In this document: in pieces, positions 1-64,000 of the stretch
Numbering within the stretch: the stretch's first letter is position 1
How the letters are laid out: each line of letters starts with the position of its first letter
Origin: an uncultured Bacteroidales bacterium
Lineage (GTDB): Bacteria; Bacteroidota; Bacteroidia; Bacteroidales; Bacteroidaceae
DNA: 64,000 nucleotides
Direction: 5' to 3'
NCBI GenBank assembly: GCA_902799685.1
Contig: CADCBO010000021.1
Location: 18,759 to 82,758, forward strand
The notes under the pieces: generated by a model
Seen by the model: only the letters and a program-made list of their open reading frames with translations
Told to the model about the DNA's origin: nothing
Database searches by the model: none
Position numbers and translations under genes: made by a program

Positions 1-1218
1 CAGGACTGTCTCTACAAAGGAGAGTATGACCTGCCCGATGCAATGACCGAGCAGCAGGTCCGCGACTTTTTTGAAGGACTTGCCGCCAAGAACCCCAAAC
101 TAAAGGTGTTTGCAGGAGCCGGAGCCTATGATCACTATACTCCCGCAGTGATCCCGTATATCACCCAGCGCAGCGAGTTCATTACCGCCTATACCCCGTA
201 TCAGTGCGAGATATCGCAGGGAACGCTAAGGTACATATTTGAGTACCAGAGCATGATCTGCACGCTGACCGGAATGGACGTAAGCAACGCCTCCATGTAT
301 GACGGTCCCACAGCCGCAGCAGAGTCCATGCGAATGATGGTAGCCCAGGCCAAGAAAAAGAACACGGTGCTGGTGTCAAACACCCTTTTGCCGCAGGTAA
401 GAGGCGTGATAGCCACATACGCCAAGTATGCCGGCATCACTATTAAGGAAATAGCTCAGGATAACGGCCAGACAAGCAAGGCATCACTTGAAAAGTTGAT
501 AGCCCAGGGTGATGTGGCTGGAGCGATCGTTCCTTCAGTAAATCGCTTTGGAATAATTGAGAATCTGGAGGGAATGGCCGATGCCCTGCACGCCGACAAG
601 GCCTTGCTTACCGTCTATTGTGACCCATCTGCTCTGGCTGTAGTAAAGACACCTGCAGAGTGGGGTGCCGACGTAGCTGTAGGCGATGGCCAGCCGTTGG
701 GAATTCCGTTGTGCTACGGAGGTCCCTATGTGGGCTTCATGGCCTGCAAGCAGGACTACATGCGCAAACTGCCCGGCCGTATAGTAGGCCAGACTACCGA
801 TAAGGAGGGCCGCCGTGCATTCGTGCTCACACTGCAGGCCCGCGAGCAACACATTCGCCGCGAGAAAGCCACCAGCAACATCTGCTCGAACGAGAGCCTG
901 ATGGCACTCTGGGTAACCGTATATCTGTCACTGATGGGTCCCGAGGGCATGAAGCAGGTAAATGACTTGTGCTACCAGCGCGCCCATTACCTGTATGACA
1001 AGCTCCTTGCAACCGGACAGTTTGAGCCCGTATTCAAGGATGCCACCTTCCTGAAGGAGTTCGTCATCAAGTCAAAGGCACCCGCCGCACAGGTACAGAA
1101 GAAACTGGCCGATGCCGGATTCTTCGGCGCCCTTGAGACCGAGGATGGCTACGTGAGTTTCTGCGTTACCGAAAAACGCAGTTATGCCGATATTGATGAA
1201 CTTGTAAAAGCGCTCTGA
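1..1218 (+). CDS. gcvPA: Glycine dehydrogenase (decarboxylating) subunit 1, 5' partial
   Basis: This is the N-terminal half of the split P-protein of the glycine cleavage system, which decarboxylates glycine and passes the aminomethyl group to lipoyl-GcvH in the cytoplasm. The reading frame is open from base 1; the 14 codons before the ATG at 43 (ending YDLPDA) look like normal family sequence, so the true start lies upstream of the window and the ATG at 43 is internal. Family-like stretches include YTPYQCEISQGTLRYIFEYQ, VSNASMYDGPTA and REQHIRREKATSNICSN. About 405 residues are present, against about 440-450 for the family. It stops 2 nt before gcvPB, so the two are co-translated. gcvT and gcvH probably lie upstream, outside the window. 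Confidence 0.95.
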   Translation, partial: QDCLYKGEYDLPDAMTEQQVRDFFEGLAAKNPKLKVFAGAGAYDHYTPAVIPYITQRSEFITAYTPYQCEISQGTLRYIFEYQSMICTLTGMDVSNASMYDGPTAAAESMRMMVAQAKKKNTVLVSNTLLPQVRGVIATYAKYAGITIKEIAQDNGQTSKASLEKLIAQGDVAGAIVPSVNRFGIIENLEGMADALHADKALLTVYCDPSALAVVKTPAEWGADVAVGDGQPLGIPLCYGGPYVGFMACKQDYMRKLPGRIVGQTTDKEGRRAFVLTLQAREQHIRREKATSNICSNESLMALWVTVYLSLMGPEGMKQVNDLCYQRAHYLYDKLLATGQFEPVFKDATFLKEFVIKSKAPAAQVQKKLADAGFFGALETEDGYVSFCVTEKRSYADIDELVKAL

Positions 1219-1220
1219 CT

Positions 1221-2597
1221 ATGAAGTACTACGATAAACTGATATTCGAGTTAAGCAAGCAGGGCCGTACAGGTTACTCATTACCCCAGACCTGCAGCAA
1301 GTGCAAAGGCACAGAGGCAATACCCGCCGGACTGCTCCGTAGCAAAGCTCCCGAACTGCCCCAGGTAAGCGAGGTGGATGTAGTTCGTCACTACACCAAT
1401 CTGAGCCAGATGAACTTTGGCGTTGACACCGGATTCTATCCGCTGGGCAGCTGCACCATGAAGTACAATCCCAAGATAAACGAGGAGATTGCCGCAATGC
1501 CCGCATTCGGAGGGGACGCTATATATAAAGGTATAGACAGTGCACTTGCCGCCATAACCGGTATGAAGCACTTTACATTCAAGCCCTGCGCCGGAGCACA
1601 CGGCGAGCTTACGGGTCTGATGATAATCCGCGAGTACCATATGTCGCGCGGAGACACCAAGCGTACCCGCATCATAGTGCCCGACAGCGCACACGGAACC
1701 AACCCCGCCAGTGCTGCGGTTTGCGGACTGGATGTGGTAGTTGTAAAGTCAAACGTCAACGGCCTGGTTGATGTGGAGGACCTCAAACCTCTGCTGGACG
1801 ATACAATAGCCGGCATAATGATGACCAACCCCAACACCCTGGGACTCTTTGAGAAGGATATTCGCCAGATTGCCGATCTGGTACATGCCGCAGGCGGTCT
1901 GCTCTATTATGACGGAGCCAACATGAACCCGCTCATAGGCACCGTACGTCCGGGTGATATGGGATTCGATGTGATGCACCTTAACCTGCACAAGTCATTC
2001 TCAACTCCTCACGGAGGCGGCGGTCCCGGAAGCGGTCCTGTAGGCGTATGTGACAAGCTGGTGCCGTTCCTGGGTGTGAACGTATCGGGATTCAACGGTA
2101 ACTTTGGCGTGATACTGAGAGCCTACGCATATATCCTTATGCTGGGCCGCCAGAACGTAAAGCTGTGCGGCAAGCTGGCCACCCTGGGTGCCAACTACAT
2201 CAAGGAATCACTCAAGGATTGCTACAAACTGCCCATACCAACCGTATGCAAGCATGAGTTCGTATTTGACGGCCTCATTAACGACGGCGCACGTGATGGC
2301 AAGGAGGGTGCTGCAACACTCGATGTAGCCAAGCGTCTGCTTGACTTCGGGTTCCACGCACCTACAATTTATTTCCCGCTGCTGTTCCATCAGGCCATAA
2401 TGATTGAGCCTACCGAGACAGAGTCAAAGGAGACTTTGGATGAGTTTATTGATGTGATGCGCAAGATTGCCGCCGAGGCAGCACAGGATCCCGATATCCT
2501 GCACGGTGCACCGCACAACACACCCATATCACGTCCCGATGAGACCACAGCGGCACGTAATCCTATCCTTAAATACTGGGACGCATGCGCTTGCTGA
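1221..2597 (+). CDS. gcvPB: Glycine dehydrogenase (decarboxylating) subunit 2
   Basis: This is the C-terminal, PLP-binding half of the split P-protein of the glycine cleavage system. The PLP lysine is K258 in NLHKSFSTPHGGGGPGSGP, the family signature. The length (458 aa) is a little under the usual 480 or so. The ATG follows the gcvPA stop by 2 nt, and the last four codons overlap lpdA, so the three genes form one translationally coupled unit. Subunits 1 and 2 are expected to form an alpha2beta2 complex. The extreme C-terminus (WDACAC) is read from the overlap with lpdA and is probably not functionally constrained. Identification is secure. Confidence 0.96.
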   Translation: MKYYDKLIFELSKQGRTGYSLPQTCSKCKGTEAIPAGLLRSKAPELPQVSEVDVVRHYTNLSQMNFGVDTGFYPLGSCTMKYNPKINEEIAAMPAFGGDAIYKGIDSALAAITGMKHFTFKPCAGAHGELTGLMIIREYHMSRGDTKRTRIIVPDSAHGTNPASAAVCGLDVVVVKSNVNGLVDVEDLKPLLDDTIAGIMMTNPNTLGLFEKDIRQIADLVHAAGGLLYYDGANMNPLIGTVRPGDMGFDVMHLNLHKSFSTPHGGGGPGSGPVGVCDKLVPFLGVNVSGFNGNFGVILRAYAYILMLGRQNVKLCGKLATLGANYIKESLKDCYKLPIPTVCKHEFVFDGLINDGARDGKEGAATLDVAKRLLDFGFHAPTIYFPLLFHQAIMIEPTETESKETLDEFIDVMRKIAAEAAQDPDILHGAPHNTPISRPDETTAARNPILKYWDACAC

Positions 2598-3880
2598 TAA
2601 TAGGTGGAGGCCCCGGCGGTTACGAGACCGCTGTGGAGGCTTCAAAACGGGGATTGGAGGTAACCCTTATATCAGAAGGGCCGCTGGGCGGAGCCTGTCT
2701 GAATGAGGGTTGCATACCAACCAAGACATTCTGCCACTATGCAGAACTGATAGAGCAGAATCTCAAGGCCGGTCTGGACAGCCGGCCGTCATTTGCGGCA
2801 GCGGCAGAGCGCAAGCAGGCTGTGGTGGAGCAGTTGCGCTCTGGCATAGACATGCTGCTCAAGAATGTGCAGGTGGTGCAGGGCAGGGCTGAGTTCAAGG
2901 ATTCCAGGACCGTACTATGCAATGGTCAGGAATATACCGCCGACAAGATAATAATAGCAACCGGATCCGTATCGGCATCGCTGCCTATACCCGGTGCGGA
3001 GAGCTGTCTTACATCAAAGGAGATCCTGGACCTTACGGAGGTCCCGGAGAGTCTTTGCGTGATAGGCGGCGGTGTGATAGGTCTGGAGTTTGCCTCCATA
3101 TTCCGTAGTTTCGGCAGTGAGGTTACTGTGCTGGAGTATTGTCCCAACATACTTCCGCGCTTTGATGTGGATCTGGCCAAACGCCTCAAGCAGTCACTCA
3201 CCAAACGCGGCATCAGCATTGAGGTGCAGGCGCAGGTGACACGCATTGACGGTAATACAGTAACTTACATAAAGAAGGAGAAGGAGTTTACCGTTCAGGC
3301 CGATAAGGCTCTGATGGCAGTGGGCCGTCGTCCCAATACCCAAGGGTTGAACCTGGAGGCTGCCGGAATTGACTATACACGCAAGGGCATTACCGTAAAC
3401 GATCGTTTTGAGACATCGGTACCCGGTATTTATGCCGTGGGCGATGTAACTGGCGGAATAATGCTTGCCCATGCGGCAACATATCAGGGACTGCATGCAC
3501 TCAACTGCATCTGCGGTCAGGATGACAGCATACGTTTTGACCTTATTCCCGCAGCGGTGTTCACCATGCCAGAGGTTGCAACCGCAGGCTTGACTGAGGA
3601 GCAGTGCAAGGAGCATGAACTTCAGGTAAGATGTCTGAAATCTTTCTACCGCGCCAATGGGAAAGCCGTATCGATGGATGAGACCGACGGCTACTGCAAA
3701 CTGATTGTCTCAGAGAGCGGAACAATCCTTGGAGCACATCTTATGGGCGCGCATGCATCGGACCTTATACATGAGATAGCTGCGGTAATAAATATGAAAG
3801 GCACTCTTGGGCAGATGCAGAACATGATTCATGCCCATCCTACACTGAGCGAGATTGTGCAGTCCGCTTTGCATAATTGA
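2585..3880 (+). CDS. lpdA: Dihydrolipoyl dehydrogenase (L-protein)
   Basis: This FAD-dependent disulfide oxidoreductase re-oxidises the dihydrolipoyl arm of GcvH with NAD+. The N-terminal dinucleotide fold is GGGPGGYETA (residues 7-16). The redox-active pair is C38 and C43 in GGACLNEGCIPTK. A second GGGVIGLEFAS motif binds NAD, GIYAVGDVTG is the FAD contact, and the catalytic dyad is H418/E423 in HAHPTLSE near the C-terminus. At 431 aa it is shorter than the usual 450-475 but all motifs are present. The ATG lies inside the 3' end of gcvPB (13-nt overlap), so translation is probably coupled and this copy is dedicated to glycine cleavage. Confidence 0.95.
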   Translation: MRLLIIGGGPGGYETAVEASKRGLEVTLISEGPLGGACLNEGCIPTKTFCHYAELIEQNLKAGLDSRPSFAAAAERKQAVVEQLRSGIDMLLKNVQVVQGRAEFKDSRTVLCNGQEYTADKIIIATGSVSASLPIPGAESCLTSKEILDLTEVPESLCVIGGGVIGLEFASIFRSFGSEVTVLEYCPNILPRFDVDLAKRLKQSLTKRGISIEVQAQVTRIDGNTVTYIKKEKEFTVQADKALMAVGRRPNTQGLNLEAAGIDYTRKGITVNDRFETSVPGIYAVGDVTGGIMLAHAATYQGLHALNCICGQDDSIRFDLIPAAVFTMPEVATAGLTEEQCKEHELQVRCLKSFYRANGKAVSMDETDGYCKLIVSESGTILGAHLMGAHASDLIHEIAAVINMKGTLGQMQNMIHAHPTLSEIVQSALHN

Positions 3881-3953
3881 CATCTTTGCTGCTACTTGGA
3901 CAAATTCTTATAAAAAAAAAGTCTTCAGAAAAATTAAATTAACAGTTATTTGA

Positions 3954-3961
3954 TATATTTG
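3954..3961 (+). promoter_or_regulatory. Candidate -7 promoter element for the large secreted protein
   Basis: TATATTTG matches the Bacteroidetes -7 consensus TAnnTTTG and lies 92 nt upstream of the ATG at 4053, in an AT-rich gap of 172 nt. No good TTTG is found at the -33 spacing, so this is weak. No clear terminator follows lpdA. Confidence 0.4.
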
Positions 3962-4052
3962 CCTTTGGAGAGATTCCAACGTTAAAAGGTCTTTTTTATA
4001 AAAGGGCTCATTTTTTATTTTTATTTATTAACCTATATTCTAATTGTATTTT

Positions 4053-7000
4053 ATGAGGAAAATCTACTTGATTTTTGCGGGACTTCTGTTTACGGGAGTT
4101 TCCGTCTTTGCACAGCCGGATCTTAAAGATCCCAGGAATGCAAGGGTCATCTTCAATCAGACCTTTGAAGTGGCAGATGGTTTGAATGAAGAGCAGGCGT
4201 ATGCCGAATGGAGCCAGACTCCTATTGACACAATCCATGAGATTGAGTATTATTCCAAGATCGGTACCAGCAGTGTCAGTAGCAGAACTGATATCTACGA
4301 TGGCAGTCCGGATTGGGAGATTTTTGCAGTAAGAACTGACTCTACCAGTTCTGAGTGGACAGAGACAAATCCAGGTGACGGTATCGTGATGTTCAATGGT
4401 GCAGATCCTACATCAAGTGCTACTGAAATAGCAAATAAGATTTATGACAATGACCATTGGAAAATTGTAGGTGATCCCAATGGTCTGGATAAGGACCGTA
4501 TCGATGCCTTTAAACAGTATGGTGTAGATGGCGGAAATTACTATTTCCAATGGGAGACAGGTGATATTTCAAAAGCTCGTGCAGCAGGCAATATTTCATC
4601 TTCCCATTATTCAACCGATACCCGCAGTACCAAGAACTACCGTCGTACCCTTTATGTACGTGGCTTGGACATTGAGGAAGAGTCGTCTTACCGCCTTACT
4701 TTCTTCATCAAGGCAAAAAAACTGAATACATGGAATCCCTTGTTCTATGCTGATGTAATGCGTGGTTACCATCACCAGCGTGCCGCTTTCTCTATGGGTT
4801 ACAAGAGTGGCAAGGAATTCTCGTTGGCAATGGCAGATGGTGATCTGGAGGATAACGTATGGCAGAAAGTAACAATGATGACATACTACAACAATGCTCA
4901 TGAAGCCGATGCATACGTATTCTACAAAGGTGACTACAGCTGGTCTGATGACTGGAGATGGCGTCCTTCTGAGGATTTGTGGCCGGAAGGAAAAACTCTT
5001 GCCGAGGGTGATTCGCTGAATTACGTAAAGCAGCCTGACAAGTTCTTTGTGCGTCTTTCATTCGTAACTGACAGTATTGTTTATTCACTCGACAACCTGT
5101 CACTGACCAAGTCTTGGATTGCCGGTTGCGAGTATCATGGAGACAAGCTTCGCGTTGACTTTGGCTATGAGACAAATCTTGGTCAGCTTGTAAAGGAGGC
5201 CAAGGCCAAGACAAATATCGCTGCAGTAGAGGTGCCTGATGAATCAGGAAAGTATTTCCAGGTATGGTGCCTTAAGAAAGGCGGTGATCCCAAGAAGACT
5301 ACCGGCGGTGAATACGATACCGGTGACTGGGAGGAAATGTATATCCGTTCCGCTGAGTACCATGAGGATGGTTACATGTACATGTTTACTGATTACTATG
5401 AAGATCCATTTACACATGAAATGACTCCTTATGAGTTTGAGGATTATGATCAGGTGCTTGTAACATTCCATAATCCCACAGACCTTCCTGACTTGACGCT
5501 CAAATATACCGGTGATCTTTATCCTAAGGCTCTTGACTCTGCATGGGTGGCTGACGGAAAGATTGTTCCCGATTTCTACAATGAGTTGGCTACACCTAAT
5601 CCGTACGCATTTACAAGTGTGGTTTCCATGACTTCACTTCCTCCTGTACTTCAGGGCGAACCGTTTGAGGAAGGCTCTTTTGGTCTTGACGGTACTATAA
5701 GGGAGTTGCGTTTCAAGTTCTCAAAGGAAGTTGAAGCTGATGTTAATTTCAAGGGTGAGCAGACTGACAATGTAGTAGCTTACGTGAACGACGAGGTGTG
5801 GTTACCGTCATGGTCTGCAGCTGATACTTCTCTTGTAATTACCCGTCCCGAAACGACTGATGTTCTTAAGGGTGATTATGAAGTTAAGCTTATACAGATA
5901 CATGCAAGAGGCGGTGCCAATGGTGACAATGTGATTTTACACTATCATTTCGGTGAATTCAGCAAGACCGTATCCGCTACTCAGATAAGTTCTGACTGGA
6001 GAAGTGAAGGAAACGGTGTATTGACTGGTTACAATCCGGCAAGTACTTATGCTCATGATGGTAATACCGAATTCCTGAAAGGTGGAGGCAGCAAAAAGGG
6101 TAAGACCCGTGTATATGCAATGGCTGGAACCTATCCTAACGATTGCGGATATGTAATAACCCAATATGTACAAAATGAAACAGGTAACATGTACTCAATA
6201 GTACATTTTGACAAAGCAGAAGATTTAACAATAGAGTTCTTGGGAACAGGATGGGCTTATAGCGGCAGCAAGGCGCCGGGTCTCCCATGCTATCTGTACT
6301 TCTATCCTGCACCTGAAGGTACTTTAGAAAACGGTAATGACAATGGCTTTGCAATCTTGGAAGCTTGTGAAAAGACAGCATTAGGTTCATTTACTCCCAA
6401 AACAGTTGTCCAAAAGGGTAATATCGAAGACAAAGATACCGGTACCTGGCCAGATGAGGTAGAAACCTTCAAATTTAACTTTACTGTACCCAGTGCAGGC
6501 GATTATGTATTTGAATGGGTTACAAAGGATGCTCCTAAGGCAGATGTTAAGAGTGGTGTCTTTATCAGTAACTATACCGTCAAGAGTGCTAATGCCGGTG
6601 ACCTGTCAACCATGTATGTTAAGATGATTAACGACATTTATGACAAGGCCGTAGAAAAGAAGGCAGAAGTTGATGCTGCTGAACGTGACTACAAGGGATC
6701 ACTTTATAATGCTTTTGTTGATTATATTGCAACCTTCAAGGAGAATGCTTTCAAGGAAACAGCTCCAAGTGCATATAACAGCAATTATGCTGCAATGAGC
6801 AGTGCAATCAATGAAATGCAGGCCCGTATGGATACTGTTGACCTGTTCTACACTACAGAGACCAATGCAAAAGCCAAACTTGCAGGCTTGGCTGGTGACA
6901 GTACAAATCTGGCCGTTTATAAGGCTCTTGATACACACCTGAATGCAAATGAGGGTATTGTATTCTCAGAAAAGGAGACATCTTATCTGACAGCCGAGAT

Positions 7001-8231
7001 CAATGCCTATGAGGCCGAGATGACTGCAGTTGATGACCGTCTGGCTCTGATGGGCAAGTTTGCCGACAAGATTGCCGAGACTAAGGCTGTCATTGATGCT
7101 GCCGAGCGCAAGGACTATGACGAATACACCGGCATGGTTAACGGTTACAATACCGCTTCTGCGTTTGATGTCATTTCAACGACGAATGACCAAATTACCG
7201 CTGCACTCGAAGAGCTTGCCGCTGCCCAGAGAGGATATGTATTCAAGTATGACTACTATATTGCCAAGACCCGTCAGATCAAGGAACTGTATGCGCTTGC
7301 CGTTGGTCTGGGATATGAGTTCGGCAATGATGTAAAGGCAAAGGTTGAAGCCATTGAAGATGAGGACGCTGAGCTGAGCACCTTGCTGCGTGAGGCTGCA
7401 ATACTCCAGATACTTGATATCTATAATGACGGCAACGAAACGGAAATCAACAAGGTGGTAGGTCTTGATGTAAGTGCTCTTATACCTAATTACTATCTGT
7501 ATAATGAGGCTCAGGTTGGCCGTGATATGGAGAAGAATAGTAGTGGTGTTTGGAGAGTTAAGAGAAGTGAAAATACAACTGCTATTCCTGGATGGAAATT
7601 TACTCCAAGCAGCGGAAACTGGTATTTCACTACAGCCAAGGTTAGCGATACATTTGCAGCCAGCTATACAGACTGGGAGGTTGACGGACATGTATTTATA
7701 GGTGGTTTGCGTAGTGCAACTCAAACAAAGGGTGTTCTTACTGCTACTGTTACAGGTCTGCCAGAGGGTTACTATATGGTAGGTCTATATGGCAACAATC
7801 AGACTTCAGATCTTGCATTCGAGTTCAAAACAGATTCTGTTACTTTGAGCGGTAAGGTCAATGTGGTAATGAATGACAGCAAGAAGTTCAGTTGGAAGGC
7901 GGTTGGTGTTGACTCTGTCATGGTGGTTGGCGATCTGGTTTACACAATTGACCAGAAGTCATCTTCAAGTTCCGAATTTGACATTAGAAGTGCCGTACTG
8001 CGTCTGCAGGGTATAAATCCTGATTGCGATTATGAGGCAGCTCTCCAGGCTCAGGAGACCAAGATGAGTGAGCTGTTGACAATTGTCGATGCCCGTCAGG
8101 CTGTGAAGGAAGGTATTGAGTACTACACCATAGGCGGTATCAAGCTTGATGCTCCTAAGGCTGGTCAGATACTAATCCGCAAGGCCACACAGAACGGAAA
8201 GGTTGTTGTTGACAAGGTACTGATAAAGTAA
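4053..8231 (+). CDS. Large secreted protein with helical repeats and T9SS-like tail, function unknown
   Basis: This 1392-residue protein is not recognised as a named family. An upstream in-frame TTG at 4044 is possible, but the ATG at 4053 gives a clean signal peptide (MRKIYLIFAGLLFTGVSVFAQ). Residues 20 to about 850 look like a chain of beta-rich modules, including a stretch near 180-350 that resembles a carbohydrate-binding or discoidin-like fold (weak inference). Residues about 860-1130 are strongly helical, Ala/Glu/Lys-rich, with recurring VDAAER-type motifs like FIVAR spectrin-type repeats. A further beta module follows at about 1145-1340. The last 40 residues (YYTIGGIKLDAPKAGQILI...KVLIK) resemble the C-terminal signal of type IX secretion cargo. 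It stands alone with its own terminator and is probably a cell-surface protein. Confidence 0.85.
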   Translation: MRKIYLIFAGLLFTGVSVFAQPDLKDPRNARVIFNQTFEVADGLNEEQAYAEWSQTPIDTIHEIEYYSKIGTSSVSSRTDIYDGSPDWEIFAVRTDSTSSEWTETNPGDGIVMFNGADPTSSATEIANKIYDNDHWKIVGDPNGLDKDRIDAFKQYGVDGGNYYFQWETGDISKARAAGNISSSHYSTDTRSTKNYRRTLYVRGLDIEEESSYRLTFFIKAKKLNTWNPLFYADVMRGYHHQRAAFSMGYKSGKEFSLAMADGDLEDNVWQKVTMMTYYNNAHEADAYVFYKGDYSWSDDWRWRPSEDLWPEGKTLAEGDSLNYVKQPDKFFVRLSFVTDSIVYSLDNLSLTKSWIAGCEYHGDKLRVDFGYETNLGQLVKEAKAKTNIAAVEVPDESGKYFQVWCLKKGGDPKKTTGGEYDTGDWEEMYIRSAEYHEDGYMYMFTDYYEDPFTHEMTPYEFEDYDQVLVTFHNPTDLPDLTLKYTGDLYPKALDSAWVADGKIVPDFYNELATPNPYAFTSVVSMTSLPPVLQGEPFEEGSFGLDGTIRELRFKFSKEVEADVNFKGEQTDNVVAYVNDEVWLPSWSAADTSLVITRPETTDVLKGDYEVKLIQIHARGGANGDNVILHYHFGEFSKTVSATQISSDWRSEGNGVLTGYNPASTYAHDGNTEFLKGGGSKKGKTRVYAMAGTYPNDCGYVITQYVQNETGNMYSIVHFDKAEDLTIEFLGTGWAYSGSKAPGLPCYLYFYPAPEGTLENGNDNGFAILEACEKTALGSFTPKTVVQKGNIEDKDTGTWPDEVETFKFNFTVPSAGDYVFEWVTKDAPKADVKSGVFISNYTVKSANAGDLSTMYVKMINDIYDKAVEKKAEVDAAERDYKGSLYNAFVDYIATFKENAFKETAPSAYNSNYAAMSSAINEMQARMDTVDLFYTTETNAKAKLAGLAGDSTNLAVYKALDTHLNANEGIVFSEKETSYLTAEINAYEAEMTAVDDRLALMGKFADKIAETKAVIDAAERKDYDEYTGMVNGYNTASAFDVISTTNDQITAALEELAAAQRGYVFKYDYYIAKTRQIKELYALAVGLGYEFGNDVKAKVEAIEDEDAELSTLLREAAILQILDIYNDGNETEINKVVGLDVSALIPNYYLYNEAQVGRDMEKNSSGVWRVKRSENTTAIPGWKFTPSSGNWYFTTAKVSDTFAASYTDWEVDGHVFIGGLRSATQTKGVLTATVTGLPEGYYMVGLYGNNQTSDLAFEFKTDSVTLSGKVNVVMNDSKKFSWKAVGVDSVMVVGDLVYTIDQKSSSSSEFDIRSAVLRLQGINPDCDYEAALQAQETKMSELLTIVDARQAVKEGIEYYTIGGIKLDAPKAGQILIRKATQNGKVVVDKVLIK

Positions 8232-8260
8232 TCCTGGCAAATAACAATTCCTTATAATGA

Positions 8261-8295
8261 ACCGGCGGAGGGCTTTGCTCCCCGCCGGTTTTTTT
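8261..8295 (+). terminator. Rho-independent terminator after the large secreted protein
   Basis: An 8-bp GC-rich stem ACCGGCGG (8261-8268) pairs with CCGCCGGT (8282-8289) and is followed by a T-run to 8295. It lies 30 nt after the stop at 8231. The remaining gap to 8463 (about 170 nt) holds nothing I can identify. Confidence 0.9.
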
Positions 8296-8463
8296 ATAAT
8301 ATGTACTCAATAGGGATTGTTCTTCCAGTTGCTTCGCATTGTAAGATCGTCTTTTATTACGCATTCTGGACGTACTAAAATAAATCTATGGAACAGATGA
8401 TATTTGTGTTTTCCTGTCTCTTTCTTAGAATGATCTTGTTGTATTTAGAATGTGATAAAAGAA

Positions 8464-8495
8464 TAACAGGCAGACCGTTGTTGGCCTGCCTGTTA
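8464..8495 (-). terminator. Rho-independent terminator for the Gly/Phe-rich protein
   Basis: A perfect 10-bp inverted repeat, TAACAGGCAG (8464-8473) with CTGCCTGTTA (8486-8495), lies just after the stop of the minus-strand gene ending at 8518. Read on the minus strand it is followed by TTCTTTTAT. Confidence 0.8.
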
Positions 8496-8517
8496 TGTTT
8501 ATATCCGGATTAAAGAA

Positions 8518-9375
8518 TCAGAAGCCGCCGAAACCGCCACCAAAGCCGCCGCCGAAACCGCCGCCGCCAAAGCCGCCGAAGTCACCGCCCATCATCATGA
8601 AGTCACCGCCGCCGAAGCCGCCCATGTTCATCTGGCTGACCTTGCAGCCCTTGGGGAGTACAAAGAAAGCGGGATCTACATCCTCGGCAATGAAATTCAT
8701 TGCGGTCTGGCTTGTGGTAGCCCAGTCACTCTCGGTAGTTGTGGACAATGGAATGCCCTCATAAATGCATACTGTAATGTTCTGGGTGAAGCCCATCTGG
8801 TTGCTGGGACTCATTGAATATTTCTTGCAAGTAACGCCGGCCACCTGCTCTTCGCCCAGTTCCTTGATCTTGTTACGGCGTATAGTTTTCTTGTCCAGAT
8901 TCATCCAGTCAATCTCACCAAGCTGGCCAATCTGGGCGCCGCCCATGCTGAATCCGCCGAAGCCGCCGCCACGACCGCTGCGTCCGCCGCCGAATATAGG
9001 CATTGCGGTAGCAGTATTCTCTTTCTCGTTGATGGTGTAGGTTGTGTCACCAAGTGATATGGTGCGGGTGATGTTTTCTCCATAGACAGTTATTCTGGCG
9101 GTCTTGCGGCCGTAGTCGTCAAAATAGATCTGCTCCCTCATGTCACTTGCGTTGAAGTTGTTCATCATGTTAATGAAAGAGCTGTCATTGAAAGCGGCTA
9201 CACCGCCACCCATTGCACCCATGGCAGCAAAATCGGGCATGTCACCCATATCGGATGAAACAGTGATGACTCCGGACTTTACTCCGAACAGAACTTCCTT
9301 AACCTCTTTTTTCTTGGCGTTTGCCGAAACACATACTGCAGCGATCAGTGCAGCTGCGATTAAATACTTTTTCAT
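8518..9375 (-). CDS. Secreted protein with Gly/Phe-rich C-terminal tail
   Basis: This is a 285-residue secreted or periplasmic protein with signal peptide MKKYLIAAALIAAVCVSANA; the ATG at 9375 is chosen because longer starts put residues in front of that signal. The middle contains features of Bacteroidetes lipoprotein-sorting/DUF4412-like beta proteins: a tyrosine-rich strand set, 'GEEQVAGVTCKKY', and 'GIPLSTTTESDW'. The family call is tentative. The tail, about 45 residues, is almost only Gly, Phe, Met and Asp (GGFGGG repeats). A second Gly/Arg/Phe-rich patch lies near residues 137-150. Similar Gly/Phe runs occur in the two GH3 enzymes of this window. The gene stands alone with its own terminator. 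Confidence 0.85.
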   Translation of the reverse strand: MKKYLIAAALIAAVCVSANAKKKEVKEVLFGVKSGVITVSSDMGDMPDFAAMGAMGGGVAAFNDSSFINMMNNFNASDMREQIYFDDYGRKTARITVYGENITRTISLGDTTYTINEKENTATAMPIFGGGRSGRGGGFGGFSMGGAQIGQLGEIDWMNLDKKTIRRNKIKELGEEQVAGVTCKKYSMSPSNQMGFTQNITVCIYEGIPLSTTTESDWATTSQTAMNFIAEDVDPAFFVLPKGCKVSQMNMGGFGGGDFMMMGGDFGGFGGGGFGGGFGGGFGGF

Positions 9376-9479
9376 TGTCCTTATTTTTTTGTTTTGAATG
9401 TTTACTCTTGTGACGTAAGTCGTAAACAATATAGAAGGAGCAATGAAAAGTTAAGGTTATTATATTTTATTAAGATTTG

Positions 9480-11276
9480 TCAGAATAGTTTCTGTATAAG
9501 GTCCGGGCGTCCGATGCGGCGCAATTCGGATATGAGACGGTGGCGCTGAGCAGGGTCATACCAGAAGAAGAACTGACGCTGGGCCTGTTTCTCACGCTCG
9601 GTCCGTGCAGTATAGACCGGCTGCATGGTGTAAGGGTTGATTCCGGTATAGAATATCTCGGTGCTTAAGGTCATTGGGGTGGGCGTGAAGTCCTGTATCT
9701 GCTCCAGCTTGAAGTTGAGCTGTTTGGTTATTATGGCCAGCTCGGCCATATCCTGCTCGGTACAGCCGGGGTGACTGCTTATGAAATATGGGATAAGCTG
9801 CTGACGCAGTCCGCACTCTCGGTTAATCCTGTCAAATGTTTTCTTGAACTGCCCGAACTGGGTGAATGACGGCTTGCGCATAAGCTCCAGTACAGAGTCC
9901 GATGTATGCTCCGGCGCTACCTTCAAGCGGCCGCTCACATGCTTTGATATCAGTTCCTTGGCGTACTCAACATGTGATTTGTCAGCTTTAGGGTCAGGGT
10001 CATGGTATTGCAGTATGTCATAGCGTATGCCACTGCCTATGCAGGTCTTCTTTATGCCCTTAACCTGGTCGGCCTCTTTGTAGAGTGCGGTCAGGGCGGT
10101 CAGGTCCGTGTCAAGGTTTGGGCAGACCTTTGGGGTAAGGCAGGTGGGGCGCTTGCACTTGGCACATTTGGATTTGTCACGTCCACCGGTGCCGTACATG
10201 TTGGCCGAAGGTCCTCCCAGATCAGATATATAACCCTTGAAATCCTCCATCTGCGTGATTTGCCGGAGCTCACGCATAATGCTCTCCTTGCTTCGGCTTA
10301 CAATCTGCTTGCCCTGGTGTGCCGATATGGTGCAGAACGAGCAACCGCCGTAGCAGCCGCGGTGTATGGTTACCGAGTGGCGTATCATCTCATATGCCGG
10401 GATGCGTTTGCCGTTGTAACGCGGGTGGGGCAGGCGGGTGTAAGGCAGGTCATAGATGGCATCCAGCTCCTGTGTGGAAAGCGGGGGATATGGCGGGTTG
10501 ACCACCATGTAACGGTTCCCTGAGGGCTGGATTATGCGGTGGGCCAGAATCATGTTGGATTCCTCTTCTATGATGCGGAAGTTTGCCGCCTGGCTGAGTT
10601 TGTCGGCCAGACATTGCTCATGTGATGCCAGCATCCTGTCATTATCGGTTATACCACCCGGGATGTCCTTTGTAAGGAATGCCACTTGGGGCATAGTCAG
10701 GATATCATTTGCGCGGCCTTGGCTTATGGCATCGGCAAGTGCCACAGTGGCCTTCTCGCCCATGCCGTATGTCAGGTAATCGGCCCCGCTAAGTCCAAGG
10801 ATGTTGGGCAGCAGTTTATCCTGCCAGTAGTCATAATGGGTAAAGCGTCTCAATGACGCTTCTATTCCTCCCAGGACTACAGGCACTTCAGGAAACAGTT
10901 TCTTGAGGGCTTTTGTATAGACTATGGATGGGTATTCGGGGCGGCCTGTGTGACGGCCGTCGGGGGTGTAGGCATCTTCCGAGCGCAGGCGTTTGCCTGC
11001 GGTGTAACGGTTTACCATGGAGTCCATGGCTCCTGCCGATACTCCAAAGAAAAGTCTTGGCGTGCCCAGTTTATGGAAATCACGCAGGTCATCCTGCCAG
11101 TTGGGCTGCGGTACTATGGCAACCTTGTAGCCGTGGGCTTCCAGTACACGTCCTATGACGGCTGTGCCGAAAGAGGGGTGATCCACGTATGCGTCACCGC
11201 TGAAAAGTATTACGTCCAGCTGGTCCCAGCCCAACCTTTCGCACTCTTTCTTTGTGGTAGGCAGCCACTGCGCCAT
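9480..11276 (-). CDS. ygiQ: YgiQ family radical SAM protein
   Basis: This cytoplasmic radical SAM enzyme belongs to the UPF0313/YgiQ family; the reaction is not established. The [4Fe-4S]-SAM motif is C308-x3-C312-x2-C315 in GCYGGCSFCTISAHQG. The N-terminal B12-binding-like region (LPTTKKECERLGWDQLDVILFSGDAYVDHPSFG) and the C-terminal ISSHPGCTEQDM and QDFTPTPMTLSTEIFYTG motifs are typical. The length of 598 aa fits the core family. It is the last gene of a probable minus-strand operon; its ATG is 3 nt after the stop of the 105-aa gene. No terminator was clear between 9480 and 9376. Confidence 0.95.
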   Translation of the reverse strand: MAQWLPTTKKECERLGWDQLDVILFSGDAYVDHPSFGTAVIGRVLEAHGYKVAIVPQPNWQDDLRDFHKLGTPRLFFGVSAGAMDSMVNRYTAGKRLRSEDAYTPDGRHTGRPEYPSIVYTKALKKLFPEVPVVLGGIEASLRRFTHYDYWQDKLLPNILGLSGADYLTYGMGEKATVALADAISQGRANDILTMPQVAFLTKDIPGGITDNDRMLASHEQCLADKLSQAANFRIIEEESNMILAHRIIQPSGNRYMVVNPPYPPLSTQELDAIYDLPYTRLPHPRYNGKRIPAYEMIRHSVTIHRGCYGGCSFCTISAHQGKQIVSRSKESIMRELRQITQMEDFKGYISDLGGPSANMYGTGGRDKSKCAKCKRPTCLTPKVCPNLDTDLTALTALYKEADQVKGIKKTCIGSGIRYDILQYHDPDPKADKSHVEYAKELISKHVSGRLKVAPEHTSDSVLELMRKPSFTQFGQFKKTFDRINRECGLRQQLIPYFISSHPGCTEQDMAELAIITKQLNFKLEQIQDFTPTPMTLSTEIFYTGINPYTMQPVYTARTEREKQAQRQFFFWYDPAQRHRLISELRRIGRPDLIQKLF

Positions 11277-11279
11277 AGG

Positions 11280-11597
11280 TTATTCTGCGGGAGCGGGTTC
11301 CGGATTTGATGCGTTCCACTGCTCATAGAGTGCAATCAGGTTCCTGAGCCCGAATGCCTTCATGTCACGATGGTATATCACGTCTATGCACAGGTCCAGA
11401 AGCGCTTTCTCAGAACCTTGCGGAGTGGTGAGCAGTGAACGGATATTCAGTTTGAGCTTGTCAAGTGACTGCTCGGTAACTATGCCGCTGCTGTCAATTA
11501 GTAGCTGAAAAAGAGAAAACCTGCGTATGGTTGCCAGATTCTCGTCCGACACGTTTATGCTGCGTGTTCCGGATTCGTTTGCCTGAATGTTATACAT
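11280..11597 (-). CDS. Conserved-looking hypothetical protein, 105 aa
   Basis: I do not recognise this family. The protein is soluble, without signal peptide or membrane segment. It looks mostly helical, with a central 'RRFSLFQLLIDSSGIVTEQSLDKLKLNIRS' type region (here described, not a known motif) and an acidic/proline end. It lies 3 nt before ygiQ and 12 nt after the upstream golvesin/amidase-like gene, so it is probably co-transcribed. Codon use and composition match its neighbours, which supports a real gene. Confidence 0.7.
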   Translation of the reverse strand: MYNIQANESGTRSINVSDENLATIRRFSLFQLLIDSSGIVTEQSLDKLKLNIRSLLTTPQGSEKALLDLCIDVIYHRDMKAFGLRNLIALYEQWNASNPEPAPAE

Positions 11598-11609
11598 AGC
11601 TATGTCGTT

Positions 11610-14489
11610 TTATTTATCAGTCAAAAATCTTATTGCATTTTTCATAATGCGGTCACGCTCCTTTTCAGATTCCACACTTTCAAACGGGAATCCAAGCGTG
11701 AGCGTGCTGTATGTGCGCTCTTGGTAGCCTATTCCGGCGGGCAGGCCGCTGTCGGGATAGGTGAACTGGGTGGTGGCACGACCTACAGGGCTGATAACGT
11801 CAGGCTTGATTACACCATAGTTGTCCTTGGTCGTTATACGCCTTATCTCTGTCTTGCTGCGCATGCCTTTTATATGATTCTCGTCGCCTGAAGGCAGTGG
11901 ACCTTCCCAACGGTAGTGCAGGACGTCGGCTGTGAACTTTTCATCGTCAAGCGTTGAAATCATGTCGGCTCCTACGTATGATCCGCTTATAAGGATTGAG
12001 CCTCCTCTGTCCAGATAGCTTCTGATCTTTTGCTGCATTACAACAGGAAATGTGGAGTAGTCCTTGTTGCAGATGGTGTCCTGTGCGGAGCGTTTCTGCA
12101 GACCCAGAATCAGGTCAACCATCCTGTAGTTGGCCATGTCTGTCATGCCGTCCTGCACCGCCTCACGGCTGCATGACACGAATGACCAGCCCGCCTCTGC
12201 TATGGAACGGCCGTGTACCTGGGGATAATCAAACGTGTTGCCGGCCAGAAGGGCGCCGTTCAGGGTGTCATTGCCTATACCCAGTGATACCTCCTCTTCG
12301 GAAGCTATCGAATCCATGGAGAATATTGTCTGTGCTCCGCTCAATATGGGTGAGCGCATATACTGCACGCCGGGATCGGACAGTATGTCGAATCCGCGCG
12401 TGGTGTCGGTCAGTATTGTCTCCGGGCCGCTCAGACGTTGGAATCCGTTCACCACCAGGACCGTACCCTTGCTGTCCGATACTATACAGGCGGCAAGAGT
12501 TTCGGAAGGCATGCTCTCCCCGCCGTCGTTCACTGCCGTGACCTTGAAGCGGTATATCCGGTCATGCTCAGGGGTGAAGTTCAAAATGCTTGCTCTTGTA
12601 AAAGTGCCTGCGTCAAACCCGTTGTCATCGACTGCGGTATAGACTATATATCCGTCCGGGACAGCTGTGGGTTCAAGAGTGTCGGTCACCGCCTGCCAGG
12701 TTAATGAAAAGGTGTTCTTTCCGCTCATCCCTATGCTGAAATGATCCACAGGCAGTGGCTGTACCACGTAACTGCGGTCATGCATGAAACTTACGTATTT
12801 GAGAATGGATTTGTATATGGAGCGTGATGCGGTGAACCTGAAGTTGGGGTTCAGGGCGTATGTCACGTCACGGAAATTCTGGTGTGACAGCAGTTCCAGC
12901 AGCATGGAAAGCATCTGCGGTTCACGGCTCTCGCAGTAGTTCTTGTCCCAGATTCCGCGGTATATCCATTCGCGTCCGATGGCTGGCGGAAGGTCACGCC
13001 GGAGTCCGGTGAGAACCATATCGGTCAGGTCACGGCTGATGTCGCGCGAATGGCCCTCTCCAAGCAACCCTTTGTTGAATGAGGTGGTGCAGATTCCCAA
13101 TGAACCGTAAATGGTGTCTCCATATGTATAGCCTGCATCGGTATGCAGTGCAAAATAGAGCTCCAATGGAACCCCAAGTCCGGGATTGGCTTCATTGAAT
13201 ATGGAACCGCCCGACAGCCAGTTGGCCATATATGGGCGTGTCCATATATCTTCCCTGTAGTCATCAGCGCCGTCATATTTGGAAAAAACGCTGTCCGGTG
13301 CTCCGGCGAACCTTGTGTAGTAACGGGCACCCATATTGTAGCGCGGTGCGGTAATCTCCAGTCCGTTTCGGGTTTCGGTGGCAGTGCCTCCACCAAACCT
13401 GACAGCATCGGCGTTTACGGTACCACGCATGTCGGAACTGTTGTCAAGACTGACCATTCCCTGCGGACTCTGACCCTTCTTGAAATGGAAGGTTCCCAGA
13501 TAGACCCATGTGCCGCCGCCCATCTGCTGGTTTACGCGGAATGTGGTTGTGCCACCGGTGTGGAACACTATGTATCGGGCGTCGTCAACGCTGTTTTCGG
13601 TGGTCTGGTAAGTTACATATACCCCGTAATCGCCATCCTCTGGGATTTCTGGAATCCAGAAAGCAGTGGACATTTGTGTTCCGGGACCATTGCCTGTGCG
13701 TGCTGTCCTGGAATTGACCTTATTGCTGTCAGGCAGAATCCTGATGGAGTCCTCACTGTAGCCGCCTGCCGTATGAGTGGACCATGAGCCATCCTCGCGG
13801 TAACCTTTCTGACCGCTCTTAACAATCACGCTGTTGGTCTGCCAGTCGCGTTCCCGGGCAGTATAGACCACGGCTCCGGCGTTCTCCAGCATGGGAATAA
13901 GGTAGGGGTATGCGAATGACTGGGTGAGCAGGTCTTCACGCGTGCAGTAGAGCGGGGGACGCTGCCATTCCCACAGGGTATCAGCGTTGTCATAATAAAG
14001 GCCGTGGCTGGGTGTGACGGACAAGTGTATGTTGGCAAGTCCCTTCTGTGGGGTATGGACAAGGCTTTCGTTCATTATCCAGGGCTTGCCTTTGTACTCG
14101 GTGTCATTCCACAGATTGTCCCGGTTGGTTTCCTTTCCGGCCCAGTTGGGGATAAGCCGCTCTATGGTTTTTCCGTTGGTGTATATCTGCAGACTGTAAT
14201 TGCGTATGTCCTTGGGTAGTGACTGGCGCAGGCCGGAATAGATTGAATCAATAAGTTCCGGACGGAATCGCTGGTAACCGAAGTTCTGGTTCAGGTAGAT
14301 GTTCAGTCTGCGTCCGCTGATATCCGTACGCTCAACTTTTAAAGTCTTGAGGTCAAGATCTCCCTGATATTGCTCAAAATGCTGTCTTACCTTGGAGCGT
14401 ATGGTTGCACTGCCCGTCTGTGCATGAATACAATGGACGGACAATATGACGGCCAGCGCCGCCAGAAGGGCTTTGGAGCGCCGGAGCAT
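11610..14489 (-). CDS. Secreted amidase-like protein with golvesin-like and FnIII domains
   Basis: This 959-residue exported protein has a signal peptide ending near VHCIHAQ. Its layout matches Bacteroidales proteins often labelled 'xanthan lyase' or golvesin C-terminal-like. The N-terminal and middle parts look like a split N-acetylmuramoyl-L-alanine amidase (Amidase_3) fold: 'SVTPSHGLYY' would supply the first zinc His and 'FALHTDAG' (H449) the second. A golvesin-like beta module is inserted at about 235-370 ('GYREDGSWSTHTAGGYSEDS', 'NADAVRFGGG'). A fibronectin type III domain spans about 620-700, and a C-terminal glutamine-amidotransferase-like region follows. The xanthan lyase name is not supported by any catalytic evidence here; peptidoglycan hydrolysis in the periplasm is the better inference. 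Confidence 0.85.
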   Translation of the reverse strand: MLRRSKALLAALAVILSVHCIHAQTGSATIRSKVRQHFEQYQGDLDLKTLKVERTDISGRRLNIYLNQNFGYQRFRPELIDSIYSGLRQSLPKDIRNYSLQIYTNGKTIERLIPNWAGKETNRDNLWNDTEYKGKPWIMNESLVHTPQKGLANIHLSVTPSHGLYYDNADTLWEWQRPPLYCTREDLLTQSFAYPYLIPMLENAGAVVYTARERDWQTNSVIVKSGQKGYREDGSWSTHTAGGYSEDSIRILPDSNKVNSRTARTGNGPGTQMSTAFWIPEIPEDGDYGVYVTYQTTENSVDDARYIVFHTGGTTTFRVNQQMGGGTWVYLGTFHFKKGQSPQGMVSLDNSSDMRGTVNADAVRFGGGTATETRNGLEITAPRYNMGARYYTRFAGAPDSVFSKYDGADDYREDIWTRPYMANWLSGGSIFNEANPGLGVPLELYFALHTDAGYTYGDTIYGSLGICTTSFNKGLLGEGHSRDISRDLTDMVLTGLRRDLPPAIGREWIYRGIWDKNYCESREPQMLSMLLELLSHQNFRDVTYALNPNFRFTASRSIYKSILKYVSFMHDRSYVVQPLPVDHFSIGMSGKNTFSLTWQAVTDTLEPTAVPDGYIVYTAVDDNGFDAGTFTRASILNFTPEHDRIYRFKVTAVNDGGESMPSETLAACIVSDSKGTVLVVNGFQRLSGPETILTDTTRGFDILSDPGVQYMRSPILSGAQTIFSMDSIASEEEVSLGIGNDTLNGALLAGNTFDYPQVHGRSIAEAGWSFVSCSREAVQDGMTDMANYRMVDLILGLQKRSAQDTICNKDYSTFPVVMQQKIRSYLDRGGSILISGSYVGADMISTLDDEKFTADVLHYRWEGPLPSGDENHIKGMRSKTEIRRITTKDNYGVIKPDVISPVGRATTQFTYPDSGLPAGIGYQERTYSTLTLGFPFESVESEKERDRIMKNAIRFLTDK

Positions 14490-14509
14490 GTCAGGATGAA
14501 GGTTTAACG

Positions 14510-14782
14510 TTACTTCTTGAGTTTGACAAGCCGGTCAATCACATCACTCATGCTGGCCTGGAAGTCCTTTGTCAACTGCCTGTAGTATTGTTTGGAATTA
14601 CCTGGCTCGGTGTGGCTTATGCGTGCTGTGAAATCATTGTCGATGCGGAGCAGATCGGCTATTATCTTATCGGCTTCCTCCTGATCGGTGCCGGGAACCA
14701 GTTCTTTATATATTAGACACTCGGTGAAAATGTCACCTATTACATAACTGATGTCTCTCTTGAGATGTCTGCGACTTGCCAT
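14510..14782 (-). CDS. Small helical hypothetical protein, 90 aa
   Basis: This protein starts MASRRHLKRDISYVIGDIF and matches the style of a small Bacteroidales family that I know only as hypothetical. The ATG at 14782 is chosen over longer starts because a promoter (-7 at 14809-14816) lies 27 nt upstream, which excludes the longer frame. It is helical, with a basic N-terminus and a lysine-rich end (RLVKLKK), and has no signal peptide. It leads the probable operon running to ygiQ and ends 20 nt before the amidase-like gene. Confidence 0.75.
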   Translation of the reverse strand: MASRRHLKRDISYVIGDIFTECLIYKELVPGTDQEEADKIIADLLRIDNDFTARISHTEPGNSKQYYRQLTKDFQASMSDVIDRLVKLKK

Positions 14783-14808
14783 AATGGTTTTACTAATGGT
14801 TATATAAG

Positions 14809-14840
14809 CAAAGATATGACAAACGGCCTGCAAATGCAAG
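14809..14840 (-). promoter_or_regulatory. Promoter of the 90-aa gene to ygiQ operon
   Basis: On the minus strand the -7 element is TATCTTTG (14809-14816), with CTTG (14837-14840) 20 nt upstream as a 3-of-4 match to the -33 TTTG. Its position fits the ATG at 14782. Confidence 0.6.
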
Positions 14841-14844
14841 CCGT
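14823..14844 (-). terminator. Hairpin between the lipid kinase and the next operon
   Basis: ACGGC (14823-14827) and TGCA (14829-14832) pair with TGCA (14835-14838) and GCCGT (14840-14844) around a 2-nt centre. It follows the minus-strand kinase gene (stop at 14884) and overlaps the -33 region of the next promoter. The following T-run on the minus strand is short, so termination is only likely. Confidence 0.5.
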
Positions 14845-14883
14845 CTGACTTTTATTTTTCAACACAAGCCGGTCGCTTACGTA

Positions 14884-15783
14884 TCAGGCTGGGATGATGA
14901 AACTGATTGCCGAGGGAATGATTTCTATATGGAAATCGTTGCCTGGAAGCATCTCGCCGTCCAGGCAGAGTTCTATTTGTTTATCGGAATGCACATCTAC
15001 ACTCTTGGATTGGCGGTAGATGAATTTCTGACTGGCCTTAGGGTCATCCAGATGAGTACCGATGGCATATAGCTTGAGCAGTCCCAGGAATCCCACCAGC
15101 GTGGCTGTCTTGCAATAACCCACTTCAATAAGTCCGTCATCGTTTTTGGCGCGTGGAGAGCAAAGGAACTCGCCGCCCACATGGTTGTTGTTACCCAATG
15201 TGCAAAGAAGCATACGCTTGCCGGGGTTCAGCTCCTCGCCGTCGGCCTTGACCTGAATGCGGTTGAACCTGCCGCAGAATATGGCCTTGACAATACCCCA
15301 GCGGTAAGGGTTGCTCCAGCCCTTGCGGCTAAGACGGTTAGCCGTGGAAGCCACCACCGAGTCAAACCCGAAATTACACACGTTAATGGAGTAGCGGTCA
15401 TCGTTAACCTTAAGGATATCTATCTTGTGGGGTGTTCCGTTCACAAGATCCTTTACACTTCTGAAATCCTTACCTTCATAATACTTTATGAAGTCATTGC
15501 CGTTGCCGTATGCCAGTACGGCCAGATGCTTGTTGGCGGCACCTACCATGATGCCGGTGGCTACCTCGTTTATGGTGCCGTCACCTCCGCATGCCACAAA
15601 GCATGTCTCCTTATCGGGTTGTCCTGCGCAATACTCCTTTACGAATGCAGTTGCTGTCTTTTCAGCTGTGGTTCGGTAAATCTCGTAGTCGATTGGTGTG
15701 CTCAGATTGTTGATATCGTCCTGAATCTTGTCGGCATTGCCTGTCTTACTGGGCTCGGCATTGATAATGAAGCAGTAATGCAT
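14884..15783 (-). CDS. Diacylglycerol kinase family lipid kinase
   Basis: This 299-residue DAGK-catalytic-domain protein (YegS/DgkB type) is expected to phosphorylate a lipid such as diacylglycerol or a sphingoid lipid. The nucleotide-binding signature GGDGTINEVATG is at residues 66-77, with 'GNGNDF' downstream and 'LLCTLGNNNHVGG' in the second lobe. The start at 15783 (MHYCFIINAEPSKTGNADK) puts the typical FIxNPxSG-like strand at the N-terminus; a longer frame exists but the -7 element at 15818-15825 lies inside it. The exact lipid substrate is not readable from sequence. The gene is monocistronic or the first gene before the hairpin at 14823-14844. Confidence 0.93.
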   Translation of the reverse strand: MHYCFIINAEPSKTGNADKIQDDINNLSTPIDYEIYRTTAEKTATAFVKEYCAGQPDKETCFVACGGDGTINEVATGIMVGAANKHLAVLAYGNGNDFIKYYEGKDFRSVKDLVNGTPHKIDILKVNDDRYSINVCNFGFDSVVASTANRLSRKGWSNPYRWGIVKAIFCGRFNRIQVKADGEELNPGKRMLLCTLGNNNHVGGEFLCSPRAKNDDGLIEVGYCKTATLVGFLGLLKLYAIGTHLDDPKASQKFIYRQSKSVDVHSDKQIELCLDGEMLPGNDFHIEIIPSAISFIIPA

Positions 15784-15817
15784 TTTGTCCTTATAGTGGT
15801 TTGGTAAAAAAGTATGG

Positions 15818-15825
15818 CAAAGATA
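15818..15825 (-). promoter_or_regulatory. -7 element for the lipid kinase
   Basis: TATCTTTG on the minus strand matches TAnnTTTG and lies 35 nt upstream of the ATG at 15783. No good -33 was found. Confidence 0.5.
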
Positions 15826-15892
15826 ATTAAAATTTGTAAATGCCGACTCTATTGCATATTTTAGCGGCATGAACAGATGATATGAATATGAT

Positions 15893-16588
15893 ATGAAAAG
15901 ATTCTTTCCAGTTGTTTTCATATGTTTTCTTGCCGGTAGTGCCGTACAGGCCATAAAACCTATAGAGACCGAGGGATTTGATAAATTCAGAAACAGTTTC
16001 AAGGTGGATCTGGTTTCATTGGCTTTTGTGGCTCCCCAGATAGAGTGGGAGCATTTTACGGATACACGTTTCTCATACGGTGTGTATGCACAGGCTCATT
16101 TCATCAACAGGAGCAGTTTCAGGGATACGGAAAAAAGCCCGGGCAAGAAGGTTGAGGATGACGGTGAGAAATATGACACCAAGTGGGACCGTCGTTATTG
16201 CGGTGTCATGATTTGCCCGGAGGGACGTTTCTATGTGGGCAGCAAACCTTCCAGAGGCTTTTATCTTGCCACACGTGCCGATATGGGTGTTTTCAGGGAG
16301 TCTTTTGATGTTAAGAGGCTGCATCTGGTTGATGGAACCAATAACTATACGGAAGATGATTGGGAGAAACTTGGCAATGAGAAAGGACTGTTGGTATGGG
16401 GGCTCGGATGCGGGTTCGGCATGGGATGCCAGTGCTATTTCGGCAAAAACTCACATTGGGGCGTAGATATCAACGCATACATCAAGTCGGACTGGAAACT
16501 GGGCGATGACGGTGAGAATGTCTGGGAATGGTTGAACGGTCCCGGGCTTATAGGAGATCTGAATCTTGCCATATTATACAGATTCTGA
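15893..16588 (+). CDS. Putative outer-membrane beta-barrel protein (DUF3575-like)
   Basis: This 231-residue exported protein has signal peptide MKRFFPVVFICFLAGSAVQA. The rest alternates short aromatic-rich strands ('RFSYGVYAQAHF', 'RGFYLATRADMGVF', 'LLVWGLGCGFGMGCQCYFG') and ends in LNLAILYRF, with a C-terminal Phe typical of outer-membrane barrels. The 'GRFYVGSKPSRGFYLATRADMG' pattern resembles DUF3575-type barrels, but the family call is tentative. It is divergent from the lipid kinase and separate from pfp. Confidence 0.75.
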   Translation: MKRFFPVVFICFLAGSAVQAIKPIETEGFDKFRNSFKVDLVSLAFVAPQIEWEHFTDTRFSYGVYAQAHFINRSSFRDTEKSPGKKVEDDGEKYDTKWDRRYCGVMICPEGRFYVGSKPSRGFYLATRADMGVFRESFDVKRLHLVDGTNNYTEDDWEKLGNEKGLLVWGLGCGFGMGCQCYFGKNSHWGVDINAYIKSDWKLGDDGENVWEWLNGPGLIGDLNLAILYRF

Positions 16589-16696
16589 CCTGTTTTTATA
16601 AAAACTTAAGTCCGCTGGTTTGTGGGGTTGCGCTTTTTTGACGAAATTTGCGTGACCTTTCAATGTAGGTGATATTTAACAAACATATATATCAAA

Positions 16697-18346
16697 ATGA
16701 GTACAAAAAGCGCATTACAGATTGCACGCGCCGCTTATCAGCCTAAACTTCCCAAGGCTCTGCGCGGTGCATTGAAGGCTGTCGAGGGTGAGCCCACACA
16801 GTCAGTAGCAGACCAGGAGGAGGTAAAGAAGCTCTTCCCCAACACCTATGGCATGCCTTACCTTAAGTTTGAGCCGGCCGATGGCGCTCCCGCCAAGAAG
16901 TCACTCAACGCAGGTGTAATCCTGTCAGGTGGTCAGGCTCCCGGCGGTCACAACGTGATTGCAGGTCTGTTTGACGGACTTAAGAAACTGAACCCCGCCA
17001 ATAAACTGTACGGTTTCATCCTGGGTCCTGGCGGTCTGGTTGACCATAACTACATGGAGCTTACTGCTGATATCATAGACGAGTACCGCAATACCGGTGG
17101 TTTCGATATCATCGGCTCTGGCCGTACCAAGCTGGAGAAGAAGGACCAGTTTGATAAGGGGCTGGAGATACTGAAAGCTCTTGACATCAAGGCTCTGGTT
17201 ATCATCGGCGGTGATGATTCAAACACCAACGCATGCGTTCTGGCTGAGTACTACAAGGCAATCGGCGCAGGTGTACAGGTAATAGGCTGCCCCAAGACTA
17301 TTGACGGTGACCTTAAGAACTCAGAGATTGAGACCTCATTCGGCTTTGATACCGCTACCAAGGTTTATTCAGAAATCATAGGTAACATAGAGCGTGACTG
17401 CAACTCAGCCCGTAAGTACTGGCATTTCATCAAGCTGATGGGACGTTCAGCCAGCCATGTAACTCTGGAGTGCGCTCTGCAGACCCAGCCCAACATCACC
17501 CTGATAGGTGAGGAGGTCGAGGCCAAGAACCAGACTCTGGATGACATTGTAACTTATATCGCTCAGGCAGTTGCCGACCGCGCCGCCCGTGGCATGAACT
17601 TTGGTACCGTACTGGTTCCCGAGGGTCTTATCGAGTTCATCCCTGCCATCAAGAAGCTTATCGCTGAGCTTAACGACGTACTCGCTGCCAATCAGGCTGA
17701 GTTTGACATGATCCAGGCCGATAAGAAGATACAGTACATAGTAAGCAAGCTCTCCAAGGGGAATGCCGCCATATTCAAGAGCCTGCCCGAGAGCGTAAGC
17801 CGTCAGCTGGCCTTGGAGCGTGACCCGCACGGAAACGTTCAGGTATCTCTGATTGAGACCGAGCAGCTGCTGGCCGATATGGTTGGCGTTAAGCTGGCTG
17901 AGTGGAAGAAGGAAGGCAAGTTCCTGGGCAAGTATGCCACACAGCATCACTTCTGCGGATATGAGGGCCGTTGCGCAGCTCCGTCAAACTTTGATGCCGA
18001 CTACTGCTACAGCCTGGGTTACAACGCATCAATGCTGATCGCTGCCGGCAAGACCGGTTACATGTCATCAATCAAGAACACCGTAGCTCCTGCCGACGAG
18101 TGGATTGCAGGTGGTATTCCTATCACCATGATGATGAACATGGAGAAGCGTAACGGTGAGATGAAGCCGGTTATCCGCAAGGCTTTGGTTGAGCTTAACG
18201 GTGCTCCCTTCAAGGAGTTCATCAAGCATCGTGCAGAGTGGGCCCGTGAGACCTGCTTCGTATATCCCGGTCCTATCCAGTACTTTGGTCCCACCGAGGT
18301 CTGCGACCAGCCTACCAAGACCCTTCAGCTTGAGCACAGGAAATAA
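16697..18346 (+). CDS. pfp: Diphosphate-fructose-6-phosphate 1-phosphotransferase (PPi-PFK)
   Basis: This glycolytic enzyme interconverts fructose 6-phosphate and fructose 1,6-bisphosphate using pyrophosphate. The motif GGDD at 171-174 has Asp where ATP-dependent enzymes have Gly, and K200 with T201-I-D203-G-D205 (PKTIDGDL) is the PPi-PFK active site. LSGGQAPGGHNV near the N-terminus and MGRSASHVTLECAL are also typical. At 549 aa it belongs to the long (plant-beta-like) group common in Bacteroidetes. It is alone in its unit; the 108-nt gap upstream has TTTG at 16647-16650 but no consensus -7, so the promoter is not placed. Confidence 0.97.
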   Translation: MSTKSALQIARAAYQPKLPKALRGALKAVEGEPTQSVADQEEVKKLFPNTYGMPYLKFEPADGAPAKKSLNAGVILSGGQAPGGHNVIAGLFDGLKKLNPANKLYGFILGPGGLVDHNYMELTADIIDEYRNTGGFDIIGSGRTKLEKKDQFDKGLEILKALDIKALVIIGGDDSNTNACVLAEYYKAIGAGVQVIGCPKTIDGDLKNSEIETSFGFDTATKVYSEIIGNIERDCNSARKYWHFIKLMGRSASHVTLECALQTQPNITLIGEEVEAKNQTLDDIVTYIAQAVADRAARGMNFGTVLVPEGLIEFIPAIKKLIAELNDVLAANQAEFDMIQADKKIQYIVSKLSKGNAAIFKSLPESVSRQLALERDPHGNVQVSLIETEQLLADMVGVKLAEWKKEGKFLGKYATQHHFCGYEGRCAAPSNFDADYCYSLGYNASMLIAAGKTGYMSSIKNTVAPADEWIAGGIPITMMMNMEKRNGEMKPVIRKALVELNGAPFKEFIKHRAEWARETCFVYPGPIQYFGPTEVCDQPTKTLQLEHRK

Positions 18347-18367
18347 GTTGGCATAACTCAATAAGCT

Positions 18368-19210
18368 ATGCCGGCCGGCAAAGGCAAAAATAAAAAGAAG
18401 AAAAGGGTTTCCGTCCCCAAAAAGAAAGGACGGAAGCCCTTTTATATTATGCCTGACTGGATGCACTGGCTGATTACCGCTGTACTGATAGCGGTAGTGT
18501 CCACAGGCGCTTACCTATTTTTTCTCCGTCCCTATTTCTATAGATGGAAGCCTTGCCATGGCGCAAAGGAGTATGATGTTTGCCTGCCTACAGGGTATCT
18601 GTGCTATGGAATAGACGTGTCACATCACCAGGGTAAGATAGACTGGGGCAGGGTGGCGCTGTCATCGGCCGCAAACGGATATCCTATAAGGTTTGCCATA
18701 ATGAAGGCTACCGAGGGAAGCACGTTTACGGATTCTGAATATCTGGACAATATCCGTGAAGCCCGCGCGGCAGGGTTCGTATGCGGCGTGTATCATTTCT
18801 ATAATCCCGGGACATCGCCCGAAAAGCAGGCAGAGCACTATATCAATACCGTGAAACTCCAAAAGGGAGATTTTGTTCCTGTCGTGGACGTGGAACGTTC
18901 TGGACGCTCATCGGGAGACCTGCAGCGGGAGCTGCTGGTGTTCCTCAAGGCGCTTGAAAAGCATTATGGGGCAAAACCTGTCATATATGCATCCGCAAAA
19001 TTCCGCAAGCGTCATCTGGACAGTGCCGAGTTCGACAGCTATCCTTTCTGGGTGGCACACTATTACGTGTCGCGTCCGGATACAGACAAGTTATGGCGGT
19101 TCTGGCAGTTTACAGACCGTGCCGGTGTTGATGGCATAGACGGGAATACTGATTTCAACGTTTTCCGTGGCACTGAGGCCGATTTCAATAAATTGAGAAT
19201 TGAGAAGTGA
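18368..19210 (+). CDS. GH25 lysozyme-like muramidase, membrane-anchored
   Basis: This predicted N,O-diacetylmuramidase of glycoside hydrolase family 25 would cleave peptidoglycan. After a highly basic cytoplasmic tail (about residues 1-25) there is one membrane helix (about 34-53), then the catalytic barrel. D83 in YGIDVSHHQG and D174/E176 in PVVDVE are the family active-site positions; 'AIMKATEGSTFTD' and 'GVYHFYNPGTSPEKQAEHY' are also typical. It begins 21 nt after pfp. The last codons (LRIEK and the stop) are read from a heptamer tandem repeat at 19191-19222, so the extreme C-terminus is probably repeat-derived. Confidence 0.93.
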   Translation: MPAGKGKNKKKKRVSVPKKKGRKPFYIMPDWMHWLITAVLIAVVSTGAYLFFLRPYFYRWKPCHGAKEYDVCLPTGYLCYGIDVSHHQGKIDWGRVALSSAANGYPIRFAIMKATEGSTFTDSEYLDNIREARAAGFVCGVYHFYNPGTSPEKQAEHYINTVKLQKGDFVPVVDVERSGRSSGDLQRELLVFLKALEKHYGAKPVIYASAKFRKRHLDSAEFDSYPFWVAHYYVSRPDTDKLWRFWQFTDRAGVDGIDGNTDFNVFRGTEADFNKLRIEK

Positions 19211-19222
19211 GAATTGAAAATT
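19191..19222 (+). repeat. Heptamer tandem repeat (AATTGAG type), copy A
   Basis: Four or five imperfect units of AATTGAG/AATTGAA. The repeat contains the stop codon of the GH25 gene (19208-19210) and ends just before the terminator hairpin. Related repeats lie at 19288, 27385, 39166 and 47808. Confidence 0.85.
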
Positions 19223-19224
19223 AT

Positions 19225-19259
19225 AAAAGGCGTTCGAATTTTTTTTTCGAGCGCCTTTT
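19225..19259 (+). terminator. Terminator after GH25
   Basis: AAAAGGCGTTCG (19225-19236) pairs with CGAGCGCCTTTT (19248-19259) with one G-T pair, around a T-rich 11-nt loop. It would work in either direction. Confidence 0.8.
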
Positions 19260-19287
19260 AATGTCGCGGGATAACGCAGGTGCCTGT

Positions 19288-19335
19288 AATTCTCAATTCT
19301 CAATTTTCAATTCTCAATTCTCAATTCTTAATTTT
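19288..19335 (-). repeat. Heptamer tandem repeat, copy B (inverted to copy A)
   Basis: About six units of ATTCTCA/ATTTTCA on the plus strand, the reverse complement of copy A. Copies A and B flank the terminator at 19225-19259 as an inverted pair. Confidence 0.85.
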
Positions 19336-19370
19336 AGGGATTTTCCCCTGTTTTTTTAGGAAATTTCCCT

Positions 19371-19400
19371 GTTGCGGGTATAATTACCGTATTATTTTTG
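19371..19400 (+). promoter_or_regulatory. Promoter of the Tyr/Ser-rich protein
   Basis: GTTG (19371-19374; 3 of 4 match to the -33), 18 nt, then TATTTTTG (19393-19400; full match to TAnnTTTG). The leader to the ATG at 19433 would be about 27 nt. Confidence 0.65.
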
Positions 19401-19432
19401 CATTGGAAACAAACCACAAAAACTATACGGTT

Positions 19433-21088
19433 ATGAAAAAGTCAGTATTGTTCATTGCATTGATGGCAGTCACAATGACAGCCGGTGCGCAGAGAAACGA
19501 CTTGTACTCAACCGGTAAGAGTACCGGAAAGTCTTCAGGTTCGTCAGCGTCACAGACCGCGGTCGTGACCCGTACCCCGTCATACACGGATCCGGCTCCT
19601 GTCCAGCAGGCAGCTCCTGTAGTGACGACTACTCCCCAGATCATAGTTGACCGTGATCCGGATGAGTATAACCGCCGTTATACATACGGAACCAGTCAGA
19701 TTCAGTATGAGGATGGTTCAATACTGGATGATGTTCCTACCGTTTATATACATGACACCATCTATGTCCTTGATCCGGACGGGAAAAGGTATGTTGCAGA
19801 CGGCTCATATGCCGAAGGGTATAACGATGCCGTTGAGGATTACTACCTGACTCGCCGTCTGTACAGGTTCCGTCATTACAACCGTCCCTATTTCTCACTG
19901 TATGATGAGATACTTTGGGATATAGTATATTGGGACCGTTTCTTCGATGACCGTTACTGGTATTATTCACATACCTATTATTATGATCCCTGGATCTATG
20001 ATCCTTGGTACTATGATCCCTGGTATTACGATTCATGGTACTATAACTCATGGTATTATGATCCTTATTACTACAGGCCGTATTACTATTCCTCATATTA
20101 TTATCCCGCAAATCACTACGCTCACACTATTTATGCGCCGGGTGACCGCAGAGTTGACAATTTTGTTGGAAACCGCAGGATCAACAATGGAGGATGGGAC
20201 CGTAACCTGAGTCGTGCCACAACAGACCGGGTAGCTATGTCAGGGTCGAGCAGTAACCGTAGCGTAAGCAAAGCGGGAGGTTCTGTGGCATCAAGGTCAG
20301 CTAACGCCACTTCTGGTTCTTCATCAGGACGCAGTGTAGCTTCTGCTTCAAACCGTAGCGTGAGCAACAGCAGTTCCAGTTCAAGTCGCAGCGTGTCAGG
20401 TTCATCTTCAACCCGTAGCGTAAGCGGCAGTTCAACTGCCAGCAGCTCCAGCCGTAGTGCAAGCAGTGGCAGCACCACTTCGAGCTCCTCTCGCAGTGTA
20501 TCGCAGTCAGGCAGTAGCTCTTCTTCGGTCAGGAGTGTGGCTCCTGCCACCTCTAGCCGCTCCAGCGCTTCACGTTCGGTCAGCAATGAGGCTACAAGGT
20601 CAACCCAGTCCGTCAATACATACGACCGCCCCAGCAGCACAAGCTCCAGCCGTAGCGTAAGTTCCGGCAGCTCAAGCTCCAGCCGTAGTGTATCGGGCAA
20701 CAGCGGTAATACTCGCAGCGTAAACAGCAGTACCGGTTCCAGTAGTCGTAGTGTAAGCTCAGGCAGCACTAATTCAAGCAGCACCAGCTCAAGCCGTAGT
20801 GTAAGCAGCAGTTCTTCAAGCCGCAGCGTAAGCAGTAGCTCAAGCTCCAGCCGTAGCGCAGCGCCTGCCAATACAAGCAGCAGCTCTGTTTCACGCTCCA
20901 GCTCTGTAAGCAGCTCATCACGCAGCGTGAGCAGTTCAAGCTCCAGCCGCAGTTCAAGCTCCGGCAGCTACAGTTCTGTAAGTTCCGGCAGTTCCGGCGG
21001 ATTCAGTTCAAGCAGTTCAGGTGGCAGCTTTAGCTCTGGTGGTGGCGGTGGTTCACATGCTTCATCAGGAAGCTCATCACGCAGATAA
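19433..21088 (+). CDS. Secreted low-complexity protein, Tyr-rich then Ser-rich
   Basis: No enzyme family is recognised in this 551-residue protein. The ATG at 19433 gives signal peptide MKKSVLFIALMAVTMTAGAQ. A linker follows, with 'DGSILDDVPTVYIHDTIYV' and a helical stretch. Residues about 175-230 are a Tyr/Trp/Asp tract built on units such as YYDPWYYDPW. From about residue 265 to the end the protein is dominated by Ser with spaced Arg-Ser-Val (SSSRSVS units, dozens of times) and ends in Gly/Ser. It has no cysteine-rich or catalytic motif that I can see. It could be a surface or matrix protein; this is inference from composition only. Confidence 0.85.
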   Translation: MKKSVLFIALMAVTMTAGAQRNDLYSTGKSTGKSSGSSASQTAVVTRTPSYTDPAPVQQAAPVVTTTPQIIVDRDPDEYNRRYTYGTSQIQYEDGSILDDVPTVYIHDTIYVLDPDGKRYVADGSYAEGYNDAVEDYYLTRRLYRFRHYNRPYFSLYDEILWDIVYWDRFFDDRYWYYSHTYYYDPWIYDPWYYDPWYYDSWYYNSWYYDPYYYRPYYYSSYYYPANHYAHTIYAPGDRRVDNFVGNRRINNGGWDRNLSRATTDRVAMSGSSSNRSVSKAGGSVASRSANATSGSSSGRSVASASNRSVSNSSSSSSRSVSGSSSTRSVSGSSTASSSSRSASSGSTTSSSSRSVSQSGSSSSSVRSVAPATSSRSSASRSVSNEATRSTQSVNTYDRPSSTSSSRSVSSGSSSSSRSVSGNSGNTRSVNSSTGSSSRSVSSGSTNSSSTSSSRSVSSSSSSRSVSSSSSSSRSAAPANTSSSSVSRSSSVSSSSRSVSSSSSSRSSSSGSYSSVSSGSSGGFSSSSSGGSFSSGGGGGSHASSGSSSRR

Positions 21089-21166
21089 TAAGCCTGATGG
21101 AGTGACAATCCGTACATCAAAAGGGAGAACTATAACCAGTTTAGATATACATTAAATATTACAGAT

Positions 21167-22603
21167 ATGAAAACCAATAAGTTAACAATATCATTCATTG
21201 CATTGTCAATCTCTTTGGCAGTGAGTGCCCAGACCACTTTCGATGCAGCCAAACTGTATGAGGAGGAACTGAACGGAACAGCCCGCTACGTGGGTATGGG
21301 CGGTGCCATGAGTGCATTGGGCAGTGACGCTTCGGTAATCAGCCACAATCCTGCCGGAATAGGCACATACCGCAACAGCGACATCAACATGTCATTATCG
21401 TTCTTCGGGTCTTCGGTCAATACCGATCCGTTGGCTACCAAAGCTAGTCCTTTAAATATAAATGGCAGGACATTCTATTCCAAGAACAACAAGTCGGACA
21501 TAAACATGGCTTTTGACAATTTCTCGGCCATCTTTTCCGGTTCGGAGTCCGGTGACAACTATGTAAACTTCGGTATTTCATACCGCAAGCTTCAGAATAT
21601 GGACCGTGATCTGGATTATATAGACTCATTCCTGGATGCCGACGGATATGAGGTGTGGCGCGAGTACAAGGATCATCAGCGCAACAAGATTCACTCCTTT
21701 GATTTCAACCTGTCATGCAATCTGAGTGATCTGGTATATCTTGGATGGACAGTTGGACTGCTGTCAACCAATACATGGTCAGAGGGCTATTTCTATGATT
21801 ATTATGGTAAAGGCATGCATCCTGATTATCCTGATGGCTTGGACTATACTGTAGCGGATAAGATGAATACTGCCGAGGGCTCAGGTTGGAACATGGCTTT
21901 TGGCTTGATAGTACGCCCTATATCGCCTCTGCGACTGGGTGTGGCTTTCAAGACTCCCACATTGTATAAGCAAACCCTTAAATACGCAGACTATCTGTAT
22001 GCGTTTGAGGGGAAACAATTTGCCGATGAGCAGGGTAATGTGAACAAGTTCAGCAACTCTATCGATTACAGGTTCTCATCTCCCTGGTCTGTTAACCTGA
22101 GTGCCGGAGTAACATTTGGCCAGACAGCCATAGGAGCTGAATTTGAGAAGCATTTCACCCAGCGTTCATCATTATCTATTGATAATACCAAGATGGAAAA
22201 CCAGGGTGCCATAGATTTCAATGATTATTCTACATTCAAGATAGGAATAGAGCAGAACATAAGCAACCTGTCGCTTCGTGCCGGCTACAATTACATAGAG
22301 CCTATGTTCAAGAATAATGCTGCTCCGTATCTGGGTGATTCAGAATTCAATGCAGGAAAACCAGGCGATATGGGACGTACTGATTTCCAGGTGGACCGTC
22401 TGGGCAAGACACAGTACTTTACCGGTGGCATAGGCTACTGCTCAGCTCCCGACGGCGATGGTACACAGTTCTACATTGACCTTGCATATATGCACGGAAT
22501 AAGAAACAGCACCGTGAATGTGAACGAATATGTTGAGGATGTTGACGTGAAATATAATTATAAGACAGACAAGATCCTGCTTACAGTAGGATGGAGCTTT
22601 TAA
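21167..22603 (+). CDS. OmpP1/FadL-type outer-membrane protein
   Basis: This 478-residue barrel protein has a signal peptide ending AVSAQ. The region after it, 'NGTARYVGMGGAMSALGSDASVISHNPAGIGTYRNSDI', is the hallmark N-terminal hatch of the FadL/OmpP1/TodX family as found in Bacteroidales (often labelled hemin receptor). The remainder alternates amphipathic strands and ends in ILLTVGWSF, with a terminal Phe as expected for BAM-dependent insertion. It probably takes up a hydrophobic compound across the outer membrane, but the substrate is unknown. The 78-nt gap before it has no clear promoter or terminator, so it may be read through from the Tyr/Ser-rich gene. Confidence 0.88.
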   Translation: MKTNKLTISFIALSISLAVSAQTTFDAAKLYEEELNGTARYVGMGGAMSALGSDASVISHNPAGIGTYRNSDINMSLSFFGSSVNTDPLATKASPLNINGRTFYSKNNKSDINMAFDNFSAIFSGSESGDNYVNFGISYRKLQNMDRDLDYIDSFLDADGYEVWREYKDHQRNKIHSFDFNLSCNLSDLVYLGWTVGLLSTNTWSEGYFYDYYGKGMHPDYPDGLDYTVADKMNTAEGSGWNMAFGLIVRPISPLRLGVAFKTPTLYKQTLKYADYLYAFEGKQFADEQGNVNKFSNSIDYRFSSPWSVNLSAGVTFGQTAIGAEFEKHFTQRSSLSIDNTKMENQGAIDFNDYSTFKIGIEQNISNLSLRAGYNYIEPMFKNNAAPYLGDSEFNAGKPGDMGRTDFQVDRLGKTQYFTGGIGYCSAPDGDGTQFYIDLAYMHGIRNSTVNVNEYVEDVDVKYNYKTDKILLTVGWSF

Positions 22604-22625
22604 TTTGAGATGATAGTTGTTTGGG

Positions 22626-22660
22626 TTCCGGTTGGCTTAGGTGGCCAGCCGGAATTTTTT
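22626..22660 (+). terminator. Terminator between converging genes
   Basis: TTCCGGTTGGC (22626-22636) pairs with GCCAGCCGGAA (22644-22654), with one G-T pair and a 7-nt loop, followed by a T-run (22655-22660). It ends the FadL-type gene on the plus strand, and the minus-strand oxidoreductase converges on it. Confidence 0.88.
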
Positions 22661-22665
22661 ATCTG

Positions 22666-23634
22666 TCAGAATTTTCCCAGAATGCGGTCCATCACCCAGT
22701 TGGTAGGTGTAGCGCTTATGCCGTCACATGTACAGACTGACTTGCCGTTCAGGTGGTCAACTACTGCCTGTACCAGCGGGAACTGCACGTGTTCGGGATT
22801 GGGTATGTCAAACTCGTGACGGCCTTTGCTGTCATGCAACGCTATTGGCTGGAAAGTGAATATGGAGAAACAGATCATGCCCAGGTCACCAATAAGTTCA
22901 ATGCGGTCCTCCTTGGCGGATTCATCGGCCACAAAGCACCATGAACCGGAGCCAACCAGACCATTCTCGAACTTGAAGCATGCGCTTACCGTGTCCTCGG
23001 CCTGATACAGACCGGCGCGGTTGCTGCACAGTCCATAGGCATCGATTATGCATCCGCACAGTTCCTGCACCATGTCTATCTGGTGCGGGGCCAGGTCATA
23101 GAAATATCCGCCTCCCGATATGTCGGGGATGACACGCCATGGCAGGTTGGTGCTGTTATAGTCCAGTTCTTTAGGAGGCTGGGCAAAACGTATCTGTACG
23201 TTTATGAGTTTGCCTATCTGAGGTATGAGTTCCTTGACTTTAAGGAAGTAGGGCAGGTAGCGGCGGTAATATGCCACAAAGCATGGGACTCCTGTCTCCC
23301 GTGAAACGCGGTTGATCCTCATGCACTCCTCATAGCTCTGTGCCATGGGCTTCTCTATATAGACCGGTTTGCCGGCTTTCATGGCCATTATGGCGTAGGT
23401 AGCGTGTGATGAGGGTGGCGTGGCAATATAGACGGCATCGACATTGGGGTCCTCTATGAGGTCCATGGCGTCGGTGTACCATTTACTGATGTTATGTCTC
23501 TGGGCGTATGATTGTGTCCTGGTCTTGTCACGACCCATGACAGCTTCTATGGCCGAGCCTTCCGCCTTGGCGAATGCAGGACCGCTTTTCTTTTCGGTCA
23601 CCTGTCCGCATCCTATGAATCCCCATCTTATCAT
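22666..23634 (-). CDS. Gfo/Idh/MocA family oxidoreductase
   Basis: This 322-residue NAD(P)-dependent dehydrogenase belongs to the sugar/inositol-type oxidoreductases. The Rossmann motif is GFIGCGQVTEKKSG at the N-terminus, the family lysine is in 'YIEKPMAQSYEEC', and the C-terminal domain has 'GGGYFYDLAPHQIDMVQEL' with the catalytic-type Asp/His. The substrate cannot be read from sequence. It is the last gene of a probable four-gene minus-strand unit (DUF4468, J-like, porin, this gene); the gap to the porin stop is 19 nt. There is no signal peptide, so it acts in the cytoplasm. Confidence 0.93.
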   Translation of the reverse strand: MIRWGFIGCGQVTEKKSGPAFAKAEGSAIEAVMGRDKTRTQSYAQRHNISKWYTDAMDLIEDPNVDAVYIATPPSSHATYAIMAMKAGKPVYIEKPMAQSYEECMRINRVSRETGVPCFVAYYRRYLPYFLKVKELIPQIGKLINVQIRFAQPPKELDYNSTNLPWRVIPDISGGGYFYDLAPHQIDMVQELCGCIIDAYGLCSNRAGLYQAEDTVSACFKFENGLVGSGSWCFVADESAKEDRIELIGDLGMICFSIFTFQPIALHDSKGRHEFDIPNPEHVQFPLVQAVVDHLNGKSVCTCDGISATPTNWVMDRILGKF

Positions 23635-23653
23635 ATCCGTAACAGCTATGGAA

Positions 23654-25756
23654 TCAATCGTAGAATGTCCAGCTCAGTCCGAACTTGACCATTCCCGGGT
23701 TTGCGGGATAACCCGGTACAATGAAAGAGTCACGGTTGCTTAGCAGACCGTCATTGGCATGGTAGTACATTATATAGAAACGTACTCCCCGGAGTTGGCA
23801 GTTTACATACCCTGTGAGCAACGGATAACCGCCTACTTCCTGAATAAACGCATCGTTCTGCAGATGATACATTCCTACAGCGGGACAATAACCTGGAGCA
23901 TTGTATCTTGTAAAGAACAGGGCGTTGGCACCAATCTCCATGTGAAGCCTCTTGTAATATACGAACTTGAAGTATAAGTCAGAGAATATGTTCAGGTCCG
24001 GCAAGGGGATTATCTCCTTGTTGCCCGAAAGCTGGTATGTCACGTGATTGTCCCAGTGGAGTGGTCCAAGCTTGAAGTTCTGTATCAATGTGGCACTCAG
24101 GATCTGTATGGAGTTTTCATGCTGGGCTGCCGTAATGGAGTAGGAGGGTTGTGATACGCCGTCGGCATTAGTATAGACTCCTGCATCATTCTTAAGATAG
24201 ATGTAGTTGGCCACGTTTTCCACGTCAAGCCGGAATGTAGTTCCGCTGCTCTCAATATCTATATATCCGCCAAAACCGGTGCGGAACTGTTTCTTGAAGT
24301 CCTCATCCCACCATGCGAATGTGGAGTGCTGGTTGGCGTAGAAGAAAGGAGCCTCTTTTGCCGACATCCGGCCGTATGCACCTATTTTGGCATCCTTACC
24401 TAAAACGGGATATTTCAGTTCCATCTGTCCGGAGAGTGTGAAATCACCCAGATTGGCTCCCAGCAGGGCGCTTTCTGCATTGGCGCTGAATGTCAGGTTA
24501 TCGCCTTGGACCTTTTCAAGCTGTGCTCCCACAATGAAATTACCTTCACTGTACCTGCGCATGTATTCGCTGCCGTTTCCCAGGGTGTCGGGCATGGAGT
24601 AGTTCTTGTACTCATATCTTGCAAATGCGCTCAGACCTGCAAATGCCCATTTTGTGGAACCCTCAAGAAGTGACAGAGACAATGTGTTGGTCACATAGAA
24701 GTTTTTCATTTGGTCTATCGAATCATTCTTGAGAAACGTATGGGTGTAGAAACCGTCGGGAATCTGATGATATATGTATCTTCTCTGAAGTTGCCCTATT
24801 TCAAGTGTATGTGCTGCCTTTCCGAATTCAATATCACGGCTGAAAGTGTAAGTGGTATCGCCTATACTGTCTGTCCGGTATGTGGTGGTCTTTATTGTAA
24901 GCTCTTGGTTGACAAGCGCCTGGGCGCGTTTAAGATTGTTCCAGTTGTAGTAAAGGCGGAAAGGTATGTCTTCGGGGGCATATTGCTTACGCCCTTCGGC
25001 CATGGCCTCAGGGTTGGTGATATACCTTTTGTCCTGTACTCCTCCGTTCTCGGTAACCTTGATCTCATCCTTGTTTACCGTTACATATATATGGTATAAA
25101 TCACCGCGATAATAGGTGTAAAGCCTTGCATCGAACATTGAGGTGGACTGGCTGTTGTAACGTCCGCGTCCCAACTGGTAATCCAGGTCAAAACCTAAGC
25201 CTACTCTCTTGTTGAAATTGGCTACAAAGTTACCTTTTATGTGCTCTTCGCCTGTACGTCGGTTACCGCCTTTGTAGTAGTCAATGCTGACATGAGGTGA
25301 TTTTGTGTCGGTAAAACGGAACTGGTCAGGGTTCTTTATCCAGAAATCGTACGGTGCGTCAAAAATGAAATCCTCGGGTTCCTCGCGCTCAAACCATAGG
25401 CGTGACAGACGCGGTGATCCCATATTGCCCAGATGGCTGTATGAGCCGAACATTCCCTCGGTCAGGTGTACATTCTGGAATGAGTGATGCAATGTGTCAG
25501 GCTGCAGTATATCCGGCAGACCGGTTTTTGTGTTCATGGTCCACTGGACATAATCTTTGGATACTGTGCGTTCAACTACTGTAGAGTCCTTGTCGGGATC
25601 CGTGTTCATGAACCCGTCCATGGTTTCGCCAAAGAATCCGTCCTGATTCTGTGACAATGTGCTTTGTGCGTAAGCAGGTTCCGCAACAGCAAGCATCGCG
25701 GTCAACAGCACAGTCGTTACCCCGGCTTTTTTATTGAAGTGGACTCTGTTGAACAT
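23654..25756 (-). CDS. Putative porin (Porin_10 type)
   Basis: This 700-residue outer-membrane protein belongs to the Bacteroidetes 'putative porin' family (Porin_10, PF14121). The signal peptide ends near EPAYAQ. Typical features are the 'GMFGSYSHLGNMGSPRLSRLWFERE' N-terminal region, 'FDAPYDFWIKNPDQFRFTDTKSPHVSIDYYKGG', long amphipathic strands, and a terminal aromatic pair (GLSWTFYD). The start ATG is adjacent to the stop of the J-domain-like gene, so the two are coupled. The solute is unknown. Confidence 0.9.
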   Translation of the reverse strand: MFNRVHFNKKAGVTTVLLTAMLAVAEPAYAQSTLSQNQDGFFGETMDGFMNTDPDKDSTVVERTVSKDYVQWTMNTKTGLPDILQPDTLHHSFQNVHLTEGMFGSYSHLGNMGSPRLSRLWFEREEPEDFIFDAPYDFWIKNPDQFRFTDTKSPHVSIDYYKGGNRRTGEEHIKGNFVANFNKRVGLGFDLDYQLGRGRYNSQSTSMFDARLYTYYRGDLYHIYVTVNKDEIKVTENGGVQDKRYITNPEAMAEGRKQYAPEDIPFRLYYNWNNLKRAQALVNQELTIKTTTYRTDSIGDTTYTFSRDIEFGKAAHTLEIGQLQRRYIYHQIPDGFYTHTFLKNDSIDQMKNFYVTNTLSLSLLEGSTKWAFAGLSAFARYEYKNYSMPDTLGNGSEYMRRYSEGNFIVGAQLEKVQGDNLTFSANAESALLGANLGDFTLSGQMELKYPVLGKDAKIGAYGRMSAKEAPFFYANQHSTFAWWDEDFKKQFRTGFGGYIDIESSGTTFRLDVENVANYIYLKNDAGVYTNADGVSQPSYSITAAQHENSIQILSATLIQNFKLGPLHWDNHVTYQLSGNKEIIPLPDLNIFSDLYFKFVYYKRLHMEIGANALFFTRYNAPGYCPAVGMYHLQNDAFIQEVGGYPLLTGYVNCQLRGVRFYIMYYHANDGLLSNRDSFIVPGYPANPGMVKFGLSWTFYD

Positions 25757-26170
25757 TTACGGAACCAGTCTGAGTATGTATTCGGCAATTTTTATGAGTA
25801 TTGAAATGCCACAGGCAATATAAAAAGGTGTAGTGCCCATTACGCCGCTTATCTGAAGTATGAAAAGTACGGTTGTTATGGCTGCGCCGGCCAGGAACAA
25901 CGTGTTGAGCGTGTAACGTGCTTTTTCCTTTCCGTCTTCATGTCCTGACCTGTGCCTGCGTACACCACTCTTCCTTACCTTGCCGGTTATATCATATGTG
26001 GCGCGGCTGTCCATGTCGGAAAGTATGGTGTATGCTTCTACAATGCGGGAGTGTAGTGGGGTGCCTTCCGGATTCTCTGCTTCCAGGCGCTCGAAGGCTG
26101 ATTTTATTTCCGCATCAGTTGCAGACGGGTCAACCCCTAAGACAGTATATAATTCCTTGTTTGAGGCCAT
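25757..26170 (-). CDS. J-domain-like membrane protein lacking HPD
   Basis: This 137-residue protein has an N-terminal DnaJ-like fold ('ELYTVLGVDPSATDAEIKSAFERLEAENP', 'IVEAYTILSDMDSRATYDI') followed by a basic linker and two membrane helices (about 88-108 and 115-132). The HPD loop needed to stimulate DnaK ATPase is absent: the region reads ENPEGTPLHSR. It is therefore probably not a canonical co-chaperone. A TTG at 26179 would extend the frame by three residues, but ATG at 26170 is more likely. It ends next to the porin start and begins 5 nt after the DUF4468 gene, so a role in that envelope unit is inferred. Confidence 0.8.
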   Translation of the reverse strand: MASNKELYTVLGVDPSATDAEIKSAFERLEAENPEGTPLHSRIVEAYTILSDMDSRATYDITGKVRKSGVRRHRSGHEDGKEKARYTLNTLFLAGAAITTVLFILQISGVMGTTPFYIACGISILIKIAEYILRLVP

Positions 26171-26175
26171 CTTGA

Positions 26176-26772
26176 TCAATAGTTTCCGTAAACGGAGTTA
26201 ACGGCTTTCTGGAAGAGATTGTCTTTAAGGTCAATGGTCTTGATGCGGAATTTGCCGGTGCTCTTAAGGAATTTGGTTCCTTTACGGTTGTAAGCTTCCT
26301 TGTCGGTTATCCAATCCTCGGCGGGAAATATCTGGCCGCCACCTTCACGTCCCTCTTCATAACGATATTTGATGTCGGTCATTTTCATTGTGAAGGTTCC
26401 ATCCTTAACGGCAACCTGGAAGTTATATGATATCTTGGATTCATCGGCCACGAATGCGGTGCTTTTGAATACAATCATCTGGTCAACATGGAAAATGTAT
26501 CGATGAGTCCCTGAATCCTCATTCAGAATGCGTCCTGCCTGAGCGTATGGTTTGGCAAAACGTCCTTTTGCCCAGTTGAGCAGAATATCATAGCACTGGT
26601 CGGCACTCATGCCGTCCGGAATCTGTTCGGTCCGGGTAAAGCAGACACTTCCGTTTTCGTCAACAGGAACGGCACCCTTACCGTATTTGGGATCCTGTTC
26701 ATTGACTCCTCTTGCAGAAACCAGGATGGTGGCCATCAGACATACAATTGCCAATATACCTTTTTTCATCAT
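26176..26772 (-). CDS. DUF4468-like exported protein
   Basis: This 198-residue protein has a signal peptide (start MMKKGILAIVCLMATILVSARG). The mature part, with 'FTRTEQIPDGMSADQCYDILLNWAKGRF', 'SYNFQVAVKDGTFTMKMTDIKYRYE' and 'DWITDKEAYNRKGTKFLKSTGKFRIKTIDLKDNLF', matches the pattern of DUF4468 (TBP-like fold) proteins of Bacteroidales. Function is unknown. Either of two adjacent ATG codons could be the start. It leads the unit to the porin and oxidoreductase and has a good promoter upstream. Confidence 0.85.
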   Translation of the reverse strand: MMKKGILAIVCLMATILVSARGVNEQDPKYGKGAVPVDENGSVCFTRTEQIPDGMSADQCYDILLNWAKGRFAKPYAQAGRILNEDSGTHRYIFHVDQMIVFKSTAFVADESKISYNFQVAVKDGTFTMKMTDIKYRYEEGREGGGQIFPAEDWITDKEAYNRKGTKFLKSTGKFRIKTIDLKDNLFQKAVNSVYGNY

Positions 26773-26797
26773 AATGGTACGTTTTTGTTATTCTGTA

Positions 26798-26829
26798 CAA
26801 AAGTAGTTCTTTTTGCTGATAATCTGAAA
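26798..26829 (-). promoter_or_regulatory. Promoter of the DUF4468-porin unit
   Basis: On the minus strand TACTTTTG (26798-26805) matches TAnnTTTG. TTTC (26826-26829) lies 20 nt upstream as a 3-of-4 match to -33. The -7 is 25 nt from the ATG. Confidence 0.6.
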
Positions 26830-26962
26830 TTGCGCTGCCGTATTATTACCGGGTGAATAGACAAATATGATGTGTAGAATGTGGTTTTAGGCTTGCTTTT
26901 TTCACTTTTTGGCCATGTCATAAAAGTTTTTGACTTTTTTTTTAAAAAAAGATGATTGAATC

Positions 26963-26993
26963 TTTGCAACTAATGGAATAAGTATTATTTTTG
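26963..26993 (+). promoter_or_regulatory. Strong consensus promoter of the histone-like gene
   Basis: TTTG (26963-26966), 19 nt, TATTTTTG (26986-26993): an exact match to the Bacteroidetes consensus at ideal spacing. The leader would be about 38 nt, consistent with a highly expressed small protein. Confidence 0.85.
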
Positions 26994-27036
26994 CGTCAGT
27001 ATGGATTTCATTTAATCATTTCAATAACAAACAACT

Positions 27037-27210
27037 ATGGAGAAAATTTTGAAACAGGCTGCTGAGCTCTATGCAGCATTCGCAAAGGACGCTAACGCAC
27101 AGGTAGAGAAGGGTAACAAGGCTGCTGGCACACGTGCCCGCAAGGCATCTCTCGAGCTCGAGAAGCTGATGAAGGAGTTCCGCAAGGCTTCACTCGCAGC
27201 TGCTAAGTAA
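27037..27210 (+). CDS. Histone H1-like DNA-associated protein (Hc1 type), 57 aa
   Basis: This tiny basic protein starts MEKILKQAAELYAAFAKDAN and ends KEFRKASLAAAK. It is Lys/Ala-rich and helical, with the GNKAAGTRARKASLELEKLMK core of the Bacteroidetes histone H1/Hc1 (PF07432) family. It probably binds DNA in the nucleoid without strong sequence preference. It has a consensus promoter and a near-perfect terminator, so it is a separate, probably abundant transcript. Codon use is strongly biased to GCT/GCA, AAG and CTC, as in highly expressed genes. A 21-nt inverted copy of its 3' end lies at 27279-27299. Confidence 0.93.
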   Translation: MEKILKQAAELYAAFAKDANAQVEKGNKAAGTRARKASLELEKLMKEFRKASLAAAK

Positions 27211-27223
27211 TTTATTTTCAGAC

Positions 27224-27262
27224 AAAAAAAGAAGGATGCAGAAATGCATCCTTCTTTTTTTT
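27224..27262 (+). terminator. Strong terminator after the histone-like gene
   Basis: A perfect stem AAAAAAAGAAGGATGCA (27224-27240) and TGCATCCTTCTTTTTTT (27245-27261) with a GAAA loop and a T-run. It is symmetrical and should act in both directions. Confidence 0.95.
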
Positions 27263-27278
27263 GTGTAGATTAGTCAGA

Positions 27279-27299
27279 CTTAGCAGCTGCGGTGAAGCC
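27279..27299 (-). repeat. Inverted copy of the histone 3' end
   Basis: Reversed, this reads GGCTTCACCGCAGCTGCTAAG, which equals 27186-27207 (last codons of the histone-like gene) with one base missing. It may be a remnant of a second, convergent gene copy or an inverted duplication. Confidence 0.7.
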
Positions 27300-27312
27300 A
27301 GTCCTTTTTTTA

Positions 27313-27363
27313 GTTTGCTCCGCAAACGGCCGGCCTCCGGCCGGGTAACGGCTTTGCCGTTAC
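27313..27363. repeat. Three consecutive perfect hairpins
   Basis: GTTTGC-TCC-GCAAAC (27313-27327), GGCCGG-CCT-CCGGCC (27328-27342) and GTAACGGC-TTT-GCCGTTAC (27345-27363), with almost no spacer and 3-nt loops throughout. It is not explained by any gene. Confidence 0.85.
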
Positions 27364-27384
27364 TATAACTGCAATTGGGTACTT

Positions 27385-27417
27385 AATTCTCAATTCTCAA
27401 TTCTCAATTCTCAATTC
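27385..27417 (-). repeat. Heptamer tandem repeat, copy C
   Basis: Four to five units; on the minus strand it reads (AATTGAG)n and begins at the stop codon (27416-27418) of the TolC-type gene. Confidence 0.88.
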
Positions 27418-28735
27418 ACTCCAGGTACTGCATGATGCGGCCGCTGATCTGGAGTAGGGAGATCTCACAGACCTTGGTGTCATATTGGACCTGAAGCAGA
27501 CTCTCCTCTGCATCCAGGAGGGATTTTTGGGCCTCGCGCATCTCAATTCCTGACAGGTTACCCAACAGGTAGCGCTCCTGAGCAATCTCCATGGTTTCCT
27601 GTGCGGTCTTTAGGTTTTGCTCCTGCAGTTCCAGAAGCATCAGGTTATTTTGGTATGCCTGCCAGAAATCATCAAGATTGGCACGTAACTGCAGTTCCAG
27701 CTGATCAATGGTGATATCGGCTGTGAGTTCGTCAAGACGGGCGTTACGCTCCTGTACACGTTGCTTGCCTGTTATAAGGTTTATGCCTACCGTTGCGCCG
27801 AATGAAGGGCCCCAGTTGGTACGTTCGGTGTATGTGCTGTTTCCGTAAATGTTGTGGGTAAGGCCGTATGAGGCGTTAAGCTTCAGGTACGGATAGTTGC
27901 GGGCCTGTACGGCACGACGGTCCAGCTGGGCTATGGTACGGTTGCTTTCAGCGCGCAGCAGTGATGAGTTGGTCTTCATCATGTCCTCATAGAGAGACTC
28001 GTAATCAAGACCGGTAAGAAGGTTGATTGCGGTATCGGCTGCCACGTGGACTGAACGCAAGTCCTGATTTGACATGAGGCGGTTAATGCGTATATTGGCC
28101 GATGCCACAGATTCATGCTGCTTCAGGCTTTTGGCACTGTCAGAGTTGAAATATACCTGTGCCTGCTGCATATCCAGACGCGAGTCTCCACCCATGTCAT
28201 AACGTTCGCTGGTTATGCGCAGACGCTCTTTTGACAATGAAGTGGCATACTCCAGGTTCTTAAGATGAATGGTCTGGCGCACAAGGTTGTAGTACTCTGT
28301 AGTCAGGGTGGCTATGTAATCCTCAATGGTAACGCGTGTCTGTATGGCTCCCTGGTTGTGCAGTTCCTCCATGCGGTCGCGTGTGGCCTGGATGCTGAAT
28401 CCGTCAAATACTGTCCAGTCGGCACGCAACTGTGCATTGAGAGTGTGATCCAATACGTTACGGTTGGAGACTGTTGAGCCGTCGGATGCCATAATGGCAT
28501 CATTGCTGGAGAGTGAACCTGAATAACTGCCAGTGGCACTAAGGGTAGGTGAGCCTCCGGCGTATGCCCATGAGTCATTGTTGGCAGCTTTCTCCTCTGA
28601 AATGTTTACAAGCTTAATCTGATAACTCTCGCTGATACCTTTCTCAAGGCATTCTTTCAGAGTCATGATCTGGGCCTGCATACCTATGCTCAAGGCAATG
28701 GCAAAGGCTGTTGATAGTATTCTGTACGGTTTCAT
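27416..28735 (-). CDS. TolC-family outer-membrane efflux protein (RND operon)
   Basis: This 439-residue outer-membrane channel of a tripartite efflux pump has signal peptide 'IALSIGMQAQIMTLKECLE...', with the typical early 'TLKECLEKGI...QIKLVNISEEKAANN' helix and long coiled-coil stretches in two repeats. The C-terminal part 'RYLLGNLSGIEMREAQKSLLDAEESLLQVQYD' is typical. It is the last gene of the unit MFP-RND-OMF; its ATG overlaps the end of the RND gene by 4 nt (ATGA). Its stop is at the edge of a heptamer tandem repeat. Substrates are unknown. Confidence 0.93.
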   Translation of the reverse strand: MKPYRILSTAFAIALSIGMQAQIMTLKECLEKGISESYQIKLVNISEEKAANNDSWAYAGGSPTLSATGSYSGSLSSNDAIMASDGSTVSNRNVLDHTLNAQLRADWTVFDGFSIQATRDRMEELHNQGAIQTRVTIEDYIATLTTEYYNLVRQTIHLKNLEYATSLSKERLRITSERYDMGGDSRLDMQQAQVYFNSDSAKSLKQHESVASANIRINRLMSNQDLRSVHVAADTAINLLTGLDYESLYEDMMKTNSSLLRAESNRTIAQLDRRAVQARNYPYLKLNASYGLTHNIYGNSTYTERTNWGPSFGATVGINLITGKQRVQERNARLDELTADITIDQLELQLRANLDDFWQAYQNNLMLLELQEQNLKTAQETMEIAQERYLLGNLSGIEMREAQKSLLDAEESLLQVQYDTKVCEISLLQISGRIMQYLE

Positions 28736-31700
28736 TCCTTTTTCTTCTGGGTTTTGCGGTCAGTTGAAATGTAACTGTAAACGGCCGGCACAATATACAT
28801 TGTAAAGAAGGTGGAAATGAGCATTCCGCCTACTACAGCCGTACCCATGGCTATACGTCCGGCACTGCCTTCACCGTGGGCGAACATAAGCGGCAGCAGA
28901 CCCAGCATGGTTGATGTACTGGTCATAAGGATAGGTCTCAGGCGCTGGACTGATGCCTGACGGATAGCTTCCGCCTTGTCAATTCCGTTACCCTGTTTCT
29001 GGTTGGCGAATTCCACAATCAGGATACCGTTCTTGGCCACAAGGCCTATCAGCATTATTATACCAATCTCACTGAATATGTTCATGGTCTGTCCGCCTGA
29101 ACGTATGAATACCAATGCACCGAACACGGCCAGAGGCACTGTAATCATTACTATGAGCGGATCCTTGAAACTCTCAAACTGGGCAGCCAGCACCAGATAG
29201 ATGAGCAGCAGTGCAAGTCCGAATGCGAACAGCAGGCTGTTGGAGCTCTCGCGGAAGTCTTTGGACTCACCGGTAAGTGCGGTGCGGAAGGTGTCATCCA
29301 GAGTCTCCTTGGCAATCTTGTCCATCTCATCCAGAGCCTGTCCCAAAGTGTAGCCTTTGCCAAGTCCTGCAGATACTGTAGCCGATACAAATCGGTTGTA
29401 GCGGTACAGGCGTGGGGGAGCGATATCCTCCTTGAGGTCAACCAGATTCTCCATCTGGATCATGTCGCCGCTTCCGCTACGCATGTAGATGGATTTCAAG
29501 GCCTGGGTGGTATTACGCTGCTGGCGGTTGATCTCACCTATAATGTCATACTGTTTTCCGTTCATATACAGATAGCCCATACGCTGGCCGCTCAATCCCC
29601 ACTGCAGGGTCTGGGCGATATCGCGGGTGCTCACGCCCAGCAGGTTGGCCTTCTCGCGGTTGATGGATATGCGCACCTCGGGCTTGGAGAACTTGAGGTC
29701 GGCATCGGCCATCTGGAAGGCCGGGTTATCATTTACACGGGCCAGGAAGGTGGGTAGCACATCCTGCAGTTTCTCAATGTTTGTGGCCTGCAGCACGTAG
29801 CGTACTGGCATGCCGCCGCGGCCTCCAGCAAATGATGACTGTTGCTGCACGAACGCGCGGGCATCGTTCTCGCGGCGTACTGCGGCGCTCAGCTTCTCAA
29901 ACACCTCCATCTGTGAGTAGTTGCGCTCGTTTATATCCTTAAGCGTAATCTGTATGTTGCCGCCTCCCGATGATACGCGTGCGGTCACGAACTTGGCATC
30001 GGGCATAATGGAATCGACAACATCGTTTATGCGCTCGGTGTAGTCACGCATATACTCATAGGTTACGCCTTCCGGGCCTTGTGTACGTACCGTTACCTGT
30101 GAGCGGTCCTCCATAGGAGCCATCTCGGACGGGGTCTTGCTCCACATCCAGGCGGCAAATCCCAATGCCACGATCATAGTGGTGAGTGCTATCCAGCGGT
30201 TGCGCAGAATAAAGTCAAGACTCTTGCTGTAGTAACGGTTAAGGCCCTCAAAGAATGGTTCTGACCATGAGTAGAACCGGTTTTTCTTTTCACGGCGAAC
30301 CAGAATCTTTGTGGAGAGCATGGGGGTGAATGTCAGGGCGGCGAATGTGGAAATGACCACTGCACCTGCAATCACAAACGCGAACTCACGGAACAGACGT
30401 CCCGTCTGTCCCTCCATAAACACAATGGGTACGAATACGCAGAGCAGTGTAATGGATGTCGATATGATGGCAAACAGAATCTCCTGTGAGCCTTCTATGC
30501 CGGCCTGCAGCGGAGTCATGCCCTTTTCTATCCGGTTGTAGATGTTCTCGGTCATGACTATGGCGTCATCCACCACGAGTCCTACCGAGAGTACCACCGC
30601 AAGCATGGAGAGCACGTTTATACTGAATCCCATAAGGTACATCACAAAGAATGCACCTACTATTGATACCGGAATTACAAGGCAGGGGATAAGTGTAACA
30701 CGCCAGTCGCGCAGGAACAGGAAGATGATAAGGATAACCAGTACGAATGCCTCGTACAGGGTGGTCTTTACCTCATTGATGCTGGCGCGGATAAAGCGGG
30801 TGTTGTCAAAACCGTACTCGTAACCCACGTCCTCTGGCAGGTCCTTCTCCATCAGTTTCATGCGGTCATAAACGGCGTTGGCAATGTTGATGTGGTTGGC
30901 TCCCGGCTGCGGCGTCACTGCCACACCCACCATGGGGATGCCGTTCATCTTCATGTAACTCTTTATGTCACGCGGACTCAACTCGGCCTGACCAACGTCA
31001 CTGAACCGGATTACCTTGGTGCCGTCATGCTTTATGACCAGGTTGTTGAACTCCTCGGTGGTGTGCATCTGGCCCAGGGTACGTATCTCAAGCTCAGTGG
31101 TGTTGCCCTCGATGGTTCCGGAAGGAAGCTCCACGTTCTCGCGGTCCAGGGCGTTCTTTACGTCCATGGGGGTGATGCCGTAACCGGACATCTTTACCGG
31201 GTCAAGCCACAGGCGCATGCAGTAACGCTTTTCACCCCATATCATTACGGAGCTTACGTCCTGGATAGTCTGAAGCTGCTCCTTAACCACTAGGTCTGCC
31301 AGCTCACTCAGCTCCAGCAGCGAGCGTTTGTCACTGTGCAGGGCCACCATAAGGATTGGCATGGCGTCGGCATCGGCCTTGGATACGGTGGGCGGATCGC
31401 AGTCTCGCGGCAGCATTCGCTGGGCGCGTGATACCTTGTCACGCACGTCGTTGGCAGCGGTCTCAAGATCGACCGAGAGCTCAAACTCTACGGTTATGCG
31501 GCTGCTGCCGTATTGGCTTACCGATGAAAGGGAGCGGATGCCGGGGATACCGTTGATCTGCTGCTCCAGCGGCTCGGTTATCTGATTTTCAATGACTTCG
31601 GCGTTGGCTCCAGGGTAGGATGCCGATACCGATATAATAGGGTTATCTACCGACGGGTATTCGCGCACGCCAAGACTGGTGTAGCCCACAATACCGAACA

Positions 31701-31767
31701 GTATTATTATGAGCACCAGCACTGTAGCCAGTACCGGGCGTCTTATACTAAGCTCTGAAATGTTCAT
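28732..31767 (-). CDS. RND efflux transporter, inner-membrane pump (HAE1/AcrB type)
   Basis: This 1011-residue proton-driven pump of the resistance-nodulation-division superfamily has the N-terminal membrane helix 'VLATVLVLIIILFGIVGYTSLGVREYP' and the 'VEFELSVDLETAANDVRDKVSRAQRMLP' pore domain. TM4 carries the proton-relay pair D400-D401 (SVGLVVDDAIV), and the second half repeats the fold with 'GEIGIIMLIGLVAKNGILIVEFAN'. Length is typical. Its stop overlaps the OMF start (4 nt), and the adaptor gene ends 11 nt upstream. It probably exports hydrophobic or antimicrobial compounds; specificity is not readable. Confidence 0.96.
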   Translation of the reverse strand: MNISELSIRRPVLATVLVLIIILFGIVGYTSLGVREYPSVDNPIISVSASYPGANAEVIENQITEPLEQQINGIPGIRSLSSVSQYGSSRITVEFELSVDLETAANDVRDKVSRAQRMLPRDCDPPTVSKADADAMPILMVALHSDKRSLLELSELADLVVKEQLQTIQDVSSVMIWGEKRYCMRLWLDPVKMSGYGITPMDVKNALDRENVELPSGTIEGNTTELEIRTLGQMHTTEEFNNLVIKHDGTKVIRFSDVGQAELSPRDIKSYMKMNGIPMVGVAVTPQPGANHINIANAVYDRMKLMEKDLPEDVGYEYGFDNTRFIRASINEVKTTLYEAFVLVILIIFLFLRDWRVTLIPCLVIPVSIVGAFFVMYLMGFSINVLSMLAVVLSVGLVVDDAIVMTENIYNRIEKGMTPLQAGIEGSQEILFAIISTSITLLCVFVPIVFMEGQTGRLFREFAFVIAGAVVISTFAALTFTPMLSTKILVRREKKNRFYSWSEPFFEGLNRYYSKSLDFILRNRWIALTTMIVALGFAAWMWSKTPSEMAPMEDRSQVTVRTQGPEGVTYEYMRDYTERINDVVDSIMPDAKFVTARVSSGGGNIQITLKDINERNYSQMEVFEKLSAAVRRENDARAFVQQQSSFAGGRGGMPVRYVLQATNIEKLQDVLPTFLARVNDNPAFQMADADLKFSKPEVRISINREKANLLGVSTRDIAQTLQWGLSGQRMGYLYMNGKQYDIIGEINRQQRNTTQALKSIYMRSGSGDMIQMENLVDLKEDIAPPRLYRYNRFVSATVSAGLGKGYTLGQALDEMDKIAKETLDDTFRTALTGESKDFRESSNSLLFAFGLALLLIYLVLAAQFESFKDPLIVMITVPLAVFGALVFIRSGGQTMNIFSEIGIIMLIGLVAKNGILIVEFANQKQGNGIDKAEAIRQASVQRLRPILMTSTSTMLGLLPLMFAHGEGSAGRIAMGTAVVGGMLISTFFTMYIVPAVYSYISTDRKTQKKKE

Positions 31768-31778
31768 CTGCCGCAGGA

Positions 31779-32885
31779 TTATTTCAGTTCAACCCTCATT
31801 CCGGTACGCAGCTGCATGGTGCCGCTGGTTATTACGGTGTCGCCTACATTGAGGCCGCTCAGCACCTGTACCATTGCATCGGTACGCAGGCCCTTGGTAA
31901 TCTCCTGTGGGATGGCCTTGCCGCCCTTGTAAAGAAAGACCTTGTCTATACCCATCTCGGAAATGACGGCCTCGCTGGGTACGGCAAGGGTGTTCTCAAA
32001 TGTTCGGGTGTTGAGGCTTACGCTTACATAACGGCCCGGAACCAGTTTGCCTCCGGCATTGTTGTATATGGCTCGTACCAGATAGGTCCTTGTTCCCTGG
32101 TCAACCTTGGAGTTTGTGGCATATACCTGGGCTGGAAATACCTCATCAAAGCCTTCAACAGTGAACGTGAGTCTGGCTCCGTTCTGGAGTACTCCGGCAT
32201 AACGCTCGGGGACGGCGAACTCAACCTTCAGCTTCTCTGTATTTGTGAGAGTGGCTACGTTGGTATTGGGCGATGCGTATGCACCTACACTGACTTGACG
32301 CAGACCGATGATTCCGTCAAACGGTGCCTTGAGCTCGGTCTGGTCCAGTTTGGCCTTGCACTCCTCTATATCAGCCTGCAACTTGTTGAAGTTGGCCTCG
32401 GCATCCTGATAAGCCTCCTTACTTACAGCCTCTTTCTCATAGAGCGCTTTCTGGCGGGCCAGACGGTCCTCGGTTGACTGATACTGCGCCTCAAGTTTCT
32501 TGAGCTGGGCCTGCAGGGGGGCATCGTTAATCTTGGCCAGCACCTGGCCTTTCCTTACTCTTGAACCCTCCTCAAAGTATATTCCTGTTATCTTGCCTGA
32601 TGTCTCGAATGAAAGGTTAACCTCTTCATTAGGTATAAGGCTACCGCTGATGTTGATGCCGTCAACCAGCTCGGTGGGCTGCATTATTACATGGCGTACC
32701 AGTAAGGTTTGGCCGCCGCGGCCTAAGGCTCCGACCGGGCCGGGCATTGCTCCGGGTACGGGGCCGGCAGGTATCTCACTGTTTTTCTTGGGTCTGAAAC
32801 TGATAATGCCCCAGCTGATTAAGCCCCATACGGCCAGGCCTGTCACGATTAAGGCAATAAGCACACGTTTGGTAGTCTTGCTCAT
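31779..32885 (-). CDS. RND periplasmic adaptor (HlyD/AcrA type)
   Basis: This 368-residue membrane-fusion protein starts with an N-terminal anchor (MSKTTKRVLIALIVTGLAVWGLISWG). The lipoyl half 'ETSGKITGIYFEEGSRVRKGQVLAKIND' is followed by a coiled-coil hairpin ('LKKLEAQYQSTEDRLARQKALYEKEAVSKEAYQDAEANFNKLQ'), the second lipoyl half ('KAPFDGIIGLRQVSVGAYASP') and a beta-barrel domain. It is the first gene of the operon adaptor-pump-channel, read from a promoter at about 32918-32925. It joins the pump to the channel across the periplasm. Confidence 0.95.
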   Translation of the reverse strand: MSKTTKRVLIALIVTGLAVWGLISWGIISFRPKKNSEIPAGPVPGAMPGPVGALGRGGQTLLVRHVIMQPTELVDGINISGSLIPNEEVNLSFETSGKITGIYFEEGSRVRKGQVLAKINDAPLQAQLKKLEAQYQSTEDRLARQKALYEKEAVSKEAYQDAEANFNKLQADIEECKAKLDQTELKAPFDGIIGLRQVSVGAYASPNTNVATLTNTEKLKVEFAVPERYAGVLQNGARLTFTVEGFDEVFPAQVYATNSKVDQGTRTYLVRAIYNNAGGKLVPGRYVSVSLNTRTFENTLAVPSEAVISEMGIDKVFLYKGGKAIPQEITKGLRTDAMVQVLSGLNVGDTVITSGTMQLRTGMRVELK

Positions 32886-32903
32886 GTTGAATTGATGTCC
32901 TCT

Positions 32904-32915
32904 AAGTTATAACTT
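32904..32915. promoter_or_regulatory. Palindrome at the RND operon start, possible operator
   Basis: A perfect 12-bp palindrome (AAGTTATAACTT) lies just downstream of the -7 element, about where transcription should start. No adjacent TetR/MarR gene was found, so the regulator is unknown. Confidence 0.45.
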
Positions 32916-32917
32916 CA

Positions 32918-32925
32918 CAAAAATA
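32918..32925 (-). promoter_or_regulatory. -7 element of the RND operon
   Basis: TATTTTTG on the minus strand matches TAnnTTTG fully, 33 nt from the ATG at 32885. The -33 is not clear in the following AT-rich stretch. Confidence 0.55.
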
Positions 32926-32996
32926 ATGTTTTGACACCTTAATTAATTAAATTGTCTGATGCCGTTAACCTTTTTTAATGCAGATTCCATATAATG

Positions 32997-33027
32997 AAAA
33001 AACGGTTGCCTGAAACAGACAACCGTT
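32997..33027 (-). terminator. Terminator of the 232-aa gene
   Basis: AACGGTTG (33001-33008) pairs with CAACCGTT (33020-33027), followed on the minus strand by TTTTCATT. It sits 22 nt after the stop at 33049. Confidence 0.75.
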
Positions 33028-33048
33028 CTTGATTCACCGACAGAAACG

Positions 33049-33747
33049 TCATTCAAGCTTACCACCCATGCTAAGCACAATCTGCTGCATGGCAGCCTTT
33101 ACGGCAACCTTGTCCTGTTCCTTGTACTCGCCTGTATTGTCCTGGGTAACGGTCTTGCCGTCAACAGACCAGAGTTTGGCCTGATCCTTTTCCAGGTCAG
33201 CAGTCTGTTCGCGATAGTATTGGGTAGCCAGTTCGGGAGTCTGGAAATTGTACATCATCTTTGATTCCGAACAATTGTCGCCCTTGAACTTGGCAATCCA
33301 CTCCAGTTTGAATCCTACGTAATCCCATGAAAGGAGCACCTCATTGCCCTTATCCTCATAGGTAGGGGTGCCTGCTCCCATAAGTGTCATGTATGAACCC
33401 ATCAGACCTGCCAGGCCTTGACCGGCAGCCTGTGCCTGCTGTCCGTTTGCAACTCTTATAGAATCTGATACACGGTTAGCTTCCTCTATGGATGCATTCA
33501 ACTCATTTGTTGACTTGTTAAGTGCGTTTACACCCTTGTCAACCTGTGCCTCAACTGCTTTCTCGGCAGCGCCTAATGCTTTCTCTGTAGCTTTTTCCGT
33601 AGTCTGCTCCACTGATTTTGTCACTGCTTTCTCAACACCTTTTTCTGCAGCCTGGAGGGCTTTGTCGGCAAGGCGGTTCAGGAACTGGGCATTGGCTGGA
33701 ATGGCAAACAATGCCGCAACCATCATAAATACGAGTGATCTTTTCAT
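33049..33747 (-). CDS. Exported protein with heptad-like helical N-terminal half
   Basis: I do not recognise a family for this 232-aa protein. The ATG at 33747 gives signal peptide MKRSLVFMMVAALFAIPANAQ. Residues 21 to about 100 form a long amphipathic helix built of Ala/Glu/Lys-rich 11-mer-like units (e.g. EKGVEKAVTKSVEQTTEKAT), like LEA- or apolipoprotein-type repeats. The C-terminal half is globular with 'GNEVLLSWDYVGFKLEWIAKFKGDNCSESKMMYNFQTPELATQYYREQ'. It has its own terminator. Function unknown; a periplasmic role is inferred. Confidence 0.82.
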   Translation of the reverse strand: MKRSLVFMMVAALFAIPANAQFLNRLADKALQAAEKGVEKAVTKSVEQTTEKATEKALGAAEKAVEAQVDKGVNALNKSTNELNASIEEANRVSDSIRVANGQQAQAAGQGLAGLMGSYMTLMGAGTPTYEDKGNEVLLSWDYVGFKLEWIAKFKGDNCSESKMMYNFQTPELATQYYREQTADLEKDQAKLWSVDGKTVTQDNTGEYKEQDKVAVKAAMQQIVLSMGGKLE

Positions 33748-33832
33748 AATTGATTGAATAGTTGGTTGAATATGCATGGACAAATGTAGAGATTATTTTT
33801 GGTTAATTAGGTTTCTATGATATATTTTTGCA

Positions 33833-33840
33833 AGTAATAA
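33833..33840 (+). promoter_or_regulatory. -7 element of the dipeptidase
   Basis: TATTTTTG matches TAnnTTTG, with the ATG at 33865 25 nt downstream. A TTTC near 33812-33815 is a poor -33. Confidence 0.5.
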
Positions 33841-33864
33841 TGAATTAAATAAAAAACAGGGATA

Positions 33865-35211
33865 ATGAAAAAGTATATAGAACAGAACAGGGAGAGGTTC
33901 TTTGAAGAACTGTTTTCCGTATTGAGAATTCCTTCAATCAGTGCAAAACAGGAGAACAAGCCCGATATGGTAAAGTGTGCAGAAAGGCTTCGGGAATTGT
34001 TGCTTGAGGCCGGAGCCGATATGGCAGAAGTTATGCCCACAAGCGGTAATCCGGTTGTGTTTGGGCGCAAGATTGTGGATCCGTCATATAAGACCGTGCT
34101 TGTATATGGCCATTATGATGTACAACCACCTGAACCGCTGGAAAAATGGCATACTGACCCGTTTGAGCCTGTCATACATGACGATGCCATCTGGTGCCGC
34201 GGCGCCAATGATGACAAGGGCCAGCTGTTCATGCATATTAAGGCGTTTGAGTACATGGTCCGCACAGGACAGCTCAGGCACAACGTCAAGTTCATATTCG
34301 AGGGCGAGGAGGAGATCGGCAGCCCTTCGCTCCCGGAATTCATCAAGGCTAACAAGGAACTGCTCGCGGCCGATATATGTCTGGTGTCAGATACCACCAT
34401 GATATCTGATAAGGTTCCGTCCATAAACTGCGGAATGCGTGGCCTGGCATATCTTGAGGTAAAAGTTACAGGTCCCAACAAGGACTTGCACTCAGGTCAT
34501 TACGGCGGTGCTGTGGCCAATCCCATCAATGTGTTGTGTGACATGATTTCATCACTAATTGACAAGGACGGCCGCATAACGGTGCCTGGATTCTATGACA
34601 AGGTGGTGGAACTTACGCCCGATGAGCGCAAGATGCTGGCACGTGCCCCGTTCGATATCGATGAGTACAAGGCGTTCCTGGACATCAACGAGGTCAAGGG
34701 TGAGAAGGGTTACACCACTTTGGAGCGCACTGGAATACGTCCTTCGCTTGATGTCTGCGGCATTTGGGGCGGATACACTGGCCAAGGCGCAAAGACTGTC
34801 CTTCCCAGCGAGGCACACGCAAAAATATCGATGCGTTTGGTGCCAAATCAGACCAGCGCCGAAATTTCAAAGCTTTTTATGGACCATTTCCTGCGCATCG
34901 CTCCGCCTTACGTGAAAGTTGAGGTAACACCGTTTGAGAGCGGTGACGGTTTCCTTATTCCAATCTCTTCTGATGCATACAAGGCTGCATCTCGGGCTAT
35001 AGGCGAGGTATACGGTATCGAGCCCGTCCCCAGTCGCGGCGGTGGCAGCATACCTATCCTGGCTGAGTTCCAGAAAGTGCTGGGAATGGATCCTCTGCTC
35101 ATGGGGTTCGGCCTGGAGCGCGACACCATCCACAGTCCCAATGAGAGCTATCTGTTGCGTCAGTTCTTTGGCGGAATGGAAAGCATCGCTCTCTTCTACA
35201 AATATTTCTAA
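33865..35211 (+). CDS. M20 family dipeptidase
   Basis: This 448-residue di-zinc aminopeptidase/dipeptidase (M20 family, PepV/CPG2-type) lies in the cytoplasm, without signal peptide. Metal ligands are seen in 'YGHYDVQP' (His and Asp), 'GANDDKGQ' (bridging Asp), 'EGEEEIGS' (catalytic Glu followed by metal Glu), 'VSDTTM' (Asp) and 'DTIHSPNE' near the C-terminus (His). The dimerisation ('lid') domain lies at about 185-330 ('GHYGGAVANPIN'). The gene stands alone; a REP-like palindrome pair begins 10 nt after its stop. Confidence 0.95.
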   Translation: MKKYIEQNRERFFEELFSVLRIPSISAKQENKPDMVKCAERLRELLLEAGADMAEVMPTSGNPVVFGRKIVDPSYKTVLVYGHYDVQPPEPLEKWHTDPFEPVIHDDAIWCRGANDDKGQLFMHIKAFEYMVRTGQLRHNVKFIFEGEEEIGSPSLPEFIKANKELLAADICLVSDTTMISDKVPSINCGMRGLAYLEVKVTGPNKDLHSGHYGGAVANPINVLCDMISSLIDKDGRITVPGFYDKVVELTPDERKMLARAPFDIDEYKAFLDINEVKGEKGYTTLERTGIRPSLDVCGIWGGYTGQGAKTVLPSEAHAKISMRLVPNQTSAEISKLFMDHFLRIAPPYVKVEVTPFESGDGFLIPISSDAYKAASRAIGEVYGIEPVPSRGGGSIPILAEFQKVLGMDPLLMGFGLERDTIHSPNESYLLRQFFGGMESIALFYKYF

Positions 35212-35220
35212 GCGAGCTGT

Positions 35221-35299
35221 TGGGGTCTGACCCCTTTTGCGCATGCTACTATTACTAGAAGAACTAACCTTAACACGTGCAAAAGGGGTCTGACCCCCA
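35221..35299. repeat. REP-like palindromic pair
   Basis: Two copies of GGGGTCTGACCCC, each itself palindromic, lie in inverted order with flanking TTTTGC/GCAAAA, 38 nt apart (arms 35221-35240 and 35279-35299). This is a REP/BIME-like arrangement. No transposase of the REP-associated type is in the window. Confidence 0.85.
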
Positions 35300-35302
35300 T
35301 AA

Positions 35303-35342
35303 AAAAGACAGATGGCACTACCTTTCAGCAGGCGGTGCCATC
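35303..35342 (-). terminator. Terminator of the MacAB-TolC-type operon
   Basis: GATGGCAC (35311-35318) pairs with GTGCCATC (35335-35342), followed on the minus strand by TGTCTTTTTTATG. Confidence 0.8.
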
Positions 35343-35401
35343 CCATGAATTACTAAACTATTGTCTTATTATCTCAAATTGATTTGGGATCGGGACTATT
35401 G

Positions 35402-36724
35402 TCACAGCTCGAATGAGCTGTTGCGGTAGAATTCCAGCAGGGCTGTATTGAACAGGTACTCGTAACGGTACTTGAGCATGTCGGCCTGTGCCGTTACAAG
35501 TCTGTTCTTGGATTCATTGAATTCCGTGATGCTGGCTTTTCCGCCTTCATATTTTGCCTGCACCAGGTCAAATGACTCCCTGGCACTGACCTGTACAAGT
35601 TCACTGCTCTCATAGCGGCTTTTGGAGGCAACGGCATTATAGTACGCCTGCTGGATCTCTTTGTAGAGCTGTTTCTTTACGTTGTCCAGCTGCATCTGCT
35701 GGTTCATCCGGCCCAACCGGGCGGAGCGCACATTGTTGTGGTTGCTGTTACGTGAGAATATTGGAATATTCAGGTTAAGTCCAATATACTGGCTGAAGTT
35801 GTTCTTTAACTGGTCGGACAACGGATCGGACTGGAACTTGGAAGATGTGTAGTAGTTGGTGCCGGCACCTGCACTCAGCGAGAGAGTGGGGTAGAATCCC
35901 GATTTGGCAATGTCAATGTTCCTGGTGCTTTGCTCAAGACGTATCTCTTCACTCTTTATTGAGGGTTTGATGCCTAGAGCCTGTTCGTAAACACTCTCAG
36001 GACTTTCAGGTATGCTGAACTCCAGTTCATTGGCTTCCGGTGCCATGATATCGAACCCTTCGGGAGACGGAAGTTCCAGCAGCTGGGTGAGAGTAAGGAT
36101 GCTCAGGCTAAGGTTATTCCCGGCTTGCGTCACTGACAGACGGCTCTGTGCAAGGGTGGCTTGTTGTGATGCCACCTCGGCATTGCTGGCCTTACCTGTA
36201 GCGGCCAGTGCGGTCAGACGCTCCACCTGCATGGAGTCTATGGTGACCTGATTACGTGCCACATCCAGTATGCTGCGGTCATATACAATCTGGATGAAGG
36301 CCTGCGCCACCTGTACGCGGACATCGTCCTTGATCCGTTCCAGGTCACTCTTGGCAGCTTCGAGACTGAGCTCAGCCAGCTTGATGTTGCCGGTGATGCG
36401 ATGGCCTGCAAACAGCGTCACGTCAGTGCCTATGTTGAATGATGTACTGGTAGTGTTGGTGTTGTCATATGTGTTGTTGGCCGTCAGACCACGACCGAAC
36501 GACCAGTTCTGTGACGCTCCTGCCGATACGCCCGGCAGACGGTTGCTTAGGGCGGAGTTGTAGTCTATCTCACGGCTTTCGGCACTCAGACCGCTTTGGC
36601 GTATCTGGATGTTGTTCTCAAGAGCGTAGTCTATGCATTGCTGCAGTGTCCAGGTTTCTGTAGCTTGCGCTGTGCCGCATATCAGGAGTGCAGCAAGTGC
36701 TGAAATAATACCTGTAGTTTTCAT
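35402..36724 (-). CDS. TolC-family outer-membrane channel (MacAB operon)
   Basis: This 440-residue outer-membrane efflux channel has signal peptide ending GTAQAT, then 'WTLQQCIDYALENNIQIRQSGLSAESREIDYNSALSNRLPGVSAG', the typical TolC start. Two long coiled-coil halves follow, with 'YEGGKASITEFNESKNRLVTAQADMLKYRYEYLFN' near the end. It ends the minus-strand operon after ATPase, two permeases and adaptor; the gap to the adaptor stop is 33 nt. It is the second TolC homologue in this window, so the two pumps have separate channels. Confidence 0.94.
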   Translation of the reverse strand: MKTTGIISALAALLICGTAQATETWTLQQCIDYALENNIQIRQSGLSAESREIDYNSALSNRLPGVSAGASQNWSFGRGLTANNTYDNTNTTSTSFNIGTDVTLFAGHRITGNIKLAELSLEAAKSDLERIKDDVRVQVAQAFIQIVYDRSILDVARNQVTIDSMQVERLTALAATGKASNAEVASQQATLAQSRLSVTQAGNNLSLSILTLTQLLELPSPEGFDIMAPEANELEFSIPESPESVYEQALGIKPSIKSEEIRLEQSTRNIDIAKSGFYPTLSLSAGAGTNYYTSSKFQSDPLSDQLKNNFSQYIGLNLNIPIFSRNSNHNNVRSARLGRMNQQMQLDNVKKQLYKEIQQAYYNAVASKSRYESSELVQVSARESFDLVQAKYEGGKASITEFNESKNRLVTAQADMLKYRYEYLFNTALLEFYRNSSFEL

Positions 36725-36757
36725 AATCCCTCTGTTTATATGATTTAGTACTATGGA

Positions 36758-37903
36758 TTATTCTTCAGTCTCCTGATTCTTTGTATCCTCCGATTCCGGT
36801 GTCTCTGCAGTCTCATCCTCGATGATGCGTGGACCGCGAACCACATCGCCCTGGGCCAGTCCCTGCTTGATCTCTATGTTCACGCCGTCGCTAAGTCCCG
36901 TGGTAACCTTGGTCTTGGTGTAAGTTCCGTCTTCGGCCTTCTTGTAAACGTAAGGCTCGTTCTTTACGAATTCAAGTGCGCTCTCGGGTACGCTCAGTAC
37001 GCTGTCGGCTTTCTCCAATTCAATCTGGGCGTTGGCACTGTAACCGGAGCGGATGGTGTGCTCCGAGTCAACCTTGACGGCAGCCTTTACCTTGAACTGA
37101 TTTGCTCCGTTGCTCTCGACAGCCTTAGGTGAAATGTACTCCAGACTAGCATCGAATGTATAGTCGCGCAAGGCACCGATGGTTATGGTCAGGGGCATTC
37201 CCTCATAGAGTGAGCCCACCTCAGTCTCGTCAATCTGGCCCTCAAAAATAAGGTCACTCATGTTGGCTACGGTTGCCACGGTGGTTCCGTCGTTCAGGGT
37301 GTTGGCCTGGATTACAGAATTACCTACCTTGACAGGTATATCAAGGATGAGTCCGGTAATTGTAGAACGTATCAGGGTAGAGCTTGAGGTGGCGTTCTTG
37401 GATGATACGCCGTCGCGGATTACCTCAAGCGACTCCTGTGATGCTGCATACTCCTCCTTTGCCTGATTGAGCTGCTGCTCAACTTTTTCATACTCCTCGG
37501 CGCTGATAAGGTTCTTTTCAAAGAGGGCCTTCTCTCGGTCAAAGTTGGTCTGTGCCTGCTTGAGATTTATTTCCGACAGGCGTACGCGGCTCTGGGCTGC
37601 AGAGAGGGAATTCATGTCGGGGATGACGGTAAGGCGTGCTATAACCTCGCCTTTCTGGACCATTTGGCCGGCCTCCTTGAATATTTCGGCTATGATACCG
37701 TTTATCTGGGGCTTGATATTTACCTCATTGCGCGGCACAATCTTTCCGGTAAGCACGGTGGTACGTGCTATATCCTGCTTTGCGGCAGTGAGTTCCTGAT
37801 AGCGGATCTCCTGAGGTTTTGATTTCTTGTAAAGGAATACGAATGTTCCTGCAAACACTGCTACGATGAGTACTACTACGATGTACTTGATTACTTTTTT
37901 CAT
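36758..37903 (-). CDS. MacA-type periplasmic adaptor
   Basis: This 381-residue HlyD/MacA membrane-fusion protein has a single N-terminal helix (YIVVVLIVAVFAGTFVFLY), the lipoyl half 'IKPQINGIIAEIFKEAGQMVQKGEVIARL', a long coiled-coil hairpin (about 95-165), the second lipoyl half 'IRSTITGLILDIPVKVGNSV' and a barrel domain. The C-terminal tail is acidic (residues about 360-381), an addition beyond the usual fold. It works with the ATPase/permease of the same operon and the TolC channel. Substrate unknown. Confidence 0.94.
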   Translation of the reverse strand: MKKVIKYIVVVLIVAVFAGTFVFLYKKSKPQEIRYQELTAAKQDIARTTVLTGKIVPRNEVNIKPQINGIIAEIFKEAGQMVQKGEVIARLTVIPDMNSLSAAQSRVRLSEINLKQAQTNFDREKALFEKNLISAEEYEKVEQQLNQAKEEYAASQESLEVIRDGVSSKNATSSSTLIRSTITGLILDIPVKVGNSVIQANTLNDGTTVATVANMSDLIFEGQIDETEVGSLYEGMPLTITIGALRDYTFDASLEYISPKAVESNGANQFKVKAAVKVDSEHTIRSGYSANAQIELEKADSVLSVPESALEFVKNEPYVYKKAEDGTYTKTKVTTGLSDGVNIEIKQGLAQGDVVRGPRIIEDETAETPESEDTKNQETEE

Positions 37904-37932
37904 ATCTGTTTTTATTTTTTGTTTCCTATTTG

Positions 37933-39165
37933 TTATTCGTCACGCATTGCATCAACCGGTTTTACGGCCATTGCCCTGAGGGCGGGGGCGAGTCCGGCCA
38001 GAGCTCCCAATACCGCAAGCAGCAGTGTTGCAATCACGGCGGTGTTGAATGATATCTGGAACTGTGTCGCGCCGCCTGTGGCTGACTCGAATATGTTGAG
38101 CAGGAATACCGCAAACACTATTCCTGCGCTTCCGGCTGCCAGCGTCAGGGCTATGCTCTCAGTCATTATCTGTGTCAGGATCTCGCCCGGCATTGCACCT
38201 ATGGCGCGGCGTATGCCTATCTCAATGGTGCGCTCCTTTACGGTTACCATCATGATGTTGCTTACTCCTATGCAGCCTGCCATCAGGGTTCCCAGGCCAA
38301 CCAGCCATATCATGAAGTTGAGTCCGCGGAACAGGTTATCCACTATCATGAATATCTCTTCGGTGTTGAGAACCTGCATGGCCTCGCTGTCATCCGGGTC
38401 AAACGAGTGCTGACGGGCCATAATGGAGCGTATGCGGGGCTCCAGAGCGCTGGTGTGAATACCTCCCTTGGCGGTAAGGCATATTATGTCAACTATGTTA
38501 CCGCGGTTGTAGATGGTTGCGGCTAGCGTCTCGGGAATCATGAGCGAATAACTGGAACTGCTGTTGATGCTCAGGTTGCTCGAAGACATATCCACTCCTA
38601 CAATCTGGAAATAAATGTCGCCTGACTTTATGAATTTGCCGCAGGGGTCACCACCATCGGGGAAGAGCTGCTGGTATATTCGTCTTCCTATGACGCATAC
38701 CTTACGTTCCATCATGATGTCGGTCTGGTTAAGATAGCGTCCGTAGCGCATCTTGGGCTGTTCTATCTTGCAGTAGTCTGCACTGACACCCTTGATGGCA
38801 GCAGATGTGGAGTATTCTCCGTATTCGACTGAGTTGCCCCATCCGCTTATCATGGGTGATACTACGTCAAGCTCGGGAATCATCTGCTTGAGTCGTTCTA
38901 TATCGGTGCGGGTAAAGTTCCAGTAACGGCCCTCGGGAAGTCCCTTGTAGGGTTTTGAGGTGTTGGACGATATCAGTACCATAGTGTTGGTGGCAAATCC
39001 GCCGAAGTTCTCCTCCAGAAGGCCCTTGAGTCCCTGTCCGCCGCCAATCATGAAGAGCAGCATAAAGAGGCCCCAGAATACTCCGAATCCGGTAAGTATG
39101 GTACGGCGTCTGTTACGTGTCAATGAATCGGCCGTCTCACGGAATGAATCTATATCGAATCTCAT
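37933..39165 (-). CDS. MacB-type permease subunit 2 (FtsX domain)
   Basis: This ABC permease has a MacB periplasmic core domain and a C-terminal FtsX domain; four membrane helices are visible (about 25-45, 285-310, 335-360, 375-400). The start ATG at 39165 (MRFDIDSFRETADSL) is chosen because the longer frame would begin with TTG inside a heptamer repeat. 'KERTIEIGIRRAIGA' is the typical cytoplasmic loop. Length is about 410 aa. It lies after the first permease, so the two probably form a heterodimer with one ATPase. The repeat at 39166-39190 occupies its leader. Confidence 0.93.
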   Translation of the reverse strand: MRFDIDSFRETADSLTRNRRRTILTGFGVFWGLFMLLFMIGGGQGLKGLLEENFGGFATNTMVLISSNTSKPYKGLPEGRYWNFTRTDIERLKQMIPELDVVSPMISGWGNSVEYGEYSTSAAIKGVSADYCKIEQPKMRYGRYLNQTDIMMERKVCVIGRRIYQQLFPDGGDPCGKFIKSGDIYFQIVGVDMSSSNLSINSSSSYSLMIPETLAATIYNRGNIVDIICLTAKGGIHTSALEPRIRSIMARQHSFDPDDSEAMQVLNTEEIFMIVDNLFRGLNFMIWLVGLGTLMAGCIGVSNIMMVTVKERTIEIGIRRAIGAMPGEILTQIMTESIALTLAAGSAGIVFAVFLLNIFESATGGATQFQISFNTAVIATLLLAVLGALAGLAPALRAMAVKPVDAMRDE

Positions 39166-39190
39166 AATTCTCAATTCTCAATTCTCAATT
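39166..39190 (-). repeat. Heptamer tandem repeat, copy E
   Basis: Three full units between the two permease genes. On the minus strand it reads (AATTGAG)n, starting a few nt after the stop of the first permease (39194-39196) and ending at the ATG of the second. Confidence 0.88.
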
Positions 39191-39193
39191 ATG

Positions 39194-40510
39194 TCACTTC
39201 GTTCCATGATTCTTGTCGCGACTCGGGATAGAAAGTAAACTTTCTCTCCTCTCGCTGCTCCAAGAATGTCTTACGCGCGCAGCTTTCACAGCCGGGAAAA
39301 GTCCTGCTATTGTGCCTGCAATGACCAGTACTACTGTTGATTTTATTGCCTCACTCATTCCTACGGTAGGATTGATAAGGAGACGGATGCTCTGTCCGAA
39401 CACATCCATAGATTCCTGACCTAAGGTCTGGTCCATGATGATGCATGCAATCATGCCCAACACCATTCCTATATACCCGAACAGTGCGGTGATGCCTATG
39501 CTCTCGGCTATTATCAGCTTTGTTATGTTCCAGGGGCTGGCGCCTATAGCCTTGCGTATCCCGAACTCATGGGTTCGCTCCTTGACGGTTATCAGCATGA
39601 TGTTGCTAACGCCTACAATGCCTCCCAGCAGGGTGAATAGTCCTACTATCCAGAGTCCGGTGTTAAGGTACTTGCGGCCCTTGTTCATCTGCATGTTCTG
39701 GGTGAACTGGTTCCAGATGTAGTAGGCGCTCTCGTCATCGGGGGCGGCGTGATGGCGGCTGTTGAGTATCTGCTTAAGCCGTGCCTCAAAGGCATCGTTC
39801 TCCTCCTCGGTCTCAAGTCCGTTGAATGTGAAGGCAATCAGGTCCAGGTCACTGTTAATGCCGAATATGGTCTTGGCGGTAGTGTAGGGTATATGAAGGT
39901 CGCGGTCATCGCGGTTCTCGTCTGCGTGGCGCACACCTACTATGGTGAACATCAGATTGCCCACTTTGACCTTCTTGCCGATGATAGCTTTATAATCGGT
40001 GCTACCTTCCAGCAGGTTCTTGGCCAGCAGGTGTGTTATGACTACAACCTTACGTTTCCCGGCTATATCCAGGTTGTTTATGAACCGGCCTGCAAGTATG
40101 TCGATGTGGTTCATCTGGACCTGTCCGGGGAATGTTCCGTTCAGGCTCATGTTGATGAGATACTTTTTCTTGTAGTTCAGGGTGAATCCGCTGCGTGAGA
40201 CCGATGTGGTTACCTGGTCTATTATGTCGGGGAACTGGCGTGCCAGCAGGTTCATGTCCTGCTCATTGAGGGTCATATAGCGTCCCTTCTTGTAACCCTT
40301 GTAGGGCTGTGAGGTGACGCTGGGGTATATTTCCATGGTGTTGGTGGCAAAGCCCTCACTATCCTGGTTGAAGGAGTTCATGAGTCCGTTGCCGGCACCA
40401 AGCAGCACGATGATCATGAAGATGCCCCATGCTACCGAAAACCCGGTCAGGCTGGTGCGCAGTTTATTGCGCCTTATGCTCTCCCATATTTCTGTTAAAA
40501 GGTCATGCAT
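39194..40510 (-). CDS. MacB-type permease subunit 1 (FtsX domain)
   Basis: This 438-residue ABC permease has an N-terminal helix (about 20-45), the MacB periplasmic core and a C-terminal FtsX domain with three helices. 'KERTHEFGIRKAIGASPWNI' is the same loop as in the second permease. The ATPase gene ends 5 nt upstream (40515), so the genes are coupled. With the second permease (37933-39165) it gives a two-permease MacB-like complex, unlike Escherichia MacB, in which ATPase and permease are one chain. Confidence 0.93.
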   Translation of the reverse strand: MHDLLTEIWESIRRNKLRTSLTGFSVAWGIFMIIVLLGAGNGLMNSFNQDSEGFATNTMEIYPSVTSQPYKGYKKGRYMTLNEQDMNLLARQFPDIIDQVTTSVSRSGFTLNYKKKYLINMSLNGTFPGQVQMNHIDILAGRFINNLDIAGKRKVVVITHLLAKNLLEGSTDYKAIIGKKVKVGNLMFTIVGVRHADENRDDRDLHIPYTTAKTIFGINSDLDLIAFTFNGLETEEENDAFEARLKQILNSRHHAAPDDESAYYIWNQFTQNMQMNKGRKYLNTGLWIVGLFTLLGGIVGVSNIMLITVKERTHEFGIRKAIGASPWNITKLIIAESIGITALFGYIGMVLGMIACIIMDQTLGQESMDVFGQSIRLLINPTVGMSEAIKSTVVLVIAGTIAGLFPAVKAARVRHSWSSERRESLLSIPSRDKNHGTK

Positions 40511-40514
40511 GGTT

Positions 40515-41237
40515 TTACTTCATTATGGTAGTTGTTCCGAATGCTGATGAGTTGTGCTCTGTGTTATCCTCAATCTGGCCGATGATGCCGTCCTTGATGT
40601 GGATGATGCGGTTGGTGCAGTTGGCTACGCCGCTTTCATGTGTCACCACTACTATGGTGATGCCCTCCTCACGGTTAAGACGGCTTAGAAGCTCCATAAC
40701 CTCGACCGATGTCTTTGAGTCAAGCGCACCGGTGGGCTCGTCGGCCAGGATTATCTGAGGTTTGGTAATGAGTGCACGTGCTATGGCTACGCGCTGTTTC
40801 TGTCCACCGGACATTTCGTTGGGGTAGTGGGTTGCCCAATCCTTAAGGCCTAGACGGTCCAGGTATTCCATTGCCATCTGATGGCGCTGGCGGCGTCCTA
40901 CGCCCTGATAGAAAAGGGGCAACTCCACATTCTCAACGGCGGTCTTGAAGGAGATGAGATTGAATGACTGGAAGATGAATCCAATCATGCGGTTACGGTA
41001 GTCAGCAGCCTGACGCTCAGTCAGGTTCTTGATGAGCTTGCCGTCCAGGTAATACTGACCGGTATCATAATTGTCAAGGATTCCCAATATATTAAGTAAG
41101 GTGGATTTACCAGAGCCCGATGCTCCCATGATTGATACGAACTCACCACGCTCAATGCCCAGGTCTATTCCCTTGAGTACATGCAGCGGCTGTCCGCCCG
41201 TGTAAGTCTTGTTTATGTCTTTAAGCTCTATCAGCAT
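40515..41237 (-). CDS. MacB-type ABC transporter ATPase
   Basis: This 240-residue ATP-binding protein is the first gene of the operon. Walker A is GASGSGKST (38-46), the signature is MSGGQKQR, and Walker B is IILADEPTGALD, with the switch His in 'VVVTHE'. This matches the LolD/MacB type. The C-terminal end (HNSSAFGTTTIMK) is unusual but short. It energises the two FtsX-type permeases of the operon. A consensus promoter lies upstream. Confidence 0.95.
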   Translation of the reverse strand: MLIELKDINKTYTGGQPLHVLKGIDLGIERGEFVSIMGASGSGKSTLLNILGILDNYDTGQYYLDGKLIKNLTERQAADYRNRMIGFIFQSFNLISFKTAVENVELPLFYQGVGRRQRHQMAMEYLDRLGLKDWATHYPNEMSGGQKQRVAIARALITKPQIILADEPTGALDSKTSVEVMELLSRLNREEGITIVVVTHESGVANCTNRIIHIKDGIIGQIEDNTEHNSSAFGTTTIMK

Positions 41238-41292
41238 ATTCTGGATAAGTATTATGTCGTTAAAATTAGTGTCTTAGTTTATTAGTACACCG

Positions 41293-41323
41293 CAAAGGTA
41301 AATCGTTGTTTTGTAACTGCAAT
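41293..41323 (-). promoter_or_regulatory. Promoter of the MacAB-type operon
   Basis: On the minus strand ATTG (41320-41323), 19 nt, TACCTTTG (41293-41300), a full -7 match at ideal spacing. The leader would be about 50 nt. Confidence 0.7.
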
Positions 41324-41421
41324 GGGTTCAGGACTATATTAACATTATTTTGTATTCATAAGTTTGACGCTAACTTGACGCAGTAACTACGGATTTGTTA
41401 GGCTGAATGGTCCAAAAACAT

Positions 41422-41452
41422 TTTTATTTAAACTTCTTTAAGCTTATATTTG
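41422..41452 (+). promoter_or_regulatory. Promoter of the fimbrillin-like/C10 pair
   Basis: TTTT (41422-41425), 19 nt, TATATTTG (41445-41452): full -7 and 3 of 4 at -33. The start codon at 41486 is 33 nt downstream. The 248-nt gap (41238-41485) holds two divergent promoters and nothing else that I see. Confidence 0.65.
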
Positions 41453-41485
41453 CAGTCGGACTTATTATATTCACGTTCATTTGAT

Positions 41486-43273
41486 ATGAATCACAAGATA
41501 TTGTCGCTGTTTTTCTTCCTGTGCAGCCTGCTTTTATGCTGTTGCCAGGACGAGCCTAAGTACGGCTCTCCCGTATCCGTAAAGGTTTACGGCATTACGG
41601 GTAATACCGCTTTGGATCCTGAACTTATGTTGGGATTGTTTGCTGACGGACCTATAGGAGCCGACAATGTACCTTTCACGGTTTCACCTAACGGGACGCT
41701 GCTGACAAATGAACAGGTGCGATGGGGATTTGACCAGTCCAGTGCCTCACGCTTTTTTGCTTATGCCCCGTATGATGAGTCGTTTACGGGTCAGGAATCG
41801 GTGACAGTCAATATCCCTTCGGATCAGAGTACCGCAGAGAAAATGCTTAAAGGGAACCTCCTTACCGCAGTCTCATCGGGAGTACCGGGAGATGGCGGCG
41901 TGATACTCAGGCTGCAACATGCCATGAGCGCGATGACTGTCTCTTTTGATAACCGTTCGGGTCATGAGATAACATCGGTGACTGTGTCCGGGTTCATGAT
42001 GTCGTGCAGTCTGAATATGGTGACCGGTATCCTCTCCGCAACCGGCGACAAGCGCCTGATTACCCCATTGCGCTCGCCTTATGATGTGAGTACATTCGGT
42101 TTCATATATCCGCCGCAGGATGTAACGCCGGTGTTTGACGTGACTCTGTCGTCGGGAAAGACATTGGCTTTCACTTTTGACAACTATTGTCATGAGTATC
42201 AGGGCAAGACCATAAAATTGAAGATACAGATAGATGAATCCACTCCCGATGTCAACATACTGCCTTTGAGCGGAGTCAATATAGGGCAATGGAATACCAA
42301 CGGAATCCCTGAGTTCCCCATCTCTTCGCCATACATAAATCTTTCAGGACTTAAGTATGTAGAGCCAGACAGGAATGCTGACAATTTCTTCTCGGCATAT
42401 CTTGAAAAGGTAACGGTGACTGCGGTGGACCGTACCAGCCCCGATGTTCTGGGAGTAGTGCTTGAGGATGAGAGCAAGGCTATCCATGTGTGGACTCATC
42501 CCGAATGCAGGCTTGAAACGGGTAATACCATAGTCGGACCTGTTTTGGGACTTATGGAAAAACCGTCTGCAGACGAATTTCATATTTCATATTTCTATAC
42601 AGAATACGCAACTGTGGGCAAGACTGACAGCCTGCCGTGCACACAGGGCAGTTTCAGTGCCGTTGCCGATAAGATGGATGATTGGGAATACCGCAGGATG
42701 GAATTCAGGGATGTTGTGCTTAAGGAGCGTTTCACGAACGGCCTTGCTGTGTTCATGCAGGATTCTACAGCGGTAAACGTAATCTGTCCGGGAGTGGAGA
42801 CGGAGCTTGCCGAGGGCGTAAGAGGTAATCTGACAGGGTTCCCGGTACGTTCGGGATCGGACATAATGATTATGGTATATGATGCAGGTCAGTTCGGGGC
42901 TTTTGCCAAGACTCCTGCCGATAACGCGTTCTGCAGGGCAAGCGCGTACGGATTGTATGATATCTCCGCTCAGGATACAGCCATAAGGTTGTTGAACGGC
43001 CGGGATGATGATATCCAGTACTCCGTAAGACGGTATGCCAACGGACGTTCCCTGCAACTGGCCGATACCCGTAACTCCGTGGTACATTATTTCTATGTAT
43101 ATGACTGTCCGGACACTCCTGTCACAGGACATTATTATAAGGTGGCCTTCAATGTATCGGGAGAGACAGGTTTAAGAGGTTCTACAATGTATATGGAGTG
43201 TGTTAAGGTAGAAGACGGTTCAGCCTGGCTGGTTGACAGGACAGGCACAAATGGTTTGATATTGGCGCTATGA
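41486..43273 (+). CDS. Fimbrillin-like lipoprotein with C-terminal OB-like region
   Basis: This 595-residue lipoprotein starts at ATG 41486 with signal MNHKILSLFFFLCSLLLCC, and the lipobox cysteine is in LLLCCCQ (C18-C20). The N-terminal half resembles the fimbrillin (Mfa/FimA-like) fold: 'RFFAYAPYDES', 'GVILRLQHAMSAMTVSFDNRSG', 'FGFIYPPQDV'. The second half (about 300-595) has two similar OB-like beta modules ('YVEPDRNADNFFSAYLEKVTV', 'VLKERFTNGLAVFMQDSTAVNV'). The function is unknown; surface adhesin or partner of the protease is inferred. Its stop overlaps the C10 start (ATGA), so the pair is translated together. Confidence 0.85.
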   Translation: MNHKILSLFFFLCSLLLCCCQDEPKYGSPVSVKVYGITGNTALDPELMLGLFADGPIGADNVPFTVSPNGTLLTNEQVRWGFDQSSASRFFAYAPYDESFTGQESVTVNIPSDQSTAEKMLKGNLLTAVSSGVPGDGGVILRLQHAMSAMTVSFDNRSGHEITSVTVSGFMMSCSLNMVTGILSATGDKRLITPLRSPYDVSTFGFIYPPQDVTPVFDVTLSSGKTLAFTFDNYCHEYQGKTIKLKIQIDESTPDVNILPLSGVNIGQWNTNGIPEFPISSPYINLSGLKYVEPDRNADNFFSAYLEKVTVTAVDRTSPDVLGVVLEDESKAIHVWTHPECRLETGNTIVGPVLGLMEKPSADEFHISYFYTEYATVGKTDSLPCTQGSFSAVADKMDDWEYRRMEFRDVVLKERFTNGLAVFMQDSTAVNVICPGVETELAEGVRGNLTGFPVRSGSDIMIMVYDAGQFGAFAKTPADNAFCRASAYGLYDISAQDTAIRLLNGRDDDIQYSVRRYANGRSLQLADTRNSVVHYFYVYDCPDTPVTGHYYKVAFNVSGETGLRGSTMYMECVKVEDGSAWLVDRTGTNGLILAL

Positions 43274-45057
43274 GAAAGCTGGTTTATGTCTGTGTGTTAG
43301 TTTGGGCTGTTGCTCTGTCTGCAAGAGCTGAACATGTAAGACCTGAGGCCGCAGCACAGTTTGCCCGTGGAGTGTTGGGGATGAAAGAGCTTCCTACACC
43401 GGATAACACCGGTTCCTTAAGGGCGGCGGGGCGTGACGGCGCGGCATCGGAACCGGAGTATTATGTGTTCAACAACCCGGAAGGTGGATGGGCCATAATA
43501 TCCGCATACGATTGTGTGACTCCGGTTCTGGCTTATTCTCCTCAGGGTTCATTTTCCGTATCCGATATGCCGGAGAACGTGAGTTGGTGGATGGAAGGAG
43601 TGTCGCGTACCATTAGTGACATCCGCGACTCCGGGATGGAAGTGCCTGCCTCTGTGAGGGAGGCTTGGAGTTCATTGCAATCCTTGCCGGCACCACGTGG
43701 CGGGCAAAGCAAAGTCATAGAGACCGCACAATGGGATCAGGGCGAGCCGTACAACAACTATTGCCCGGTTGTGAGCGGGGAGAACAGGCGCGCCCAAACC
43801 GGATGCGTGGCTACCGCGATGGCTATTATATGCCGTTATAACCGTTGGCCGGCAAACGGAAAGGGTGTAATAGGCGGTTATACAACCGATACATACAAGA
43901 CTTATATTCCTCCGTATTCAATAGATTCCCATTATTATGACTGGGACAGCATGCCTTTGACCGATGGCGGGAATAAAAAAACGGGCTGGAATTCGCGTAA
44001 TATGGACCAGGTGGCTCAACTGATGCATGACTGCGGTGTTATGGTCAGGATGGACTATACGTTCCAGGAAGGTTCAGGAGCATACGATCAGCTTGTTACT
44101 GATGCTTTCAAGTCACATCTGTCATATTCTGATGCAGCAACTCAGATTAGCAGGTCGGCATATAATCTGGATGAATGGTTCGGGATTATAATGAGAGAGA
44201 TTGACGCCCAAAGGCTGGTGTTCTATAGCGGTAGCGGAAGTGCGGGGGGGCACGCGTTCGTGTGCGACGGATATGATACGGACGGTACCAAGCTTCATTT
44301 CAACTGGGGATGGGGCGGAACCTTTAACGGATTCTTCTACCCTTTGCCCGAACTGTCATTGCCTAACGGATGGTCTTTTCCTGATAACCAGAGTGCGCTC
44401 ATTGGGCTGGCTGCCGATACTGCTACAGTGGATATAGTGGTGAACCCCCGTCTGTCATGCGTGGGACGTAACGGATTCATGGGCATGGAGCCGGTTACTC
44501 CAGCCGATATGACAGCCGGTCAGGAAGTAAGTTTCAGGATTGGCTATCTGTTGAACAATGAACCCTATGCCGTGAACTGCAGTTTCAAGGTATGCCTTAT
44601 GGATTCGTCAGGAACGGTCAGACAGGAGGGTTGGACTGTAAACTCTGTGATACCGGCGTCCAACAGTTATTATTACAAACTGGAAACAGAAAGGACGATC
44701 CTGTCGGTCACTCCGGCGCTGACCGATTACTTCAGGCTTTTCATCAGGGAAAGTGACGGTAACTGGACCCCCATGGAAGGCGACCGTGACGTTATGCCGG
44801 ATGTGGAAGACATCCGCTGCGGTGTAACCCCTGATCCTGTCATCCTGATTCCTGATGATTGTCATGCCGGTATGGTCATAAAACCGGAGTTGTCATTAGG
44901 GTACAAGCGTGTCACGGAAGTGGAGTGGAGTGTTAACGGTAGTGTGTCTGGTGATGCCCGGACTGAACTGAATGCGGGCAGGAACGTAATACGTGCCGAT
45001 GTGAAATACCTGGACGGTTCCGCAGGCTCCATATTCAGGATAGTGACAGTAGAATAA
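43270..45057 (+). CDS. C10 family cysteine protease (streptopain type)
   Basis: This 595-residue secreted protease has a signal peptide (ALSARA), then a Spi-type propeptide region ('YYVFNNPEGGWAIISAYDCVTPVLAYSPQGSFSV') up to about residue 150, then the papain-like domain. The catalytic residues are C179 (QTGCVATAMA) and H328 (GGHAFVCDGYD); 'LHFNWGWGGTFNGFF' supplies the oxyanion/Trp motif. Residues about 400-595 are beta-rich (Ig-like) and extend the protein beyond SpeB. B. fragilis has related Bfp proteases. The gene is coupled to the lipoprotein upstream. Maturation is probably by propeptide cleavage. Confidence 0.93.
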   Translation: MRKLVYVCVLVWAVALSARAEHVRPEAAAQFARGVLGMKELPTPDNTGSLRAAGRDGAASEPEYYVFNNPEGGWAIISAYDCVTPVLAYSPQGSFSVSDMPENVSWWMEGVSRTISDIRDSGMEVPASVREAWSSLQSLPAPRGGQSKVIETAQWDQGEPYNNYCPVVSGENRRAQTGCVATAMAIICRYNRWPANGKGVIGGYTTDTYKTYIPPYSIDSHYYDWDSMPLTDGGNKKTGWNSRNMDQVAQLMHDCGVMVRMDYTFQEGSGAYDQLVTDAFKSHLSYSDAATQISRSAYNLDEWFGIIMREIDAQRLVFYSGSGSAGGHAFVCDGYDTDGTKLHFNWGWGGTFNGFFYPLPELSLPNGWSFPDNQSALIGLAADTATVDIVVNPRLSCVGRNGFMGMEPVTPADMTAGQEVSFRIGYLLNNEPYAVNCSFKVCLMDSSGTVRQEGWTVNSVIPASNSYYYKLETERTILSVTPALTDYFRLFIRESDGNWTPMEGDRDVMPDVEDIRCGVTPDPVILIPDDCHAGMVIKPELSLGYKRVTEVEWSVNGSVSGDARTELNAGRNVIRADVKYLDGSAGSIFRIVTVE

Positions 45058-45152
45058 TCTTTTTGGTCAGGATATTCCCTTCATGTCTTTTTTTTATGTA
45101 ATTTGCGGAAAATTTTAGAATGATAATCCGAATACTAACAACTTATAAACTT

Positions 45153-47807
45153 ATGAAAAGATTTTCAGGCATTATTGCCTTGGCTGCAGCAGCGCTGATG
45201 CTGTCATGTGGCGGTGGAAAGTACGAGTATCCTTTCCAGAACCCTAAACTAAAGGTTGACAAGCGAGTTGATAACCTCATGTCCCTGCTTACCCCTGAGG
45301 AGAAGGTGGGACTCATCATGAACAAGTCAGTATCGGTGGACCGTCTGGGCATCCCTTCATACAACTGGTGGTCAGAGGCCTGCCACGGAGTGCGTCAGGG
45401 TGGCTACACCGTGTTCCCGCAGCCTATCGGTATGGGCGCATCGTTCAACGAGCAGTTGGTTTATGACGTTTTCAGTGCAGTGTCCGATGAGGCCCGCGCC
45501 AACTGGAACCGTTCCAACCATGACATCTTCAATGTACAGATGGGTGCCAACTACGTTCCCGGCAATCCGGAACTTACATTCTGGTGCCCCAATGTGAACA
45601 TCTTCCGTGATCCCCGCTGGGGCCGCGGTCAGGAGGCTTACGGTGAGGATCCCTACCACATGAGCGTTCTGGGTGTTGCCAATGTAAAGGGTATGCAGGG
45701 CAATGACAAGAAATACTACAAGACCCATGCATGCGCCAAGCACTATGCAGTGCACAGCGGCCCCGAGAGCCAGCGTCACCGCTATGATGCTGTTGTATCT
45801 ATGCGTGACCTGTGGGAGACCTACCTGCCCGCCTTCAAGGCTCTGGTTCAGGAGGGTAACGTTCAGGAGGTTATGTGCGCATACAACCGCTATGAGGGCG
45901 AGCCCTGCTGCGCAAGCGACCGTCTGCTCACCAACATACTGCGTGAAAAGTGGGGTTACAAGGCAATCGTGCTGACTGACTGCGACGCCATCAACAACTT
46001 CTACAACCGCAACCAGCACGGCACACACCCAGATGCAGAGACCGCATCGGTCGATGCTGTCCTGTCAGGTACAGACCTGGAGTGCGGTAAGGCATTCATG
46101 TCACTCACCAAGGGTCTTGAGGACGGTAAGATAAACGAGGCTGACATCGACGTAGCTCTGCGCCGCGTGCTCAAGGGCCGTTTTGAGCTGGGTATGTTCG
46201 ATCCCGCCGAGATGTTGCCTTGGGCAAACTTCGGTGAGGATGTTATCAGCAGTGAGAAGAATGACCAGCTTGCAGTTGAGGCTGCACGTCAGGCTATGGT
46301 CCTGCTCAAGAACAACGGTGTGCTGCCTCTTAACAAGAACATCAAGAAGCTGGCCGTTGTAGGTCCTAACGCTGATGACAAGGGCATGATGAACGGTGAG
46401 TACGGCGGCAGCCCCACACAGGAGCATTCACGCTCTCTGCTGGACGGCATAAAGAAGTACTTCCCCAACACCGAGATTGTTTATGACCGCGCCTGCGAAA
46501 TCCGCAACGAGTATTATACAACATACTACACTCAGGACATTAACGGTGGCAAGGGCCTCAAGGGTGAGTTCTGGAAGAACACAAACTTCAGCGGTGCTCC
46601 CGCAGTTACCGGTAACTATACAGAGGCTAACTTCAGCAACTTCGGTGCCTACAACTTTGTTGAGGGTCTGGATCAGTCTGACAATATCTCAGCACGTCTG
46701 ACCGGAAAGCTGGTTGCTCCCTTCACCGGTGACATGAGCTACAACATCAGCTCTGACAACGGTTTCAAGCTCTATGTAAACGGCCGTCTTGTTGAGGAGG
46801 CTAAGGCCGGTCAGGGCGGTGGCCGTGGCGGATTCGGAGGATTCGGCGGCGGTTTCGGCGGCTTTGGCGGCCGTGGCGGAATGCAGCAGATGAAGTCATT
46901 CAAAGTTACCAAGGGTCAGACCTACGACATCAAGATTGAGTATACCCACGCAACCGGTAACTTTGCCCGTCTGAACGCTCAGTTCTGCGTGCAGAAGATT
47001 GCCGAGTTCACAGACCTGGCTGACAAGCTGGTCGCTCAGAACGTTGAGGCAATAATTATAATAGGTGGTATCACTCCTTCTATGGAGGGTGAGGGCGGCG
47101 ACAAGCCTGATATCGAGATTCCTGCAGTTCAGCAGCGTCTTATCCGTGCCATGCACGCTACCGGCAAGCCCGTCATCTTTGTTGACTGCGCAGGCTCATG
47201 CATGGGATTCGGCTCACTTGAGGATCAGTTCGATGCCCTTATCCAGGCATGGTATCCCGGTCAGGGCGGTTCACAGGCTCTCGCCGAGATACTGAACGGA
47301 GACTGCAACCCCAGCGCCAAGCTGCCCGTTACATTCTACAAGAGTACCGATCAGCTGCCCGAGTTCACAGACTACTCAATGGAGGGCCGCACATACCGTT
47401 ACTTCAAGGGTGAGCCTCTTTATCCGTTCGGTTACGGTTTGAGCTACACCACTTACAAGTACGGTCAGGCTACCCTGTCAAAGGCTTCAATGAAGAAGAA
47501 CGGCAGCGTTACCATCACCATTCCGGTTACCAACACCGGCAAGCGTGAGGGTACCGAGATTGTTCAGGTTTACGTAAAGAGTCTGGACAACCCCGCTGCT
47601 CCTATCAAGGGTCTGCAGGGATTCCAGCGCGTAACCCTTAAGGCAGGTGAGACCGGCAACGCCGTAATCACACTGACCGGCAAGTCATTCCAGTACTACG
47701 ACGAGAAGATTGACGAGGTTTCAACCTTTAGCGGTAAGTACAAGCTCCTGTACGGCTCATCATCGGCCGATAAGGACCTGCAGTCACTCGACTTCGAGGT
47801 TCTGTAA
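45153..47807 (+). CDS. GH3 beta-xylosidase-like lipoprotein with PA14 domain
   Basis: This 884-residue enzyme starts at ATG 45153, with lipobox LMLSCGGG (C20). The catalytic nucleophile is D276 in VLTDCDAINNF; the TDC and 'HACAKHYAVHSGPESQRHRYDAVVSMRDLWETYL' context is that of the plant BXL/xylosidase group rather than the classical SDW group. The PA14-like domain at about 450-620 is interrupted by a Gly/Arg/Phe run (about 552-578). The C-terminus is a fibronectin III-like domain. It is probably periplasmic or surface-bound, acting on xylo-oligosaccharides. It has a heptamer repeat and terminator directly after the stop. A paralogue is at 60622. Confidence 0.93.
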   Translation: MKRFSGIIALAAAALMLSCGGGKYEYPFQNPKLKVDKRVDNLMSLLTPEEKVGLIMNKSVSVDRLGIPSYNWWSEACHGVRQGGYTVFPQPIGMGASFNEQLVYDVFSAVSDEARANWNRSNHDIFNVQMGANYVPGNPELTFWCPNVNIFRDPRWGRGQEAYGEDPYHMSVLGVANVKGMQGNDKKYYKTHACAKHYAVHSGPESQRHRYDAVVSMRDLWETYLPAFKALVQEGNVQEVMCAYNRYEGEPCCASDRLLTNILREKWGYKAIVLTDCDAINNFYNRNQHGTHPDAETASVDAVLSGTDLECGKAFMSLTKGLEDGKINEADIDVALRRVLKGRFELGMFDPAEMLPWANFGEDVISSEKNDQLAVEAARQAMVLLKNNGVLPLNKNIKKLAVVGPNADDKGMMNGEYGGSPTQEHSRSLLDGIKKYFPNTEIVYDRACEIRNEYYTTYYTQDINGGKGLKGEFWKNTNFSGAPAVTGNYTEANFSNFGAYNFVEGLDQSDNISARLTGKLVAPFTGDMSYNISSDNGFKLYVNGRLVEEAKAGQGGGRGGFGGFGGGFGGFGGRGGMQQMKSFKVTKGQTYDIKIEYTHATGNFARLNAQFCVQKIAEFTDLADKLVAQNVEAIIIIGGITPSMEGEGGDKPDIEIPAVQQRLIRAMHATGKPVIFVDCAGSCMGFGSLEDQFDALIQAWYPGQGGSQALAEILNGDCNPSAKLPVTFYKSTDQLPEFTDYSMEGRTYRYFKGEPLYPFGYGLSYTTYKYGQATLSKASMKKNGSVTITIPVTNTGKREGTEIVQVYVKSLDNPAAPIKGLQGFQRVTLKAGETGNAVITLTGKSFQYYDEKIDEVSTFSGKYKLLYGSSSADKDLQSLDFEVL

Positions 47808-47849
47808 GAATTGAAAATTGAGAATTGAGAATTGAAAATTGAGAATTGG
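47808..47849 (+). repeat. Heptamer tandem repeat, copy D
   Basis: Six units of (AATTGAG/AATTGAA) begin right after the GH3 stop (47805-47807) and run up to the terminator stem. Confidence 0.88.
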
Positions 47850-47850
47850 A

Positions 47851-47885
47851 AACCCGCTTGCAGATCTCTGCAAGCGGGTTTCTTA
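47851..47885 (+). terminator. Terminator after GH3
   Basis: A perfect 13-bp stem AACCCGCTTGCAG (47851-47863) with CTGCAAGCGGGTT (47868-47880), 4-nt loop, followed by TCTTATG. Confidence 0.9.
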
Positions 47886-47892
47886 TGTTAAC

Positions 47893-47909
47893 AACTAAAT
47901 AATTAGGTT
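47893..47909. promoter_or_regulatory. Possible second BlaI operator half-site pair
   Basis: CTAA and TTAG half-sites around ATAA form an imperfect palindrome 93 nt upstream of the main operator. The outer match is spoiled by one extra G, so it is weak. Confidence 0.3.
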
Positions 47910-47985
47910 AAACTCCTGCACAATTGCGTTTTTTTAGGCTGTATTTGTTGCAATACGGGTTTGGAGGGGCTTTCTTTGCTGTGTC

Positions 47986-48001
47986 AACTAAAACTTTAGT
48001 T
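47986..48001. promoter_or_regulatory. Palindromic BlaI-type operator
   Basis: AACTAAA and TTTAGTT around a 2-nt AC centre, a perfect 7-bp inverted repeat just upstream of the blaI-like ATG. A -7-like TTTCTTTG (47971-47978) precedes it, so a bound dimer would cover the transcription start. The half-sites resemble the known BlaI/MecI TACTA-type sites. Confidence 0.7.
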
Positions 48002-48005
48002 AGTG

Positions 48006-48377
48006 ATGAAAGCATTGACAGAGAAAGAGCAGATGGTAATGAGTGTACTGTGGGAGCACAGGCACTGCAGCGTTGATGATGTGGTAGGATTCCTTCCGGA
48101 ACCCAAGCCGGCCTATAATACAATACTAACGTTCCTGCGTATTCTTGAGAAGAAGGAATTCATATCGTATCAGGAAGAGGGACGTAAGCATATCTACTAT
48201 CCGTTGGTTGAGAAAGGTGAGTACACCCGATGGACGCTGACCGAGATGAAGGACAAACTCTTTAACGGATCTGCCCGCTCTATGGTCAACACCTTTATTA
48301 TGGAATCGGGTCTGAGTGACTCCGATGTACGTGAGCTTATTGATATGTTGAACATGCTTGAAACCGCAAAGTCATGA
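48006..48377 (+). CDS. BlaI/MecI/CopY family transcriptional repressor
   Basis: This 123-residue winged-helix repressor starts at ATG 48006 (a GTG precedes it at 48003). The 'LTEKEQMVMSVLWEHRHCSVDDVVGFLPEPKPAYNTILTFLRILEKKEFI' domain is the family DNA-binding region; the C-terminal part has the dimer helices. It is expected to be cleaved or released by the M56 sensor downstream, which overlaps its stop by 4 nt (ATGA). The perfect palindrome at 47986-48001 is the likely operator, giving autorepression. No beta-lactamase gene is adjacent. Confidence 0.93.
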   Translation: MKALTEKEQMVMSVLWEHRHCSVDDVVGFLPEPKPAYNTILTFLRILEKKEFISYQEEGRKHIYYPLVEKGEYTRWTLTEMKDKLFNGSARSMVNTFIMESGLSDSDVRELIDMLNMLETAKS

Positions 48378-49216
48378 TTTACCTTATAGTATCCGCCATA
48401 TCGCTGGCCCTGATGGTGACAGTTTACCGCCTCACTTTGAGCCGTACCACATTCCACGGATTCAACCGTTTTGTGCTGCTGGCAACCCTGGCACTGGCAG
48501 CTGTAGTACCGGTGATGCATTTCCAGAGCATCAGCAGCAGGGCATCGGCACCTATTAATTATATGCTGGGCGAGATTATGGTTTATGCCGATGGTACAAT
48601 GGGCGTAAATCACGTGCAGGCAACGGAGTCCGGCAGCAGCATAAGTATGTTATCGGTAATTACGGTTGTCTATCTGGCCGGGTTGATATTCTGTCTGCTC
48701 AGAATTGCATTCGGCATACTGAGCTCAGAGATCATATGTCACCGACGTTCCAGAACGCTTGCCGACGGAACCCGTCTGGTTATAACCGAGCGCAACTATG
48801 CCCCGTTCAGCTGGCGTAACTGCATAGTGATTTCACGAAAGGATTATGAGTCGAACGGCGCTATGATTATAGCCCATGAGCAGGCGCATGTGCACCATCA
48901 CCACTCGTTTGACCTTATCCTGGCCCAGCTGTTCTGCGCCTTCCAGTGGTTCAATCCGGCTGCATGGATACTGCGCCGCAGCCTGCTGGAGGTTCATGAG
49001 TTTGAGGCCGACGCATCGGTCCTGGAGGATGGCTTTGACGGCCGCCGTTATCAGATTTGTCTTGTCCGTGCTGCACTGCAGGGCAGTTTTGCGACAACCA
49101 CAAATAATTTCTCAAATTGTTCAACCAAAAAAAGAATTGTTATGATGAACAGACATTCAACAAATCCTTGGGCACGCCTGAGAGGCGTTGTCAGTTATAG
49201 TTGCATCGGCCTGTAA
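48374..49216 (+). CDS. BlaR1-type M56 membrane peptidase (frame ends early)
   Basis: This 280-residue membrane sensor-peptidase has helices at about 1-20, 33-50 and 93-115. The zinc motif is HEQAH (168-172), with a third ligand in 'LEVHEFEADASV'. 'MMNRHSTNPWARLRGVV' is where the intact Bacteroidales proteins continue into a fourth helix, linker and TonB-like C-terminal domain. Here the frame stops at 49216, and the next frame (+1) continues with a helix-like 'SVIVASACKQ' and the TonB domain. This suggests a frameshift, so the gene is probably a broken or sequencing-disrupted form of a 420-430-residue protein. Confidence 0.88.
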   Translation: MIYLIVSAISLALMVTVYRLTLSRTTFHGFNRFVLLATLALAAVVPVMHFQSISSRASAPINYMLGEIMVYADGTMGVNHVQATESGSSISMLSVITVVYLAGLIFCLLRIAFGILSSEIICHRRSRTLADGTRLVITERNYAPFSWRNCIVISRKDYESNGAMIIAHEQAHVHHHHSFDLILAQLFCAFQWFNPAAWILRRSLLEVHEFEADASVLEDGFDGRRYQICLVRAALQGSFATTTNNFSNCSTKKRIVMMNRHSTNPWARLRGVVSYSCIGL

Positions 49217-49643
49217 ACAGGATACAAAGAGTGAGATGAATTTGAAGACGCAGGATGCATCCCCTAGCAGTGTTTTTGTGGATATTCAAGAATATGAAAT
49301 TGAGGAGGCCGATTCGACTGATGAGGTGTTTTGGGTGGTGGACCAAAGACCGGAGTATCCGGGTGGTGAAGCAGCTCTGATGGAATACCTGAGAAGTAAT
49401 TTACAATATCCTGAGAGATGTAAGGAAAACAAGATTCAGGGCCGTGTGTTAATTACTTTTGTGGTCAATAAGGATGGTAGTATAGTTGAACCGGCGGTTG
49501 TAAAGAGCGCAGGCCCCGCAGGCGTTGAACTGGATGTTGAGGCATTAAGGGTGATAAGCGGAATGCCGGCCTGGACTCCCGGAATGCAGAATGGTGAGGC
49601 TGTACGTGTCCAATACACCATTCCGGTGGCCTTCCAACTCTAA
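49188..49643 (+). pseudogene. TonB C-terminal domain, frameshifted 3' part of the M56 gene
   Basis: This 151-codon frame begins within the end of the M56 gene, in the +1 frame. It carries 'VVDQRPEYPGGEAALMEYLRSNLQYPERCKENKIQGRVLITFVVNKDGSIVEPAVVKSAG' and 'AWTPGMQNGEAVRVQYTIPVAFQL', the TonB C-terminal fold. In Bacteroidales this domain is often fused to M56 peptidases. If translated alone, the ATG at 49236 would give a soluble 135-aa protein without a membrane anchor. It converges on the EFR1-type gene with a 4-nt overlap. Confidence 0.75.
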
Positions 49644-50395
49644 AAATGATACTGACCTTTGCCCTGGGTGGCGTTGCCAAAGTTGATGGCGTTCTTGGGG
49701 CATCGGTGGTAGCAACTCATGCAGTTGGTGCAATGGCCGTTCCAATGGGGACGGTCATTCTCTATTGTGATGTTCTGCAGGGGGCAGTTTTTGGCACAGA
49801 TGCCGCAGCCGATGCAGGCGTCCGATACCGTGAACTTGCGGTCGGTTATGAGCAGACCGTAGAACAGGGGCTTGAGGATATTTGATTTAAAGAACGATGA
49901 TTCGCCCTTGAGCTTGTTGAAACTGCCTTTAGTACGCTCCTTTATGAGTTGTACAGCATCCTTAAGGCTTGATTTTGTGCCCTCTATCTTGCTCTGAACA
50001 TTCTCAGGGGTATCCAGTTTGAAACCGGGCAGGTTGATGTAGGTCTCGGGCATCTGGAATGAGAAGAATGCGTCCAACTGCAATCCCTGTTTGCTGAGGT
50101 CCTTGCAGAGATGCTCATACGTAAGACCGGTCTGATCGCCACAGGTGCAGGCTGCGAATATATATGATGGTTTGCCTTTGATGCTGACTGTGCGCAGAAA
50201 CTCCGATACCAGTTTGGGTACTGACCATGAATAGACGGGAAAGACTATTCCCAGTATCTCATCGGGGCCGAATTCCAGTTCCATTCCCTGGCGGGTGGCC
50301 TCGGGGATGAATATCATGTTGCTGTCTGCGAGTTCCTTTGAAAGGGTATCGGCTACAAAGCGGCTGTTGCCGCATCCGGAGTACCAGAGTATCAT
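49640..50395 (-). CDS. EFR1-type flavodoxin/ferredoxin protein
   Basis: This 251-residue redox protein has an N-terminal flavodoxin-like domain ('MILWYSGCGNSRFVADTLSKEL', 'GIVFPVYSWSVPKLVSEFL') and two [4Fe-4S] clusters at the C-terminus ('CIGCGICAKNCPLQNI' and 'CTNCMSCYHRCPKNAI'). It matches the EFRODO/EFR1 family. It probably carries electrons, perhaps for the iron-sulfur enzyme QueH encoded immediately upstream. Its ATG overlaps the QueH-fusion stop by 4 nt. Confidence 0.92.
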   Translation of the reverse strand: MILWYSGCGNSRFVADTLSKELADSNMIFIPEATRQGMELEFGPDEILGIVFPVYSWSVPKLVSEFLRTVSIKGKPSYIFAACTCGDQTGLTYEHLCKDLSKQGLQLDAFFSFQMPETYINLPGFKLDTPENVQSKIEGTKSSLKDAVQLIKERTKGSFNKLKGESSFFKSNILKPLFYGLLITDRKFTVSDACIGCGICAKNCPLQNITIENDRPHWNGHCTNCMSCYHRCPKNAINFGNATQGKGQYHF

Positions 50396-51501
50396 ATCAC
50401 AAGATCCATTTTAATGTCATTGTCATCGACCGGCACAGCTGGCAGTTTCTGGCAGTCAAAGCAGACGCCGGCCTTAACGGCGTGCGGTAGCTGGGGCAGC
50501 AGGCGGTCGTAGAAACCGCGGCCGCGTCCCATACGGTTTCCGGCGGCATCAAACGCACGGCCCGGAACCAGCACCAGCGTTATGGGGCTCAGGTCCGATA
50601 CCTGCTCTCCGTCCGGTTCCGGAATGCCGAACTGCTCTCCCGGTTTTAGCGTGCCGTCATAGCGTTTCACTATAAGGTCATCGCCCTGTATTGAAGGCAG
50701 ATAGAAACGTTTGCCTAAAGCGGTCCATTTTTCTATGAATGCAGGGGTCTGTACCTCATCATACATTGACCAGTAAATCAGTATGTCGGTTGCATCCTTA
50801 AAAGTCTGATTCTGCTCCAGACGTTCCCAGATGGAGGCGGACTGCGCAGCTTTCTGCTCCGGAGTCATTACTGAAATGAGCCGGCGGATGCGCTGGCGGG
50901 CCTGTTTCTTGTCATCATGCATGGCGTTCATGCTGAACTCGCAGCCACAGTAGCGCTGGTTATAGAAATTCTTCTCCTGTATTATCTGCGACCGTCGTTC
51001 CTGCAGGCCTCCTTGCCGCCAGTTGCGCTCCCAGAAAGTCAGTCCCGGGAACTGTGCCGCAGCCCAACGGCCAGCTTCCACTATCTGGTCGTGGCGTTTC
51101 CATCGGCTGGAATCAAGGGTGGATGTAAATACCGTGAACCCGTGTTCAGATGCATATCGGGCCGCACTCAACAGGCGCGTCTTGAAACATTCCAGGCAGC
51201 GCGCCCCGCGTTCAGGCTCACCCTCCAGACCTTTGATGCAGCATTGCCATTCAGCATGGTTGTAATCTGCATCAATTATCTCAAGGCCCAGGCTGCGGGC
51301 GTAACGGCTGCACTCCTCCTTGCGTACCAGATACTCCTCAAGCGGGTAAATATTGGGGTTGCAGTAGTAGATTACAGGGGTAATTCCGTTATGCAGCATC
51401 CATTCTATTATGGCTCCGCTGCATGGGGCGCAACAGGTGTGCAGCAGAACCCTGGCGGCTCCTCCAGGCACCTTATCCTGTGTGTTGTCCCTGCTGCCCA
51501 T
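50392..51501 (-). CDS. Fusion of QueH (epoxyqueuosine reductase) and 5-formyltetrahydrofolate cyclo-ligase
   Basis: One open 369-residue frame. Residues 1 to about 194 are QueH (DUF208): 'LLHTCCAPCSGA' (C23, C24), 'YYCNPNIYP', 'CLECFKTR' (C102, C105), 'TSTLDSSRWKRHDQI' and 'YCGCEFS' (C185, C187). QueH reduces epoxyqueuosine to queuosine in tRNA. Residues about 195-369 are 5-FTHF cyclo-ligase (MTHFS): 'DDKKQARQRIRRLISVMTPEQK' and 'MGRGRGFYDRLLPQLP'. MTHFS converts 5-formyl-THF to methenyl-THF. The start at 51501 overlaps the Fur stop by 1 nt (TAATG). Both domains look intact. I know both as separate proteins and cannot say how common the fusion is. Confidence 0.93.
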   Translation of the reverse strand: MGSRDNTQDKVPGGAARVLLHTCCAPCSGAIIEWMLHNGITPVIYYCNPNIYPLEEYLVRKEECSRYARSLGLEIIDADYNHAEWQCCIKGLEGEPERGARCLECFKTRLLSAARYASEHGFTVFTSTLDSSRWKRHDQIVEAGRWAAAQFPGLTFWERNWRQGGLQERRSQIIQEKNFYNQRYCGCEFSMNAMHDDKKQARQRIRRLISVMTPEQKAAQSASIWERLEQNQTFKDATDILIYWSMYDEVQTPAFIEKWTALGKRFYLPSIQGDDLIVKRYDGTLKPGEQFGIPEPDGEQVSDLSPITLVLVPGRAFDAAGNRMGRGRGFYDRLLPQLPHAVKAGVCFDCQKLPAVPVDDNDIKMDLVI

Positions 51502-51953
51502 TATGCGTAATGTACATGTTCAAATGGCCGAAGCCCTTTTCTTACAGCACACTCCGGGCAAATGCCCTTGGCCATGTAGTTCACGCTATCCACGTGGAAT
51601 CCTTCCGGAAACTTCACTGAGGGTACAGGTATCTGTTCTATACAGAAAGTCCTGTGGCAGACCTCGCAGTGGAAATGAACGTGACGGTCATCGTCAATAT
51701 CACCATGGGCGTGGCATAACTCGTATCGTACCCCCTCACAGCCATCGTCTATCTGGTGCAACAGATGGTTATCCTTAAAGAGTGTAAGTGTGCGGAATAT
51801 GCCGGACTTGTCTATGGAGTCAATGCGGTCCTCCAGTTCCGCCATGGTGACCGGGTGGTCTAACTCTTCCAAAGCCTTTAGCACCAACAGTCTGTTGGCA
51901 GTAGGCTTGATGCCGTGCTCCTGCAATATTTTTTCCGGATTGTCCATTTTCAT
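51501..51953 (-). CDS. Fur-family transcriptional regulator
   Basis: This 150-residue metal-dependent regulator begins MKMDNPEKILQEHGIKPTANR; an alternative start is the ATG at 51947. The winged helix 'RLLVLKALEELDHPVTMAELEDRIDSIDKSGIFRTLTLFKDNHLLHQI' is followed by the dimerisation domain with 'HVHFHCEVCHRTFC' and 'CPECAVRKG', a structural zinc site (CxxC twice). Whether it senses Fe, Zn, Mn or peroxide is not readable. It leads the operon with the QueH fusion and EFR1 protein, so it may control those redox/Fe-S proteins. Confidence 0.92.
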   Translation of the reverse strand: MKMDNPEKILQEHGIKPTANRLLVLKALEELDHPVTMAELEDRIDSIDKSGIFRTLTLFKDNHLLHQIDDGCEGVRYELCHAHGDIDDDRHVHFHCEVCHRTFCIEQIPVPSVKFPEGFHVDSVNYMAKGICPECAVRKGLRPFEHVHYA

Positions 51954-51958
51954 GTGCG

Positions 51959-51966
51959 CAAAATTA
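51959..51966 (-). promoter_or_regulatory. -7 element next to the Fur start codon
   Basis: TAATTTTG on the minus strand, a full TAnnTTTG match. The ATG at 51953 begins just 5 nt downstream, so the transcript may be leaderless or use the ATG at 51947. No good -33 is seen. Confidence 0.5.
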
Positions 51967-52041
51967 GTCAATAATGTATATGAAAGCCTACCGAAATATC
52001 AGATTTTATGTATATTCGCGGTATTCTTATAAGAATTGCGT

Positions 52042-54591
52042 ATGAGACGGTTCATTTACACACTTTTTTTGTTCAGTATTTCATTGTCAGTCTTTGACGC
52101 ATCGTCTCAGGTTGTTGCCACAGGCCGTGTTGATGCTCAGGTCAAACATCAGCATATAACAGGATTCGGCGGCTTTGTATGCTCGCCTCAGTTTGCATAT
52201 AACCATATGTCAAACTCGGACATCAATAAGGTGTGGGGTAAAAGCAGTACCGTGGGGTGTAACATAATGCGCCTGTATATTCCAATAGGAAGGAATAGCT
52301 GGTGGCAGTCTTTGGAGACTGCAAAGACGGCAAAAAATATGGGACTGATTGTGTTTGCATCGCCTTGGGGACAGCCTGCTGAATGGAAGACAAACGGCAC
52401 GTCAAATGCCAAGAACAGCGGCGGCACATTGGGCTATCTGAAAAGAGAGAACTGGCCTGATTACGCACAATATCTGGAAGACTATGTACAGTACATGCGT
52501 GATAACGGTGTAGAACTTGATGCAATCAGTATCCAGAATGAGCCGGATTGGCAGGCAAGTTATGCCGGATGCCTGTGGTCGGCCTCTGAAATAGCCGAGT
52601 TTGTCAAGACTTACGGCCCTACAATAAGTTGTAAGGTTATGGCTCCAGAAACGCTTGCCGTTAGTGACAGCTATGCCAATGCCCTGAACAAGGATGATGT
52701 GCTGGCTGGCTTTGACATCTATGGCGGACATCAGTATGGCGGCATACAGTCGGCATATAGGAATCTTGCCAATAAAGGTAAGGAAATATGGATGACAGAA
52801 TATCTTATAAACTGGAACGAGGGCCAGTCGTCCAACCGCAACTTTGATTTCTCTAAGGATTTCTTTGATTTCTTCCGTGCCATTAACGTATGTATGCTTG
52901 GCGACTTCAATGCTTGGGTGCATTACGCCGCCAAACGTTATTACGGCATGTTGGGCGACGGCCAGATGGGAACATCCAACGGCGTTGTAACCAAGCGTGG
53001 TTATATTATGGCTCACTTTGCCCGTTTTGTTACAGGCATGACACGTGTTGACGCCTCGTTCGGCGACAGCGGTCTGGAGGGCTCGGCTTATCTGTCCCGT
53101 ACAGGCGACAGTGTGGTTGTGGTTATGGCAAACTCCACAACCAATGCGGTACAACTGACATTGGACATACCGTTCTATACACAGGTTGGCAAGTCTTATA
53201 CTACATCCAAGAGCAAGAGTTTCAGTCAGGCTAATGTTACCATAGACTCAGAGACCTGCCGCCCTACGGCCGAAATTGCTGCACAGAGTGTTGTTACCCT
53301 GCTTTTTGTAAAGAGTAGAGATCGTATGGTTTCAAACATGAAAGGCAGCGCCACAAGGTTTGACCGTCTGGATGACATTAAGGCCGCAAGTGCGTTTGGT
53401 ACAAACTACAAGATGAGCGGAAAGACCAAGACTCTGGATCATGAGAACCCGTTGATTTCGGCAAATACCACCAAAAGCAACGGCTATCTGAAACTTGAAT
53501 CCCGTTATGACCAGTTGGTCATGCAAATAAAGAAAGTGTCATCGACACTCAACTACAGTTCAGCCAAGACAACACTAATCTATGTGAATGCCAGAGGCTC
53601 TGTGTCATCGCATGATTATGGTGACCTGGATCTTAGCCAGAGGGAGAATTTCAACCTGGTGTTTGACCTGTCACCCAAGACTCTGACTGACGGCTGTTCC
53701 GGAATCATATCCATGACCAACAACAACTGGTCGTCAAAACTGAGCATTACTTTCGGCGATGTCTATCTGGCTGGAGCCACAAACCCGTATTACGCTACGT
53801 TGAGCGGTGATTATGTTGAGGATGACGGCAACGTGATAGATTATAGTTCCGATGCCAACTGCGTAAGCTTGGATATGACAAAGGTTTCGGGATTGCCAGG
53901 CATACTGCCTTGGATGAGCGGTAACCGCATAGTCTATGTGGCCGATACGGCGGTGGTAAGCAATGATAACATAGTGGCCGGAACAGAATGCGCCAAACTG
54001 GTGCTTACCCCTGAAGGCGGTGATTTCCGTCCTGTTCGCGGCTTTACGGCCCGGCAGGCCCAGCTGACACTTGATGTGGATGATTTCAGGTTTGTGATGA
54101 TTCCTTTTACAGCGGTTGTTCCCAACGGGGTACAGGCATTTACGGTAGATGATGATATGTGGCTTAACCGTCTGGATACCATTCCCGCCAATACTCCTGT
54201 CATAATTAACGCAAAGGGCAATACAACCATAACCGGTAACGGCAATGTGGCATATGCGGTTTCTGCCCTCAACGCAAAATACCGCGGCACGTATGTGGGC
54301 GCAAATCTGCGTGAGGGGGATTATGTGCTTGACTGTACGGAAGGAGTCTGGGGCTTGCGTAGAGTTACATCAAGCGAAACACTGAGCCCGTTTGGCGTGT
54401 ATGCAAACCTGTCATCGAAAGAGTCATTCATACCGTTGCATGGCGATGTCCTGGCTGTGGAAGGGATTAAGGCTGATGCAGGAAATGAAGAAATATATGA
54501 CCTGACCGGCCGTAGAGTGGACAATGTGAATCCGGCTCCCGGCATTTACATAAAGAACGGAAAAAAGATTGTGGTTTCTTACGCAAGATAA
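52042..54591 (+). CDS. GH30 endo-xylanase-like protein with T9SS-like tail
   Basis: This 849-residue secreted enzyme starts at ATG 52042, with signal peptide ending ASSQ. The acid/base is E167 (SIQNEPDW) and the nucleophile E253 (WMTEYL), in 'DAISIQNEP' and 'KEIWMTEYLIN' contexts typical of GH30 subfamily 8 (glucuronoxylanase/XynC). The barrel covers about 30-330, with the side beta domain to about 425. Residues about 430-815 are beta-rich and of unknown role. The tail 'IYDLTGRRVDNVNPAPGIYI...' resembles type IX secretion signals. Activity on xylan is inferred from the family only. Confidence 0.9.
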   Translation: MRRFIYTLFLFSISLSVFDASSQVVATGRVDAQVKHQHITGFGGFVCSPQFAYNHMSNSDINKVWGKSSTVGCNIMRLYIPIGRNSWWQSLETAKTAKNMGLIVFASPWGQPAEWKTNGTSNAKNSGGTLGYLKRENWPDYAQYLEDYVQYMRDNGVELDAISIQNEPDWQASYAGCLWSASEIAEFVKTYGPTISCKVMAPETLAVSDSYANALNKDDVLAGFDIYGGHQYGGIQSAYRNLANKGKEIWMTEYLINWNEGQSSNRNFDFSKDFFDFFRAINVCMLGDFNAWVHYAAKRYYGMLGDGQMGTSNGVVTKRGYIMAHFARFVTGMTRVDASFGDSGLEGSAYLSRTGDSVVVVMANSTTNAVQLTLDIPFYTQVGKSYTTSKSKSFSQANVTIDSETCRPTAEIAAQSVVTLLFVKSRDRMVSNMKGSATRFDRLDDIKAASAFGTNYKMSGKTKTLDHENPLISANTTKSNGYLKLESRYDQLVMQIKKVSSTLNYSSAKTTLIYVNARGSVSSHDYGDLDLSQRENFNLVFDLSPKTLTDGCSGIISMTNNNWSSKLSITFGDVYLAGATNPYYATLSGDYVEDDGNVIDYSSDANCVSLDMTKVSGLPGILPWMSGNRIVYVADTAVVSNDNIVAGTECAKLVLTPEGGDFRPVRGFTARQAQLTLDVDDFRFVMIPFTAVVPNGVQAFTVDDDMWLNRLDTIPANTPVIINAKGNTTITGNGNVAYAVSALNAKYRGTYVGANLREGDYVLDCTEGVWGLRRVTSSETLSPFGVYANLSSKESFIPLHGDVLAVEGIKADAGNEEIYDLTGRRVDNVNPAPGIYIKNGKKIVVSYAR

Positions 54592-54615
54592 ACAGCTTTT
54601 TTTCTGTATTTGTTG

Positions 54616-54623
54616 TAATTTTG
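54616..54623 (+). promoter_or_regulatory. -7 element of guaA
   Basis: TAATTTTG matches TAnnTTTG; the ATG at 54654 is 31 nt downstream. The -33 is poor. Confidence 0.5.
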
Positions 54624-54653
54624 CGGCTGTAAAACACAGCCAAAAATACCCCG

Positions 54654-56174
54654 ATGCAAAAGATTATTATTCTGGATTTCGGTTCCCAGACAACCCAGCT
54701 TATAGGCCGCAGAGTAAGGGAACTGGACACCTTCTGTGAGATACTGCCTTACAACAGTTTTCCAAGCGATGACCCAGATGTGATAGGAGTAATCCTGAGC
54801 GGATCACCGCTTAGCGTTTATGCCGATGACGCATTCCGCCCTGACCTTTCGGGCATAATAGGCCGCTATCCCGTGCTGGGTATATGCTATGGTGCTCAGT
54901 TGCTCAGTTATACCTACGGCGGTAAGGTGGAACAGGCCGGTACACGTGAGTACGGGCGAGCCAATCTGGGGTTTATAGATGCCGCCTGCCCTCTGTTCAA
55001 GGGGTTTGAAAAGGATTCACAGGTATGGATGAGTCACGGAGACTCAATTACCGCAATACCCGCCGGATATCATGTTACAGCATCGACTGACAGCGTCAAG
55101 TATGCGGCATTCGAGTGTGCCGACAAGCGAGTGTGGGGCGTGCAGTTCCATCCGGAGGTAGAGCATTCGCTGCAAGGCCGCCTGCTGCTTGAGAACTTTG
55201 TGGTGGGAATCTGCGGCAGCCGTAGGGAGTGGACATCGGACTCATTCATAGAGAAGACCGTTGCTGAACTTAAGGCTGAACTTGGCAATGATAAGGTTGT
55301 GCTTGGATTGAGCGGCGGTGTGGATTCTTCGGTGGCTGCTGTGCTGCTAAATAAGGCTATAGGAAAGAACCTGACCTGCATATTCGTGAACCACGGACTG
55401 TTGCGCAAGAATGAGTTTACCGATGTGCTAAATGATTATGTATGCCTGGGACTGAACGTCAAGGGCGTGGATGCATCGGAAATGTTCTTCAAGGACCTGG
55501 CCGGAGTTACGGAGCCGGAGCAGAAACGCAAGATAATAGGCCGCGATTTCATAGAGGTGTTTGATGCCGAAGCCCAGAAGATAACCGATGCCAAGTGGCT
55601 GGCACAGGGTACCATCTACCCGGACCGCATAGAGAGCCTTAACATAACGGGCAAGACCATAAAGAGCCATCATAATGTGGGCGGCCTGCCCCAGAAGATG
55701 GGCCTGAAACTGTGTGAGCCGCTCAAGTGGCTGTTCAAGGATGAGGTTCGCGCCATAGGCCGCCGCCTGGGTATTCCTGAGCATCTTATAGGCCGTCATC
55801 CGTTCCCGGGCCCGGGGCTGGCAGTAAGAATCATTGGTGAAATCACCCCACAGAAAGTTGCCGTACTACAGGAGGCCGATGCCATATACATAAACGGCCT
55901 GCGAGAGTGGGGCCTCTATGACAAGGTGTGGCAGGCTGGAGCAATACTGCTGGCAGACCGCACCGTAGGCGTGATGGGCGATGAGCGCACGTTTGACAAC
56001 GCCGTTGCACTGCGTGCCGTTACAAGTGTGGATGCCATGACCGCCGACTGGGCGGAACTCCCGTACAAATTCCTGAAAGAGATAAGCAACGAGATAATCA
56101 ACAAGGTCAAGGGCGTGAACCGCGTATGCTATGACATCAGCTCCAAACCGCCTGCCACAATAGAGTGGGAGTGA
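54654..56174 (+). CDS. guaA: GMP synthase (glutamine-hydrolysing)
   Basis: This 506-residue bifunctional enzyme converts XMP to GMP with glutamine and ATP. The class I amidotransferase has C78 (GICYGAQ) and the His/Glu pair in 'FHPEVEHS'. The ATP-pyrophosphatase P-loop is SGGVDSS (from residue 220). The C-terminal dimer domain contains '[13 protein letters not shown]' and ends '[15 protein letters not shown]', the conserved GMP-synthase terminus. It stands alone between two terminators/promoters. Confidence 0.97.
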
Positions 56175-56180
56175 TTCCGT

Positions 56181-56224
56181 AATAAACATTGAGGGGTGGT
56201 CAGAACCGCCCCTCAATGTTTATT
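56181..56224 (+). terminator. Long bidirectional terminator between guaA and a minus gene
   Basis: A 19-bp stem (56181-56199 with 56206-56224, one G-T pair) around a 6-nt loop. It follows guaA by 6 nt and includes two bases of the stop codon of the minus-strand gene ending at 56223. Confidence 0.9.
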
Positions 56225-56768
56225 ATGCAAATGAAGATGATGGTGAGAACGGGCCGGAGCCGTCAAATATATCCTTGAATAATGAGAACCATGAGAAACA
56301 AACTATAGGCTCTATTATGCTGCCCACCAATGCTATGATGCTTATTATGAATGCCGCCGTAAGCATACCTTTAAGCTTATAATGCTCCGGGTTGGTCTTG
56401 ACTATGTTGCGTCCCTTGCTGCTCTTGATGAGTGCTGTCAGGGCAAAAATGAATCCCAGAATGGGGATTACGGCACATTGATTTGCCACCAGTGACCAAA
56501 CAAAGCTGCTTACGGTGTGTGGAGCTATCTCACGTGAATCTTCTCCTTCTTCCGGCTGTTCATCGGCTGCAGGACTCTCCTGTTCCGTTTGGGGTTCTAT
56601 TACGGGTTCTGCTATAGGCTCTATAATTGTTTCTGTCTCTTGTACAGACGGTTCCTCTGCCGGAGTGTACTCATTATCGGAATTAATGGCTACGCCTACC
56701 TGCGCGCCGCAAAAAGGACAGAATACTGCATCATCCTGGATTTCCTTGTGGCAATTGTAACAAAACAT
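56223..56768 (-). CDS. Zinc-ribbon membrane protein with DUF4190-like helices
   Basis: This 181-residue protein has an N-terminal zinc ribbon (CYNCHKEI...CPFCGAQ), an acidic Glu/Pro-rich linker (about 32-83), and two membrane helices ('LVANQCAVIPILGFIFALTALIKSSKG', 'GMLTAAFIISIIALVGSIIEP') in the DUF4190 style. It ends in a Ser/Pro-rich tail. Function is unknown. Convergent to guaA and sharing its terminator. Confidence 0.82.
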   Translation of the reverse strand: MFCYNCHKEIQDDAVFCPFCGAQVGVAINSDNEYTPAEEPSVQETETIIEPIAEPVIEPQTEQESPAADEQPEEGEDSREIAPHTVSSFVWSLVANQCAVIPILGFIFALTALIKSSKGRNIVKTNPEHYKLKGMLTAAFIISIIALVGSIIEPIVCFSWFSLFKDIFDGSGPFSPSSSFA

Positions 56769-56798
56769 AATACAAACTATTAAACGGTTGGTTTTTTA

Positions 56799-56806
56799 CA
56801 AAGATA
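56799..56806 (-). promoter_or_regulatory. -7 element of the zinc-ribbon gene
   Basis: TATCTTTG on the minus strand, 30 nt from the ATG at 56768. The -33 is not clear. On the plus strand TATCTTTA (56820-56827) is a near match for the GH97 gene. Confidence 0.45.
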
Positions 56807-56849
56807 ATGCAAGTTTCATTATCTTTATACCCAATAAACGAAAGTTATT

Positions 56850-58754
56850 ATGAAAAGAGTATTTTTGCTTGTAACGTTTGCTGTTTCATTCTTTTGCCGG
56901 GTTAGTGCTCATATTCAGTCTTATGAGGTAAAGTCACCAGACAAAATGATTAGTTTTAAGCTTAATCTGGATTTAGAACAACAAACATTATTGTATAAGA
57001 TTACTGTGGATGGAGTGGATGTGATAGACTGGTCTAATCTGGGCTATGTCAACAATCTTGAGGAGACTCCTTTTGCTTTGGATTCAAAACCCTTATACAA
57101 TCGTCCCCATAAGTATAAGAGCGTATGGAAACCTTTGTGGGGCAAACGTGCCCAGGTTAAGGATGTTTATAACTATGCTTTGTACTATATTTCTTGTAAT
57201 ATAGGTCAGATGTCTCTTGCGGTCCAAGTTTACAATGATGGCGTAGCTTTCAAGTTGAACGGTCATTCTGAGACTGTTTGCTACGAGAATACCGAATTCA
57301 ACTTTGCAGGAGATTATACGGCTTGGTATTATAATGGCGAGAGGCATAATATAGGGCCTGAAAAACTGTCCGATGCCAACGGAGAACGTCTGCCTATTAT
57401 GATTGTCAAGGCTGCTGATGACCTTTATTTGGGCTTACATGAGGCAAATTTGAATGATGGAGGGTGGCCTATGAGACTGCAATCGGAGAGCGGCTCTACC
57501 AGTTTCAAAGTTATACCTGAAAAGATATCTGAAAAGAGGTGGGGGTATAGTGGCGCATGGCGAGTGCTGATGGTGGGCAAGACTCCGGGTGATTTGGTGG
57601 ATTCACATCTTATTGAGTTGCTCAATCCTGAGCCGGGGGGTGATTTCAGTTGGGTGCGTCCCGGCGTCTATCTCTGGGACTGGCGCATTGACGGCGCTGT
57701 CTGGGACGGCTACCATTACGGCATGAATTATGATTCATGGACCCGCATGATTGACTTTGCCGCCGAGCAGGGATTCCAGGGGCTGGTGCTGGATGCAAAC
57801 TGGTACGGCCCGGAGTTTGAGAAGGACTCTGACCCCACCAAGGGTGACAAGGCGCGCGATGTACAGCGCATCATAAAATACGGAAAGGACCGTGGAGTGG
57901 GCGTATGGCTCTATCTGAACGATGTGGCCGGCACCAACTATCCCATTGAGGAGACTCTGGCCCAGTATGAGGAGTGGGGCGCATCGGGCGTAAAATACGG
58001 TTTCATGAACGGCAATCCTCAGGAGAAGAACCGCAAGACTCAGGAGATTACTGCCCTGTGCGCCAAGCATCATCTTATGGTTGATTATCACGACTATCCT
58101 GTTCATCCGTTCGGACAGATGCGCACCTGGCCCAACGCCGTAACCCGCGAGTACTGCAAGGCGCAGCTGGACGGCCGACAGATATTCCAGCCCAAAACTT
58201 TTGTGACATCGGCCTTTGTAAATATGGTGGCAGGCCCGATTGACCAGAACAACGGCTTCTTAGAGCTGCATCAGGGCCGCACCACACGTAAAGACAACAA
58301 CCAGGAGGTGCCATCTACTGTAACAGGTGAGATTGCCCGCACGCTCATAACATGGTCCGGTGCTACTGTTATTCCGGATATTCCGGAGTATTACCGCAAA
58401 TATCCGGCATTGCTGGAGTTCCTCAGCGCCGAGAAGCAGCCTTGGCAGGAGAGCATAACCCTGGCCGGCGAGATAGGCGAGTATATCGTGATGGCCCGTC
58501 AAAACAAGGATGGCGATTGGCTTATAGGCGCCGCCACAAATGAGGATGGCCGCACGCTCAGCGTTCCGCTCAGTTTCCTCAAGAAAGGGAAATACACGGC
58601 TACCGTAAGCACCGATGCCGATGACACCCATTATCGCACCAACCGCGAGACCTACAAGACTGAAGATCCTCAGGTTGTAAATAAAAAGTCCGTGCTTGAA
58701 CTCAAGCTTGCTCCCGGAGGCGGAGCCTGTGTGCTGATTAAGAAGAACAAATGA
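56850..58754 (+). CDS. GH97 family glycoside hydrolase
   Basis: This 634-residue exported enzyme has a signal peptide ending RVSA. The N-terminal beta domain (about 20-260) is followed by a (beta/alpha)8 barrel with 'WRIDGAVWDGYHYGMNYDSWTRMIDFAAEQGFQGLVLDANWYG' and 'VDYHDYPVHPFGQMRTWPNAVTREY', and a C-terminal domain with 'GDWLIGAATNEDGRTL'. These are GH97 features. Retaining GH97 enzymes use an Asp in a KVDFMD-like strand; here the strand is VKYGFMNGNPQ, so catalysis may differ. The first 750 bp are more AT-rich than the rest. The stop overlaps the ABC exporter start by 4 nt. Substrate (alpha-galactoside, alpha-glucoside) not readable. Confidence 0.9.
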   Translation: MKRVFLLVTFAVSFFCRVSAHIQSYEVKSPDKMISFKLNLDLEQQTLLYKITVDGVDVIDWSNLGYVNNLEETPFALDSKPLYNRPHKYKSVWKPLWGKRAQVKDVYNYALYYISCNIGQMSLAVQVYNDGVAFKLNGHSETVCYENTEFNFAGDYTAWYYNGERHNIGPEKLSDANGERLPIMIVKAADDLYLGLHEANLNDGGWPMRLQSESGSTSFKVIPEKISEKRWGYSGAWRVLMVGKTPGDLVDSHLIELLNPEPGGDFSWVRPGVYLWDWRIDGAVWDGYHYGMNYDSWTRMIDFAAEQGFQGLVLDANWYGPEFEKDSDPTKGDKARDVQRIIKYGKDRGVGVWLYLNDVAGTNYPIEETLAQYEEWGASGVKYGFMNGNPQEKNRKTQEITALCAKHHLMVDYHDYPVHPFGQMRTWPNAVTREYCKAQLDGRQIFQPKTFVTSAFVNMVAGPIDQNNGFLELHQGRTTRKDNNQEVPSTVTGEIARTLITWSGATVIPDIPEYYRKYPALLEFLSAEKQPWQESITLAGEIGEYIVMARQNKDGDWLIGAATNEDGRTLSVPLSFLKKGKYTATVSTDADDTHYRTNRETYKTEDPQVVNKKSVLELKLAPGGGACVLIKKNK

Positions 58755-60541
58755 ACCTGTTTCAGCTATTCCGTAACATCTGGCCATTTGTAAGACCATA
58801 CAAATGGCTTGTGATGATTACTCTGATTCTGACGCTGTTGGGGTCGGCCATGCAGCAGGTCAACGCCATTGTGCTGGACCGTACGGTAGATTCCATAAAC
58901 GCGCTGATAGGAACGGATTTCACCTGGAATCAGGCTGCCAGGATTCTTGTCATAATATCGGTGGTGCTGCTGGGTAAGGAGATACTGTCGGCGGGAATCA
59001 CCTTTGCCCAGAACTATTACGGTGAGCGTATGCGCATATTCGTGTCAAGAGACCTGTCACAGAGTGTGATAGAGAAGGTGCTCACGTTCAGGATGGCGTT
59101 CTTTTCACAGTCCGATAACGCTACGGGTAAGATTCAGGCCCGAATAGACCAGGGCGTAAGCAGTCTGTCACGAACGGTGCAGAACTTCTTCATAGACCTG
59201 CTGCCCATGTTTACAAGCGCCCTGCTGGCATTGATACTGATGTTTGCGGCCAATGTCTATGTAGGTCTTGTGGCGCTTTGCATTGTACCCATATATTTCT
59301 GGATTACCTACAGGCAGGCACGCAGGCTTAAAGGATGGCGCCGTGAGATGCGCGGCTATCTGGAATCCAAGAGCCAGGGTATAAAGAACATAATTGATTC
59401 CATAAACGTAATCAAGTCATTCAACCGCGAGAACATAGAGGGCCGCAAGCAGCTTGACCTGCAGAACCAGGTTACTGAGAACCAGCTCAAGACCCGTCAG
59501 GTAGGCTTCTATTACAGCAGCCTGAAGAGTTTTGTAAAGCAGGTGGGTACCGTGCTTGTCATCATCCTTACCGCATATCTGGTGCTGATAGACTATCCCG
59601 GTATGTCTATAGGTAAGATCATGTACCACGTTATGCTTTTCAGTAACGTTATAGCCCCCATCACGCAGCTGCAGCGTATTTTTGACGATGTTAACGATGC
59701 CCTTATCTATGCCGAAGGCTTCTTTGATATACTGAATTCTGATTCTGAAGTGGAACCGTCCGGTACATACCGTCCGGAGAAGATAAAGGGAGAGTTCAAG
59801 CTTACGGGCGTGGACTTTACCTATCCAAACGGGAACAAGGCCCTGTTCGGAGTGGATATGACCATAGAGCCGGGCAGGATTACCGCGCTGGTGGGCCTGT
59901 CCGGTGCCGGTAAGAGTACCATTGTGAACCTGCTGGACAAGTTCTATGAGCCACAGGCGGGAACTATAACGCTGGACGGGGTTGATCTGCGGGAGTATGA
60001 CACCAAATACCTGCGCGACAACATAGGTCTGGTGCTTCAGAAAAACCATATATTTGACGGTACCATCGAGGAGAATATCCTTTACGGAAAGCCCGATGCC
60101 ACGCATGACGAGGTGGTGGAGGCTGCCCGTAAGGCTTGCATATATGACCAGATAATGGCTTTGCCGCAACAGTTCGGCAATAAGGCCACGGACCTTTCGG
60201 GAGGTCAGCAGCAACGCATAGCCATAGCCCGCATGTTCCTTAAGAATCCGCCGGTGATATTCCTGGATGAGCCTACCGCCAGCCTTGACGCCATAGCAAC
60301 CGAGCAGATTAAGAACAGCATTGACGCTATCAAGAAAGACCGCACGGTTATAATCATATCGCACAGCATATCGCAGATTATAGACAGCGATATGGTCTAT
60401 GCGTTACAGAAGGGGCGGGTGGAGCAGTCCGGCCACCCCGATGACGTTTATAAGAAAGGAGGTGTCTATAAGGATATCATAGACGCTTCGGCCCGCAGCC
60501 TGAACATAGACAAGATAGCCCGGACCATAGAAGGCAGCTGA
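58751..60541 (+). CDS. ABC exporter (membrane and ATPase fused)
   Basis: This 596-residue half-transporter of the type IV (multidrug/lipid) exporter class works as a dimer. Six membrane helices fill residues 1 to about 305; the nucleotide-binding domain begins near 345. Walker A is GLSGAGKST (382-390), the signature LSGGQQQR, and Walker B VIFLDEPTASLD. The His loop is in 'IIISHS'. Substrate unknown (lipid or drug by family). The start overlaps the GH97 stop, so the two are translationally coupled, an unusual pairing. Confidence 0.95.
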   Translation: MNLFQLFRNIWPFVRPYKWLVMITLILTLLGSAMQQVNAIVLDRTVDSINALIGTDFTWNQAARILVIISVVLLGKEILSAGITFAQNYYGERMRIFVSRDLSQSVIEKVLTFRMAFFSQSDNATGKIQARIDQGVSSLSRTVQNFFIDLLPMFTSALLALILMFAANVYVGLVALCIVPIYFWITYRQARRLKGWRREMRGYLESKSQGIKNIIDSINVIKSFNRENIEGRKQLDLQNQVTENQLKTRQVGFYYSSLKSFVKQVGTVLVIILTAYLVLIDYPGMSIGKIMYHVMLFSNVIAPITQLQRIFDDVNDALIYAEGFFDILNSDSEVEPSGTYRPEKIKGEFKLTGVDFTYPNGNKALFGVDMTIEPGRITALVGLSGAGKSTIVNLLDKFYEPQAGTITLDGVDLREYDTKYLRDNIGLVLQKNHIFDGTIEENILYGKPDATHDEVVEAARKACIYDQIMALPQQFGNKATDLSGGQQQRIAIARMFLKNPPVIFLDEPTASLDAIATEQIKNSIDAIKKDRTVIIISHSISQIIDSDMVYALQKGRVEQSGHPDDVYKKGGVYKDIIDASARSLNIDKIARTIEGS

Positions 60542-60543
60542 TT

Positions 60544-60575
60544 GTTGCGGGATTTTCTTTTTTTCACTAATTTCG
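60544..60575 (+). promoter_or_regulatory. Candidate promoter of the second GH3
   Basis: GTTG (60544-60547), 20 nt, TAATTTCG (60568-60575): each element one mismatch from consensus, just after the exporter stop. Confidence 0.5.
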
Positions 60576-60621
60576 CTACCCATAAAAGAATATTGACAAA
60601 CAACTAAATAACATCTCGCTT

Positions 60622-63252
60622 ATGAAAAGAACCGCTTTGATCTCATGCCTTGCTTTGGCTGCAATGATGCTGCCCGGCTGCAAGGCCCAGAATTACGAGT
60701 ATCCATTCCAGAATCCCAATCTTAAAGTCGATAAGAGGGTGGACAATCTGCTTTCACTTCTTACCCCACAGGAGAAGATTGGCCTTATGATGAACGGTTC
60801 AATATCAATTGACCGTTTTGACATACCTGCCTACAACTGGTGGAATGAGGCTTGCCATGGTATCTGCTATGACGATGTCACCGTATTCCCGCAGGTGATA
60901 GCCTTAGGTGCCACATTCGATGCACCCCAGCAGTTGGAGATCTACACTGCCGTATCCGATGAGGCTCGCGCCGTATGGAACACCACAAACCATCATCAGA
61001 TGGGCGTAAACCAGACCAACAGCAGCATCTGGCATCAGGGACTCTCATTCTGGTGCCCCAACGTGAACATATTCCGTGATCCCCGCTGGGGACGCGGCCA
61101 GGAGACTCCGGGTGAGGATCCCTATCTGAACGCCGTTATGGGTACCCAGACCGTAAAGGGTATGCAGGGCAATGACAAGAAATACCTTAAGCTGCACTCA
61201 TGCGCCAAGCACTATGCAGTTCACAGCGGTCCTGAGCCTCTGCGTCACCAGTTCAACGTGAGCGTATCAGGACGTGACCTTTGGGAGACCTACCTGCCGG
61301 CATTCAAGAGCCTGGTACAGGATGGAAACGTGCAGGAGGTTATGTGCGCATATCACCGTTACGAGGGTGAGCCCTGCTGCGCCAGCGACCGTCTGCTGCA
61401 GGACATATTGCGTAACAAGTGGGGATTCAAGGGTCTGGTAGTAACAGACTGCGGTGCTATAGGTGACTTCTTCAACGCCCGCCAGCACGGCACCCATAAG
61501 GATGCCGCAAGCGCATCGGCCGACGCAATACTTTCAGGTGCCGATATTGAGTGCGGTACAAGCTACCGTGCACTTGCCCAAGCAATGGAGCAGGGACTCA
61601 TTACCGAGGCCGACATAGACGTGAACGTACGCCGTATCCTAAAGGCACGCTTTGAGTTGGGTATGTTTGATCCTGCCGAGAACCTGCCTTGGGCAAACCT
61701 GGGTCTTGATGACCTGAGCAGCCCCGCTCATACCGCTCTTGCCAGCAAGGCTGCCCATGAGGCAATCGTCCTGCTCAAGAACCAGAACAATATCCTGCCG
61801 CTGAGCAAGAACAAGAAGATTGCCGTGGTAGGTCCCAATGCCGATGACGCCCGCGTTATCCTGGGCAACTACAACGGTTATCCCACAGCAGCCAATGCCA
61901 AGACCATCCTGGACGGAATCCGTGAGGCTGTTCCCGGTGCCGAGATCATCTATGAGAAGGGTTGTGACCTGAACGCCGCATCAATCACCACACACTATGT
62001 AGGTCAGATAAACGGCGGCAAGGGTCTGCATGCAGAGTACTATAACACTCTGGATTGGACCGGCAATGTTGTAGCCCGCGTTGACTATGACGAGCCTCTG
62101 AGTCTCAACACCACATCTCCTGCTTTGGCACGTGAGGACTGCCCCTGGGCCGAGGGAGTTAACATGACCGGTTTCTCAGCCAAGTATACGGGCAGCTTTA
62201 CAGCCGATTATACCGGTGATATGGTTTACAATGTTCGCGGAAGCTCACGCTACACATTCAAGGTAAACGGTAAGACCATTGCAGAGAATGCTGGTCAGGG
62301 TGGTGGCCGTGGCGGATTCGGCGGATTTGGCGGATTCGGCCGTGGCGGTGCTCCCGCAACCACATTCAAGGTAGAGAAGGGCAAGACTTACGATATCTCA
62401 ATTGAGCTCAGCCAGCCCGAGGCCCGTTCGGCTTCATTCTCATTCGATATCTACAGCCGTGGTCCGGTTGACTTTGCAAAGGTCGTTGAGAAGGTTTCAA
62501 AGACTGACGTAATAATAATGGTAAGCGGTATCTCATCGGACATAGAGGGTGAGGGACATGACCGTTCATCGATAGAACTCCCCGAGGTTCAGCAGCAGCT
62601 TCTTGCCGAGCTTGACGCTACCGGCAAGCCAATTGTTCTGGTTAACGTATCAGGCAGCGCCATAGGATTCGGAAACGTGGAGAGCAAGTACGACGCTCTT
62701 ATCCAGGCTTGGTACGGCGGTCAGGCAACCGGTCAGGCTGTAGCCGATGTACTGTTCGGCAACTACAATCCTGCAGGCCGTCTGCCGGTTACCTTCTACG
62801 CATCTACAGACCAGCTGCCCGATTTCCAGGACTACTCTATGAACAACCGCACCTACCGTTACTTCAAGGGTCAGCCCCTGTACGCTTTCGGTTACGGACT
62901 GAGCTACACCACTTTCAGCTACGGTGACGCCACGACATCGGGCAAGGCCAAGAATATGACTTTGACCGTTCCCGTTACCAATACAGGTAAGAAAGATGGC
63001 GATGAGGTAATCCAGGTTTATGTAAAGGCTCTTGACAATGCCGACGCTCCCATCAAGTCTCTGGCAGGATTCGCCCGCGTAAACATAGCCGCCGGTCAGA
63101 CACAGAGCGTGACCGTTGAGCTTAACAAGGACGCATTCAGCTTCTACGATGAGGCAACCGATGGTCTTAAGTTCCGTCCCGGCCGCTACGCCATCCTTTA
63201 CGGCGGCTCATCGCTTGACAAAGATCTTAAGAGCATCGAGGTGAAGCTCTGA
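60622..63252 (+). CDS. GH3 beta-xylosidase-like lipoprotein, second paralogue
   Basis: This 876-residue lipoprotein (lipobox MLPGC, C20) is a close paralogue of the GH3 at 45153, with the same domain order. The nucleophile is D276 in VVTDCGAIGDFF; the second Asp of the paralogue is Gly here. 'SCAKHYAVHSGPEPLRHQFNVSVSGRDLWETYLPAFKSL' matches. The PA14-like domain carries a Gly/Phe run at about 557-577. The C-terminal fibronectin III-like domain is present. The different acceptor-side residues suggest a somewhat different substrate. It is separated by its own promoter-like elements and terminator. Confidence 0.93.
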   Translation: MKRTALISCLALAAMMLPGCKAQNYEYPFQNPNLKVDKRVDNLLSLLTPQEKIGLMMNGSISIDRFDIPAYNWWNEACHGICYDDVTVFPQVIALGATFDAPQQLEIYTAVSDEARAVWNTTNHHQMGVNQTNSSIWHQGLSFWCPNVNIFRDPRWGRGQETPGEDPYLNAVMGTQTVKGMQGNDKKYLKLHSCAKHYAVHSGPEPLRHQFNVSVSGRDLWETYLPAFKSLVQDGNVQEVMCAYHRYEGEPCCASDRLLQDILRNKWGFKGLVVTDCGAIGDFFNARQHGTHKDAASASADAILSGADIECGTSYRALAQAMEQGLITEADIDVNVRRILKARFELGMFDPAENLPWANLGLDDLSSPAHTALASKAAHEAIVLLKNQNNILPLSKNKKIAVVGPNADDARVILGNYNGYPTAANAKTILDGIREAVPGAEIIYEKGCDLNAASITTHYVGQINGGKGLHAEYYNTLDWTGNVVARVDYDEPLSLNTTSPALAREDCPWAEGVNMTGFSAKYTGSFTADYTGDMVYNVRGSSRYTFKVNGKTIAENAGQGGGRGGFGGFGGFGRGGAPATTFKVEKGKTYDISIELSQPEARSASFSFDIYSRGPVDFAKVVEKVSKTDVIIMVSGISSDIEGEGHDRSSIELPEVQQQLLAELDATGKPIVLVNVSGSAIGFGNVESKYDALIQAWYGGQATGQAVADVLFGNYNPAGRLPVTFYASTDQLPDFQDYSMNNRTYRYFKGQPLYAFGYGLSYTTFSYGDATTSGKAKNMTLTVPVTNTGKKDGDEVIQVYVKALDNADAPIKSLAGFARVNIAAGQTQSVTVELNKDAFSFYDEATDGLKFRPGRYAILYGGSSLDKDLKSIEVKL

Positions 63253-63253
63253 T

Positions 63254-63290
63254 AAAAAATTAGCCTGCAGATTTGCAGGCTAATTTTTTT
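63254..63290 (+). terminator. Terminator after the second GH3
   Basis: A 16-bp stem ending TAGCCTGCA / TGCAGGCTA (63254-63269 with 63274-63289), 4-nt loop, and a T-run. Confidence 0.93.
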
Positions 63291-63358
63291 TACTCAAAGT
63301 ATTCAAATACACGGGTGATGGCGCTAATCAATTTCCTTTTTTTTCGTAATAGATAAAT

Positions 63359-63370
63359 AATAGTAGGAAT
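63359..63370 (+). repeat. Direct repeat, left copy (12 bp)
   Basis: AATAGTAGGAAT, identical to 63776-63787. The two copies enclose the AraC pseudogene and its promoter (405 bp between). Confidence 0.6.
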
Positions 63371-63418
63371 AAATAATCTATTCTTATTTTAGAGTAACAT
63401 TCGTGCGGATAATCCGCG

Positions 63419-63716
63419 CTACCTTTGCATCCAGAAACTCATCAAAAATTCAACGATATCTTTCACGAGCGTCGACAGGCGGTTCGGGGTGAGATGCAGC
63501 CTGTCTGCATAGAACGATATCTGGTGTTCTTCTCATATTGGCCGTATACACTGCACGGCCCTCCCGGACAAGCAATATCCGGCCCTCCTGGGTTCGGAAA
63601 GGTTCGTTGAGATGGCTCAGGTATTTCCTGGATCGGCTGGTATCAGGTACGAACGGAGTCCCTTCCTGCATGAGAAGAACGGGAATCTCAGGCTCTTGGG
63701 CTTTTGACTTTTTCAT
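63419..63716 (-). pseudogene. AraC-family regulator remnant with internal deletion
   Basis: The minus frame from 63716 starts MKKSKAQEPEIPVLLMQEGT and contains 'EGRILLVREGRAVYTANMR', like the N-terminal sensor of Bacteroidales AraC regulators. After about 60 residues it loses sense (stop at 63450). In another frame the bases 63529-63419 read 'HQISFYADRLHLTPNRLSTLVKD', the first helix-turn-helix of an AraC DNA-binding domain, then stop. So the middle (about 150 residues) and the end are missing. The promoter is intact. It would once have been a neighbouring regulator, perhaps for the GH3. Confidence 0.65.
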
Positions 63717-63731
63717 CGCGGTAAGTTTGTG

Positions 63732-63763
63732 CAAAAATAAATCAATAAGTCAAAACAGTCAAG
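63732..63763 (-). promoter_or_regulatory. Promoter of the AraC remnant
   Basis: On the minus strand CTTG (63760-63763), 20 nt, TATTTTTG (63732-63739), a full -7 match, 15 nt from the ATG at 63716. Confidence 0.6.
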
Positions 63764-63775
63764 TATCGCACGTAG

Positions 63776-63787
63776 AATAGTAGGAAT
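63776..63787 (+). repeat. Direct repeat, right copy (12 bp)
   Basis: AATAGTAGGAAT, identical to 63359-63370. Confidence 0.6.
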
Positions 63788-64000
63788 CATTAAGATTCAG
63801 CTATTTCCCGACGCAGAAGTTACTATCTGCAAATATAAGTGACTGATAATCAACGTAAATGCCTTTGTTTTAGGGTAACTAAAGTGACTCCGAGGGACGG
63901 TTGGGAATAAACTAAACTGCACCATATTCAAACTTATCTGCCCCTTTCTCTTTCTTTTTTGGACGGCACACAAATCAAATGTTACGCGGAATCGTGGAAC
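63788..64000. other. End region without a supported gene
   Basis: A minus-strand frame is open from the window edge to about 63797 (67 codons), but its translation has no recognisable motif. A minus-strand TATATTTG (63830-63837) is another -7 match. A plus ATG at 63979 has only 22 nt before the edge. I cannot support a gene here. Confidence 0.4.

Follow-up and report, generated by a model that had tools for sequence, protein, structure and literature searches.

A single open reading frame of 369 residues in the window (the whole 64,000-nt stretch of DNA analyzed here) joins an N-terminal QueH domain to a C-terminal 5-formyltetrahydrofolate cyclo-ligase (5-FCL, or MTHFS) domain, and the same pair is fused in the same order in two further groups of Bacteroidales. 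The gene probably encodes a bifunctional housekeeping enzyme, with activities predicted from its two protein families, that arose as queH genes repeatedly acquired mthfs at their 3' ends. QueH is a cobalamin-independent epoxyqueuosine reductase that carries out the last step of queuosine synthesis, epoxyqueuosine to queuosine in tRNA, and 5-FCL uses ATP to convert 5-formyl-THF to 5,10-methenyl-THF; DUF208 is an older name of the QueH family. The genes and domains concerned are as follows.

50392..51501, minus strand: queH-mthfs fusion gene, 369 aa, single open frame
50926..51450, minus strand: QueH domain, epoxyqueuosine reductase family, residues 18-192 (PF02677)
50395..50910, minus strand: 5-FCL/MTHFS domain, residues 198-369 (PF01812, TIGR02727)
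51501..51953, minus strand: Fur-family regulator gene, ATG at 51953, TTG at 51971 (PF01475)
49640..50395, minus strand: EFR1-family flavodoxin/ferredoxin gene (NF038196)

Architecture of the fusion gene

Both domains named in a first-pass annotation of this DNA were confirmed. The QueH half matches PF02677 with 195 bits (E 1e-57, profile positions 1-174 of 175 covered), and the MTHFS half matches PF01812 over residues 198-369 with 123 bits and TIGR02727 (MTHFS_bact) with 140.4 bits, above the equivalog cut-off of 84.9. The conserved QueH cysteine motifs (CC, C-x2-C, C-x-C) are all present, as that annotation had stated, in the form of CCAPC (residues 23, 24, 27), RCLEC (102, 105) and CGCE (185, 187). 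The motif G-x-G-x-G-[FY]-Y-D-R, presumably the ATP-site motif of 5-FCL/MTHFS, occurs in the window's MTHFS half; of 63 fusion frames scanned, some genomes being counted more than once, 59 have it, and the four without it (L019, L052, L057, L118) are cut or frame-broken. The two halves are joined with almost no linker, and the 369-residue frame runs without a stop through the junction (residues 193-197, about 50911-50925). The gene matches its own genome at 100% (G000:C21:69153-70259), and the span first annotated, 50392..51953, comprises the fusion together with the Fur gene, at whose ATG it ends. A structure model of the fusion has a mean pLDDT of 90 and a pTM of 0.84, and together with fold comparisons and the family matches it supports both halves being complete domains with the conserved motif residues.

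Solved relatives of either half are separate proteins. Thermotoga maritima QueH (PDB 7lc5, 7lc7, 9deu) stands alone with 192 aa, whereas the window QueH is fused to MTHFS, and solved MTHFS proteins (human 3hy4/3hxt; B. anthracis 2jcb) are single domains of 184-203 aa, whereas in the window this domain is the second half of a fusion. The T. maritima comparison rests on PDB entries, and no paper on that protein was found in the literature searched. Where T. maritima QueH reads CCAPD, the window fusion reads CCAPC, with Cys27 at the position of Asp13, which is mutated in PDB entry 9dco (D13N). All aligned QueH sequences have Cys at this position (fusion residue 27), a possible second ligand class. 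Among the matches listed, unfused Bacteroidales queH and mthfs products are 46-72% and about 34-52% identical to the respective window halves; in genomes outside the fusion groups the two genes lie, among the matches listed, at different places, and many such genomes show only queH or only mthfs.

Distribution, copy number and origins

All 37 genomes of the window's genus (g1) were searched for the fusion. The frame is open across the junction in 28, of which 23 are full length and five (G003, G005, G011, G022, G028) are cut by a contig end or frame break; in G004 the contig runs out before the junction is reached. Because the frame spans the junction in 28/37 genomes, an assembly artefact was ruled out as the source of the fusion. 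Eight g1 genomes are without it: G024 and G030 have separate, divergent QueH and MTHFS genes, G032 has QueH only, G001 and G027 have MTHFS only, and neither was found in G002, G009 and G013. The two domains, which the first-pass annotation knew as separate proteins, are encoded separately in G024 and G030; among the matches listed, many relatives show only one of them. QueH of G030, G032 and G024 (L064, L065, L067) is very different and sits on a long branch, as if replaced by transfer.

Searching other genomes for the two-domain order found it in two more groups. It occurs in at least 13 of the 139 genomes of g35, a second genus of the same family, and in a third group, here RUG (L150, L151, L153-L156), of MAGs titled Bacteroidales or Prevotellaceae; RUG in MAG names presumably denotes rumen genomes. 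A scan of named genomes, in which fusions were ranked first among at least 80 loci and which gives no frequency, returned at least 14 fusion loci (four of g1 type, four of g35 type and six of RUG type). The domain order, QueH first, is the same in all three groups, and the fusions are 46-89% identical to the window protein. In draws of 393 genomes of the order and 394 genomes of the phylum, no fusion except the window's own was present among the matches listed, to which these results apply, and a very distant fusion could thus be hidden.

In the cell the fusion very likely serves as both epoxyqueuosine reductase and 5-FCL, a prediction based on the presence of Tgt and QueA with no QueG and no second copy found. 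In its own genome (G000), where Tgt scores 469 bits and QueA is also present, a search for QueG or for another QueH or 5-FCL gave nothing, which leaves the fusion as sole candidate for the two functions; as G000 is 85.8% complete, a second copy or QueG could be missing from it. QueG was likewise not found in nine further fusion genomes, and G017, which is 100% complete, shows neither QueG nor any copy besides the fusion. In a test of 14 genomes that included 10 fusion genomes, QueA was found in all, Tgt in 13 (not in the fusion genome G006) and QueG, at a score above its cut-off, in two (G001 and G027), both without QueH and the fusion; a QueG match in G030 (20 bits) fell below cut-off. The fusion is single-copy in 29 g1 genomes (as gene or piece) and 13 g35 genomes, except that G005, G022 and G028 have extra matches to fragments of this one gene and that G738 has one second match that is not among the matches listed. 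Two QueA-family genes (PF02547) are present in each of the 14 genomes tested, and in G000 the one with the lower score is split in two (G000:C7:97878-99025).

In trees of each domain the g1, g35 and RUG fusions are separate, with unfused genes between them, and in the QueH tree the unfused gene of G132 falls among the RUG group. The first trees left out duplicates of a genome and the truncated or broken fragments L052, L055, L057, L058 and L059 and kept the frame-broken L019 as is; later trees and the AU tests also left out long-branch and near-identical rows, and the g1 and g35 fusion clades were identical in both. Six AU tests were run on quick trees, with uncorrected p values. Placing groups together in the MTHFS tree gave p values of 0.0012 (2.6e-5 with more rows) for g1 and g35, 0.042 for g1 and RUG and 0.055 for g35 and RUG; in the QueH tree the values were 5e-5 for g1 and RUG, 7e-5 for g35 and RUG and 0.054 (0.046 in another row set) for g1 and g35. 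For each pair of groups one domain clearly rejects the union, whereas the other is marginal or non-rejecting. These results favour separate fusion origins, as do the junctions and gene neighborhoods; two origins are thus well supported, and the best trees point to three. The sequence at the join, following the CGCE[FY]S motif, is different in g1, g35 and RUG, with a short linker in each. An unfused queH in G132 (L080) stands in the order DnaJ-type gene, queH, ffh, folD, and L155 (RUG) has the fusion at the same place, which looks like a before-and-after pair, with a queH already in place gaining mthfs at its 3' end.

Among 167 distinct QueH frames, 45 continue into an MTHFS half and 122 have none. 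An MTHFS frame lies near only one of the 122, L055, itself a broken fusion (loci of 2.1-8.7 kb), and another, L059, belongs to a fusion group but is truncated where its contig stops. Because the query was the fusion, the sample is biased toward MTHFS fusions, and no probability is given. No QueH fusion partner except MTHFS turned up in several lineages. The order also has a NadD-like domain (cytidylyltransferase-like, probably NadD) before QueH (L043:1501-2643, minus strand), an LplA-like domain (biotin/lipoate ligase family) after QueH (L089:2976-4355, plus strand; same gene in L047) and RpiB (ribose-5-phosphate isomerase B) after QueH (L177:3974-5041, plus strand), and QueH may therefore be fusion-prone. 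N-terminal QueH extensions in L077 and L067 were considered as an extra domain and rejected as over-long frames with no second Pfam family; those in L128 and L129 were likewise taken as over-long reading frames.

Gene neighborhoods and metal control

The fusion gene overlaps both of its neighbors exactly as the first-pass annotation had described: the Fur-gene stop overlaps the fusion ATG by 1 nt (TAATG, at 51501), and the EFR1-gene start overlaps the fusion stop by 4 nt (ATGA, at 50395). The EFR1 gene scores 253 bits against NF038196 (cut-off 75), and the Fur-type protein scores 34 bits against PF01475, above the gathering score of 23.1. Among NCBIfam subtype models the PerR models alone match the latter, at 34 and 24 bits vs cut-offs of 180 and 200; for its relative in L143, Fur and Irr models also match, at 20-22 bits, and PDB matches are weak. 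The proposed Fur-fusion-EFR1 operon recurs across g1, with EFR1 directly after the fusion in 24/26 genomes with enough flank and Fur before it in 23/28. The examined loci of the g35 and RUG fusions yielded neither Fur nor EFR1 nor COG0523. Since Fur and EFR1 are not beside these fusions, and genomes have EFR1 irrespective of QueH, the operon characterizes the g1 genus and not the fusion. Relatives with the same fusion but no EFR1/Fur beside it thus exist, which counts in part against the first-pass reading; no earlier description of the fusion was found in the literature searched. Homologues of the Fur gene are present in 13 of 17 other genomes searched; at the loci examined none lies beside COG0523, and outside g1 none lies beside QueH or EFR1.

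Upstream of Fur, on the same strand, 16/29 g1 genomes that have the fusion gene or a piece of it (many with short flanks) carry a ZigA-like COG0523 gene, and G031, in a longer stretch, is a seventeenth; none was found within the 64,000-nt window. The L143 protein passes the Pfam cobW and CobW_C models. With the ZigA model NF038288, L143 and L144 score 343.6 and 342.4 bits, respectively, below the cut-off of 600, and the gene is therefore called ZigA-like and not ZigA.

EFR1 had been put forward as a plausible electron donor for QueH, and as a general rule this was ruled out by its distribution: it is present in 18/29 QueH-positive and 10/14 QueH-negative genomes, QueH status being taken from numbers of matches per genome. 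EFR1 above the NF038196 cut-off was not found in the fusion genomes G016, G230 and G649 (81-89% complete).

Control of the g1 operon by metal, for which Fur had been named, is plausible by analogy with three published cases, each cited here from the available part of its source: COG0523/Zur is linked with the queuosine and folate paralogues QueD and FolE2 (PMC2770081), a metal requirement is stated for most queuosine enzymes (PMC9508795), and a P. gingivalis locus with 5-FCL, an S41 peptidase, dCMP deaminase, DUF2023 and flavodoxin has iron-depleted/iron-rich ratios of 1.8-133.6 (PMC10434189). As described in PMC2770081, Zur-regulated COG0523 clusters share with the g1 relatives a COG0523 gene and a Fur-family regulator by a queuosine/folate gene; they have QueD/FolE2, whereas g1 has QueH and 5-FCL with a Fur-family regulator that scores below the cut-offs of the subtype models it matches. 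Zinc is as likely a candidate signal as iron, given the ZigA-like COG0523 gene upstream of Fur in so many g1 genomes. A perfect 14-base palindrome, ATTCTTATAAGAAT, at 52023-52036 upstream of the window Fur gene was dropped as a candidate Fur box, with no counterpart upstream in the relatives examined.

Among 12 g35 fusion loci, rsmF lies upstream in nine, four of which (G230, G649, G660, G627) have folA-thyA-rsmF; G657 (L141) has rsmF, and folA and thyA were not found in its 9.1 kb. The remaining g35 loci are too short to tell whether folA/thyA are present, and the named g35-type locus L147 has thyA-rsmF. Four RUG loci (L150, L153, L155, L156) have a DnaJ-type gene upstream of the fusion, and 2/6 (L151, L155) have ffh-folD downstream; Pfam identified ffh and folD in L151 and the DnaJ-type gene in L155, and the others were named by similarity. 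In the window, positions 48374-49643 hold an M56/BlaR1-like gene (280 aa) and a TonB-like frame (151 aa) that overlap in different frames, where L143 and L144 have one frame (470 and 434 aa, respectively) that resembles the window M56/BlaR1-like gene at its N-terminus; the window probably has a frame break here, the gene names being given by eye. ARAGORN finds no tRNA or tmRNA genes in the window (1-64000).

Causes and meaning of the fusion

Both enzymes are already known, and the fusion is a recurrent, probably bifunctional form of QueH. QueH and 5-FCL together, and queuosine and 5-FCL together (both in the cyclo-ligase spelling), were not found in the literature searched, which covered few subscription journals. 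The N-terminal half would convert epoxyqueuosine to queuosine in tRNA and the C-terminal half 5-formyl-THF to 5,10-methenyl-THF with ATP, at two active sites that are most likely independent. The mthfs gene would have been joined end to end onto the 3' end of queH at least twice and most likely three times. The trait selected may have been the joint, equal production of two low-abundance enzymes, a fixed ratio with joint control being the advantage easiest to imagine. In g1 only, the fusion would also be translationally coupled into an operon with the Fur-family regulator and the EFR1 electron carrier, and in many g1 relatives with the ZigA-like COG0523 metallochaperone, a placement that probably ties fusion output to metal status.

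The alternatives all concern the cause of the fusion, and each is compatible with both halves being active. We consider it rather unlikely that the fusion is neutral, a harmless chance loss of a stop between neighbors in fusion-prone QueH lineages. Such an event fits the minimal linkers, which resemble end-to-end joins, and the other QueH fusions (NadD-like, LplA-like, RpiB), but the same partner and order recur in at least two lineages, mthfs was found at no examined locus with unfused queH, and the fusions have been retained across 46-89% identity to the window protein. One ancient fusion, spread horizontally and followed in some clades by exchange of one half, is unlikely; in its favour, several uncorrected AU values are near 0.05 (QueH g1 and g35 0.054; MTHFS g35 and RUG 0.055, g1 and RUG 0.042). 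The hosts may share a habitat, as the four titles that name a host or organ, among at least 14 loci, all name reindeer or water buffalo. Against a single event stand the clear rejections (MTHFS g1 and g35, 0.0012 and 2.6e-5; QueH g1 and RUG 5e-5, g35 and RUG 7e-5), the differing junctions and loci of the groups, and the unfused queH of G132 at a syntenic place.

A direct functional link, in which the folate domain protects, repairs or gates the QueH iron-sulfur centre, is distinctly improbable, and we give no better chance to its other form, in which the pair couples wobble-base modification or the QueH reductase to the folate pool and one-carbon supply. The repeated joining of these two domains, each time with QueH first, would suit it, as would the folate genes adjoining some fusions (folA-thyA-rsmF in four g35 loci, ffh-folD in 2/6 RUG loci), and the pTM of 0.84 may suggest a fixed domain arrangement. 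Folate neighbors also occur without the fusion, however, as in G132 with its unfused queH by ffh and folD, and G657 has rsmF without folA/thyA in 9.1 kb; no substrate is known that is common to both enzymes, and each domain is also found alone in relatives. The queuosine and folate pathways share their first enzyme, GTP cyclohydrolase I, and no link at their QueH/5-FCL end was found in the literature searched. A precedent is the folate-dependent YgfZ, reported in the available part of its source to keep the tRNA-modifying Fe/S enzyme MiaB in repair (PMC3223725).

Capture of mthfs by queH for joint production thus remains our preferred explanation. The fused and unfused pair at one locus is natural material for studying the origin of bifunctional enzymes. 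Fused domains are classically read as a sign of linked functions, all the more so when a fusion is repeated with the same partner and order; the repeated QueH-MTHFS fusion in these gut bacteria therefore hints at an unrecognised link between queuosine and folate, which is directly testable because the fusion is one expressible protein. If a direct link is true, 5-formyl-folate turnover would be tied to the final, iron-sulfur-dependent step of queuosine synthesis.
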